A stretch of DNA of 40,160 nt. Source: Chitinophagaceae bacterium (GTDB lineage: Bacteria > Bacteroidota > Bacteroidia > Chitinophagales > Chitinophagaceae). The translations under genes and the position numbers were made by a program. Shown one piece after another: positions 1 through 40,160 of this stretch. The DNA is taken from the NCBI GenBank assembly GCA_947442625.1, contig CANEWJ010000006.1, positions 1 through 40,160 on the forward strand. Reading direction: 5' to 3'. The notes beneath the pieces were generated by a model that had not been told where the DNA came from, searched no databases, and saw only the letters and a program-made list of their open reading frames with translations. The first letter of the stretch is position 1, and every line of letters starts with the position of its first letter.

Positions 1-121
1 CAAGCGTATCGCCGTTTTCTCTTTTGATCTCAAGAGCGTTGTAGATCTCTGGGAGCTGACCTTCGAACTGAACGTCAACCACCGCACCGATCACCTGTTT
101 GATTTTACCTCTGCTGGACAT
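1..121 (-). CDS. atpD: F-type ATP synthase subunit beta, N-terminal fragment
   Basis: This is the first 40 codons of the catalytic beta subunit of the membrane F1Fo ATP synthase; the rest lies beyond the left edge. The translation starts [21 protein letters not shown] and continues through [10 protein letters not shown], which is the classic beta-subunit N-terminal barrel (the G-x-V-V-D-V pattern, then P-x-I-x-N-A-L). The start is the ATG on the minus strand at 121-119. A Bacteroidota-type -7 box lies 39 nt upstream at 161-168, so atpD probably has its own promoter although it follows glpF on the same strand at a distance of 108 nt. The gene is truncated only by the window edge. Identification is confident because the N-terminus is distinctive, but no Walker motif is in view. 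Confidence 0.93.
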
Positions 122-160
122 GATTATTGTTTAAATTGGATAAAAGTCGTTTTCCGGCCG

Positions 161-168
161 CAAAGGTA
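161..168 (-). promoter_or_regulatory. Putative -7 promoter box of atpD
   Basis: The minus strand reads TACCTTTG followed by C, an exact match to the Bacteroidota -7 consensus TAnnTTTG. It is 39 nt upstream of the atpD ATG, giving a predicted leader of about 35 nt. No clear -33 TTTG is seen. The same octamer precedes tsaE and greA. Confidence 0.55.
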
Positions 169-229
169 AGCAGGATGGGATGATTAGAAAAATTGCACAC
201 AACAATTTTCTCACATTCGTCAAAAACAA

Positions 230-934
230 TCAAAGGAAGCCATAAAGAACCGCCGCCAAGACCGCTCCCAGCAGGGGACCAAGAACCGGAATGGCCGCAT
301 ATTCCCAATCACTGCTCCCTTTGTTGGGGATGGGAAGGATGGCATGGGCAATGCGTGGCCCAAGGTCCCTGGCGGGATTGATGGCATACCCTGTTGGTCC
401 ACCCATGCTGAGTCCAATGCCCAGTACCAGCAATGCAACCGGAAGGGCATCCAACGCTCCTAGTTTTACTTCGCCCTTTTGGATAAAAAAAATCGAAAGC
501 ATGAAAACAAAGGTGGCAATGGTCTCGGTCAGCAAATTGCTGAAAGGTTTTCTGATGGCGGGCCCTGTTGAAAAAACAGCCAGCAGCAGGGAAGGGTCTT
601 TTGTTGCTGCGAAATGGTCTTTATAGGTCAGCCATCCCAGAACGGAACCGATAAAAGCACCCAAAAGCTGGGCCAGCAAGTAGGATGGCACTTCACTCCA
701 GCTGAATTTACCTGCCACGGCAAGGCCAATGGTTACTGCCGGATTCAAATGGGCTCCACTGATATCTGCGGAAATATATACCCCTACAAATACTGCAATG
801 GCCCATGCAAGGGCAATCACAACAAGGCCGGAATTATTGCCTTTGGTCTTGTCCAACAATACATTGGCAACTACGCCTGATCCAAGGGTAATCAATACTG
901 CAGTTCCGGTGAGTTCAGCAACAAATGGGCTCAT
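230..934 (-). CDS. glpF: Glycerol uptake facilitator (aquaglyceroporin, MIP family)
   Basis: An inner-membrane channel for diffusion of glycerol into the cell, where GlpK traps it. The 234-residue protein has the two half-helix NPA signatures of the MIP family: GAHLNPAV in the first half and YAINPARD in the second. The Asp right after the second NPAR is typical of glycerol-conducting members rather than pure water channels. Six hydrophobic membrane segments are visible. The frame is open further upstream to 1045, but that stretch lies inside glpD and is not hydrophobic; the ATG at 934 (MSPFVAELTG) begins exactly where the first membrane helix should. It is the last gene of the glpK-glpD-glpF operon, 46 nt after the glpD stop. 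Confidence 0.93.
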   Translation of the reverse strand: MSPFVAELTGTAVLITLGSGVVANVLLDKTKGNNSGLVVIALAWAIAVFVGVYISADISGAHLNPAVTIGLAVAGKFSWSEVPSYLLAQLLGAFIGSVLGWLTYKDHFAATKDPSLLLAVFSTGPAIRKPFSNLLTETIATFVFMLSIFFIQKGEVKLGALDALPVALLVLGIGLSMGGPTGYAINPARDLGPRIAHAILPIPNKGSSDWEYAAIPVLGPLLGAVLAAVLYGFL

Positions 935-980
935 ATCTTCAATATTTAATGGCAAAATAAGGATTTTTTGGCTTCTTCCA

Positions 981-2534
981 TCAGCACAGGTACTGTCCTG
1001 CCATTTCCTGGAAACGACTGACCTGATCTTCTTTCCAGACAGCATCCATGCCCAATTGCTCCGCCATCATCGTTGCTACAGGCTCGGCAGATGCAATGGC
1101 CGCCCTGGCATCCACAAACAACATCCGGGATCTTCTTGCCAGGATATCCTCTACCGTCATGGCCATTTCATTGGACACTGCCCAAACCAACTCTGCTTTG
1201 CAATAATTGTGCGAGGGATGAATGCGCTCACCCATTGAGGAATCATCAGAGATCATTTGCCTGATAAACACTGCATCTGACCCGTATGCAGAAAACTCAC
1301 TCCCGTACAGGATCTTGTTATCATAACCATGCAAGCGCAAGTGTCTGGTAGCACATTTAACAATCGGAAACTTGGCTACAAATGCGGCATTGTTGACTGC
1401 GTCTTTTGCCATTTTCCGGTACGTTGTCCATTTTCCACCGGTAATGGTAATCAGGTTGCTGGAAGAAACCAGAATGGTATGGTCCCTTGATGCCAGGGCT
1501 GTGCTCCCTTTGTTCAATGTTTTGACCAGCGGCCTTAACCCTGCAAAAACTGACATAATATCTTTACGGGTGATGTTTATGGTGGTATAAGCATTGAAAT
1601 GATTGATGATGAAATCAATTTCTGTTTCTAGGGCCATGGGCTCATCATTGATCTCATCGAGTGGTGTGTCGGTCGTGCCAATCACCAAGGCATCCTGCCA
1701 GGGAAGGGCAAACAAGACCCTGCCATCTTCCGTCTTGGGTATCATCAATCCCACATCACCTGGGAAAAAATCTTTGCTGACCACCAGGTGGACTCCCTGC
1801 GAGGGCATGACTGCTGCTGGAGCATCATGATCATCCATGTCAAGAATATTGTCTACAAAAACACCCGTTGCATTGATTACCACTTTTGCAGTGATTGTGT
1901 ATTCCTTTCCGTCCAGCTCATCCTGGGCTTTTAGTCCAACCAGTTTCCCATTTTCCTTGACGAGCCCGGTTACATTGACATAATTCAACAGGGTTCCACC
2001 CAAATCATCGGCCGTTCTGGCAAGGGCAATGGCCAGCCTTGCGTCATCAAACTGCCCGTCGCAATAGGCTACCCCACCCTTCAGCCCTTTCCTTTTGAGC
2101 GATGGTAAAGCTGCAAACAATTCTTTTTTACCCAAGATCCTGGTATGACCGAGGCTTCGTTTTTGGGCCATCAGTTCATATACAAACAAGCCAACGCCAT
2201 AAAACCATTTGTCAATGCATGAATAAACCGGGATGATGAATTCCTGAACACGCGTGAGGTGTGGTGCATTGGCCAGCAAAAAAGCCCTTTCCCGCAGGGC
2301 TTCAATCACCAACTTGATGTTGCCCTGGGCGAGGTACCTGACTCCACCGTGAACAAGCTTGGTGCTCCGGCTGGATGTACCTTTGGCAAAATCATTTTTT
2401 TCCAAGAGCAATACCTTGAACCCTCTTTGGGAAGCATCAACAGCAATGCCCAGCCCGGTTGCGCCACCACCAATCACAACCATGTCCCAGGTTGTGCTTG
2501 TTTCCAATAGCTGTATGGAATCTTGTCTTTTCAC
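981..2534 (-). CDS. glpD: Aerobic glycerol-3-phosphate dehydrogenase (FAD-dependent)
   Basis: Oxidises sn-glycerol 3-phosphate to dihydroxyacetone phosphate at the inner membrane and passes electrons to quinone. The 517-residue protein has the N-terminal FAD dinucleotide-binding fold (GGGATGLGIAVDAS, about residues 22-35), then EKNDF and the family signature GTSSRSTKLVHGGVRYL. The DAO-type FAD domain is followed by a C-terminal helical domain that ends in the region around PVATMMAEQLGMDAVW. Length fits bacterial GlpD (about 500-560). It sits between glpK (4 nt upstream) and glpF (46 nt downstream), so it converts the product of GlpK. No regulator gene (glpR or antiterminator) is adjacent. Confidence 0.96.
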   Translation of the reverse strand: MKRQDSIQLLETSTTWDMVVIGGGATGLGIAVDASQRGFKVLLLEKNDFAKGTSSRSTKLVHGGVRYLAQGNIKLVIEALRERAFLLANAPHLTRVQEFIIPVYSCIDKWFYGVGLFVYELMAQKRSLGHTRILGKKELFAALPSLKRKGLKGGVAYCDGQFDDARLAIALARTADDLGGTLLNYVNVTGLVKENGKLVGLKAQDELDGKEYTITAKVVINATGVFVDNILDMDDHDAPAAVMPSQGVHLVVSKDFFPGDVGLMIPKTEDGRVLFALPWQDALVIGTTDTPLDEINDEPMALETEIDFIINHFNAYTTINITRKDIMSVFAGLRPLVKTLNKGSTALASRDHTILVSSSNLITITGGKWTTYRKMAKDAVNNAAFVAKFPIVKCATRHLRLHGYDNKILYGSEFSAYGSDAVFIRQMISDDSSMGERIHPSHNYCKAELVWAVSNEMAMTVEDILARRSRMLFVDARAAIASAEPVATMMAEQLGMDAVWKEDQVSRFQEMAGQYLC

Positions 2535-2538
2535 ATGA

Positions 2539-4035
2539 TCAGTTGTTGGGTGCAGACCAGGCCAATACAGCCTTTACTGCCCTTTGCCAGTTGTCGATAT
2601 GGATCTTTTTTTCAGTTTCATCCATGGAAGGAATAAATTGCCCTGATACTTTCCACTGGGATGAAATGGCTTCTATACTGCTCCAAAAACCAACTGCCAG
2701 TCCAGCAAGGTAAGCCGCGCCAAGGGCTGTTGTTTCGATGACCTCAGGCCTCAATACTTTAACGGAAAGGATATCAGACTGAAACTGCATGAGCAGGTCA
2801 TTGACAGTTGCGCCACCATCCACCCTGAGTTCTGCGATGGGCAGGCCGGCATCCGATTCCATGGCTTTGAGCACATCATAGGTCTGGTAGGCGATGCTTT
2901 CCAACGTCGCCCTTGCAATGTGCGCATCTGTGGAGCCACGGGTGATGCCAAAAATGGTTCCCCGGGCGTAGGGATTCCAGTGTGGAGCACCGAGGCCTGA
3001 AAAGGCCGGAACAACGACAACCCCATCTGCACTGTTCACTGAAGTTGCCAGTGCCTGAACTTCGGCTGAATGGCGAATTATTTTAAGTCCATCCCTCAAC
3101 CACTGCACAGCAGCACCTGCAATGAAGACGCTGCCCTCCAGCGCATAATTGGTAACACCATTGATTTGCCATGCCACAGTGGTAAGAAGATTGTTGTTGG
3201 ATGCAACGGCCTTGGTACCGGTGTTCATCAGCATGAAACAACCCGTACCATAGGTATTTTTCACCATCCCCATTCCTGTGCACATCTGTCCAAAAAGGGC
3301 AGACTGCTGGTCTCCCGCCATGCCTGCAACAGGCACTTCAGGCATGCCAATGGCTGATGCATAGCCATACACTTCACTGTTGCTTTTCACTTCGGGAAGC
3401 ACAGCCCTGGGGATGTTCAGGATCTCAAGCAATTCATCATCCCAATCCATTTTGCTAAGATCAAACATCATTGTTCTGGATGCATTGCTTACATCGGTTG
3501 CATGCACTTTCCCTTCTGTGAGTTTCCACAGCAGCCAGGTATCAACAGTGCCAAATGCAAGTTCTCCTTTCTCGGCCCTTTCCCTTGCACCATCCACATT
3601 GTCCAGGATCCATTTTAGCTTGGTGCCTGAGAAATAGGCGTCCACCACCAACCCTGTCTTTTCCTTGATCATTTCAGCCTTGCCCTCATTTCTCAACTGG
3701 TCACAAAATGCAGCGGTACGCCTGTCTTGCCAAACAATGGCATTGTACACTGGCTCGCTTGTTTGCCGGTCCCATACCAGGGTTGTTTCCCGCTGATTGG
3801 TGATGCCGATGGCAGCCACAGCAGCTGATTTCAATCCCAGTATACGCATCGCCTCTTTGGCAACAGAAGCCTGGCTGACCCATATTTCCATTGGGTCATG
3901 CTCCACCCAACCGGGTTGGGGGAAATACTGGGTAAATTCTTTTTGGGCAACTGCAGCAATCGATCCATTGACGTCAAAAAGGATGGCGCGTGAACTGGTG
4001 GTGCCTTGGTCGAGGGAGAGGATGTATTGGGTCAT
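2539..4035 (-). CDS. glpK: Glycerol kinase
   Basis: Phosphorylates glycerol with ATP to sn-glycerol 3-phosphate in the cytoplasm, the committing step of glycerol catabolism. The 498-residue protein is full length for the FGGY kinase family. The start [21 protein letters not shown] carries the phosphate-1 motif DQGTTSSR. Later come the substrate region [17 protein letters not shown], the catalytic [13 protein letters not shown] segment and the C-terminal DGGATVND motif. It is the first gene of the glp operon; glpD follows after 4 nt. The space directly upstream of the ATG is occupied by a G-rich tract (4036-4081), so there is no room for a Shine-Dalgarno sequence. No matching -7 box was found in the 129 nt between glpK and dnaX. 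Confidence 0.97.
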
Positions 4036-4081
4036 GGGTTAGGGGTTTAGGGGTTGGGGGTTTAGGGGTTTAGGGGTTGGG
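4036..4081. repeat. G-rich telomere-like tract abutting the glpK start
   Basis: The plus strand carries seven runs of 3-5 G (4036-4038, 4042-4045, 4050-4053, 4056-4060, 4065-4068, 4073-4076, 4079-4081) separated by TTA, TTTA or TT. The unit is approximately GGGGTTTA with variants. It touches the glpK ATG (4035), so the glpK mRNA leader would carry the C-rich complement. The pattern satisfies the usual sequence rule for a G-quadruplex on the plus strand. Confidence 0.85.
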
Positions 4082-4164
4082 ATTCCTAAATTAACAGAAA
4101 AAATCTACATCTCATCATTCATAAACCGCCTAAGGCCTAAACCATTTTCCTTAAATTGCACCCG

Positions 4165-5955
4165 ATGGAAAATTTCGTTGTATCAGCAAGAAAGTACAGG
4201 CCGCAACATTTCTCAACCGTGGTGGGACAATCCCATATCACCACTACCCTGAAAAATGCGATCCTCCAACAACACCTTGCGCATGCATTTTTGTTCTGCG
4301 GACCAAGGGGCGTGGGCAAAACAACCTGTGCCAGGATCCTGGCCAAAACCATCAACTGCGAAAACTTGGGCAAGGATGGCGAGGCCTGCGACACCTGCAA
4401 TTCTTGTCAATCCTTCAACAATGGCGCCTCTTTCAATATCCATGAACTGGATGCGGCAAGCAACAATTCGGTTGATGATATCCGTGACCTGATTGAACAG
4501 GTCCGTTTTGCGCCACAGGCAGGAAAATACAAGATATACATCATTGATGAGGTGCACATGCTCAGTTCCAATGCATTCAATGCATTCCTCAAAACACTCG
4601 AGGAGCCACCTGCCCATGCGATTTTTATCCTCGCCACTACTGAAAAACACAAGATCCTCCCCACCATCCTATCCAGGTGCCAGATCTTCGACTTCAAACG
4701 CATCACGCCTGCTGATATCGCCACCCATTTGGAAGAAATAGCCACCAAAGAAAACATCCAAGCCGAGCCAACAGCCCTTCATGTGATCGCCCAAAAAAGC
4801 GATGGTTGCATGCGCGATGCCCTGAGCATCCTGGACAAAATTGTAAGCTTTACCAACGCCAACCTTACGTATAGCAATACCCTCGAACACCTCAATTTGC
4901 TCGACGAAGATTATTTCTTCAAATTGCTGGACCTCCTGGACAGCGAAGACCTGCCGGGCGTGTTGACCATTTATGACGAGATTGACAAAAAAGGGTTCGA
5001 TGGGGACATGGTACTGAACAACCTTTCAGAATTTTTCAGGAATCTCCTGGTCAGCCGTGATCCAAGATCCATCAGCCTCTTACAAGTGGTGGAAGGATTC
5101 CGGAACCGATACATCACTGCCGCTGCCTCCATCTCACCTGCCTATATGATAGGTGCCCTCAACATCCTCAATGAAGCTGAAATCGGATTCAAGCAGGCCA
5201 GGAACAAAAAACTGCATGTCGAGTTTCACCTGATCAAATTAACCCACCTGAAACAGGCCGTCACCCTGGTGGAAGATGATAGCGCAATAAAAAAAAAACG
5301 GGTTGATGAGATAAAACCGGTTGCGTTCAGGCAAATTACCTTCGCGCCGCAAAAAACAAAACCTTCGGCAAAGCTTGTCATTGACAATCCACGCCCTCCT
5401 GTTCAGGCCAAAGAACCCCCGCCTGATTTAACAGCCCCACCGGAAAAACCATTGGCCAGGTCCATTGCATCTCCTTCACAAGCACCTGCAGAAACCGTTT
5501 CGGGCGGTTTGGGTTCACTGAAAAAAATCAGGGAACAGATCCAAAACAGAAAACAGGAGCATGTAGAGGTATTTACCCTGAATGAAGAACGCTTGGATAC
5601 TGCATGGGCAGCTTATTTGCAGAAACTGCAGGAAAACAACCAGGTTACCAGCCTGAGCAACCTGAAAATGGCCAAGGTAACCATCATCGATGAGCTTGTT
5701 TTTGAGATCATGGCTGAGACCAGCATTCAACAACAATTCATAGAAAGTGAAAAGGTAGGATTGCTCATCCATGTGCAAGACTTTTTCAACAATCCAAAGG
5801 TCCAGTTTATGGTTCAACTCAATCCATCAGCAAATCTGGAGGAAGTGGTAAAGGATCAGCCTTTATCGTTGAGAGAGCAGTATTTCAAGATGATTGAACG
5901 CTATCCCATCATCAAGGAAATGAGGGACCAACTCAATCTGGACCTTGATTACTGA
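4165..5955 (+). CDS. dnaX: DNA polymerase III subunit gamma/tau
   Basis: Clamp-loader ATPase of the replicative polymerase; it loads the sliding clamp and ties the holoenzyme together. With the ATG at 4165 the protein (596 aa) begins MENFVVSARKYRPQ, the standard DnaX N-terminus; the frame is open to a TTG at 4156 but that adds only three residues. Visible motifs are Walker A GPRGVGKTT (residues 46-54), the four-cysteine zinc module around CENLGKDGEACDTCNSC, the DEVHMLS Walker B box and the SRCQ sensor. The C-terminal third is proline-rich and ends in a tau-like region. No slippery A-run with the context for a programmed gamma frameshift was obvious; an A8 run at 5289-5296 is the only candidate. 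Divergent from glpK. Confidence 0.96.
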   Translation: MENFVVSARKYRPQHFSTVVGQSHITTTLKNAILQQHLAHAFLFCGPRGVGKTTCARILAKTINCENLGKDGEACDTCNSCQSFNNGASFNIHELDAASNNSVDDIRDLIEQVRFAPQAGKYKIYIIDEVHMLSSNAFNAFLKTLEEPPAHAIFILATTEKHKILPTILSRCQIFDFKRITPADIATHLEEIATKENIQAEPTALHVIAQKSDGCMRDALSILDKIVSFTNANLTYSNTLEHLNLLDEDYFFKLLDLLDSEDLPGVLTIYDEIDKKGFDGDMVLNNLSEFFRNLLVSRDPRSISLLQVVEGFRNRYITAAASISPAYMIGALNILNEAEIGFKQARNKKLHVEFHLIKLTHLKQAVTLVEDDSAIKKKRVDEIKPVAFRQITFAPQKTKPSAKLVIDNPRPPVQAKEPPPDLTAPPEKPLARSIASPSQAPAETVSGGLGSLKKIREQIQNRKQEHVEVFTLNEERLDTAWAAYLQKLQENNQVTSLSNLKMAKVTIIDELVFEIMAETSIQQQFIESEKVGLLIHVQDFFNNPKVQFMVQLNPSANLEEVVKDQPLSLREQYFKMIERYPIIKEMRDQLNLDLDY

Positions 5956-5986
5956 AAACCAGTGCAAATCTTTGCAAACAGACGTG

Positions 5987-6014
5987 TTGAATTCCTCAAT
6001 TTGCCGTAATTTCG
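5987..6014 (+). promoter_or_regulatory. Putative promoter of the E2 gene
   Basis: TTG at 5987-5989, a 17-nt spacer and TAATTTCG at 6007-6014 resemble the Bacteroidota -33/-7 promoter with one mismatch in the -7 box. Transcription would start about 35 nt before the E2 ATG. It lies in the 99-nt gap after dnaX. Confidence 0.4.
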
Positions 6015-6054
6015 GCCTTCAAAATAATTAATTAACCTTAATATACACAGGGAT

Positions 6055-7662
6055 ATGGCCGAAGTGATCAGGATGCCTCTCCTCAGCGATACAATGACCG
6101 AGGGTAAAATCGTCAAATGGAACAAGAACATAGGAGATGCGGTCAAAAGCGATGATGTACTGGCAGATGTGGAAACAGACAAAGCCACCATGGAAGTGGT
6201 GGGCTATGCTGACGGCACCTTGCTTTACGTAGGTATTAAGGAGGGAGAGGCTGCCAAAATCAATGAAATCATTGCCATCGTAGGAAAGCCTGGCGAAGAC
6301 ATACAAAGTTATCTTGCAGCAGAAGCTGGCGCTTCAACACCTGACCCTGCTCCGGTTGCCCCATCCGCAGCCCCTGCTCCTGCAATCAGTCAAGCGCCGG
6401 TTATTACTCCAGAACAACTGGGTGTTACTGTAATCAGAATGCCGTTGCTGAGTGATACCATGACTTCAGGAAAAATTGTTCAATGGAATAAAAATGTGGG
6501 TGATGCCGTCAAAAGTGACGACAACCTTGCCGATGTTGAAACAGACAAGGCTACCATGGAAGTGGTAGGTTATGCAGATGGAACCTTGCTGCACATTGGT
6601 GTTGCTGAAGGAGAATCTGCTAAAATCAATGACGTAATTGCGATCATCGGCAAAGCCGGAACCGATATCACAGGATTGCTTGCCTCCCTCAACTCAAATG
6701 GAAACACCCCGGCGGCTGCAGCCGTATCGGCTCCAGCCCCTGTTGCAGTTGCGGCAATCGCGCCAGCAGCAGCACCTTCGAATGACAGTACAGACGGAAG
6801 GCTTAAAGCCTCTCCACTTGCCAAAATACTTGCCAAAGACAAAGGCATTGACCTCTCCAAGGTCATCGGATCAGGAGATGGTGGCAGAATCATCAAAAAG
6901 GATGTGGACGACTTTAAGGCAGCGCCTGTTGCAGCCCAAACAGCAGCGCCAGCAGCTGCAAAAATCCTGGTATCCGGACAAGAAGGATACACAGATACGC
7001 AGCTTACATCCATGCGCAAAACCATCGCCAGAAGACTTGGGGAGAGCATGTTCACTGCACCTCATTTCTACCTCACCATGGAAATTTGCATGGACAATGC
7101 CATCAAAGCCCGTGCACAAATGAATGAGGTAAGCCCTACCAAAATTTCTTTCCAGGACATGCTGATCAAAGCATCGGCCTTGGCCTTGAAAAAACATCCG
7201 GCAGTAAACAGCAGTTGGATGGGAGATTTTATCAGAACCTATGACCATGTGCACATTGGCTCTGCCATTGCCCTTCCAGAAGGACTGATTGTTCCCGTGT
7301 TAAGGTTCGCAGACCAAAAAAGCCTGTCTCAAATAGCCCTGGAATCAAAAGAGTTGTATGACAAGGCCAGGAACAAGAAGATTCAACCACAGGATTTCAC
7401 AGGCAATACATTTACCATCTCCAATCTGGGCATGATGGACATTGATGAATTCACTGCCATCATCAACCCGCCAGACAGCTGTATTCTTGCTGTTGGCAAG
7501 ATCAAAGAAGTGGTGGTCAGGAAAGGAGAAGGCTTTACCACCACCCAGATGATGAAGGTAACCCTGAGCTGTGACCACAGGAGTGTTGATGGCGCAGTGG
7601 GTGCAGGCTTCCTGCAAACCCTTAAAAAATACATGGAGAACCCAGTAGTGATGCTGGTTTGA
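6055..7662 (+). CDS. pdhC: Pyruvate dehydrogenase complex E2, dihydrolipoamide acetyltransferase, two lipoyl domains
   Basis: Core subunit of the pyruvate dehydrogenase complex; it transfers acetyl groups from lipoyl-lysine to CoA. The 535-residue protein shows two tandem lipoyl domains with the DKAT motif at K43 and K165, each followed by an Ala/Pro-rich hinge, then a peripheral-subunit-binding domain (about 249-285, ASPLAKILAKDKGIDLSKV) and the catalytic acyltransferase domain with DHRSVDG (H508 and D512). The two lipoyl domains are strikingly alike. E1 and E3 are not in the window. The sequence cannot by itself rule out a branched-chain or 2-oxoglutarate E2, but two lipoyl domains and the hinge composition favour pyruvate. 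A strong terminator follows. Confidence 0.92.
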   Translation: MAEVIRMPLLSDTMTEGKIVKWNKNIGDAVKSDDVLADVETDKATMEVVGYADGTLLYVGIKEGEAAKINEIIAIVGKPGEDIQSYLAAEAGASTPDPAPVAPSAAPAPAISQAPVITPEQLGVTVIRMPLLSDTMTSGKIVQWNKNVGDAVKSDDNLADVETDKATMEVVGYADGTLLHIGVAEGESAKINDVIAIIGKAGTDITGLLASLNSNGNTPAAAAVSAPAPVAVAAIAPAAAPSNDSTDGRLKASPLAKILAKDKGIDLSKVIGSGDGGRIIKKDVDDFKAAPVAAQTAAPAAAKILVSGQEGYTDTQLTSMRKTIARRLGESMFTAPHFYLTMEICMDNAIKARAQMNEVSPTKISFQDMLIKASALALKKHPAVNSSWMGDFIRTYDHVHIGSAIALPEGLIVPVLRFADQKSLSQIALESKELYDKARNKKIQPQDFTGNTFTISNLGMMDIDEFTAIINPPDSCILAVGKIKEVVVRKGEGFTTTQMMKVTLSCDHRSVDGAVGAGFLQTLKKYMENPVVMLV

Positions 7663-7678
7663 TCGATATTTTCTTTTT

Positions 7679-7705
7679 AAAGCCGGTCTAAAACCGGCTT
7701 TTTTT
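7679..7705 (+). terminator. Rho-independent terminator after the E2 gene
   Basis: A perfect 9-bp stem, AAAGCCGGT (7679-7687) with ACCGGCTTT (7693-7701), has a 5-nt loop and runs into a T7 tract (7699-7705). It starts 16 nt after the E2 stop codon. It separates the E2 gene from the CoA-binding protein gene, whose ATG follows 12 nt later, so that gene may be read mostly by readthrough or from a promoter not recognised here. Confidence 0.9.
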
Positions 7706-7717
7706 ATCTCTAATAGT

Positions 7718-8083
7718 ATGCCAAATAAAAAAACCCTTGTCATCGGCGCCTCAACCAATCCTACACAGTACAGCCATCTTGCTGTAAGAAAATTGCTTAC
7801 CGCAGGTCATCAGGTGGAAGCCATTGGCAGGGAGGAATTCACTATTGAAAATATTTCAATAGCCACAACAATGTCCCCTTTTGAAGGGATTGATACCGTA
7901 ACGATTTACCTCAACGCAGACAGGCAAAAAGCCTATGAGGAATATATCCTTTCTCTTCATCCAAAACGCATCATCTTCAATCCCGGAGCTGAAAATCCCA
8001 GCTTTTTTAAGGAGGCAACACACAAGGGAATTGATACTTTAGAAGCTTGCACCTTGGTCATGCTTTCCGCCGGCACATATTAG
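7718..8083 (+). CDS. CoA-binding domain protein (YccU-like)
   Basis: A 121-residue single-domain Rossmann-fold protein of the CoA-binding family (as in the N-terminal part of succinyl-CoA ligase alpha, and stand-alone YccU). It begins MPNKKTLVIGAST and keeps the nucleotide-loop pattern V-I-G-A-S-x-x-P-x-x-Y, then AIGREEF in place of the usual P-V-N-P, and FNPGAENP followed by EACTLVML near the C-terminus, the expected positions for E and C in this family. The biological role of stand-alone members is not established. It starts only 12 nt after the E2 terminator. Confident about the fold, not about function. Confidence 0.82.
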   Translation: MPNKKTLVIGASTNPTQYSHLAVRKLLTAGHQVEAIGREEFTIENISIATTMSPFEGIDTVTIYLNADRQKAYEEYILSLHPKRIIFNPGAENPSFFKEATHKGIDTLEACTLVMLSAGTY

Positions 8084-8268
8084 TATCTCCACATACTGCC
8101 ACCTCATTCATTTTCCATTTTTTTGGAATTAAGTGCTTTTGCGTAAATACTGCAACATTTAACTTAAGCAGGGTAAGTACTAATACTCAATATGAATGAA
8201 TATATACTACACGCATAATATTCTGCTGTAACCCTCCGTTACTTTGTAGAACCAATCAAATCCATTGT

Positions 8269-8694
8269 ATGAAAAAGCTATGTATAACCCTCACATTCAC
8301 GCTTGCTTTTACAGCAATGCTCAGTAATGCAAGGGCCCAAAAAATGTTTGATACGCTTCCAGAAACAGCAAAATTTTTACCCAGTGCTGTGGAAGGTATT
8401 TTTAATTTGAATCCAGGATCTGCCGTTGATGTAAAGTTCACCCAAGGGTTTCATGTTACGGGTGTCATCAAATCCAACATGAAAGTATATGACAATTTAC
8501 AAACCGTTGTCATCGAAAGTTCTAACTATAAAGCAAATCTCTTCATCTCCAAAACAGTCGATCAGGACAACAAAATAAAATATGTTGGCAGAATGTTTGG
8601 ACGCGGATTCCAAGATGGCATCGAACTCAATGTAGACAATGCAGGAAAAAACATCATCAAAAAAATAAACCTCAAAGATATGATCGTTGAGTAA
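8269..8694 (+). CDS. Secreted protein of unknown function
   Basis: I do not recognise a family. The 141-residue product starts with a signal peptide: MKKLC, a hydrophobic core, and a probable signal peptidase I site after ARA at residue 23 (mature protein starts at Gln). The mature part of about 118 residues has no cysteine and looks beta-rich, with alternating segments such as VDVKFTQGFHVTGVIK and LQTVVIESSNYKANLFISK. No lipobox and no T9SS-type C-terminal domain are seen. A near-consensus -7 box (TTACTTTG, 8239-8246) lies 22 nt before the ATG. The next gene, a secreted metzincin, starts 68 nt downstream on the same strand, so the two could be cotranscribed; a role as chaperone, inhibitor or partner of the protease is possible but only a guess. 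Confidence 0.75.
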   Translation: MKKLCITLTFTLAFTAMLSNARAQKMFDTLPETAKFLPSAVEGIFNLNPGSAVDVKFTQGFHVTGVIKSNMKVYDNLQTVVIESSNYKANLFISKTVDQDNKIKYVGRMFGRGFQDGIELNVDNAGKNIIKKINLKDMIVE

Positions 8695-8762
8695 ACTCAA
8701 CGTGGCCCGTTTTTAATCCAATCCCCTACCACATTCCAATCCCAATCCTATACCTCCATTTT

Positions 8763-10379
8763 ATGAAAAATCTTTTCTTCATGCTGCTTTTTGCTGCCAT
8801 TTTCACAGCAAGCACTACAACTGCCGCTCCAACATTGAACAGTTATCCTACAGCAGTAGCAACAATTTACATTGATTTTGACGGCCACGATGTGAACAGC
8901 TCCATGTGGAACTATGGCACACCATTTTCCTGTTTGCCTGCAACCATGACGGATGCACAAATCACAGAAGCATTCAACAGGATTGCTGAAGATTTCAGGC
9001 CATTCAACATCAACATTACCACCGACCTTTCTAAATTTCTTGCTGCTCCACTTTCCCAGAGAATCCGCGTGGTTGTGACCCCTACCAGTGCATGGTATGC
9101 AGGTGTTGCAGGCATTGCTTACGTAACATCTTTCAGCTGGGGTGATAATACACCCGCTTTTGTATTCAGTGATCGCTTGGGAAACAATGCAAAAAGAGTA
9201 GCAGAAGCAGTTTCTCACGAAACCGGACATACACTGGGCTTGTACCATCAATCTGCCTACACATCAACCTGCACATTGACAAGCGCTTATCATACAGGCA
9301 TCGGAACAGGAGAAACCTCCTGGGGACCAATCATGGGAAATGTTGCTTCCAGGAATGCCACACAGTGGAATTTCGGACCAACACCCAATGGTTGTGCTTT
9401 CCTCCAAGACAACCTCAGCATCATTACTACAACCAACGGATTCGGATACAGGCCAGATGATTATGCTGACCTTTATACAAGTGCCAGCCCTGTGGTTATC
9501 AGCAACAATGTATTTAGCAAGGCTGGTGTTATTTCCACCACTGCAGACAAGGATTATTTCCGGTTGGACCTGAGCCAGAAAGGGTTGCTTAAGCTGAATG
9601 TTATTCCTTTCAATGTCGGAACAGGAAACAACGGTGCCAACCTTGATGTTAAAATCATCTTGCAAGATGCAAAAGGCACCGAAATCAAGACCTATGATAT
9701 TGCTGATTCCATGCATGCTACAATTGATACAACGTTGAGCGCTGGCACCTATTATGTAATCATCGATGGATCTGGAAATGTCAATGCTGGCAATGATTAT
9801 GGAAGCCTCGGCGCTTACACCATTGGCGGAACGTATTCCGGAACATCAACCAGTACAACACCAAGCACCACTACCAGTTCTACCAACAATCCTGTTGTGA
9901 CTGGGATTAAAGTTAAACATGGCAATAAAATTAACTGGAATACAAACAACCTGAAAGGAACAGCAGCAATCAGTGTGATGGTTGCAACACAAGAAGGTGA
10001 CTTCAAAGAAATCGCCAGGCCAGCGTTGAACGCAAACAGCTATGTACACCAAGTGATTGCACCAGCGGCCTATACGTATATGCTGAAATTCATTGAAAAA
10101 GACGGCGCTATACAATTCAGCAACACTGTTACCATTGAAAATAATAATGATGGAGCTGGAATATTTACAATAATCAAGCAAGCTCAACAACCGGTAATCG
10201 TAAATGCCGCAGAAGCGTATGCATACCAAGTCGTAAACAATTTTGGCCACGTAGTGCTGTCAGGAAAAGCCGCTGCAGGAACCAAAACAATTGATGTAAG
10301 AAACCAGCCCGCAGGAATATACAACCTGAGATTGCTGAACGAAACAGAAAACAGAACTGAAAAGTTCATGAACAAATAA
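8763..10379 (+). CDS. Secreted metzincin-type zinc metalloprotease with PPC and T9SS-like C-terminal domain
   Basis: A 538-residue exported protease. Residues 1-22 are a signal peptide. The catalytic domain carries HETGHTLGLYH (zinc ligands H152, H156, H162; catalytic E153), the extended HExxHxxGxxH motif of metzincins, and a probable Met-turn at PIMG (M191), 29 residues after the third histidine. A bacterial pre-peptidase C-terminal (PPC) beta-domain follows at about 252-355 (DKDYFRLDL to AGTYYVIIDGSG), then a Ser/Thr-rich linker (about 358-375), an Fn3-like stretch, and a C-terminal domain ending PAGIYNLRLLNETENRTEKFM, which resembles type A T9SS sorting domains. No obvious pro-domain cysteine switch is seen. 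It is probably delivered to the cell surface or medium through T9SS. Substrate unknown. It follows the unknown secreted protein. Confidence 0.88.
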   Translation: MKNLFFMLLFAAIFTASTTTAAPTLNSYPTAVATIYIDFDGHDVNSSMWNYGTPFSCLPATMTDAQITEAFNRIAEDFRPFNINITTDLSKFLAAPLSQRIRVVVTPTSAWYAGVAGIAYVTSFSWGDNTPAFVFSDRLGNNAKRVAEAVSHETGHTLGLYHQSAYTSTCTLTSAYHTGIGTGETSWGPIMGNVASRNATQWNFGPTPNGCAFLQDNLSIITTTNGFGYRPDDYADLYTSASPVVISNNVFSKAGVISTTADKDYFRLDLSQKGLLKLNVIPFNVGTGNNGANLDVKIILQDAKGTEIKTYDIADSMHATIDTTLSAGTYYVIIDGSGNVNAGNDYGSLGAYTIGGTYSGTSTSTTPSTTTSSTNNPVVTGIKVKHGNKINWNTNNLKGTAAISVMVATQEGDFKEIARPALNANSYVHQVIAPAAYTYMLKFIEKDGAIQFSNTVTIENNNDGAGIFTIIKQAQQPVIVNAAEAYAYQVVNNFGHVVLSGKAAAGTKTIDVRNQPAGIYNLRLLNETENRTEKFMNK

Positions 10380-10417
10380 TTTATCGTCTTATCATAAATG
10401 GTAATATTGGTTGGAAT

Positions 10418-10445
10418 GAACCCTCCCTTGTCTAAGGGAGGGTTC
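10418..10445. repeat. Perfect 12-bp palindrome with 4-nt loop between protease and gltX
   Basis: GAACCCTCCCTT (10418-10429) pairs perfectly with AAGGGAGGGTTC (10434-10445) around the loop GTCT. It is 38 nt after the protease stop and 48 nt before gltX. No T-tract follows on either strand, so it is not a canonical intrinsic terminator. It could protect the 3' end of the mRNA or be one copy of a dispersed palindromic repeat. Confidence 0.8.
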
Positions 10446-10481
10446 CCTATATAGATCATCACAGCAACAGCCATATCTGCT

Positions 10482-10489
10482 TATCTTTG
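10482..10489 (+). promoter_or_regulatory. Putative -7 box of gltX, predicting a leaderless mRNA
   Basis: TATCTTTG followed by C matches TAnnTTTG exactly and ends 4 nt before the gltX ATG (10494). Transcription from this box should start at or within a few bases of the start codon. No -33 TTTG is evident. Confidence 0.55.
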
Positions 10490-10493
10490 CCAC

Positions 10494-12026
10494 ATGACAG
10501 CATCAACTACAAGGGTACGGTTTGCCCCCAGCCCAACAGGCGGACTCCATCTCGGCGGGGTCAGGACAGCCCTTTTCAATTACCTATTTGCCCATAAAAA
10601 CAAGGGCCAATTCATCCTCCGCATAGAAGACACTGACCAAGGACGTTTTGTTCCGGGCGCAGAGCAATATATCATAGACTGCCTTGACTGGTGTGGCATT
10701 TCACCTGACGAAGGCCCACACAAGGAAGGGGCTTTTGGACCATACCGCCAATCCGAAAGGAAAAGCAGTTATAAAAAATTTGCAGAACAGCTCATCGAAC
10801 AGGGGCATGCCTATTATGCATTTGACACCCCTGAAGCGCTGGAGAAAATGCGGGATACCTTTCGTTCAGAAATGAATCCCTCTCCCCAATACGACAGCAA
10901 GGTCCGGATGCAAATGAACAACTCCCTGACAATGCCCAGTGATAAAGTCGCTGCGCTGATTGATCAGGGAACTCCCCATGTTGTTCGCATTAAAATGCCG
11001 GCTTCCACTGAACTGACCTTTCAGGACATGATCAGGGGAGAGATTACCTTCAATACCGATCAGGTGGATGACAAGGTGCTGCTCAAAGCAGATGGAATGC
11101 CCACCTACCACCTGGCCGTTGTTGTAGATGACCATGAAATGAAAATCAGCCATGCATTCCGGGGAGAAGAATGGCTTCCTTCAGCGCCGGTTCATGTGCT
11201 CCTATGGGATTATTTCGGCTGGAAAGACCAAATGCCCCAGTGGGCCCATCTCCCTTTGATCCTGAAGCCGGATGGCCAAGGGAAATTGAGCAAAAGGGAT
11301 GGTGACCGGCTTGGTTTTCCCGTTTTTGCCATGGACTGGCAAGACCCCAAATCAAATGAACGCAACAAAGGTTTCAAGGAAATGGGTTTCCTTCCCGAAG
11401 CATTCATCAACATGCTGGCCATGCTGGGTTGGAATGATGGCAGTGGCGATGAGATTTTCAGCCTTGAGCAACTCATTGAACGATTTTCTATTGAAAGAAT
11501 CCACAAGGGAGGAGCAAAATTTGATTTTGAGAAAGCCAAATGGTTCAACCAGGAATGGATCAAAAGAAGCGAAACCACCAGACTCCTTCCTTTGGTGCAA
11601 GCAATACTCAAGAAAAATGATATCGAAGCCAGTGAAGAAGTGCTGACAGACATCATCCCCTTGGTAAAAGAAAGATGCCAGCTCCTCAATGATTTTGTAC
11701 CACAGGTTGCCTATTTCTTCCATGACCCTGTGGAGATTGACCTGGGATCTGTTCAGCCCAAATGGGATGAAAAAAAGCAGCTGTTTTTTGAAGGGTGGAC
11801 ATCAACCCTTCAGCAGATTGAAACATGGGATACAGCTGCCATTGAAAACACATTCAAGGAAGCCGCTGCCCTTGCCCAAATCAAGCCAGGAGAACTACAA
11901 CTTCCACTCCGCATCATGCTGGTCGGTGCTAAATTTGGTCCTACTGTTTTTGACATCGCCTTCAGGATAGGTAAGGAAGCCACCACCAGAAGAATTGCAC
12001 ACTGCCTGACGCTATTGGCACAATAA
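10494..12026 (+). CDS. gltX: Glutamyl-tRNA synthetase
   Basis: Charges tRNA-Glu with glutamate in the cytoplasm. The 510-residue class I synthetase starts [22 protein letters not shown]; the HIGH-equivalent is HLGG (residues 19-22) and the KMSKS-equivalent is KLSKR (residues 264-268). The catalytic domain holds the family motifs RIEDTD and [12 protein letters not shown], and the C-terminal half is the helical anticodon-binding domain. Length is normal. Whether the enzyme is discriminating (Glu only) or also charges tRNA-Gln cannot be settled here. The start is fixed by the promoter box 4 nt upstream and by homology. The B12-binding gene begins 7 nt after its stop, suggesting cotranscription. 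Confidence 0.97.
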
Positions 12027-12033
12027 TCACCAT

Positions 12034-12456
12034 ATGGAAAATCAACACACAAATAGACCGCTTCGTGTACTCATTGCAAAAGTAGGACTGGACGGGCATG
12101 ACAGGGGTGCAAAGGTGATTGCCACTTCACTCAGAGACGCTGGCATGGAGGTCATCTACACCGGTCTAAGGCAAACTCCTGAGATGGTTGTTGAAGCCGC
12201 CTTGCAAGAGGATGTAGATGCCATTGGTGTGAGCATTCTCTCCGGGGCCCACATGACTGTTTTTCCTAGGATTATTGGATTGATGAAAGCCAACAAGATG
12301 GATGATGTATTGCTGACCGGTGGCGGGATCATTCCAGAAGCAGACAGGCTGGCACTTGAAGCCATGGGTGTGGGTCAGCTTTTTCCTCCAGGCACCTCTT
12401 CAACGGCAATTGCCGACTATATCAGGGACTGGACCAGTAAAAACAGGTCTTTTTAA
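12034..12456 (+). CDS. Stand-alone cobalamin (B12)-binding domain protein, methylmalonyl-CoA mutase C-terminal type
   Basis: A 140-residue Rossmann-like domain equal to the C-terminal B12-binding domain of methylmalonyl-CoA mutase. The base-off/His-on motif DxHxxG is present as DGHDRG (D20, H22, G25) after [15 protein letters not shown] and [12 protein letters not shown] complete the B12 pocket, and the ending GQLFPPGTS is typical of mutase small subunits. Archaeal and some bacterial acyl-CoA mutases use such a separate small subunit, but no catalytic (alpha) subunit is in the window. It lies 7 nt after gltX and 37 nt before fumC. It might complement a mutase encoded elsewhere, or act as a B12 carrier or sensor. 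Confidence 0.87.
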
Positions 12457-12467
12457 CGCGCATACAC

Positions 12468-12475
12468 TAATTTTG
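12468..12475 (+). promoter_or_regulatory. Putative -7 box of fumC
   Basis: TAATTTTG followed by C is an exact TAnnTTTG match, 18 nt before the fumC ATG at 12494. The predicted leader is about 12-15 nt. It lies in the 37-nt gap after the B12-binding gene. Confidence 0.5.
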
Positions 12476-12493
12476 CATCTCTAAATCATATAC

Positions 12494-13894
12494 ATGGAAT
12501 TCAGGATTGAAAAGGATACAATGGGCGAAGTAAGTGTGCCAGCCAATGCTTATTATGGTGCCCAAACCCAGCGCAGCATTGACAATTTCAGGATTGCACA
12601 AGACATCAACAGGATGCCGAAAGAAATCATTTATGCCTTTGCTTACCTTAAAAAAGCGGCAGCCATCACCAACTGTGAAGCCGGTGTATTGTCAGCGGAA
12701 AAATCAATCCTGATTGGTGAAGTTTGTGATGAAATCCTTGAAGGAAAACTCAATGATTATTTCCCTCTGGTCGTTTGGCAAACCGGAAGCGGTACCCAAA
12801 GCAACATGAATGTCAATGAAGTGGTGGCATACAGAGGCCATGTAAAAAAAGGCGGTTCATTGACTGACAAAGATAAATTTCTTCATCCCAATGATGATGT
12901 CAACAAATCACAATCCTCCAACGATACCTTCCCTACTGCAATGCATATCGCCGCATATAAAATGTTGATGGAAGTTACACTTCCTGGGATTGAAATGCTG
13001 AGGGATACACTTGCCGAAAAAAGCAAGGCCTTCATGCATGTGGTAAAAATTGGTAGAACCCATTTCATGGATGCAACCCCGTTGACCGTTGGGCAAGAGT
13101 TCAGCGGATATGTATCACAACTCAACCATGGCATCAAAACCATCAAGAATTCCCTTGAACACCTGGCAGAGCTTGCATTGGGCGGTACTGCAGTAGGTAC
13201 CGGCATCAATACCCCGGATCAGTATGCAGAAAACGTAGCCAAGCACATTGCAGCACTCACAGGCCTTCCCTTTGTGACTGCAGAAAATAAATTTGAAGCA
13301 CTTGCTGCCCATGACGCCATTGTGGAAGCGCATGGAGCACTGAAAACTGTTGCTGTAAGCCTGATGAAAATCGCCAATGATATTCGCATGCTTTCTTCTG
13401 GTCCGAGAAGTGGCATTGGTGAACTTTTCATTCCTGACAATGAACCCGGATCATCCATCATGCCCGGAAAAGTGAATCCCACGCAATGCGAGGCCCTTAC
13501 CATGATCGCTGCACAGATATTGGGAAATGATGTGGCCATCAACATTGGCGGGGCTACCGGACATTTTGAATTGAATGTTTTCAAACCCATGATGATCTAC
13601 AATTTCCTGCACAGCGCAAGATTGATTGGGGAAGGTTGTGTCAGTTTCAACAACAAATGTGCTGTCGGGATTGAGCCCTTGTATGAAAATATTGACAAGC
13701 ACCTGAACAATTCACTGATGCTGGTCACTTCACTCAATACCAAAATAGGGTATTACAAATCTGCTGAAATTGCCCAAAAGGCACACAAGGAAGGAACAAC
13801 CCTGAAACAAATGGCAGTGAAGCTGGGATACCTTACTGAAGCTGAATTTGATGCATGGGTGATCCCTTCAGAGATGGTAGGAAAAATCAGTTAG
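12494..13894 (+). CDS. fumC: Fumarate hydratase, class II
   Basis: Interconverts fumarate and L-malate in the TCA cycle; the class II enzyme is an oxygen-stable, iron-free homotetramer. The 466-residue protein starts [22 protein letters not shown], typical of FumC (the AYYGAQTQR block). The fumarase/aspartase superfamily signature is [11 protein letters not shown] (residues 319-329), containing the catalytic serine loop. [14 protein letters not shown] (substrate-binding) and [17 protein letters not shown] are further family blocks. Aspartase is related, but the substrate-loop sequences favour fumarase. It runs convergently into the nucleotidyltransferase gene with only 6 nt between the stop codons, and no terminator hairpin is visible there. 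Confidence 0.95.
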
Positions 13895-13900
13895 GGAACA

Positions 13901-14893
13901 TCAACCCAGGTCAATCTCCGTATTGTCGCCGATATTCAGCGTGCGGGTCTCGCCCTTGATTTCTGTGTCTGAACCAATCAGGGAATCATGCAACACCACA
14001 TCGTATAATTTGGAATAGGCCCCAACAATGGAATCCTTGACAATTGAATATTGTATCAGGGTTTTTTCTCCAATCGACACATTAGGGCCTATGATGGCAT
14101 TCCGGATTTCACAACCCTGGGCAATGCTCACAGGAGGAATGATGATGGTGTTTTCGAACGAATGATGTGTAGCAATATCACCCCCCCATTTTTTCAATAG
14201 TGTGGCATTGCCTTCAAGCAATGTTTCTTTTTTCCCGCAGTCAAACCAATTGGATACCTTGAAGGTGGTGAAATGTGTTCCGCCAGCAATCATGCAATCC
14301 AAGGCTGGTGTGAGCCCATGCTCCTCTCCCTCCTTGGTTGTATTGCTCATCACATTAGACAGACAATCAAACAATAAGGATGAGTCCTTGATTTTATAAA
14401 TACCCACCAAAGCATTGTTTGTTCGGGGGATCTGGGGCTTCTCAATTACCCGGCTTACATTTCCCGACTCATCAGTTTCTGCAACACCAAAGTCGCGGGG
14501 ATCATCTACTTTTTTTACACCCAGCACTGACCCTTCAGTCGCCAGAAATTCAGTTGCATTGTATTCGCAAATGGTATCTCCCAAAACAATGATTACTTCA
14601 TCATTGCCTACGGCTTCCTTGCACAAATACACTGCATGTCCAAGTCCCTTGCGTTCATGCTGTTGGATGATGGTGATGTTGAGGTGGGGATAATGGGCCT
14701 TCGCATGGTCCTGGATCTTGTTGCCCAGATATCCCACAACCAGAATTATATCCTTGATGCCCGCATCGGCCAATTGATCGATGATGATGCTCAGGATTGT
14801 CTTGCCCGCAAGCGGTATCAATGCCTTGGGCTGTGTATAGGTATGGGGCCTTAGTTTTGTTCCGGCTCCAGCAACAGGTATGATCGCTTTCAT
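13901..14893 (-). CDS. Sugar-phosphate nucleotidyltransferase (glucose-1-phosphate type) with left-handed beta-helix tail
   Basis: Predicted NTP:sugar-1-phosphate transferase making an activated sugar for polysaccharide synthesis. The 330-residue protein starts MKAIIPVAGAGTKLRP with the nucleotide-binding G-x-G-T-(K/R)-L-R-P loop and PKALIPLAGK; D-T (VLGDTI) and EKPQIPRTNNALVGIY are further family blocks. From about residue 245 the hexapeptide-type repeats (IAQGCEIRNAIIGPNVSIG and so on) form a left-handed beta-helix, as in long RmlA-like, GlmU-like or archaeal sugar transferases. Which sugar and nucleotide it uses is not decidable. ATG 14893 was chosen over the open frame up to 14926 because it starts exactly at the Rossmann strand. 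Third gene of the tsaE-ald operon, 16 nt after ald. Confidence 0.86.
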   Translation of the reverse strand: MKAIIPVAGAGTKLRPHTYTQPKALIPLAGKTILSIIIDQLADAGIKDIILVVGYLGNKIQDHAKAHYPHLNITIIQQHERKGLGHAVYLCKEAVGNDEVIIVLGDTICEYNATEFLATEGSVLGVKKVDDPRDFGVAETDESGNVSRVIEKPQIPRTNNALVGIYKIKDSSLLFDCLSNVMSNTTKEGEEHGLTPALDCMIAGGTHFTTFKVSNWFDCGKKETLLEGNATLLKKWGGDIATHHSFENTIIIPPVSIAQGCEIRNAIIGPNVSIGEKTLIQYSIVKDSIVGAYSKLYDVVLHDSLIGSDTEIKGETRTLNIGDNTEIDLG

Positions 14894-14909
14894 CTGATTG
14901 GTTTTGGTT

Positions 14910-16124
14910 TTAACGCTGGCTTGCAATGAGCAGGTTCAGGTCGGTGTATTTCAGGTTGAAGCGTTGGCTGAGGTGAAAATTGGTGAGTGAGCCCTTGAAA
15001 AGGTAAATACCATTGCGGATGTTGAGTTGGTGCCAAACCAGTTTTTCAAGCCCCCCCTCATCACCAATGGTCAGCAAGAGCGGCATCAGTACATTGCTGA
15101 TGGCCTGTGAAGCGGTTCTGGCAAATCCGGAAGGAATGTTGGGTACCCCGTAATGGATTACACCATATTTTGACACAACCGGCTCTTCATGTGAAGTCAC
15201 CTCAGAAGTTTCAAAACATCCTCCCCGGTCGATGCTCACGTCTACAATCACACTCCCGGGCCTCATCATAGACACCATCTCCTCACTTACGACCACCGGG
15301 GTTCTCCCACCAGAAGAGGTAAGGGCCCCTACGGCCACATCACAGGTTTTGAGTTGCTTGGCCAATACTTTGGGTTCCAATACCGAAGTCCATAGCCGGA
15401 CACCAATATTGTTCTGCAACCGTTTAAGTTTGTAAATATTGTTATCAAAAACCTTCACACTGGCACCCATTGCCAATGCAGTCCTGGCGGCATATTCACC
15501 GACAATGCCGGCTCCGATTATGATAACTTTCGTGGGTGGAATCCCGGAGATACCCCCCAGCAACATACCCTTGCCATTGTTCGCACTGCTGAGGTACTGG
15601 CCTGCAATCAGCATCACTGAACTCCCTGCAATTTCACTCATGCTTCTTACAATCGGATTATGACCAGACTCATCTTTGAGGTTTTCAAAAGAAAGGGATG
15701 TCACTTTTTTTTCCATCATCTTTTCCAGGATATGTGATTTCATCACCGGAAGATGAATGGGAGAAATGATGGTTTGACCTATGGCAAGCAAAGGAAGTTC
15801 TTCATCTGACACAGGAGCAGATTTGACGATCAATTCACTCCTAAAGATTTCTTTTTTATCGTACACGATGATGGCACCGGCCTCCGCATAATCCTTATCA
15901 GAAAAATGGGCGCCTTCGCCTGCCTTGGTTTCGACGGATACGGCATGGCCATTGTTGATCAATACCCCTACTGCATCTGGGCTCAAGGCAATCCTGTTTT
16001 CCTGAAAGGCGTTTTCCTTGGGGATGGCTATGGACAAAGAAGAACCCAACGGTTTTATATCCAGCGTTTCTTCAAGTGGCTCAAAACTGATGGCTGAACT
16101 GATATATGGCTTCCTTGGCATCAT
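14910..16124 (-). CDS. ald: Alanine dehydrogenase (AlaDH/PNT family)
   Basis: NAD-linked reversible deamination of L-alanine to pyruvate and ammonia. The 404-residue protein has the N-terminal AlaDH/PNT catalytic domain (IAIPKENAFQENRIALSP with the substrate-contacting R; later FENLKDESGHNPIVRSMSEIAGS) and the NAD-binding Rossmann domain (VIIIGAGIVGEYAARTALAMGA). SIDRGGCFETS and HYGVPNIPSGFARTAS are family blocks. An extension of about 30 residues precedes the usual start of AlaDH, and the C-terminus is not like the classic Bacillus enzyme, so this is a divergent, Bacteroidota-type AlaDH; a transhydrogenase alpha subunit is less likely because no membrane segment is present. The ATG at 16124 or 16121 is possible. 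It lies 22 nt after tsaE. Confidence 0.85.
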   Translation of the reverse strand: MMPRKPYISSAISFEPLEETLDIKPLGSSLSIAIPKENAFQENRIALSPDAVGVLINNGHAVSVETKAGEGAHFSDKDYAEAGAIIVYDKKEIFRSELIVKSAPVSDEELPLLAIGQTIISPIHLPVMKSHILEKMMEKKVTSLSFENLKDESGHNPIVRSMSEIAGSSVMLIAGQYLSSANNGKGMLLGGISGIPPTKVIIIGAGIVGEYAARTALAMGASVKVFDNNIYKLKRLQNNIGVRLWTSVLEPKVLAKQLKTCDVAVGALTSSGGRTPVVVSEEMVSMMRPGSVIVDVSIDRGGCFETSEVTSHEEPVVSKYGVIHYGVPNIPSGFARTASQAISNVLMPLLLTIGDEGGLEKLVWHQLNIRNGIYLFKGSLTNFHLSQRFNLKYTDLNLLIASQR

Positions 16125-16146
16125 TGATGAATAATGTTCAAGTTAA

Positions 16147-16587
16147 TCAATTTTTACCTGCCAGCACCCTTATATGACGATGATCAATGCCTTGCGAAGC
16201 CAAAATCACATGGAGGGCATTTTCTGGAATGATTCCCAAGGCTTTTTGGGGCCATTCCACAAGGCAGAGGTCGCCACTGTAGAGATAATCCTCCATTCCG
16301 GCCCTTACAGCCTCTTCCTCGCCCTCAAGACGATACAGGTCAATATGATAAACCTTGGTTCTTGGACCGAGATTTCCCGCCTCATATTCATTGACAAGGG
16401 CAAAGGTTGGACTGCTGACCATCTCATCTACACCCAGCGCTTTGCACAATGCTTTTATCAAGGTTGTTTTTCCTGCACCCAGCTCACCTTCAAAAGTGAC
16501 AACCTCGTGCAACCGGACGTGAACAGCGAGTTGGTCAGCTATTTCAGACAAAGCTGACAATTCGTATGTTTGGTTCATCAATTCCAT
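16147..16587 (-). CDS. tsaE: tRNA threonylcarbamoyladenosine biosynthesis ATPase TsaE
   Basis: ATPase subunit needed with TsaB, TsaC and TsaD for the t6A37 modification of ANN-decoding tRNAs. The 146-residue protein (family about 140-160) has Walker A GELGAGKTT, then SSPTFALVNEYE and the Walker B-like region VYHIDLYRL, ending in LVEWPQKA: all TsaE hallmarks. The open frame extends upstream to 16713 but that part crosses the divergent copA start. ATG 16587 is preferred because an exact -7 box (16594-16601) sits 6 nt upstream; ATG 16578 is a second option. First gene of the operon with ald and the nucleotidyltransferase; divergent from copA with 36 nt between starts. Confidence 0.93.
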   Translation of the reverse strand: MELMNQTYELSALSEIADQLAVHVRLHEVVTFEGELGAGKTTLIKALCKALGVDEMVSSPTFALVNEYEAGNLGPRTKVYHIDLYRLEGEEEAVRAGMEDYLYSGDLCLVEWPQKALGIIPENALHVILASQGIDHRHIRVLAGKN

Positions 16588-16593
16588 ATCATG

Positions 16594-16601
16594 CAAAGGT
16601 A
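16594..16601 (-). promoter_or_regulatory. Putative -7 box of tsaE, predicting a near-leaderless mRNA
   Basis: The minus strand reads TACCTTTG followed by C, an exact TAnnTTTG match ending 6 nt before the tsaE ATG at 16587. On the opposite strand TAAATTCG (16612-16619, one mismatch) lies 4 nt before the copA ATG, so the 36-nt divergent gap seems to hold two back-to-back promoter boxes. Confidence 0.55.
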
Positions 16602-16623
16602 ATTTAATCAGTAAATTCGTAGG

Positions 16624-18762
16624 ATGGAAACAATTCAATGGAAAGTGGATGGAATGACCTGTGCGAACTGTGCCCTTGCCATCAACAAGTATCTTGGTAA
16701 ACAAGGGGTACAAAACATCCGGGTCAACCCCATCGATGGCGATGTTTCATTTGAGATCGTCGAAGGCTCATCAACCAATGAACTGAAGGAAGGCATCAAT
16801 GATCTCGGATACAATGTAGTGGATACGATAACTCCAGAGGGAAAGAAAAAAACAAAACCATTGTCTACCCAAACCCAGCGGTTGATTTTCTGCCTTCCTT
16901 TCACCCTGGTGCTGATGCTGCACATGCTGGAAAGGTGGATCCCGCTTCACTGGCTGATGAATCCATGGTTACAGCTGGCGCTTTGTATTCCCGTATACCT
17001 GGTGGGCATGTCCTTCTTTGGCAAAAGTGCCATCAAAAGCATCCGAAACGGAATGCCCAACATGAACGTACTTGTTGCCCTGGGTGCATCTGCTGCATTC
17101 TTCTACAGCCTGATTGGAACCCTGATGGGACAGGGTGAGCAGTATTTGTTTTACGAAACAGCCGCCACCATCATTACACTGGTTTTCTTCGGCAACTACC
17201 TCGAGGATGCATCCATGCAATCCACACAAAAGGCACTCAAAGCACTGATGAAATCTCAAAAAGTCATGGCCAACATGATCGCCTTTGATGAGCATCACCA
17301 GGAAGTAATTCTTCCGATTGAGAATACACAACTCAAGGTTGGAGACCTTGTGCTGGTGAGGAGTGGAGAGCAGGTTCCCATCGACTGTAAAATACTTTGG
17401 GGTGATGCACATGTCAACGAGTCCCTGCTCACCGGAGAAAGCATTCCCGTACACAAGGTGGCAAAAGACAATATCATTGGAGGCAGCATCGTCGAATCTG
17501 GTTCACTGAAAGCACAGGTCACTGCCACAGGAAACGACACTGTACTTGCGGGCATCCTCAACCTTGTCAAACAGGCACAAGGAGAAAAACCTCCTATCCA
17601 ACACCTGGCGGACAAGATCAGCGGCATTTTCGTTCCCTTGGTGATTGGCATCGGGCTTGTCACGTTCATAGGAAACTATATCTACCTGGCCAATCTACCG
17701 GAAGCGGCAAACGTTTTCACCCATGCATTGATGCGCAGCATTGCAGTGCTCGTGATTGCATGCCCCTGTGCCATGGGATTGGCAACCCCAGCAGCCATCG
17801 CCGTTGGGATGGGCAGGGCTGCAAGATCTGGTATCCTGTTCCGGAATGCAACCAGCCTCGAAAATTTCAGGGCCATCACACAGCTGGTGTTTGATAAAAC
17901 GGGTACCCTTACCACAGGATCCTTTGTGCTGGCGGATCACAAGGCCATTGGTGTGGAAGAGCAGAAATGGAAAAGCATTGTCTATTCCCTTGAAAAATAT
18001 TCCAATCATCCTATTGCACAGTGTGTGTCCACAGCGTTCAAAACAAAGGATGAGATCCGATGGAGTAGCATTGAAGAGGTAAAAGGCATAGGGATGAAAG
18101 GAACCGACAAGGATGGCAACATCTACTGGGCAGGTTCCTACAAGATTGCAAAAGACAAGACCAACGAGGCTTCCCATAACGTCTATCTGTTAAAAAATGA
18201 TGCACTGATTGGTTGGATTGATGTACAGGATGAAGTGAGGCCAGAAGCAAAAGAAATCATCACCTACCTGAAAAGCCGTGGATTGAAAACCATCTTGCTC
18301 AGTGGAGACAGGAAAGAGAAATGCGACCATATCGCTTCACTGTTGGGCATGGATCAGGTGATTGCAGAACAAAGTCCGGAAGAAAAGCTGGCCACCATTG
18401 ATACCCTCAACAAGGCCACACCTACGGCCATGGTGGGCGATGGCATCAATGATGCACCCGCACTGGCCAAGGCCACCATAGGCATCTCATTGAGCGATGC
18501 ATCACAGCTGGCGATACAGAGTGCACAAGTGGTATTGATGAACGCTGGATTGAAGCAATTGCCCACAGCACTGGGCTTGGGAAGGCATACGTATATTACC
18601 ATCAAACAAAATTTATTCTGGGCTTTTTTCTACAACATCATTGCCATTCCTGTTGCAGCATTTGGTTTGCTAACACCAACACTGGGTGCACTGGTCATGG
18701 GCATGAGTGATGTGGTGCTTGCCATCAATTCTGTACGGCTCTTTTTCAAAAAAGTGATTTAA
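16624..18762 (+). CDS. copA: Copper-translocating P1B-type ATPase
   Basis: Membrane pump that exports copper, probably Cu(I), using ATP. The 712-residue protein has one N-terminal heavy-metal-associated domain with MTCANC (residues 11-16), transmembrane helices, LTGES (actuator), the ion-binding CPC (380-382), DKTGTLT (phosphorylated D424), the P1B-type HP (H462) and GDGIND (605-610). TM7 has the YN pair expected for Cu(I). In TM8 the usual M-x-x-S-S is VMGMSD, so the second Ser is Asp; this could tune specificity. No CopY/CsoR/CueR regulator or CopZ chaperone is adjacent. RecQ follows after 5 nt, an odd but tight pairing. Confidence 0.93.
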   Translation: METIQWKVDGMTCANCALAINKYLGKQGVQNIRVNPIDGDVSFEIVEGSSTNELKEGINDLGYNVVDTITPEGKKKTKPLSTQTQRLIFCLPFTLVLMLHMLERWIPLHWLMNPWLQLALCIPVYLVGMSFFGKSAIKSIRNGMPNMNVLVALGASAAFFYSLIGTLMGQGEQYLFYETAATIITLVFFGNYLEDASMQSTQKALKALMKSQKVMANMIAFDEHHQEVILPIENTQLKVGDLVLVRSGEQVPIDCKILWGDAHVNESLLTGESIPVHKVAKDNIIGGSIVESGSLKAQVTATGNDTVLAGILNLVKQAQGEKPPIQHLADKISGIFVPLVIGIGLVTFIGNYIYLANLPEAANVFTHALMRSIAVLVIACPCAMGLATPAAIAVGMGRAARSGILFRNATSLENFRAITQLVFDKTGTLTTGSFVLADHKAIGVEEQKWKSIVYSLEKYSNHPIAQCVSTAFKTKDEIRWSSIEEVKGIGMKGTDKDGNIYWAGSYKIAKDKTNEASHNVYLLKNDALIGWIDVQDEVRPEAKEIITYLKSRGLKTILLSGDRKEKCDHIASLLGMDQVIAEQSPEEKLATIDTLNKATPTAMVGDGINDAPALAKATIGISLSDASQLAIQSAQVVLMNAGLKQLPTALGLGRHTYITIKQNLFWAFFYNIIAIPVAAFGLLTPTLGALVMGMSDVVLAINSVRLFFKKVI

Positions 18763-18767
18763 CCAAG

Positions 18768-20678
18768 ATGAGCCAAAGCAAGATGACACCCAGGGATGTG
18801 CTGTTGGACTATTGGGGACATCCCGCGTTTCGGGCGTCTCAGGAAGAGATCATCAACAGTTTATTGGAAAGCAAAGACACGCTGGCCATACTCCCCACCG
18901 GTGGCGGAAAATCAGTTTGCTTTCAGGTTCCTGCAATGATCATGGAGGGTTGCTGTCTTGTCATTTCACCATTGATTGCATTGATGGAAGACCAGGTACA
19001 ACGCCTGCAGGCAATGGACATTCCTGCAATGGCCATCATGTCTGGCATGAGTTACCAGGATACGGAAAATGCACTGGATGCCTGCATGAACGATGAACTC
19101 AAGTTCCTCTATGTGTCGCCTGAACGCCTTGAAACAAGGGCATTCAGAGAGCGCCTTCAATCCCTCCCCATCGCTTTGATTGCAGTAGATGAGGCACATT
19201 GTATTTCGCAATGGGGTTATGATTTTCGTCCATCCTATCTCCATATTGCAAGGATCCGTGAATACCTGCCACGCATCCCTGTTATTGCTTTGACGGCATC
19301 TGCAACAGGAAAAGTAAAAGAAGATATTGCCAATAAGCTGATCATGAAAAATCCCAATGTTTTCATGACATCTTTTGCAAGAAAAAATCTCAGGTATGCT
19401 GCTGAAAAATGCGATGACAAGATCAACAGGATACTGCAATTGCTAAAAACCATCGAAGGCACTGCGATCATCTATTGCAGAACAAGAAAAAGAACAAAAG
19501 AGATCAGCGACCTGATCAGACAGCATGGGATCAGTTGTGATTTTTACCATGCGGGCCTCAACCAGGAAGACAGAAAACAGAAGCAGGATAAATGGATCAA
19601 AGGCCAAACCAGGATCATCTCCTGCACCAATGCTTTTGGGATGGGCATTGACAAACCGGATGTACGCATGGTTATTCATGCAGACATGCCCGATTGTTTA
19701 GAAAACTATTACCAGGAGGCAGGTCGGGCAGGAAGAGATGGGGAAACTGCAAATGCCTACCTATTGTACAGGGATACTGAAATACAGGAAATGCTTTTGT
19801 TGCCCAACACAAGGTTTCCAGATCTGAAAACCATCAGAAAAGTATACCAAGCACTGGCCAACTATCACCAGGTTCCGACAGGATTGGGCCAGGGCAGGTA
19901 TTTCGATTTTGAGATGGAAGACTTTATGGAGAAGTTCAAGTTGAACATGAATGAGGTTGTGTACAGCTTACAAGCATTGAAGCAGGAGCGAGTCATTTCA
20001 TACCTGGAAAGGGTCTACATGCCCTCCACTGTCCAGTTCATCAGCGACAAGGCTTCTATAGAGGATTTCGAAAATGCGTATCCCGCATACGAGCCGATGA
20101 TCAAGGCCTTGCTGAGAAACTATGCAGGCGTATTTGATATCGCCGTAAAAATCAGTGAAATGAAATTATCATGGATGCTTAAACGAGACCTGATCACCAT
20201 CCATGAACAGCTTGCTGCCCTGCACAGAGCTGGAATCATTGCCTATCACCCGAAAAAAGAAACACCCCAGGTCTGTTACCTACAAGACCGCATCAAGGCT
20301 GACGAACTCAACATCGACCATGAAACCTATTTCAAACGAAAAAAAGAGTTTACCCAACGCATAGAGAACATGATCCAATATGCAAAAACCGAAACCTGCC
20401 GGTCTGCTTTCATTGGACGCTATTTTGGTGACCAGGAAATAACTGCATGTGGCAACTGTGATTGTTGCATCAATACAGCAAACATCGTTTCCCGGGAAAA
20501 TAATTTCAACACTGACGTTCAAAAAATCATTCAATTGCTGCAACGTGAATCCTGCACACTGGAGGAAATCATTTTAGCATCGGGTGTAGAAAAAACAGCT
20601 GCAAAAAAAATACTTCAAACGTTGATGGCAGAAGAAAAAATATCGATTGACCTGATGGGGAAGGTCAGATTGAGGTAA
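18768..20678 (+). CDS. recQ: ATP-dependent DNA helicase RecQ
   Basis: 3'-5' DNA helicase in recombination and repair. The 636-residue protein has the superfamily 2 motifs: Walker A PTGGGKS (residues 43-49), DEAH (141-144) in the RecQ block DEAHCISQWGYDFRPSY, the helicase C domain with GRAGRDGE, and the RecQ zinc module (C544, C561, C564, C567 region; CGNCDCC). A short winged-helix-like tail (CTLEEIILASGVEKTAAKK) follows. An HRDC domain is not evident, so it is a shorter type, as is common for the second RecQ of Bacteroidota. It starts 5 nt after copA and is probably cotranscribed. A hairpin follows its stop. Confidence 0.95.
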   Translation: MSQSKMTPRDVLLDYWGHPAFRASQEEIINSLLESKDTLAILPTGGGKSVCFQVPAMIMEGCCLVISPLIALMEDQVQRLQAMDIPAMAIMSGMSYQDTENALDACMNDELKFLYVSPERLETRAFRERLQSLPIALIAVDEAHCISQWGYDFRPSYLHIARIREYLPRIPVIALTASATGKVKEDIANKLIMKNPNVFMTSFARKNLRYAAEKCDDKINRILQLLKTIEGTAIIYCRTRKRTKEISDLIRQHGISCDFYHAGLNQEDRKQKQDKWIKGQTRIISCTNAFGMGIDKPDVRMVIHADMPDCLENYYQEAGRAGRDGETANAYLLYRDTEIQEMLLLPNTRFPDLKTIRKVYQALANYHQVPTGLGQGRYFDFEMEDFMEKFKLNMNEVVYSLQALKQERVISYLERVYMPSTVQFISDKASIEDFENAYPAYEPMIKALLRNYAGVFDIAVKISEMKLSWMLKRDLITIHEQLAALHRAGIIAYHPKKETPQVCYLQDRIKADELNIDHETYFKRKKEFTQRIENMIQYAKTETCRSAFIGRYFGDQEITACGNCDCCINTANIVSRENNFNTDVQKIIQLLQRESCTLEEIILASGVEKTAAKKILQTLMAEEKISIDLMGKVRLR

Positions 20679-20712
20679 AAAAAGGGCCCGGATAGAAATC
20701 CAGCCCGTTTTA
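20679..20712 (+). terminator. Probable terminator after recQ
   Basis: GGGC (20684-20687) and GGAT (20690-20693) pair with ATCC (20698-20701) and GCCC (20703-20706) with a 2-nt/1-nt internal bulge and a 4-nt loop; GTTTT follows. An A7 run precedes it. The shape fits an imperfect intrinsic terminator 6 nt after the recQ stop. Confidence 0.6.
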
Positions 20713-20990
20713 AATCCAATATCCTATGAAAAACCATAGTGAAGGTATAGGAATTATACAGCATCTAAAAATCCCTTGAATGAAATTCCTTGAACTGCCC
20801 TAATTCATTGATTTTACAACGGTTAGATATAAGTATATTCATGCAAGTAGAAAGCAACATTGATAATCCGCTGTTTCGTAATTGCAAAATGACATTATAT
20901 GAAAAGATAAACCCTGTTTAACAAAATTTTATTGGCCATCCTTGCCTTTTATCCAACTTTAATAATTTTATTTGTTGTAAACCTACTCAT
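20713..20990. other. Non-coding region upstream of the response regulator
   Basis: Between the recQ terminator and the response-regulator ATG no credible coding frame is seen on either strand. The stretch is AT-rich, increasingly so toward the gene. Two direct CCTTGAA repeats (20774-20780 and 20788-20794) are spaced at a 14-bp period. TTTATTTG (20967-20974) is a one-mismatch -7 box, 16 nt before the ATG. A small RNA or long leader cannot be excluded. Confidence 0.5.
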
Positions 20991-21689
20991 ATGTCACCCA
21001 ACACAAAACCTAGAATCCTGCTTTGCGAAGACGATCCGAATCTTGGACTCGTATTGAAAAATTTCCTGGAACTCAATGACTATGAGGTAATATTGGAGCG
21101 CGATGGCCGGTTGGGTCTTGCCGCCTTCCAGCGTGAAAAATTTGACATCTGTCTGCTCGATGTAATGATGCCTAAAATGGATGGTTTCATGCTGGCAGAA
21201 GAAATCAGGGACATCAATCCAGACATTCCTTTGTTTTTCCTTTCTGCCAAGTCCATGAAAGAAGACCAAATCAAAGGATATAAGCTTGGCGCAGATGACT
21301 ACATCACCAAGCCATTTGATTCTGAACTTTTGTTGTTTAAAATCAAAGCCATCCTGAAAAGAAATGAAGAGCAAAACAGGGAGCAAGAAAATACTGAATA
21401 CGATCTTGGAAAATATCATTTCATCCCAAAATTGCGTGAACTTTCTGCAGATGGTTCAAAAGTGACCCTATCGCCCAAGGAAAATGAACTCCTGAAAATG
21501 CTGAGTGAATACAAGAATGACCTGTTGCAAAGAGAGTTGGCCCTCAAAAAAATCTGGGGCAATGACAACTATTTCAACGGCAGAAGCATGGATGTTTATA
21601 TCGCTAAACTGAGAAAATACCTCAGGGAAGATCCGAATGTTGAAATCGTGAACATCCACGGCAATGGTTTCAGGCTCATCGTCAAGTAA
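20991..21689 (+). CDS. OmpR-family DNA-binding response regulator (orphan)
   Basis: Two-component transcription regulator. The 232-residue protein has an N-terminal receiver domain with the acidic pocket EDD (residues 13-15), the phosphorylation site D57 in LLDVMMPKMDG, the conserved Ser in FLSAKS and K107 in ITKPFD, and a C-terminal OmpR/PhoB winged helix (LSPKENELLKMLSEYKNDLLQRE to the recognition segment RSMDVYIAKLRKYL). No histidine kinase is nearby, so its partner must be elsewhere. It resembles the RprY type of Bacteroidota response regulators. It is a single-gene unit, convergent with ruvB (45 nt between stops). Direct CCTTGAA repeats upstream could be an operator. Confidence 0.92.
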   Translation: MSPNTKPRILLCEDDPNLGLVLKNFLELNDYEVILERDGRLGLAAFQREKFDICLLDVMMPKMDGFMLAEEIRDINPDIPLFFLSAKSMKEDQIKGYKLGADDYITKPFDSELLLFKIKAILKRNEEQNREQENTEYDLGKYHFIPKLRELSADGSKVTLSPKENELLKMLSEYKNDLLQRELALKKIWGNDNYFNGRSMDVYIAKLRKYLREDPNVEIVNIHGNGFRLIVK

Positions 21690-21734
21690 CGCTTTGATTG
21701 CATTGAATCCTTGTGTCTTGAATGTATTGTAGGA

Positions 21735-22760
21735 TCAAAACAGCAAATTGTCATTGGGCCTTTGAGGGGTACGCCCAAGATGTTCATACGCGCGGCGCGT
21801 CACTTCCCTGCCCCTAAGGGTTCGTTGAAGAAAGCCCTCCTGAATCAAAAAAGGTTCATAGACATCTTCAATGGTGCCTGCTTCTTCTCCAACCGCCGTG
21901 GCAATGGTTCCCAATCCCACAGGCCCCCCCTTGAATTTATCGATGATGGTTGTCAGGATCCTGTTGTCCATCTCGTCAAGCCCATGCTCATCAACATTGA
22001 GCGCTTTCAATGCATGCTTGGTGATGTCCATGGTGATGACACCGTTGCCAAGCACTTGTGCAAAATCCCTGACCCGTTTGAGCAAGCCATTGGCAATCCT
22101 TGGCGTAGCCCTGCTCCTGCGGGAAATTTCACCAGCTGAATCTGAAGTGATTTTGGTATTCAAAATGCCAGCAGACCTTGTAATGATTCTCTCCAGCACT
22201 TCATTGGAATAATATTCCAGCCTTGACTTGATGGCAAACCTCGACAGCAATGGGGCTGTCAGTAGCCCACTTCTTGTTGTGGCACCAATCAACGTGAAGG
22301 GATTGAGGTTGATTTGAATAGTCTTGGCACTGGGCCCACTGTCGATCATGATATCAATCTTGTAGTCTTCCATGGCGGAGTAGAGGTATTCTTCCACTAC
22401 ATTGCTCAGGCGGTGGATCTCGTCTATGAACAAAACATCATTGGTCTCAAGGCTGGTCAAAAGCCCCGCCAGGTCTGCCGGCTTTTCAATCACCGGACCT
22501 GATGTTTCCTTGATGTTGACGCCCATTTCCCTGGCCACAATCCTGGACAAGGTTGTTTTTCCCAAGCCTGGCGGTCCATGGAACAACACATGATCCAGCG
22601 ATTCTGATCGCATTTGTGCAGCCTTGATGAAGATCTTGAGGTTTTCAATGATGCCGGGCTGTCCGGAAAAATCTTCCAGGCTGGAAGGACGAATGGTATT
22701 TTCATACTCCGCATCAGGAGAAATCGATGATTTTCCTACAGGATCTAAGTGTGGGTTCAT
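21735..22760 (-). CDS. ruvB: Holliday junction branch migration helicase RuvB
   Basis: Hexameric AAA+ motor that moves Holliday junctions with RuvA. The 341-residue protein has Walker [10 protein letters not shown], Walker B DEIHRLS, the sensor block GATTRSGLL and arginine-finger region PLLSRF, and the C-terminal winged helix ending in [23 protein letters not shown] 22760 ([12 protein letters not shown]) was preferred over the upstream in-frame start at 22799 because RuvB proteins begin shortly before the N-terminal IRPSSLEDF-like block. It lies 90 nt after leuS on the same strand. RuvA is absent from the window and ruvC lies 9 kb away on the other strand. Confidence 0.96.
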
Positions 22761-22850
22761 GCTGTGTGAAATTACACCAATAGTACGGAAGGAAAGCAAA
22801 ATGTTCAGTTAAGTATTGGCTTGGCCCAAACCCCGCAAAACTGCATTTTG

Positions 22851-25628
22851 TTAGCCCAAGACTACATTGATCATTTTGTTTTTAACATAGATGATCTTTT
22901 TGGGAGGCTTGCCTTCCAGCCATTTCATGACGATAGGATCCACCAAAACCAATGCCTCCACATCTGCCTGTGACGCATTGATATCCAGGTTCAACGTAGT
23001 CCTTGTTTTACCGTTGATGGCCACCGGATATTCTTTGGAGGTTTCAAGAAGGTATTTTTCTTCCACTGCCGGATAACTGGCATCCAGCACCGATCCTGAT
23101 TGTCCCATGACTGCCCACAACTCCTCTGCAATGTGGGGAGCATAAGGCGCCAGGACCACCAGGAATTTGGCCAACAGGTCTTTGGAGTGACAATGCAGGT
23201 CGGTCAAATCATTGACCCCAATCATGAAACTGCTTACCGCTGTATTGAAAGAAAAACGCGCAGTATCTTCTTCTACTTTTTTCACCATCTTGTAAAAGGC
23301 CTTCCATGCTGCATCTGAAGCGGTTGCATCCGTCAGTACAGCTCCTTTTTCTACATCAAAAAACAGGCGCCATAATTTCTTCATGAAGCGGTGCACCCCT
23401 TCAATTCCCTTGGTATCCCAGGGCTTGTCCTGCTCAACCGGACCCAGAAACATCTCATACATCCTAAAAGTATCTGCCCCATAACGCTCCACAATGTCAT
23501 CCGGATTGACAACATTGAAATAACGCTTGCTCATTTTTTCCAGTCGGCTCCCACATTTGTAAACACCGTCTTCGGTAATGAATGTTGCCTCAGCAAAATC
23601 TGGTTTCCATTTCCTGAAGGCTTCCATATCAAGATCCAATCCGTCTACCATGCTCACGTCCACATGCAGTTCATCGGTTTCATGCTGGTCTTTTAAACCT
23701 GCTGAAACAAATTGCTTTGTTCCCCTGATCCTGTAAACCAACCGGGAGTCTCCGCCAATCTTTCCCTGGTTGACAAGACGCTTGAAGGGCTCATCAAAAC
23801 CAATATACCCCAGGTCAAACAAGGCCTTGGTCCACATCCTGCTGTACAGCAAATGTCCAACAGCATGCTCCGTTCCGCCGATGTAAAGATCTACTTGTCC
23901 CCAATAATCACTGGCCTCCCTGCTGCAAAATGCATCGGTATTGTTGGGATCCATGTACCGTAAAAAATACCAGCTGCTGCCTGCATAGCCTGGCATGGTA
24001 TTGACTTCCCTTGTGCCACCTTCGTATGCTGCCCATTCAGGAAGATTGGCCAACGGACCCTGCGCATCCGGACCAGGCCTGAGGTCTGTCATGGGAGGAA
24101 GGACAATGGGCAATTCAGCTGAAGACAACGGAATCGCCACGTCATCTTTCCAAACAATGGGGAATGGTTCACCCCAGTAACGTTGGCGGCTGAAAGCAGC
24201 ATCCCGCATTTTATAATTGGTATGCCGCTTGCCGATTCCCAATCCTTCTAGTTTATCCAGTGCTACAGCAATGGCGTCAGACATGAGCAAACCATTGAGG
24301 AACCCACTGTTTTCAAGCTTGGCTTCTTTTGTGGGGTTGGCCTCAGTACCATCATAAAAAGATCCGATGATATTGGTGATGGGAATATTAAAATGGTTGG
24401 CAAACTTGAAATCACGCTCATCCCCGCAGGGCACCGCCATGATGGCACCGGTACCATATCCTGCGAGCACATATTCACTGATCCAAACCGGAATCTTCCT
24501 GTCTACAAAGGGATGCTTACAATAGGTACCACTGAAAACACCTGTTATCTTTTTTTCGGCCATCCTTTCACGCTCACTCCTGCTGTTGACATAATCAATG
24601 TAACTGCTAACATCAGTGGATTGTTCCGCTGCAGTGATGGAGGCCACCAGCTCATGTTCTGGAGCGATGACCATGAAATCGATGCCAAAAATGGTATCGG
24701 GCCTGGTGGTATATACCTTGAGTTTTTTACCCTCAGCAGGTGCATCAACAAGGTCGAGCTCAAAATCTATCTCTGCGCCAAAACTTTTTCCAATCCAGTT
24801 GGATTGCATGTCTTTCATGCTTTCACTGAAGTCTACGGTTTGAAGGCCTGCCAACAGGCGTTCGGCATACTCTGTTATCCTGAGGTACCATTGGCGCAAC
24901 TTCTTTTTTACAACAGGATGGCCGCCCCTCTCGCTCACACCATTGATGACCTCATCGTTGGCCAGTACGGTACCCAGGGCCTCACACCAGTTCACTTCTC
25001 CAATTCCACAAAAAGCAAGGCGGTATTGCATCAGGATTTCAGCCTTTCTTTTGTCTGAAAATGCCAGCCATGCTGCTGCCGTAAAAAAAAGGTTCTTTTC
25101 TCCAGGACAAGGATTAGCGGCATTGCCTTCCACTTCAAAGTTGGCCATCAATTCACTGATTCTTCTTGCCTTCTGCAGCTTGCGGTCCATCCAGCTGTCA
25201 AACAGCTGAAGAAAAATCCATTGGGTCCATTTGTAATACTCCTGATCAGAAGTGCGCACCTCTCGTTCCCAATCATAACAAAAGCCAATCTTGTCCAGCT
25301 GAGACCGGAATGTGGCGATGTTTTGATCGGTTGAAACAGCGGGTGGAATACCATGCTCAATGGCATATTGCTCGGCAGGAAGCCCAAATGAATCATACCC
25401 CATGGGATGGAGCACATTGAATCCTTTCAAACGCTTGTAACGGCTGAACACATCACTGGCAATATACCCCAGGGGATGACCCACATGAAGACCAGCCCCG
25501 CTTGGGTAGGGAAACATGTCCAACACATAAAATTTGGGTTTGGTGCTCTCATTTGATACCTTATACGCATTGCTTGCCTTCCAATTCTCCTGCCATTTCC
25601 GTTCAATATTCCTGAATGCGTATTCCAT
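22851..25628 (-). CDS. leuS: Leucyl-tRNA synthetase
   Basis: Charges tRNA-Leu and edits mischarged tRNA. The 925-residue class I enzyme starts MEYAFRNIERKWQENW, with PYPSGAGLHVGHPLGY (HIGH motif HVGH at 48-51), an editing (CP1) domain in the middle with TTRPDTIFG and a C-terminal KMSKR at about 697-701, then the anticodon-binding helices and a short C-terminal domain. It is somewhat longer than E. coli LeuS (860), as is usual in Bacteroidota. The start is supported by a -7 box (25681-25688) with a leader of about 48 nt. Divergent from ftsX. Confidence 0.97.
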   Translation of the reverse strand: MEYAFRNIERKWQENWKASNAYKVSNESTKPKFYVLDMFPYPSGAGLHVGHPLGYIASDVFSRYKRLKGFNVLHPMGYDSFGLPAEQYAIEHGIPPAVSTDQNIATFRSQLDKIGFCYDWEREVRTSDQEYYKWTQWIFLQLFDSWMDRKLQKARRISELMANFEVEGNAANPCPGEKNLFFTAAAWLAFSDKRKAEILMQYRLAFCGIGEVNWCEALGTVLANDEVINGVSERGGHPVVKKKLRQWYLRITEYAERLLAGLQTVDFSESMKDMQSNWIGKSFGAEIDFELDLVDAPAEGKKLKVYTTRPDTIFGIDFMVIAPEHELVASITAAEQSTDVSSYIDYVNSRSERERMAEKKITGVFSGTYCKHPFVDRKIPVWISEYVLAGYGTGAIMAVPCGDERDFKFANHFNIPITNIIGSFYDGTEANPTKEAKLENSGFLNGLLMSDAIAVALDKLEGLGIGKRHTNYKMRDAAFSRQRYWGEPFPIVWKDDVAIPLSSAELPIVLPPMTDLRPGPDAQGPLANLPEWAAYEGGTREVNTMPGYAGSSWYFLRYMDPNNTDAFCSREASDYWGQVDLYIGGTEHAVGHLLYSRMWTKALFDLGYIGFDEPFKRLVNQGKIGGDSRLVYRIRGTKQFVSAGLKDQHETDELHVDVSMVDGLDLDMEAFRKWKPDFAEATFITEDGVYKCGSRLEKMSKRYFNVVNPDDIVERYGADTFRMYEMFLGPVEQDKPWDTKGIEGVHRFMKKLWRLFFDVEKGAVLTDATASDAAWKAFYKMVKKVEEDTARFSFNTAVSSFMIGVNDLTDLHCHSKDLLAKFLVVLAPYAPHIAEELWAVMGQSGSVLDASYPAVEEKYLLETSKEYPVAINGKTRTTLNLDINASQADVEALVLVDPIVMKWLEGKPPKKIIYVKNKMINVVLG

Positions 25629-25680
25629 TTCTGTTGCTTTATTCGGGCCTTTAAAAAATTAACCTTTCCTCTAGGAACCG

Positions 25681-25688
25681 CAAAAATA
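25681..25688 (-). promoter_or_regulatory. Putative -7 box of leuS
   Basis: Minus-strand TATTTTTG followed by C is an exact TAnnTTTG match, 52 nt before the leuS ATG. It lies 20 bp from the oppositely directed ftsX box, so the two promoters overlap. Confidence 0.5.
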
Positions 25689-25708
25689 CACAAACGCTTT
25701 AAAAATGC

Positions 25709-25716
25709 TATTTTTG
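25709..25716 (+). promoter_or_regulatory. Putative -7 box of ftsX
   Basis: Plus-strand TATTTTTG is an exact TAnnTTTG match. The first in-frame ATG (25719) is only 2 nt downstream, too close to be transcribed, which favours the second ATG at 25761 with a leader of about 40 nt. Confidence 0.5.
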
Positions 25717-25760
25717 ACATGATTACTGATGACAATCGAGGAACAAAATCCAAATCGAAC

Positions 25761-26636
25761 ATGACAGCACAGCGCAATGCATCGATGAAACGCAGCAAGC
25801 CATCCTATTTTATGGCCATTTTGGGGGTAGCCCTTGTGCTCTTCATCCTGGGCATGCTCGGGTGGCTGGTCATCAACACCAGCAAATTGGAAACTTATTT
25901 CAAAGGCAGTGTTCAGGTCAATGCATTTGTGCGGGATGGTAGCCCTGACCGGGAAATAGACATTGTAACAAAATCAATTGAAAGCAAGCCCTATGCCCGC
26001 AATGTGGAGTTTGTTACCAAAGAAGCTGCAAGAGCAAAATTCATCGGAGATGGCAATGAAGACTGGAACAAAGTATTGGATTACAATCCTCTACCGGCAA
26101 GCATAGATTTTTACCTTGAACCTGCATACGTAAACAAGGACAGCCTGAAAAAAATAACCACTGAAATAACCAAAAACTTCATCATCAGTGAAGTGAAATA
26201 TCCTGATGCTGTTGTGAGCAACCTGAACAACATCGTCAAAAAAACAGGCTATTTTCTGTTGGCACTTGCAGGGATATTGGCCCTGATCGTGATCGTCTTG
26301 ATTGACAATACCATCAAGCTGGCCATGTTCTCCAACCGTTTCCTGATCAAGACCATGCAGATGGTTGGGGCAACAAGGTGGTTTATCTCAAAACCTTTTG
26401 ATACCAAGGCCATCCTGAACGGGCTGGCAAGCGCCATCATTGCGATTGCAGCATTAGTTGTCATCATCTATGGCGTAGAGAACTGGTGGTTACCCGAAAT
26501 CAAAGCCCTGAGAGACAATGGCATGCTGGCAATGCTTTTCACAGGTCTTATCCTTATTGGAATTAGCATTACCTTCATCAGTACGCACAGGAGTGTAATG
26601 AAGTACCTCAAAATGAAACTGGACGATTTATATTGA
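25761..26636 (+). CDS. ftsX: Cell division protein FtsX-like permease
   Basis: Membrane partner of the FtsE ATPase; FtsEX relays cytokinesis to cell-wall hydrolases. The 291-residue protein has one N-terminal helix (FMAILGVALVLFILGMLGWLV), a periplasmic domain (VQVNAFVRDGSPDREI to PDAVVSNLNNIV) and three C-terminal helices; the permease signature MFSNRFLIKTMQMVGATRWFISKPF is typical of FtsX. The frame also offers ATG 25719, which would add 14 polar residues; the promoter box and the family start (about a dozen basic residues before the first helix) favour 25761. FtsE is not in the window. First gene of a five-gene operon with DUF3098, uppP, UMF1 and MBL genes. Confidence 0.9.
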   Translation: MTAQRNASMKRSKPSYFMAILGVALVLFILGMLGWLVINTSKLETYFKGSVQVNAFVRDGSPDREIDIVTKSIESKPYARNVEFVTKEAARAKFIGDGNEDWNKVLDYNPLPASIDFYLEPAYVNKDSLKKITTEITKNFIISEVKYPDAVVSNLNNIVKKTGYFLLALAGILALIVIVLIDNTIKLAMFSNRFLIKTMQMVGATRWFISKPFDTKAILNGLASAIIAIAALVVIIYGVENWWLPEIKALRDNGMLAMLFTGLILIGISITFISTHRSVMKYLKMKLDDLY

Positions 26637-26649
26637 TAAACAACACTAC

Positions 26650-26883
26650 ATGGAAACGAAGAACAACACAATTTTCGGAAAGGATAACCTGAGATGGATG
26701 CTGATAGGGCTTGTCGTGATAACGATAGGACTTGTTTTGATGGCTGGCGGCAAAGGGGAAGACCCCAATGTTTTTGCTGAAAATGAAGTTTACAGCATGA
26801 AGCGCATTACCATGGCCCCACTCATGATTGTTGCAGGTTTGCTCATTGAGGTCTATGCCATCATGAGGAAATCCAAGAAGTAG
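26650..26883 (+). CDS. DUF3098 family small membrane protein
   Basis: A 77-residue protein with two transmembrane helices (LRWMLIGLVVITIGLVLMAG and ITMAPLMIVAGLLIEVYAIM) and a short polar loop with the GGKGEDPNVF and SMKRITMAP blocks characteristic of DUF3098. The function is unknown. The gene stands between ftsX (13 nt upstream) and uppP (24 nt downstream), an order seen in many Bacteroidota by my recollection, which suggests a link with envelope biogenesis or division. Short, but well supported by context. Confidence 0.85.
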   Translation: METKNNTIFGKDNLRWMLIGLVVITIGLVLMAGGKGEDPNVFAENEVYSMKRITMAPLMIVAGLLIEVYAIMRKSKK

Positions 26884-26907
26884 TTTGCTCATTTTTATCC
26901 CTCTTTC

Positions 26908-27702
26908 ATGAATACATTCCAGGCCATCGTTTTGGCCATTATCGAAGGCATTACAGAATTTCTTCCCGTGTCTTCAACAGGTCACATGGTCATAGCCTCC
27001 GCATTTTTCAACATTGGAGACGACTCCTTCACCAAATTATTTGAGGTGGTGGTACAGTTTGGGGCCATACTGTCTGTTGTCGTTCTGTACTGGAAGAAGT
27101 TCATGGACTTCAAACGCGTCAGTTTTTATTTCAAGCTTTTCGTTGCCATCCTTCCAGCCCTGGCCTTTGGCGCCTTGTTCAAGAAACACATCGAAGCTGT
27201 ACTTGAAAAGCCACTCTTCATCTCCATAGTACTGTTTGCGGGAGGGGTCATTCTTCTTTTTGTAGACAAATGGTTCACAGATAAGGCCATTGAGAAAGAA
27301 GAAGAAATCACGTACAAAAAAGCTTTTTTTATTGGCATGTACCAGGTGCTGGCAGTCTTGTTTCCAGGACTGAGCCGCAGTGCTGCAACCATCATTGGTG
27401 GCATGCAGCAAAAACTCACCCGTTCACTGGCTGCAGACTTCTCCTTCTTCCTTGCTGTGCCCACCATGGCAGCAGCCACGCTGAAAAGCCTCTATGATAT
27501 CTGGAAAGAAGAGCCTGCAGTGTTGAATACCCAGGGAATTAATTTCCTTTTGCTGGGAAGCAGCATTGCATTTGTTGTAGCCCTGCTTGCCATCAAATTT
27601 TTTATCCGTTTTCTGCAACAAAACGGATTCAGGATCTTTGGATGGTACAGGATTGTGCTTGGCGCTGTCTTGATATTGCTTATCTTAACGAACAAGCTTT
27701 AG
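26908..27702 (+). CDS. uppP: Undecaprenyl-diphosphate phosphatase
   Basis: Integral membrane phosphatase (BacA family) recycling undecaprenyl pyrophosphate to the monophosphate carrier for peptidoglycan and polysaccharide synthesis; also gives bacitracin resistance. The 264-residue protein has about eight helices and the two family motifs: [15 protein letters not shown] near the N-terminus and [13 protein letters not shown] in the middle. The C-terminal helix is [14 protein letters not shown]. It lies in the ftsX operon and its stop is 3 nt before the UMF1 gene start. Confidence 0.96.
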
Positions 27703-27705
27703 ATA

Positions 27706-29037
27706 ATGAACAACAACAGGAAGAAAATTCAAAATGCCTGGGCCATGTACGATTGGGCCAACAGCACCTATAACCTGGTCATCACTTCCACCATTTTCCC
27801 GGCTTATTATGTGGCGGTAACCAGCAGCAAAAATCCTGATGAGCTTTCTTATGTAAGTTTCTTCGGTATCCGTGTCATCAATACAGCGCTGCAGAACTAT
27901 GCGCTGGCGGTTGTTTTTTTTCTGGTGGCCCTGATGTCGCCCATCATGTCTTCGATTGCTGACTACCGGGGAAATAAAAAAGCCTTTATGCGCGTATTTA
28001 CCATGATAGGGTCATTTTCCTGTTGCGCATTGTTTTTTTTCACCCCAGACAAGATAGAATACGGCATTATCTTTTTTTCATTGGCTGCGCTCGGTTTCTG
28101 GAACAGCTGGGTTTTCTACAACTCTTATCTCCCAGATATTGCAAGTCCTGAAGAGCGCGACAGTGTGAGTGCAAAGGGATTTGCCATGGGATATATTGGC
28201 AGTGTCTTGCTGCAGCTGATATGCTTTGTCATCATCTTAAAACCGGAACTATTTGGCTTGAACAACGGAGACAAAACATTGGGACCAAGGATTTCCTTCC
28301 TGCTGGTGGGAGTCTGGTGGTTTGGATTTTCACAAATTCCATTGCGTGCATTGCCCTCCAATACCAAGAGCAATAAACAACTCAAAAATCATATTCTTGT
28401 CAATGGATTTCTTGAGCTTAAACTGGTTTGGAACCAGGTGAAAGAGATCCCTGCCTTGAAACGCTATCTGGCTGCTTTTTTCTTTCTCAGTGTTGGGGTG
28501 CAAACCGTTATGCTTGTGGCAGCAGGCTATAGCAAAAAACACATCTTCCCCAAGCCTGAGGATGAACCCAAACTAATCCTTACCATTTTGCTCATTCAGA
28601 TCGTTGCCATTGTCGGTGCCATCGCCATGAGCAGGTTGTCAAAAAAGATTGGCAATATTCCTACAATGCTGTTTGGCATCGTCTTTTGGGTAGCCATTTG
28701 TATTTGGGGCTATTTCATCACATCCCAAACTGAATTTTATATGCTGGCTGCCTGCGTGGGTTTGGTCATGGGAGGTATCCAGTCTATTGGCAGAAGTACC
28801 TATTCAAAACTCTTGCCCGCAACAACTGACACCACTTCCTTTTTCAGCTTCTATGATGTTACTGAAAAGATCGCACTCACCATTGGACTCTTTCTTTTTG
28901 CATACAACGAAGAACTCACCGGAAGCATGAGGAATTCTATTCTTGTACTCATGGTATTTTTCATCATCAGTTTTTTTGCGTTGCTCTACACCAAGGTGGT
29001 CATCACTAGAGAAAAATATGCAAGTCTATTCCATTGA
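27706..29037 (+). CDS. MFS transporter, UMF1 (Atg22-like) family
   Basis: A 443-residue major-facilitator permease with about 12 hydrophobic helices. The start NAWAMYDWANSTYNLVITSTIFPAYY is the hallmark of the UMF1/Atg22 family; IADYRGNKKAFM is the loop 2-3 motif and GGIQSIGRSTYSKLLP lies in the second half. Substrates of bacterial members are not established; yeast Atg22 exports amino acids from the vacuole. It is cotranscribed with uppP (3 nt gap), and its end overlaps the next gene by 20 nt. Confidence 0.88.
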   Translation: MNNNRKKIQNAWAMYDWANSTYNLVITSTIFPAYYVAVTSSKNPDELSYVSFFGIRVINTALQNYALAVVFFLVALMSPIMSSIADYRGNKKAFMRVFTMIGSFSCCALFFFTPDKIEYGIIFFSLAALGFWNSWVFYNSYLPDIASPEERDSVSAKGFAMGYIGSVLLQLICFVIILKPELFGLNNGDKTLGPRISFLLVGVWWFGFSQIPLRALPSNTKSNKQLKNHILVNGFLELKLVWNQVKEIPALKRYLAAFFFLSVGVQTVMLVAAGYSKKHIFPKPEDEPKLILTILLIQIVAIVGAIAMSRLSKKIGNIPTMLFGIVFWVAICIWGYFITSQTEFYMLAACVGLVMGGIQSIGRSTYSKLLPATTDTTSFFSFYDVTEKIALTIGLFLFAYNEELTGSMRNSILVLMVFFIISFFALLYTKVVITREKYASLFH

Positions 29038-29866
29038 TACCGGCCTTTTCAAACTTGATGGCGGTGCCATGTTTGGCGTTGTTCCCAAAAGCCTTTGGCA
29101 AAAAGCAATTCCTGCAGATGAAAACAACCTTTGCAGTTTTGCCATGCGCTGCTTGCTTGTAGTGGATGGAGAAAGAAAAATCCTCATCGATACAGGAATG
29201 GGCAATAAACAATCAGCAAAGTTTTTCAGCCACTATTTTCCCCATGGAAATGAAAGTTTGCTGGGATCAATGCTCCGGTTGGGATTTCACCCAGAAGACA
29301 TTACCGATGTATTGTTGACGCACCTTCATTTTGACCATTGCGGGGGCGCTGTTTCGAGAATCAATGACCAGCTTGAGCTGACATTCCCCAATGCCCTTTA
29401 CTGGAGCAGTGAGGCCCACTGGCAATGGGCCACGAAGCCGAATGCCAGGGAAAAAGCATCTTTCCTTACAGAAAACATCTTGCCTATTTTTGAAAAAGGA
29501 CGACTCCGTTTTGTGGAAGAAAAAAAAGGCGAAAGAACCAGTTTCAGCCCTGGCATCGACATCATGTTCACCAATGGACATACCCGTTCCATGATGCATC
29601 CCCTGATCAACATCAACGGCAGGACCCTTGTGTATGTAGCCGACCTTATTCCTACTGCTGCACATATTCCTTTGCCCTATCTCGCGGCTTATGATATGTA
29701 CCCTATGACAACCTTAGAAGAAAAGGAACTTTACCTCGAGGAGGCAGTTGCCAACAACCACATTCTTTTTTTTGAGCATGATGCCACAACCATTTGCTGT
29801 ACAGTAGAAAAAACCGAAAAGGGGTTTAGGAAAAAAGAAACTATTCAACTGGAAGACCTGATTTGA
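29018..29866 (+). CDS. MBL-fold metal-dependent hydrolase
   Basis: A 282-residue metallo-beta-lactamase-fold hydrolase. The binuclear zinc motif is THLHFDHCGG (H102, H104, D106, H107); GHTRSMMHPLI supplies a further histidine and YVADLIP the bridging aspartate. The N-terminal block IDTGMGNK is typical. Substrate unknown; related families include lactonases and quorum-quenching enzymes, glyoxalase II-like and beta-lactamase-like hydrolases. The ATG at 29018 lies inside the last codons of the UMF1 gene (20-nt overlap), implying translational coupling. Its stop TGA is directly followed by the reverse stop of the DUF3108 gene. Confidence 0.87.
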   Translation: MQVYSIDTGLFKLDGGAMFGVVPKSLWQKAIPADENNLCSFAMRCLLVVDGERKILIDTGMGNKQSAKFFSHYFPHGNESLLGSMLRLGFHPEDITDVLLTHLHFDHCGGAVSRINDQLELTFPNALYWSSEAHWQWATKPNAREKASFLTENILPIFEKGRLRFVEEKKGERTSFSPGIDIMFTNGHTRSMMHPLININGRTLVYVADLIPTAAHIPLPYLAAYDMYPMTTLEEKELYLEEAVANNHILFFEHDATTICCTVEKTEKGFRKKETIQLEDLI

Positions 29867-30667
29867 TCATTTGAAGCTGATCATGGACTGCATGGGATAC
29901 CGCAGGTTTCTGTACCCCATCATGTCAACCTTGATGCTGCCCACCGTAATCGGGCTTTCAATCCGCAAAGGAACATGGTTACCATCATCAGAAACCCATA
30001 CACTCATGAGCTCGCCTCCTTCAAAGATGGTTCCACTGATCAACATGGGCTTGAACTTGATGGCCCTGAATTTACCATAGCGGGTCTTGATGACTTCTTT
30101 TCCCATGTAGCGGATATAGATGTTGTGCACTTCATCATCCAGGAACATTTTGAAGGGAATTTTCTCTCCTACCTTGTAATTTGAGAAGTTGATGTTGCGT
30201 GCATAGTAAATGGAACTCAGTACATCCTGCATACAATCGGCAATCGGAAAGGTGCCTTTTGTGCTCACTGCCTTGTTTTCTGCATGGTTGAAAAGCACGA
30301 GCTCATCTTTCCTGAATCCACCTTCTTCCACATGTCTTACAAATTTATAGGGCTTCAGTGTTGCAGTATCAATATAGGTTTCATACCGGTCACGCACTTT
30401 GAAAATCCAGTCATAGGATGGATTGGAAGTGCCCAGGCCTACCACATGGTAAACTGGCCTGGCATTGAGCTTTTCATTAGAAACGGAAAAAGAAGCAGTT
30501 CCTGCATCTACATAAAGACCAATCACGTTGTAGAAAATTTTAAACGTGATCACTTCTCCTGCATTAAATGACATGTTGCTCAAGCCACAAAAATCATTTC
30601 CCGCACTCAACCTGATCAGGCTGAGGGAGAAAATGGAGACAAATAGTATTTTGTGGAAACCTCGCAT
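29867..30667 (-). CDS. DUF3108 family exported protein
   Basis: A 266-residue protein with an N-terminal signal-like segment (MRGFHKILFVSIFSLSLIRLSAG) and a beta-rich body of the DUF3108 family: GEVITFKIFYNVIGLYVDAGTA, the core GTFPIADCMQDVLSSIYYARN and VGEKIPFKMFLDDEVHNIYIRY, ending in VGSIKVDMMGYR. The family is periplasmic or outer-membrane-associated and its function is uncharacterised. The upstream in-frame ATG (30718) is rejected because a -7 box ends 4 nt before ATG 30667 and the signal sequence starts there. It lies 89 nt downstream of the flippase-like gene and converges with the MBL gene without any gap. Confidence 0.85.
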   Translation of the reverse strand: MRGFHKILFVSIFSLSLIRLSAGNDFCGLSNMSFNAGEVITFKIFYNVIGLYVDAGTASFSVSNEKLNARPVYHVVGLGTSNPSYDWIFKVRDRYETYIDTATLKPYKFVRHVEEGGFRKDELVLFNHAENKAVSTKGTFPIADCMQDVLSSIYYARNINFSNYKVGEKIPFKMFLDDEVHNIYIRYMGKEVIKTRYGKFRAIKFKPMLISGTIFEGGELMSVWVSDDGNHVPLRIESPITVGSIKVDMMGYRNLRYPMQSMISFK

Positions 30668-30671
30668 GCTG

Positions 30672-30679
30672 CAAATATA
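30672..30679 (-). promoter_or_regulatory. Putative -7 box of the DUF3108 gene, predicting a leaderless mRNA
   Basis: The minus strand reads TATATTTG followed by C, an exact TAnnTTTG match, ending 4 nt before the ATG at 30667. It fixes the start and rejects the longer open frame. Confidence 0.5.
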
Positions 30680-30756
30680 AAACCATTGGCGGTCGGATAT
30701 TGTTCTGCGAATGGCCACAAGAATAAAGTTTTCTTAAAAAGATGATGGTATAAGTA

Positions 30757-31731
30757 TTACCTGGATCGGTAACGCATCAATCCGATGGCCCCAAACACTG
30801 CGGGCAACATCAGGTTGATCAGCCAAACGGCAGTTACCGAAACCGCTATTCCCAATGCATTCCCCGACAGTGACCCCATCAGCAGCAGGGCAAATTCCCA
30901 ACGCAGCCCCAGTTCCAAAAAAGAAAAAGTGGGTACAATGGCAAGCCACAACAGCATGATGGAGATGGCTGCAAATGTATCTCGAAAGCCAATCCCGGTA
31001 TTGGTCAGCTTAAATAGCAACCAGTATTGGAAGATGAAAAAAGCAAACCGAAGGGATGAGAGCAGCAATACTTTCAAGAGAATACTGTTGGGTATGGTGT
31101 CCAATGTCCCAAGCTTATCCCGAAATTTTCCGAGCAAGCGCAGCGAGAGGATCCAGTTGAAAACCATGCCAGCCTTGAAGTACAGCAGCATAAAAAAAAT
31201 GATGGCCAAAGGAGTGGCCCATAGCAGCATGGTTTGTATCGCTTGCAGTCCTGCACCGGTGGGGTATAGATGCTGATCCTGCCATTCCATACAAAGGGCA
31301 ATGCTTCCGGCGATGCAGGTTATGATCAGCTGTGCAAAATTGCCAATGACCGTATATGCAGTTCCCTGCAACCGCTGTCCACTGTGAAGATGCATCACCC
31401 TCCCGGCAAATTCACCCATCCGGTTGGGTGTAGCCATCGACAAGGCTATGCCCGATAAAATCATCCTGAATGCCTCAGGCAGTTTGATGGGATGCGCAGT
31501 GTTCATCATGACCTGCCATTTCCTGGCCTCCAACAACCACTGCACCAACATGATTACCAAGACCAATAACAACAACAAAGAACCCCAACCCCGGAGCGAT
31601 GCAACCAGAGAAGATAAATGCAAGGGCAAGTCTTTCTGCCTGGCCACCTGCTTGAATACATTGTAGCTCAATAGCATGAAGAGCGCAGGCCCAAGCAGGT
31701 AATTGAATAATATTTTGATACTTTTGTTCAG
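30757..31731 (-). CDS. Lysylphosphatidylglycerol synthase TM-region (flippase-like) membrane protein, CTG start
   Basis: A polytopic membrane protein of the UPF0104 family, which contains the transmembrane half of MprF-type phospholipid flippases. First ATG is at 31677 (306 aa, MLLSYNVFKQ). However, the open frame upstream reads L-N-K-S-I-K-I-L-F-N-Y-L-L-G-P-A-L-F straight into it, which looks like the usual N-terminal amphipathic start of this family, and an in-frame stop lies just before. I therefore place the start at the CTG at 31731 (324 aa); a -7 box (31750-31757) lies 18 nt before. About eight helices follow. No soluble synthetase domain is present, so lipid substrate is unknown. Divergent from ruvC. 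Confidence 0.78.
   Translation of the reverse strand: MNKSIKILFNYLLGPALFMLLSYNVFKQVARQKDLPLHLSSLVASLRGWGSLLLLLVLVIMLVQWLLEARKWQVMMNTAHPIKLPEAFRMILSGIALSMATPNRMGEFAGRVMHLHSGQRLQGTAYTVIGNFAQLIITCIAGSIALCMEWQDQHLYPTGAGLQAIQTMLLWATPLAIIFFMLLYFKAGMVFNWILSLRLLGKFRDKLGTLDTIPNSILLKVLLLSSLRFAFFIFQYWLLFKLTNTGIGFRDTFAAISIMLLWLAIVPTFSFLELGLRWEFALLLMGSLSGNALGIAVSVTAVWLINLMLPAVFGAIGLMRYRSR
31719..31726 (+). promoter_or_regulatory. Putative -7 box of ruvC
   Basis: TACTTTTG is an exact TAnnTTTG match on the plus strand, 38 nt before the TTG start of ruvC. It lies within the first codons of the flippase-like gene, so the two divergent promoters cross. Confidence 0.45.
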
Positions 31732-31749
31732 TGTGTTTGCTTATCCCTT

Positions 31750-31757
31750 CAAAAATA
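31750..31757 (-). promoter_or_regulatory. Putative -7 box of the flippase-like gene
   Basis: Minus-strand TATTTTTG is an exact TAnnTTTG match 18 nt before the proposed CTG start at 31731. It supports the CTG start, since the ATG at 31677 would have a leader of about 70 nt that is itself open and hydrophobic in frame. Confidence 0.45.
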
Positions 31758-31764
31758 AACCCAG

Positions 31765-32349
31765 TTGGCGCAGAAAAGTAAAATTATTTTAGGGATTGAT
31801 CCGGGAACAGTGATCATGGGCTATGGAATCCTGTCTGTGACAGGAAAGCAGATCAAGATGCTTGAGATGAACGTGATCAAGTTGAATGGGAAAAAGGACA
31901 TGTTTGAACGCCTGGGCACCATCAACACCGTCATTCAGGAAATCATCGACAAATACAAGCCAGACGACATGGCCATTGAAGCGCCCTTCTTTGGGAAAAA
32001 TGTACAAAGCATGCTGAAATTGGGCCGGGCACAGGGTGTAGCCATTGCGGTTGCCATGTCTAACGGCCTGGCGGTAGCCGAATATTCACCCAAAAAAGTC
32101 AAACAGTCGATTACCGGAAATGGAAATGCCAACAAGGAACAAATCTGGAAGATGCTCAACAGCATCATGCCGCTCACCAATACCATCAAATACTTTGATG
32201 CATCAGATGCCCTGGCGGTGGCAGTTTGCCATCATTTCAACGCACATGGCCTGGTTACAACAGTAGCAGCAACGAAGAAGAACACCCGCAACAAAAAATC
32301 AGGAGGATGGGAGGACTTTATCAAGAACAATCCAGGAAGGATTGGATAA
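31765..32349 (+). CDS. ruvC: Holliday junction resolvase RuvC, TTG start
   Basis: Endonuclease that resolves Holliday junctions with RuvAB. The 194-residue protein begins MAQKSKIILGIDPGT from a TTG at 31765; the frame has a stop (TAA) 7 nt upstream and no ATG before the motif, so TTG is the only plausible start. Catalytic acidic residues are D12 in GIDPGT, the Glu in AIEAPFF and the C-terminal Asp pair in FDASDALAVAVCHH. Length (about 190) is right for Bacteroidota. A basic tail (KKNTRNKKSGG) is typical. Convergent with the small membrane protein gene, 13 nt between stops. Confidence 0.94.
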   Translation: MAQKSKIILGIDPGTVIMGYGILSVTGKQIKMLEMNVIKLNGKKDMFERLGTINTVIQEIIDKYKPDDMAIEAPFFGKNVQSMLKLGRAQGVAIAVAMSNGLAVAEYSPKKVKQSITGNGNANKEQIWKMLNSIMPLTNTIKYFDASDALAVAVCHHFNAHGLVTTVAATKKNTRNKKSGGWEDFIKNNPGRIG

Positions 32350-32362
32350 TACCCAGAAAGAT

Positions 32363-32692
32363 TTACTTCAGCTTGATGAGAAAATAAATGGCGGGGAGAA
32401 ACAACATCAGCTTGTACAATGCAAAAGCCCCCACAGCAACGTCAAGCCCCATGTGCGCCACCACAATTCCCAGAAACAACCATGCCGCCCATTTTTCTTT
32501 TGACCAAATAAAAGAGAGGGCAAGAAAAAGGATGATGTTCAACAACGCATGGGCTGAAGGATACAGGATACCAAATATTGCATAGACTCCGGTGAATGAA
32601 TACACCAGGTCAAATAAACCCAGTGCAAACAAGCATCCGAGGAGAATCATGAAAAAATAATCTTTGTTTGCAGCCTTGGATTGTTGGGTCAT
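32363..32692 (-). CDS. Small four-helix membrane protein, unknown function
   Basis: A 109-residue protein with four predicted transmembrane helices (FMILLGCLFALGLFDLVYSF; LYPSAHALLNIILFLALSFI; WAAWLFLGIVVAHMGLDVAV; LYKLMLFLPAIYFLIKL). I recognise no named family. It starts on the ATGA overlap with the HIT gene stop (4 nt), so the two are translationally coupled and belong to the greA-hit transcript. Histidines in helices 2 and 3 (SAHALLN, VAHMGLD) might bind metal or haem, but this is conjecture. Convergent with ruvC. Confidence 0.75.
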   Translation of the reverse strand: MTQQSKAANKDYFFMILLGCLFALGLFDLVYSFTGVYAIFGILYPSAHALLNIILFLALSFIWSKEKWAAWLFLGIVVAHMGLDVAVGAFALYKLMLFLPAIYFLIKLK

Positions 32693-33087
32693 TGCTTGAG
32701 TGCTTGAAGAATTTTCTGTTGTGCTTCCTTCAATTCATCCTGAGAAGGCTTCAGTTTGGGTCTTGTAAAATTCAGGTCATCGGCTGTATCGATGGGCACC
32801 AAATGTACATGGGCATGCGGCACTTCCAGTCCAACCACTGCCATTCCACAGCGCTGGCAAGGAAAAGCTTTTTCAATGGCTTTGGCAATGGGTTGGGCAA
32901 ATTGTAAAACTGCGCCGAGATCATGCGCATCCATGTCAAACAACTTGTCTGTCTCCTTTTTCGGAACCACGAGTGTATGGCCTGACACAAGTGGAAAAAC
33001 ATCCAAAAAAGCATAGAATTGATCATTCTCGGCAATTTTGAAAGAAGGAATATCCCCTGCAATGATTTTTGAAAAAATGGTTGCCAT
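32689..33087 (-). CDS. HIT family nucleotide-binding hydrolase
   Basis: A 132-residue histidine-triad protein of the Hint/PKCI type that hydrolyses nucleoside phosphoramidates or dinucleotides. It begins MATIFSKIIAGDIPSFK and has the HIT motif HAHVHLVPI (H91, H93, H95). The ATG at 33087 is chosen over the frame start at 33096 because the family begins at MATIFSKI. It lies 5 nt after greA and overlaps the next gene by 4 nt. Substrate unknown; often annotated as a general HIT protein. Confidence 0.94.
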   Translation of the reverse strand: MATIFSKIIAGDIPSFKIAENDQFYAFLDVFPLVSGHTLVVPKKETDKLFDMDAHDLGAVLQFAQPIAKAIEKAFPCQRCGMAVVGLEVPHAHVHLVPIDTADDLNFTRPKLKPSQDELKEAQQKILQALKQ

Positions 33088-33092
33088 GGATA

Positions 33093-33563
33093 TCAAATCG
33101 CAATATGATCAATGGTAAATACCACCTTGCCATTGGGTGCAACAATCTCCGCCTCTTCACCCACTTTTTTCCCAAGCAACCCTTTGCCGATGGGAGAAGT
33201 AACGGATATTTTCTGCATTTTCAGATCCGCTTCCTTTTCAGATACAATCTGATAGGTAACCGATTTTTGGGTAGCCTTGTTGGTGATGGTAACCTTGGTC
33301 AGGATGGATACCTTGCTGGTGTCTATCGTAGTTGCATCAAGGATGCGGGCACTGGCCAATTCTGTTTCCATGCGGTTGATCTTGGCTTCAAGCAGACCCT
33401 GTGCTTCTTTTGCAGCGTCGTATTCTGCATTTTCTTTGAGATCACCTTTTTCCCTTGCCTCTGCAATGGCGCGGGAAGCGGCCGGTCGTTCAACACTTTT
33501 CATGTGTTGCAGTTCAACCTTCATTTGCTCAAGGGTCTCTTTGGTTACGTACATTATGCTCAT
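33093..33563 (-). CDS. greA: Transcription elongation factor GreA
   Basis: Rescues backtracked RNA polymerase by stimulating transcript cleavage. The 156-residue protein has the N-terminal coiled coil (ETLEQMKVELQHMK; AIAEAREKGDLKENAEYDAAKEAQG) with the tip acidic pair in the D-L-K-E-N-A-E-Y-D-A-A-K block, and the C-terminal GreA/GreB domain ending in GKVVFTIDHIAI. Either ATG 33563 (MSIMYVTKE) or 33554 (MYVTKE) may be the start. A three-codon frame (ATG TCT ATA TGA, 33571-33560) overlaps the first ATG as ATGA and may couple translation. Its leader contains a strong hairpin followed by T8 directly after the promoter box. It leads the greA-hit-membrane protein operon. Confidence 0.95.
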   Translation of the reverse strand: MSIMYVTKETLEQMKVELQHMKSVERPAASRAIAEAREKGDLKENAEYDAAKEAQGLLEAKINRMETELASARILDATTIDTSKVSILTKVTITNKATQKSVTYQIVSEKEADLKMQKISVTSPIGKGLLGKKVGEEAEIVAPNGKVVFTIDHIAI

Positions 33564-33590
33564 ATAGACATCTTTCAGTTGGTCGGTTTG

Positions 33591-33632
33591 AAAAAAAATG
33601 AGCAACGCCTCAGTTAGGGCTGAAGCGTTGCT
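33591..33632 (-). terminator. Intrinsic terminator in the greA leader or end of the upstream operon
   Basis: On the minus strand AGCAACGC (33632-33625) pairs with GCGTTGCT (33608-33601); TCAG (in-stem, 33623-33620) pairs with CTGA (33613-33610), with a one-base mismatch and a 6-nt loop. Two bases later comes T8 (33598-33591). It ends 27 nt before the greA start at 33563. It lies just after the greA -7 box (33639-33646) and 29 nt after the upstream hydroxyacid dehydrogenase stop, so it can act on either transcript. Confidence 0.85.
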
Positions 33633-33638
33633 GCATTG

Positions 33639-33646
33639 CAAAGGTA
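33639..33646 (-). promoter_or_regulatory. Putative -7 box of greA
   Basis: Minus-strand TACCTTTG followed by C is an exact TAnnTTTG match. A transcript from it would begin at about 33633-33635, right where the terminator hairpin (33632-33601) starts. This is the same octamer as the atpD and tsaE boxes. Confidence 0.5.
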
Positions 33647-33661
33647 AATAATTTTTGTAAA

Positions 33662-34597
33662 TCAAGGCCAGGGCAACAAATCCAGCTTTTTGAGCAGGCT
33701 TTGGGCCAATTTGACCAACGACTCATGACTGGAGCCAGCAATGTGTGGCGTAACAATCACATTCCTGTGCCTCAACAGTTGTTGCAACATGTCTGTTTCA
33801 TGGGGTGCATAACTTGCAAGATCCTCATTTTCAAGCACATCCAAGCCTGCGGCAGCAACCAGGCCTTGGTCTAATGCACTGATCAGGGCGGCTGTATCTA
33901 CCACCCCACCCCTGCTGGCATTGAGAAAATATGGTCTTTTTTTAAGCGAAGAGAAAAACTGCTCATTGGCATAATGCTGCGTTTCCGCATTTAAGGGCAG
34001 GTGGAAACTGATGGCATCAGCCGATTCCTGGATGGTTTCAAGTGTGGATTCAATGATATGGCCACCACTGAAACCTGTCTTGTACTTGTCGTGCGCAAGC
34101 ACTTTCACACCAAAGGGTGAAAGCAAATGGGCAAAGGCTGATCCCGTATGTCCCAAACCAATGATACCAACTGTTTTGCCGCCCAGCTCAAATCCCCTGT
34201 TGGCCTCACGCAGCCATATTCCTTCCCTCACTTCATCCCTGGAGCTGCTGATGTTGTGGAGCAGCGAAAGCAGCATACCAAGACAGTGTTCACCCACTGA
34301 TTCACAGTTGCCATCCGGACTGCTCATGCAAACTACATGCTGGGAAGTTGCCTGATCAACATCGATGATCTCCATTCCACTGCCCAATCTCCCAATCCAT
34401 TTCAGTGATTGGGCGGCTGCCAGGATTTCCTTGTCAATTTGAATCCTGCTGGCCACAATCAATCCGGCATAGGAAGGAATCAATTCTTTCAACTCCTGAT
34501 GGCTTATTTTCTCCTGGGTATCCACCAGGTATCCTCTTTGCTCCAGCCCTGCTTTGAGACAAGGATGGGCAGGGGCAGTGATCATCACTTTAGGCAT
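33662..34597 (-). CDS. D-isomer 2-hydroxyacid dehydrogenase (phosphoglycerate dehydrogenase-like)
   Basis: NAD-dependent oxidoreductase of the D-2-hydroxyacid family. The 311-residue protein has the Rossmann motif VGIIGLGHTGSAFAHLL, and the catalytic set R (NASRGGVVD), E (GLDVLENED) and H (TPHIAGSSHE). The N-terminal half (VDTQEKISHQELKELIPSYAGLIVASRIQID) is the substrate domain. No ACT domain is present, so it is a short form; 3-phosphoglycerate, glyoxylate or hydroxypyruvate are possible substrates and serine synthesis cannot be claimed. ATG 34597 overlaps the ksgA stop by one base (TGATG); a TTG at 34600 is the only alternative. Its stop is 29 nt before the terminator at 33591-33632. Confidence 0.88.
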   Translation of the reverse strand: MPKVMITAPAHPCLKAGLEQRGYLVDTQEKISHQELKELIPSYAGLIVASRIQIDKEILAAAQSLKWIGRLGSGMEIIDVDQATSQHVVCMSSPDGNCESVGEHCLGMLLSLLHNISSSRDEVREGIWLREANRGFELGGKTVGIIGLGHTGSAFAHLLSPFGVKVLAHDKYKTGFSGGHIIESTLETIQESADAISFHLPLNAETQHYANEQFFSSLKKRPYFLNASRGGVVDTAALISALDQGLVAAAGLDVLENEDLASYAPHETDMLQQLLRHRNVIVTPHIAGSSHESLVKLAQSLLKKLDLLPWP

Positions 34598-35349
34598 CAA
34601 TTCATCTTGTTTAGTAGTTCGACAAAATCGAGCACAGACAGCTGTTCTGCACGTTTTGTAAAAATCGGATCCAGCAGGTCTTCTTTTTTGAAATAGGGTT
34701 TCAAAGGATTCCTCAATTGTTTTCTTCTTTGTCCAAATGCCAGCTTCACCAACAGCATGAATTTCTTGTGGTTGGTGATCCCATAAGGATTGCCTGCATC
34801 TTCAAACATGATGACGCCACTTTTCACTTTGGGGGGTGGATTGAAGCAGTTTTCGTCCACATCAAACAAGTATGTCGTTTTGTAATAGGCCTGGGAAATG
34901 ACACTCAGAATGCCATATTCTTTTGATCCCGGACCCGAGCAAATCCTAACGGCAACTTCCTTCTGGAACATGCCTATCATGGTCTCCACCTGCGCCCTCC
35001 AATCAATAACTTTGAAAACGATCTGGGTGGAAATATTGTAAGGGAAGTTGCCAATCAAGGTAAAGCGTCCGCTGAAGGGTGCATCAATCTCAAGAATATC
35101 TGCTTCGATGATCTTGCCCCGCACATGAGGATAGGCTTTCAGCAGAAATGCCACCTTCTCTGCATCAATTTCCACCAACTTGAGGTCTACCCCCTCCAAC
35201 CCTTTCAGGTACTTGGTCAGTGCACCACCACCCGGACCCACTTCCAGCAATTGGCTGTATTGGTGCGCATTGAGGGCCTCAATGATGCGTATGCAGACCG
35301 TTTCATCTTTCAAAAAGTGTTGTCCTAGCGATTTCTTGAGGGTGTACAT
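34597..35349 (-). CDS. ksgA: 16S rRNA dimethyladenosine transferase KsgA (RsmA)
   Basis: Dimethylates two adjacent adenosines near the 3' end of 16S rRNA (A1518 and A1519 in E. coli numbering). The 250-residue protein starts MYTLKKSLGQHFLKD (the family signature GQHFL at 9-13), with the SAM-binding LEVGPGGGALTKYL, the catalytic GNFPYNIS (family usually NLPYN) and the C-terminal helical domain with PPPKVKSGV. Length is normal. A -7 box ends 5 nt before the ATG, so the mRNA may be leaderless. It begins the ksgA-hydroxyacid dehydrogenase operon and diverges from pdxA, with 53 nt between starts. Confidence 0.96.
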   Translation of the reverse strand: MYTLKKSLGQHFLKDETVCIRIIEALNAHQYSQLLEVGPGGGALTKYLKGLEGVDLKLVEIDAEKVAFLLKAYPHVRGKIIEADILEIDAPFSGRFTLIGNFPYNISTQIVFKVIDWRAQVETMIGMFQKEVAVRICSGPGSKEYGILSVISQAYYKTTYLFDVDENCFNPPPKVKSGVIMFEDAGNPYGITNHKKFMLLVKLAFGQRRKQLRNPLKPYFKKEDLLDPIFTKRAEQLSVLDFVELLNKMN

Positions 35350-35354
35350 TGCGC

Positions 35355-35362
35355 CAAAATTA
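35355..35362 (-). promoter_or_regulatory. Putative -7 box of ksgA, predicting a leaderless mRNA
   Basis: Minus-strand TAATTTTG is an exact TAnnTTTG match ending 5 nt before the ksgA ATG (35349). On the plus strand TACCTTTA (35387-35394, one mismatch) lies 8 nt before the pdxA ATG, so both divergent genes may have very short leaders. Confidence 0.55.
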
Positions 35363-35402
35363 AGACAAAGATCCCCGTTTTCCTTGTACCTTTACTGTTC
35401 AA

Positions 35403-36503
35403 ATGAAAGCAGAAGAGATGAGTGCTCAAAAAAGACCGGTAATTGGAATTTCAATTGGAGACCTGAATGGGATAGGAATCGAGCTGATTCTCAATACCTT
35501 TTCAGACGGACGCATCCTTGAATTCTGTACCCCAGTAGTTTTTGGCAACAACAAGGTGCTCAACTTCTACAGAAAGCTGATGCCAGAATTGAACATCAGT
35601 TACAACAACATCAAAGACATCGCCAAGGCCAATCCAAAACAACTCAATGTATTCACCGTTTGGGAAGAGGATGTGGACATACAGCCCGGTCAAATGACCG
35701 ATACAGCTGGCCTGTATGGAGTAAAATCATTGCAGGCAGCAGTGAAGGCACTGAAAGAAAATGCAATTGATGTCTTGGTTACAGCACCCTTGCACAAATA
35801 TGCCATGCAGAGCAGTGAATTCAATTTCACAGGGCATACTCCTTATCTCAAGGAAGTGTTCAAGGCAGATGAAGTGCTGATGCTGATGGTGGCAGAGAAC
35901 ATGCGGGTTGCCTTGCTTACTGAACATGTAGCCATAGGTGATGTTGCCAAAAACATTACCAAAGAACAGATCATCAAAAAAATCAACCTGCTCAAAGCCA
36001 GCCTTAAAAAAGACTTTGGTATCGATAGGCCAAAGATTGCCGTCTTGGGCCTTAACCCCCATGCAGGCGATGAAGGATTGGTGGGAAGAGAGGAGAAAGA
36101 AATTATTCGTCCGGCAGTGATGGAGGCAAAGAAAAATGACTGTATCGTTATGGGCCCATACAGTGCAGATGCATTTTTTGCCAGGGGAAGCCATGAAAAA
36201 TTTGATGCAGTGCTGGCCATGTACCACGACCAGGGACTGATTCCTTTCAAGTCGCTTGCGCTGGGCGAAGGCACCAATTTCACTGCTGGCCTACAAGTCA
36301 TCAGAACATCCCCAGATCATGGAACTGCCTTTGATATTGCAGGAAAGAATATTGCCGATGAATCCTCCTTCAGGGCTGCAGTATTCGCAGCAGTAGACAT
36401 TTTTGATACAAGAATGGGCTATGCAGAAATGAGAAAAAATCCGCTGCGAAAAATTTCTGCAAGGGTAATGGCCAATGCAGAGGACGAAAAAATTGACGAA
36501 TAG
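35403..36503 (+). CDS. pdxA: 4-hydroxythreonine-4-phosphate dehydrogenase
   Basis: Oxidises 4-phosphohydroxy-L-threonine in the DXP-dependent pyridoxal phosphate pathway; its product is used by PdxJ. The 366-residue protein has the N-terminal GISIGDLNGIGIE block, then TGHTPYLKEVF, VLGLNPHAGDEGLVGREE, AMYHDQGLIPFKSLAL (metal-ligand histidine) and RTSPDHGTAFDIAGK, all PdxA signatures. Length is slightly above the E. coli enzyme (329). No pdxJ is nearby. Its stop lies 2 nt from the reverse stop of the LolA-like gene. Confidence 0.95.
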   Translation: MKAEEMSAQKRPVIGISIGDLNGIGIELILNTFSDGRILEFCTPVVFGNNKVLNFYRKLMPELNISYNNIKDIAKANPKQLNVFTVWEEDVDIQPGQMTDTAGLYGVKSLQAAVKALKENAIDVLVTAPLHKYAMQSSEFNFTGHTPYLKEVFKADEVLMLMVAENMRVALLTEHVAIGDVAKNITKEQIIKKINLLKASLKKDFGIDRPKIAVLGLNPHAGDEGLVGREEKEIIRPAVMEAKKNDCIVMGPYSADAFFARGSHEKFDAVLAMYHDQGLIPFKSLALGEGTNFTAGLQVIRTSPDHGTAFDIAGKNIADESSFRAAVFAAVDIFDTRMGYAEMRKNPLRKISARVMANAEDEKIDE

Positions 36504-36505
36504 CT

Positions 36506-37204
36506 TTATTTGGTACCGAAAATATCTGCGGCCAATCCTTTGTTGATCTCGTAAGAAGCATAAGAAATCTCTATCCTTCCCTGCTTGCTCAAAGGCTTCT
36601 TTTCTTTTGATTTCTGGGAGATACTTGCATCATACTCAAAAGTTATTCCCTTGGGTAATTTGTAATCCTTTGTATTAAAAATCATGATGGCCTTGTCTGG
36701 CAAACCCCACTTGGCATATTTCCCATATTCCATTTCCATTTCATAGGTACCGTTGTCTTTGGTAGTGGTGATTGCTCTTCTGATCAACATGGCCTTGTCA
36801 TCAACATACAAGGTTGTCAAGACGATATCAGAAGATTCACCATTGGGGATGAGTTTCAAAACAGCGAGATCAGCACCCTTCCACAAGATACGACCTGCGG
36901 AGAGTGAAGTATAGTTGCCTTCGGTGATCAAAGAATTCATATTGATGCGGATACCTCCTTTGGGCAATACAGAAATACCCCCATCTTTTTTAATCCTGAA
37001 AAGATCGGGGAATTTGTAGAAAATACGCACTGTAGAAATGGGTAATTTAAGAAAAGCCACATCCGTTTTCAGCATCCCTTTTGCCTCGTAATCCTTTACA
37101 GACAATAACTTGGACTTGAGCTTGGCAGCCATCTCTTCAGCAGATTGAGAAAACAACAATCCAACAGAACACACACCAATCAAGAACAACAAAAACTTCT
37201 TCAT
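36506..37204 (-). CDS. Exported LolA-like protein (outer-membrane lipoprotein sorting superfamily)
   Basis: A 232-residue protein with a signal peptide (MKKFLLFLIGVCSVGLLFSQS, cut around residue 19) and a beta-rich body resembling the LolA/LolB-like half-barrel fold: KLSKLLSVKDYEAKGML-like N-terminal part, IFYKFPDLFRI, ALSAGRILWKGADLAV-like middle and ending with QGRIEISYASYEINKGLAADIF. The similarity is to the superfamily only; a true LolA role in lipoprotein transport is not shown. The gene follows the Tat-exported isomerase by 42 nt on the same strand and converges with pdxA. Exact partner unknown. Confidence 0.72.
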   Translation of the reverse strand: MKKFLLFLIGVCSVGLLFSQSAEEMAAKLKSKLLSVKDYEAKGMLKTDVAFLKLPISTVRIFYKFPDLFRIKKDGGISVLPKGGIRINMNSLITEGNYTSLSAGRILWKGADLAVLKLIPNGESSDIVLTTLYVDDKAMLIRRAITTTKDNGTYEMEMEYGKYAKWGLPDKAIMIFNTKDYKLPKGITFEYDASISQKSKEKKPLSKQGRIEISYASYEINKGLAADIFGTK

Positions 37205-37246
37205 GATATTAAAACAACCGCCCTGCTTAAATGTTCAGCGCCAATG

Positions 37247-38164
37247 CTATAGAAAAGAGTCAGATTCCCTGTAGGCCTTGATCAGGGCCAACTCCCCTTC
37301 TGTGCCAGGTTTTGAATTTCCATGTTCCATTCCCATCACACCACGATATCCTTTGTTGTAAATATGCTTGAAAATATTCTTGTAGTTCATTTCCCCGGTG
37401 GTGGGCTCCTTCCTTCCTGGGTTGTCCCCAATCTGGAAATAGCCAATCTCTTCCCAGGTACGGTTGATGTTGGTAATGATGTTTCCTTCATTGCGCTGCA
37501 TGTGGTACATGTCAAAAAGGATCTTGCAGGATGGGCTGTTCACCGCCTTACAAATCATATAGGTTTGGGTGGAGTAGCGCAAGAACAGGTCGGGGTTATC
37601 ACTTAAAGGTTCCAGCACCATCACCAGTCCATGTTTTTCAAGGACTCCCGCACCGCCTCTTAACGCTTCAATGACATTGGCAGTTTGGATGTCCATCGGT
37701 AAACTTCGGTCAAAATTTCCTGGCACAACGGTCATGTGTTTGGCATTGCAACGCTTGGCCACTTCAACAGCGGTTTTGCAATCGCGGATGATCAGGTCCT
37801 TGAACTCCTGCTTTCCTGTGGCAAGGCTCATCTTCCAATGCCAACCATCGGTGGTGATCACAAATACGCCCATTTGCATGCCCAGCTTGGCCAGGGTATC
37901 ACCAATCTTGGACTGCATTTCAGGCGTACGGTTCATCATGCCATTGTCTTCAATGGACCTGAAACCCTGATCATGTGCCCACTTGATCTGATCAATAAAA
38001 TCCTTTCCTGCATGAGCAGCGAACATCCCGTCATGAAATCCATAGTTGAGGTTGAATGTTTTGCCTGGTTCATTTACTGGTTGATATGCTGAAAATGCGG
38101 CTAATCCCGGTATCAATGCGGCTCCTGCCATGGATGATCTTTTGAGAAATCCTCTGCGTTCCAT
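37247..38164 (-). CDS. Tat-exported hydroxypyruvate isomerase-like / sugar phosphate isomerase-epimerase (TIM barrel)
   Basis: A 305-residue AP-endonuclease-2-type TIM-barrel protein, closest in layout to hydroxypyruvate isomerase. The N-terminus MERRGFLKRSSMAG followed by a hydrophobic Ala-rich segment is a twin-arginine signal (RRGFLK), so the enzyme acts outside the cytoplasm. The barrel keeps likely metal ligands E185 (LEPLSD), D218 (LFDMYH), Q244 (YFQIGD) and E280 (GMEHG). GDNPGRKEPTTGEMNY is the Hyi block. The true substrate is unknown; exported members of this family are common in Bacteroidota and Planctomycetes sugar clusters. First gene before the LolA-like gene; diverges from the FGE-like gene (74 nt). 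Confidence 0.85.
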   Translation of the reverse strand: MERRGFLKRSSMAGAALIPGLAAFSAYQPVNEPGKTFNLNYGFHDGMFAAHAGKDFIDQIKWAHDQGFRSIEDNGMMNRTPEMQSKIGDTLAKLGMQMGVFVITTDGWHWKMSLATGKQEFKDLIIRDCKTAVEVAKRCNAKHMTVVPGNFDRSLPMDIQTANVIEALRGGAGVLEKHGLVMVLEPLSDNPDLFLRYSTQTYMICKAVNSPSCKILFDMYHMQRNEGNIITNINRTWEEIGYFQIGDNPGRKEPTTGEMNYKNIFKHIYNKGYRGVMGMEHGNSKPGTEGELALIKAYRESDSFL

Positions 38165-38238
38165 ATGAAAAGAAATTTAATCGTTTGAAAAATGAAAACT
38201 AGGAACAATTTAGTTAAAATTGCATCAAATCAAATGCA

Positions 38239-39189
38239 TTGAAAAAAATTATTCTAGCGCTCTGCTGCCTGCAATGGATATCACCGGAAGCTGGCTTTGC
38301 GCAAACCAATGTTTCCAAAACAGAAGAAATCAACATGCCGTTATCGGAGTTGAAAATCAAAATGGTTTCCATCCCCGAAGGAACTTTCTTGATGGGAAGC
38401 AACAGCTCCGCCAAGCCCAATGAAAAACCTGCCAAAACAGTCAAGATTTCCGCATTTTGGATGGGGGCATGTGAAATTACACACGACCAGTTCGATGTGT
38501 TTTTCAAGGATGAAAATACTTCACAAGGGTCAAAGGTAGATGCTGTTACAAGACCCACCGCACAGTACATAGACCTGAGCTGGGACATGGGAAAAGGTGG
38601 TGGATTTCCGGTCAACAGCATGAGTGTGGATGCGGCCATGATGTTCTGCAGGTGGATGTACCAAAACACGGGCGTTTTCTACCGGTTGCCCACTGAAGCA
38701 GAATGGGAATATGCTTGCAGGGCGGGAAGCAAAACCAATTATTTTTTTGGAAATGATGCTACCCAGTTGGGTCAATATGCCTGGTACAAGACCAACAGCA
38801 AAGAAAAATACCAGCGGGTGGGAACCAAAAAACCAAACGCCTGGGGATTGTACGATATGCTGGGCAATGTTGCCGAGTGGACCATGGATCAATATGCTCC
38901 CGATTATTTGAAGCAGCTTACGGATGGCCAGCTGGATCCTACCAATCCACCTGCTGCACGGTATCCAAGGAGCATCAGGGGTGGATCTTATCTTGACGTT
39001 GCGGCCGATCTTAGGGTATATACACGCAAATTCTCTGAACCGTTTTGGAACCAGCGCGATCCGCAAATTCCCAAAAGCAGGTGGTGGCTCACAGACGGAA
39101 TGTTTGCAGGTTTCAGAATTGTTCGCCCTGTTAAGCAACCAACTGCGGAAGAAGCCAAAAAATTTTATACATTGTATCTCGGTAAATAA
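38239..39189 (+). CDS. Exported FGE/SUMF1-like protein lacking the catalytic cysteines, TTG start
   Basis: A 316-residue protein of the formylglycine-generating-enzyme (SUMF1/EgtB/PvdO) fold. The TTG at 38239 gives a signal peptide (MKKIILALCCLQW, cut near GFA at residue 22); the next in-frame ATG is 32 residues further and would lose it. Fold blocks are IPEGTFLMGSN, ISAFWMGACEITHDQF, YRLPTEAEWEYACRAG, NAWGLYDMLGNVAEWTMD and RSIRGGSYLD; the end is GFRIVRPV. In true FGE two cysteines follow RGGSW; here the segment is LDVAADLRVYTR, without cysteine, so sulfatase activation is unlikely. An ATG CAT TGA mini-frame overlaps the TTG. Followed after 18 nt by the Gfo/Idh/MocA gene. Confidence 0.85.
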   Translation: MKKIILALCCLQWISPEAGFAQTNVSKTEEINMPLSELKIKMVSIPEGTFLMGSNSSAKPNEKPAKTVKISAFWMGACEITHDQFDVFFKDENTSQGSKVDAVTRPTAQYIDLSWDMGKGGGFPVNSMSVDAAMMFCRWMYQNTGVFYRLPTEAEWEYACRAGSKTNYFFGNDATQLGQYAWYKTNSKEKYQRVGTKKPNAWGLYDMLGNVAEWTMDQYAPDYLKQLTDGQLDPTNPPAARYPRSIRGGSYLDVAADLRVYTRKFSEPFWNQRDPQIPKSRWWLTDGMFAGFRIVRPVKQPTAEEAKKFYTLYLGK

Positions 39190-39207
39190 CATCTTAAAAC
39201 AACAACG

Positions 39208-40160
39208 ATGCAAAACAACATGCCATTTTCCGGCAAGAGTCGCAGAGACTTTGTAAAACAGACCGGAATCATCTCAGGTGGAGTACTTGCTGCACCACTG
39301 ATTACCAATGCAAATTTTCATTCCGGAGCCAGTGATGAAATCAAGGTTGCCTTGATTGGTTGCGGCGGACGTGGAACTGGTGCTGCAGTTCAGGCACTGC
39401 TCAGCAAACAGAATGTCAAACTGGTTGCCATGGCGGATGCCTTTCGCGACAGGCTGGATGATGCCTACAAAAGCATCACCGGTGACCTTACAGAAGCAGG
39501 TATTGCGGGTGACATCAAAAAATTGATTGACGTACCCGAAGAAAGAAAATTTGTTGGATTTGATGGTTATAAAAATGCCATTGCTCTCGCTGATGTGGTG
39601 ATCCTGACAACACCTCCCGGTTTCAGGCCCCTTCACTTTGAAGAAGCGGTGAAGCAAGGAAAACACATCTTCATGGAAAAGCCAGTAGCCACTGATCCGG
39701 AAGGTGTCAAGCGTGTACTGGTTGCTGCTGCAGAAGCAAAAACAAAAAAACTCAATGTAGTCGTAGGTCTTCAGCGCCACTACCAAAACTCTTACCGTGA
39801 GTTGTTCAAACGCAAGGACATGATCGGCGATATCACTTCAGCACAGGCCTGGTGGAACAATGATGGTGTTTGGGTTAAACCAAGAACAACTGGTCAAACT
39901 GAAATGGAATACCAGATGCGCAACTGGTATTATTTCAACTGGCTTTGTGGCGATCATATCACCGAACAGCATATCCACAACCTTGATGTCATCAACTGGT
40001 TCAAGGGCGGCTATCCCGTGAAAGCACAGGGCATGGGTGGAAGAGAAGTCAGGAAAGGAAAAGACCATGGTGAGATCTTTGATCATCACTTTGTGGAATT
40101 CACCTACGCCGATGGTTCCATCCTCAACAGCCAGTGCCGCCATATCCCCAAGACATCAGC
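39208..40160 (+). CDS. Tat-exported Gfo/Idh/MocA family oxidoreductase, N-terminal part
   Basis: The first 317 codons of an NAD(P)-dependent sugar or polyol dehydrogenase, cut by the right edge. It opens MQNNMPFSGKSRRDFVK, followed by a hydrophobic GG/AA-rich segment: a twin-arginine signal (SRRDFVK). The Rossmann dinucleotide loop is IGCGGRGTG (from about residue 50), and the family catalytic EKP motif is E157-K158-P159 (MEKPVATDP). HNLDVINWFKGGYPVKAQG is typical of the large Tat-exported subgroup in Bacteroidota. The gene starts 18 nt after the FGE-like gene and is probably in its operon. An alternative ATG is at 39220. The substrate is unknown. Confidence 0.9.
   Translation, partial: MQNNMPFSGKSRRDFVKQTGIISGGVLAAPLITNANFHSGASDEIKVALIGCGGRGTGAAVQALLSKQNVKLVAMADAFRDRLDDAYKSITGDLTEAGIAGDIKKLIDVPEERKFVGFDGYKNAIALADVVILTTPPGFRPLHFEEAVKQGKHIFMEKPVATDPEGVKRVLVAAAEAKTKKLNVVVGLQRHYQNSYRELFKRKDMIGDITSAQAWWNNDGVWVKPRTTGQTEMEYQMRNWYYFNWLCGDHITEQHIHNLDVINWFKGGYPVKAQGMGGREVRKGKDHGEIFDHHFVEFTYADGSILNSQCRHIPKTS

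Follow-up and report, generated by a model that had tools for sequence, protein, structure and literature searches.

The window, i.e., the whole stretch of DNA that was analysed, comprises 40,160 nucleotides of a Chitinophagaceae contig. The features under study lie on its minus strand around greA, the gene under control, whose identity was supported by searches. In the direction of transcription these are:

34597 to 35349, minus strand: gene upstream of the dehydrogenase-like gene, presumably ksgA, a name taken over from the preliminary description.
33662 to 34600, minus strand: gene upstream of greA, which from its sequence we take to be a member of the D-3-phosphoglycerate-dehydrogenase family.
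33639 to 33646, minus strand: -7 box TACCTTTG, a consensus match to the element used by the primary sigma factor of Bacteroidota.
33634, minus strand: predicted transcription start (G), 4 nt past the box (33633 in the case of a 5-nt gap), placed according to the spacing in Flavobacterium johnsoniae.
33601 to 33632, minus strand: putative terminator hairpin AGCAACGCTTCAG-CCCTAA-CTGAGGCGTTGCT with 13 pairs and a 6-nt loop, its foot at the predicted position +3.
33591 to 33598, minus strand: T8 tract following a CA spacer, where a leader RNA of at most about 44 nt is predicted to end.
33564 to 33590, minus strand: remainder of the greA leader from the T tract to the ATG, weakly conserved.
33093 to 33563, minus strand: greA, 156 aa, with its ATG at 33563.

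The dehydrogenase-like gene stops 15 nt upstream of the -7 box, so that the hairpin may end its transcript as well. At the other end, a gene at 32689 to 33087 (minus strand), which we assume to be HIT-family-like, starts 5 nt past the greA stop, and the leader therefore probably controls both genes.

The -7 box TACCTTTG, read from 33646 to 33639, agrees with the consensus TAnnTTTG and with its refined form TAHHTTTG (PMC6847099), and the promoter was assigned by this consensus. In F. johnsoniae, many transcription starts are located 4 or 5 nt past the -7 element (PMC6847099). A TTG about 17 to 21 nt upstream of the box was weakly enriched.

The arrangement given in the preliminary description, an exact -7 box followed at once by a strong hairpin and T8, all before the greA ATG, was confirmed from the sequence. 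Among the 13 terminator-like sites detected when 10 kb were scanned (shuffles give an average of 10.5 sites), this hairpin has the longest stem, and the RNA from 33634 to 33591 folds with -21.8 kcal/mol (z = -6.4), a value reached by none of 200 shuffles. With its G+C-containing stem and a T tract directly after it, the hairpin has the sequence of an intrinsic (Rho-independent) terminator, and, as in GraL of E. coli, it is situated between greA and the (consensus-based) promoter of this gene. The strict test found no second box-plus-terminator arrangement in the 40 kb window, both strands considered. The search of the window against Rfam returned no family at gathering score, and the site looks like an unlisted leader element.

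For the comparison with relatives, a family set of 117 genomes was used, of which 115 contain greA and 110 provided upstream regions for the analysis. The family is probably Chitinophagaceae, a name carried by the majority of those close relatives that have a family or genus name. Outside these 110 are G030, where the motif was seen by eye, G005, where model R1 (see below) matched beside greA, and G069, G079 and G082. A CAACGC...GCGTTG hairpin with a T tract is present upstream of greA in 107 of the 110 regions. Two more loci (L105 and L110) possess a hairpin and a T tract with different arms, and L094 (G090), where the called upstream ORF is on the opposite strand, is alone among the 110 in having no comparable hairpin plus T tract. 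At a few loci (L038, L080, L101, L102) other or inner hairpins were chosen by the initial hairpin finder. The motif was also found in all 78 loci of a named set that partly overlaps with the family set (80 loci, two with less than 130 nt upstream being left out). The -7 box directly precedes the terminator in 89 of the 110 regions according to the strict test, which 21 regions failed, while 10 failed the loose test. Relative to the predicted start, the hairpin foot falls between -2 and +6 in 64 of these 89 relatives and beyond +6 in the other 25, which would leave some room for other structures there.

A Shine-Dalgarno-like GGAGG or AAGGAG precedes greA in 29 of the 107 family leaders (e.g., L003, L005 to L010, and L012) and is not found in the window; Bacteroidota have been described as naturally lacking Shine-Dalgarno sites (PMC6847099).

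The preliminary description had named as its alternative that the hairpin does no more than terminate the ksgA-dehydrogenase operon upstream, and had proposed to examine relatives with a different upstream gene. In this case the hairpin would lie behind the greA promoter by chance. It is indeed well positioned to terminate the dehydrogenase transcript, and a dehydrogenase on the same strand is found upstream of greA in 70 of the 110 family genomes, 69 of which carry the motif. However, the motif is likewise present in 27 of 28 regions with another same-strand ORF and in 11 of the 12 regions with an oppositely oriented ORF, where the neighbour class was given by tblastn for the dehydrogenase or else by the longest nearby ORF and may be wrong in individual cases. 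Moreover, 38 of the 40 upstream regions without a dehydrogenase detected by tblastn retain the hairpin. A terminator was located within 200 nt upstream of greA in 108 of the 110 family genomes and within the same distance upstream of purA in only one of 28, the latter being a rough baseline from one gene (30 loci, two dropped as the start was unrecognised; eno not included). The presence in 107 of 110 regions, including 11 of the 12 in which the upstream ORF is oppositely oriented, shows that the hairpin belongs to greA and not merely to the upstream gene, and a role as operon terminator only is considered very unlikely. Of the interpretation in the preliminary description, the tie between a leader terminator and greA is supported, whereas the short RNA, the control of read-through by GreA or by backtracking, and autoregulation are hypothetical. 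The hairpin is kept with greA rather than always with the dehydrogenase gene and is not merely the end of that operon, although dual use is possible in the 70 genomes, where ending the dehydrogenase operon may be a competing benefit.

The specificity of the arrangement was assessed with strict thresholds that had been set after the greA leaders were seen, and the controls were run under identical thresholds. In 640,628 strand-bases around 110 greA loci, 97 strict matches were detected, all of them within greA leaders. The control DNA around purA and eno (480,632 strand-bases with 311 boxes) contained one strict match (L207). None of 2372 control tiles matched strictly and 28 of 2964 matched loosely, and single-base shuffling of each greA upstream region gave the strict arrangement in 0 of 170 cases.

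Copies elsewhere in the genomes were searched with model R1. In its own genome, R1 matched one site at E <= 1, the next site following at E 2.2. At the same threshold a match was obtained in 39 of 40 family genomes, and the best match was beside greA in 38 of them, which is so by construction since many of the 40 genomes are in R1's own alignment; in the remaining matched genome, G033, no greA match was found. There were 24 more R1 rows with E from 0.0021 to 0.98, some of which are reverse-strand readings of a site already listed. The best non-greA site, in G011 (E 0.0021), is a terminator without a -7 box behind a gene that we take to be TonB-like. In L337, at about 1222 to 1266, a terminator whose arms resemble those of the greA hairpin (GCAACGCC...GGCGTTG) and a long T run stand behind a presumably TonB-like gene, with no -7 box. 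The R1 site of G006 is a hairpin with greA absent from the neighbouring ORFs, and that of G037 is a hairpin on a contig other than that of greA. Outside the family, R1 matched under strict filters in one of 242 genomes of the class, on a different contig from greA.

The conservation of the stem was analysed in alignment A1, whose 107 rows were chosen by a pattern requiring most of the lower-stem bases, leaving out L094, L105 and L110. The consensus stem has 12 pairs, five of them with two-sided changes; 97% of the cells are paired, and sliding the partner abolishes the pairing. In total, 108 two-sided changes that keep the pairing were counted compared to a shuffled mean of 27.7, and none of 500 shuffles reached this value, which establishes covariation. 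The number of pairs with a two-sided change was equalled by 62 of 500 shuffles and is thus not beyond shuffles. It is the upper stem that covaries, the lower stem CAACGC/GCGTTG being an identical pair in 105 to 107 of the 107 rows. The identity of random pairs of rows is 82% in the ten-base arm ends and 71% in the 12 nt past the hairpin, compared to 36% in the leader 16 to 28 nt past the hairpin and 27% in the 20 nt that precede the box region.

Almost invariant outer half-sites CAACGC/GCGTTG would also be expected of a palindromic DNA operator recognised by a dimeric repressor. The half-sites, however, are 11 to 21 nt apart with all distances in this range represented, and at two stem positions G-U, which breaks the symmetry of the DNA but not the RNA stem, is more frequent than any other pair (65 and 75 of the 107 rows). 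Both observations point to the RNA and not a DNA palindrome as the conserved feature, so that an operator of this kind is highly improbable.

The same alignment bears on a leader peptide (ATG CAA CGC...) that would govern read-through. An ATG stands immediately before CAACGC in 19 of 107 leaders, and the window itself has ATG-CAG-CAA-CGC with an in-frame stop, but any ATG, GTG or TTG is present at that place in only 45 of 107 and the frames end at scattered places; this explanation is given practically no weight.

A strong stem a few nucleotides from the predicted 5′-end would fit another function, the protection of the greA mRNA from decay without any termination, as 5′ stems may stabilise mRNA. 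Such a stem needs no T tract, yet a run of at least six T past the hairpin is kept in 101 of the 107 relatives, and stabilisation in place of termination is judged unlikely. It is unlikely, too, that the site is mainly the gene of a trans-acting sRNA, with greA expressed via read-through. GraL of E. coli acts in trans as well (PMC6829880), but here the predicted RNA is nearly all stem, and its loop varies in sequence and length (half-sites 11 to 21 nt apart) and offers no conserved single-stranded seed. On the neighbour, spacing and frame data, the upstream-operon terminator as sole role, the DNA operator, the leader peptide and the trans-acting seed RNA were set aside.

Beyond the family, 60 upstream regions from 45 families of the class were sampled. 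The order box, hairpin, T tract and greA was found in 35 of these by the strict test (27 families) and in 43 by the loose test (33 families), leaving 25 and 17 regions, respectively, that failed. A terminator is located within 200 nt upstream of greA in 48 of the 60 regions of the class. Among 20 regions sampled from other classes of the phylum, 16 have a terminator within this distance, but the arrangement with the Bacteroidota box was detected in only one (strict) or five (loose). The class regions mostly use other stem sequences, and judging from the sampled sequences the stem of the family is not retained outside of it. A second recurring stem of other families has the arm GAGTCC (10 of 60 class regions, e.g., L127, L130, L139, and L172), the partner of which is mostly GGATTC with a G-U pair, and a wider pattern of that kind occurs in 19 of 60. 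By its name alone, this stem may be likened to, and may be, the little-described GUCCY-hairpin, a motif of Bacteroidetes and Proteobacteria that has a table entry without Rfam accession (PMC2864571); greA is not named in the accessible text of that article. In three loci of one other family (L152, L153, and L170), two tandem units of hairpin and T tract were seen by eye before greA.

Taken together, the greA leader is likely to be formed by an intrinsic terminator close to the promoter, and this element would be a minimal transcription attenuator. According to this model, RNA polymerase would start at about 33634 and the first 34 nt or so would fold into the hairpin. At the U tract, some polymerases would release an RNA of about 40 to 44 nt and others would continue into greA. 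If started at the box, greA transcripts must pass the terminator, and the stop signal behind the greA start probably limits the amount of the polymerase-rescue factor GreA. With the foot at +3, as predicted, there would be no RNA ahead of the hairpin from which an antiterminator or an aptamer could form in this genome, and read-through would consequently be left to the polymerase, to factors on it (GreA, NusA, NusG) or to the choice of the start site, since initiation within the 5′ arm would inactivate the terminator. The options that remain are a fixed degree of partial termination, control by polymerase-bound factors and start-site choice, and negative feedback by GreA may be supposed by analogy with GraL of E. 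coli.

Somewhat doubtful, and proposed here tentatively, is a further reading, in which the element would be a phylum-wide, ligand-free sensor of the polymerase state. The leader would consist of one hairpin from the first bases on, and its arms would be near-fixed within a lineage as they are read by a GreA-responsive polymerase that is barely past the promoter. Near-fixed arms would fit a sequence requirement like that of the GreA effect in E. coli. If the sensor reading is true, premature termination would be, together with the greA leaders of E. coli and Firmicutes, a recurrent solution achieved with unrelated hairpins.

A leader reduced to promoter, hairpin and T tract provides little space for antiterminator models and could serve as a compact test system for examining the effects of polymerase, GreA, NusA and NusG individually. 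The mechanism of greA autoregulation is unsolved even in E. coli, where the leader sequence and perhaps an unidentified factor are needed (PMC6829880). The minimal leader occurs in most sampled members of the family as well as in many members of the class, and its promoter differs in type from that of E. coli.

In E. coli, transcription terminates within the greA leader in about two thirds of cases, and GraL rises with GreA (PMC6829880). The repression requires catalytically active GreA but not the native promoter, and it is abolished in log phase when the arms are swapped with the pairing kept (PMC6829880). The GreA effect was not observed in vitro, and it may need an accessory factor or be indirect (PMC6829880), so that the GraL analogy is itself unsolved. 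Attenuators of greA and rnk have been predicted in Proteobacteria, bacilli and Clostridia, and greA attenuation was shown in E. coli (PMC2965389); the words Bacteroidetes and Bacteroidales and words beginning with Flavobacteri- or Cytophag- do not occur in the accessible text of that article. A greA leader of the Bacteroidota was not among the literature matches listed, and the supplements of PMC9723704 and PMC8040213 (structured 5′ regions) or of PMC7366714 and PMC10994844 (start sites) may hold one.

The Enterobacteria greA leader family RF01769 matched the E. coli locus L336 with 127.5 bits and, in the same search, none of the 15 Bacteroidota loci tested at E <= 1. Against the whole of Rfam, these 15 loci gave seven chance-level matches to other families, all below the gathering score. 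This result and a stem that differs by eye agree with the suggestion of the preliminary description that the leader is independent of that of E. coli.

Like the greA/rnk attenuators (PMC2965389), the element described here has a predicted terminator in the greA leader; whereas a clear antiterminator was reported for each of those, the predicted start would leave no room for one here. With GraL it shares an intrinsic terminator between promoter and greA. In E. coli, a short RNA is released and the sequence of the arms matters; in the family studied here, the lower arms hardly vary. It differs from GraL in its stem sequence (by eye), in its promoter type, in the RNA before the terminator (19 nt in E. 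coli versus a predicted 2 nt or so) and in the stretch from T tract to ATG, which is longer in E. coli. The best reading is that the leader works like GraL of E. coli with a different stem: greA-leader attenuation as such is known, and what appears to be new is a Bacteroidota form with its own stem and a different promoter type.
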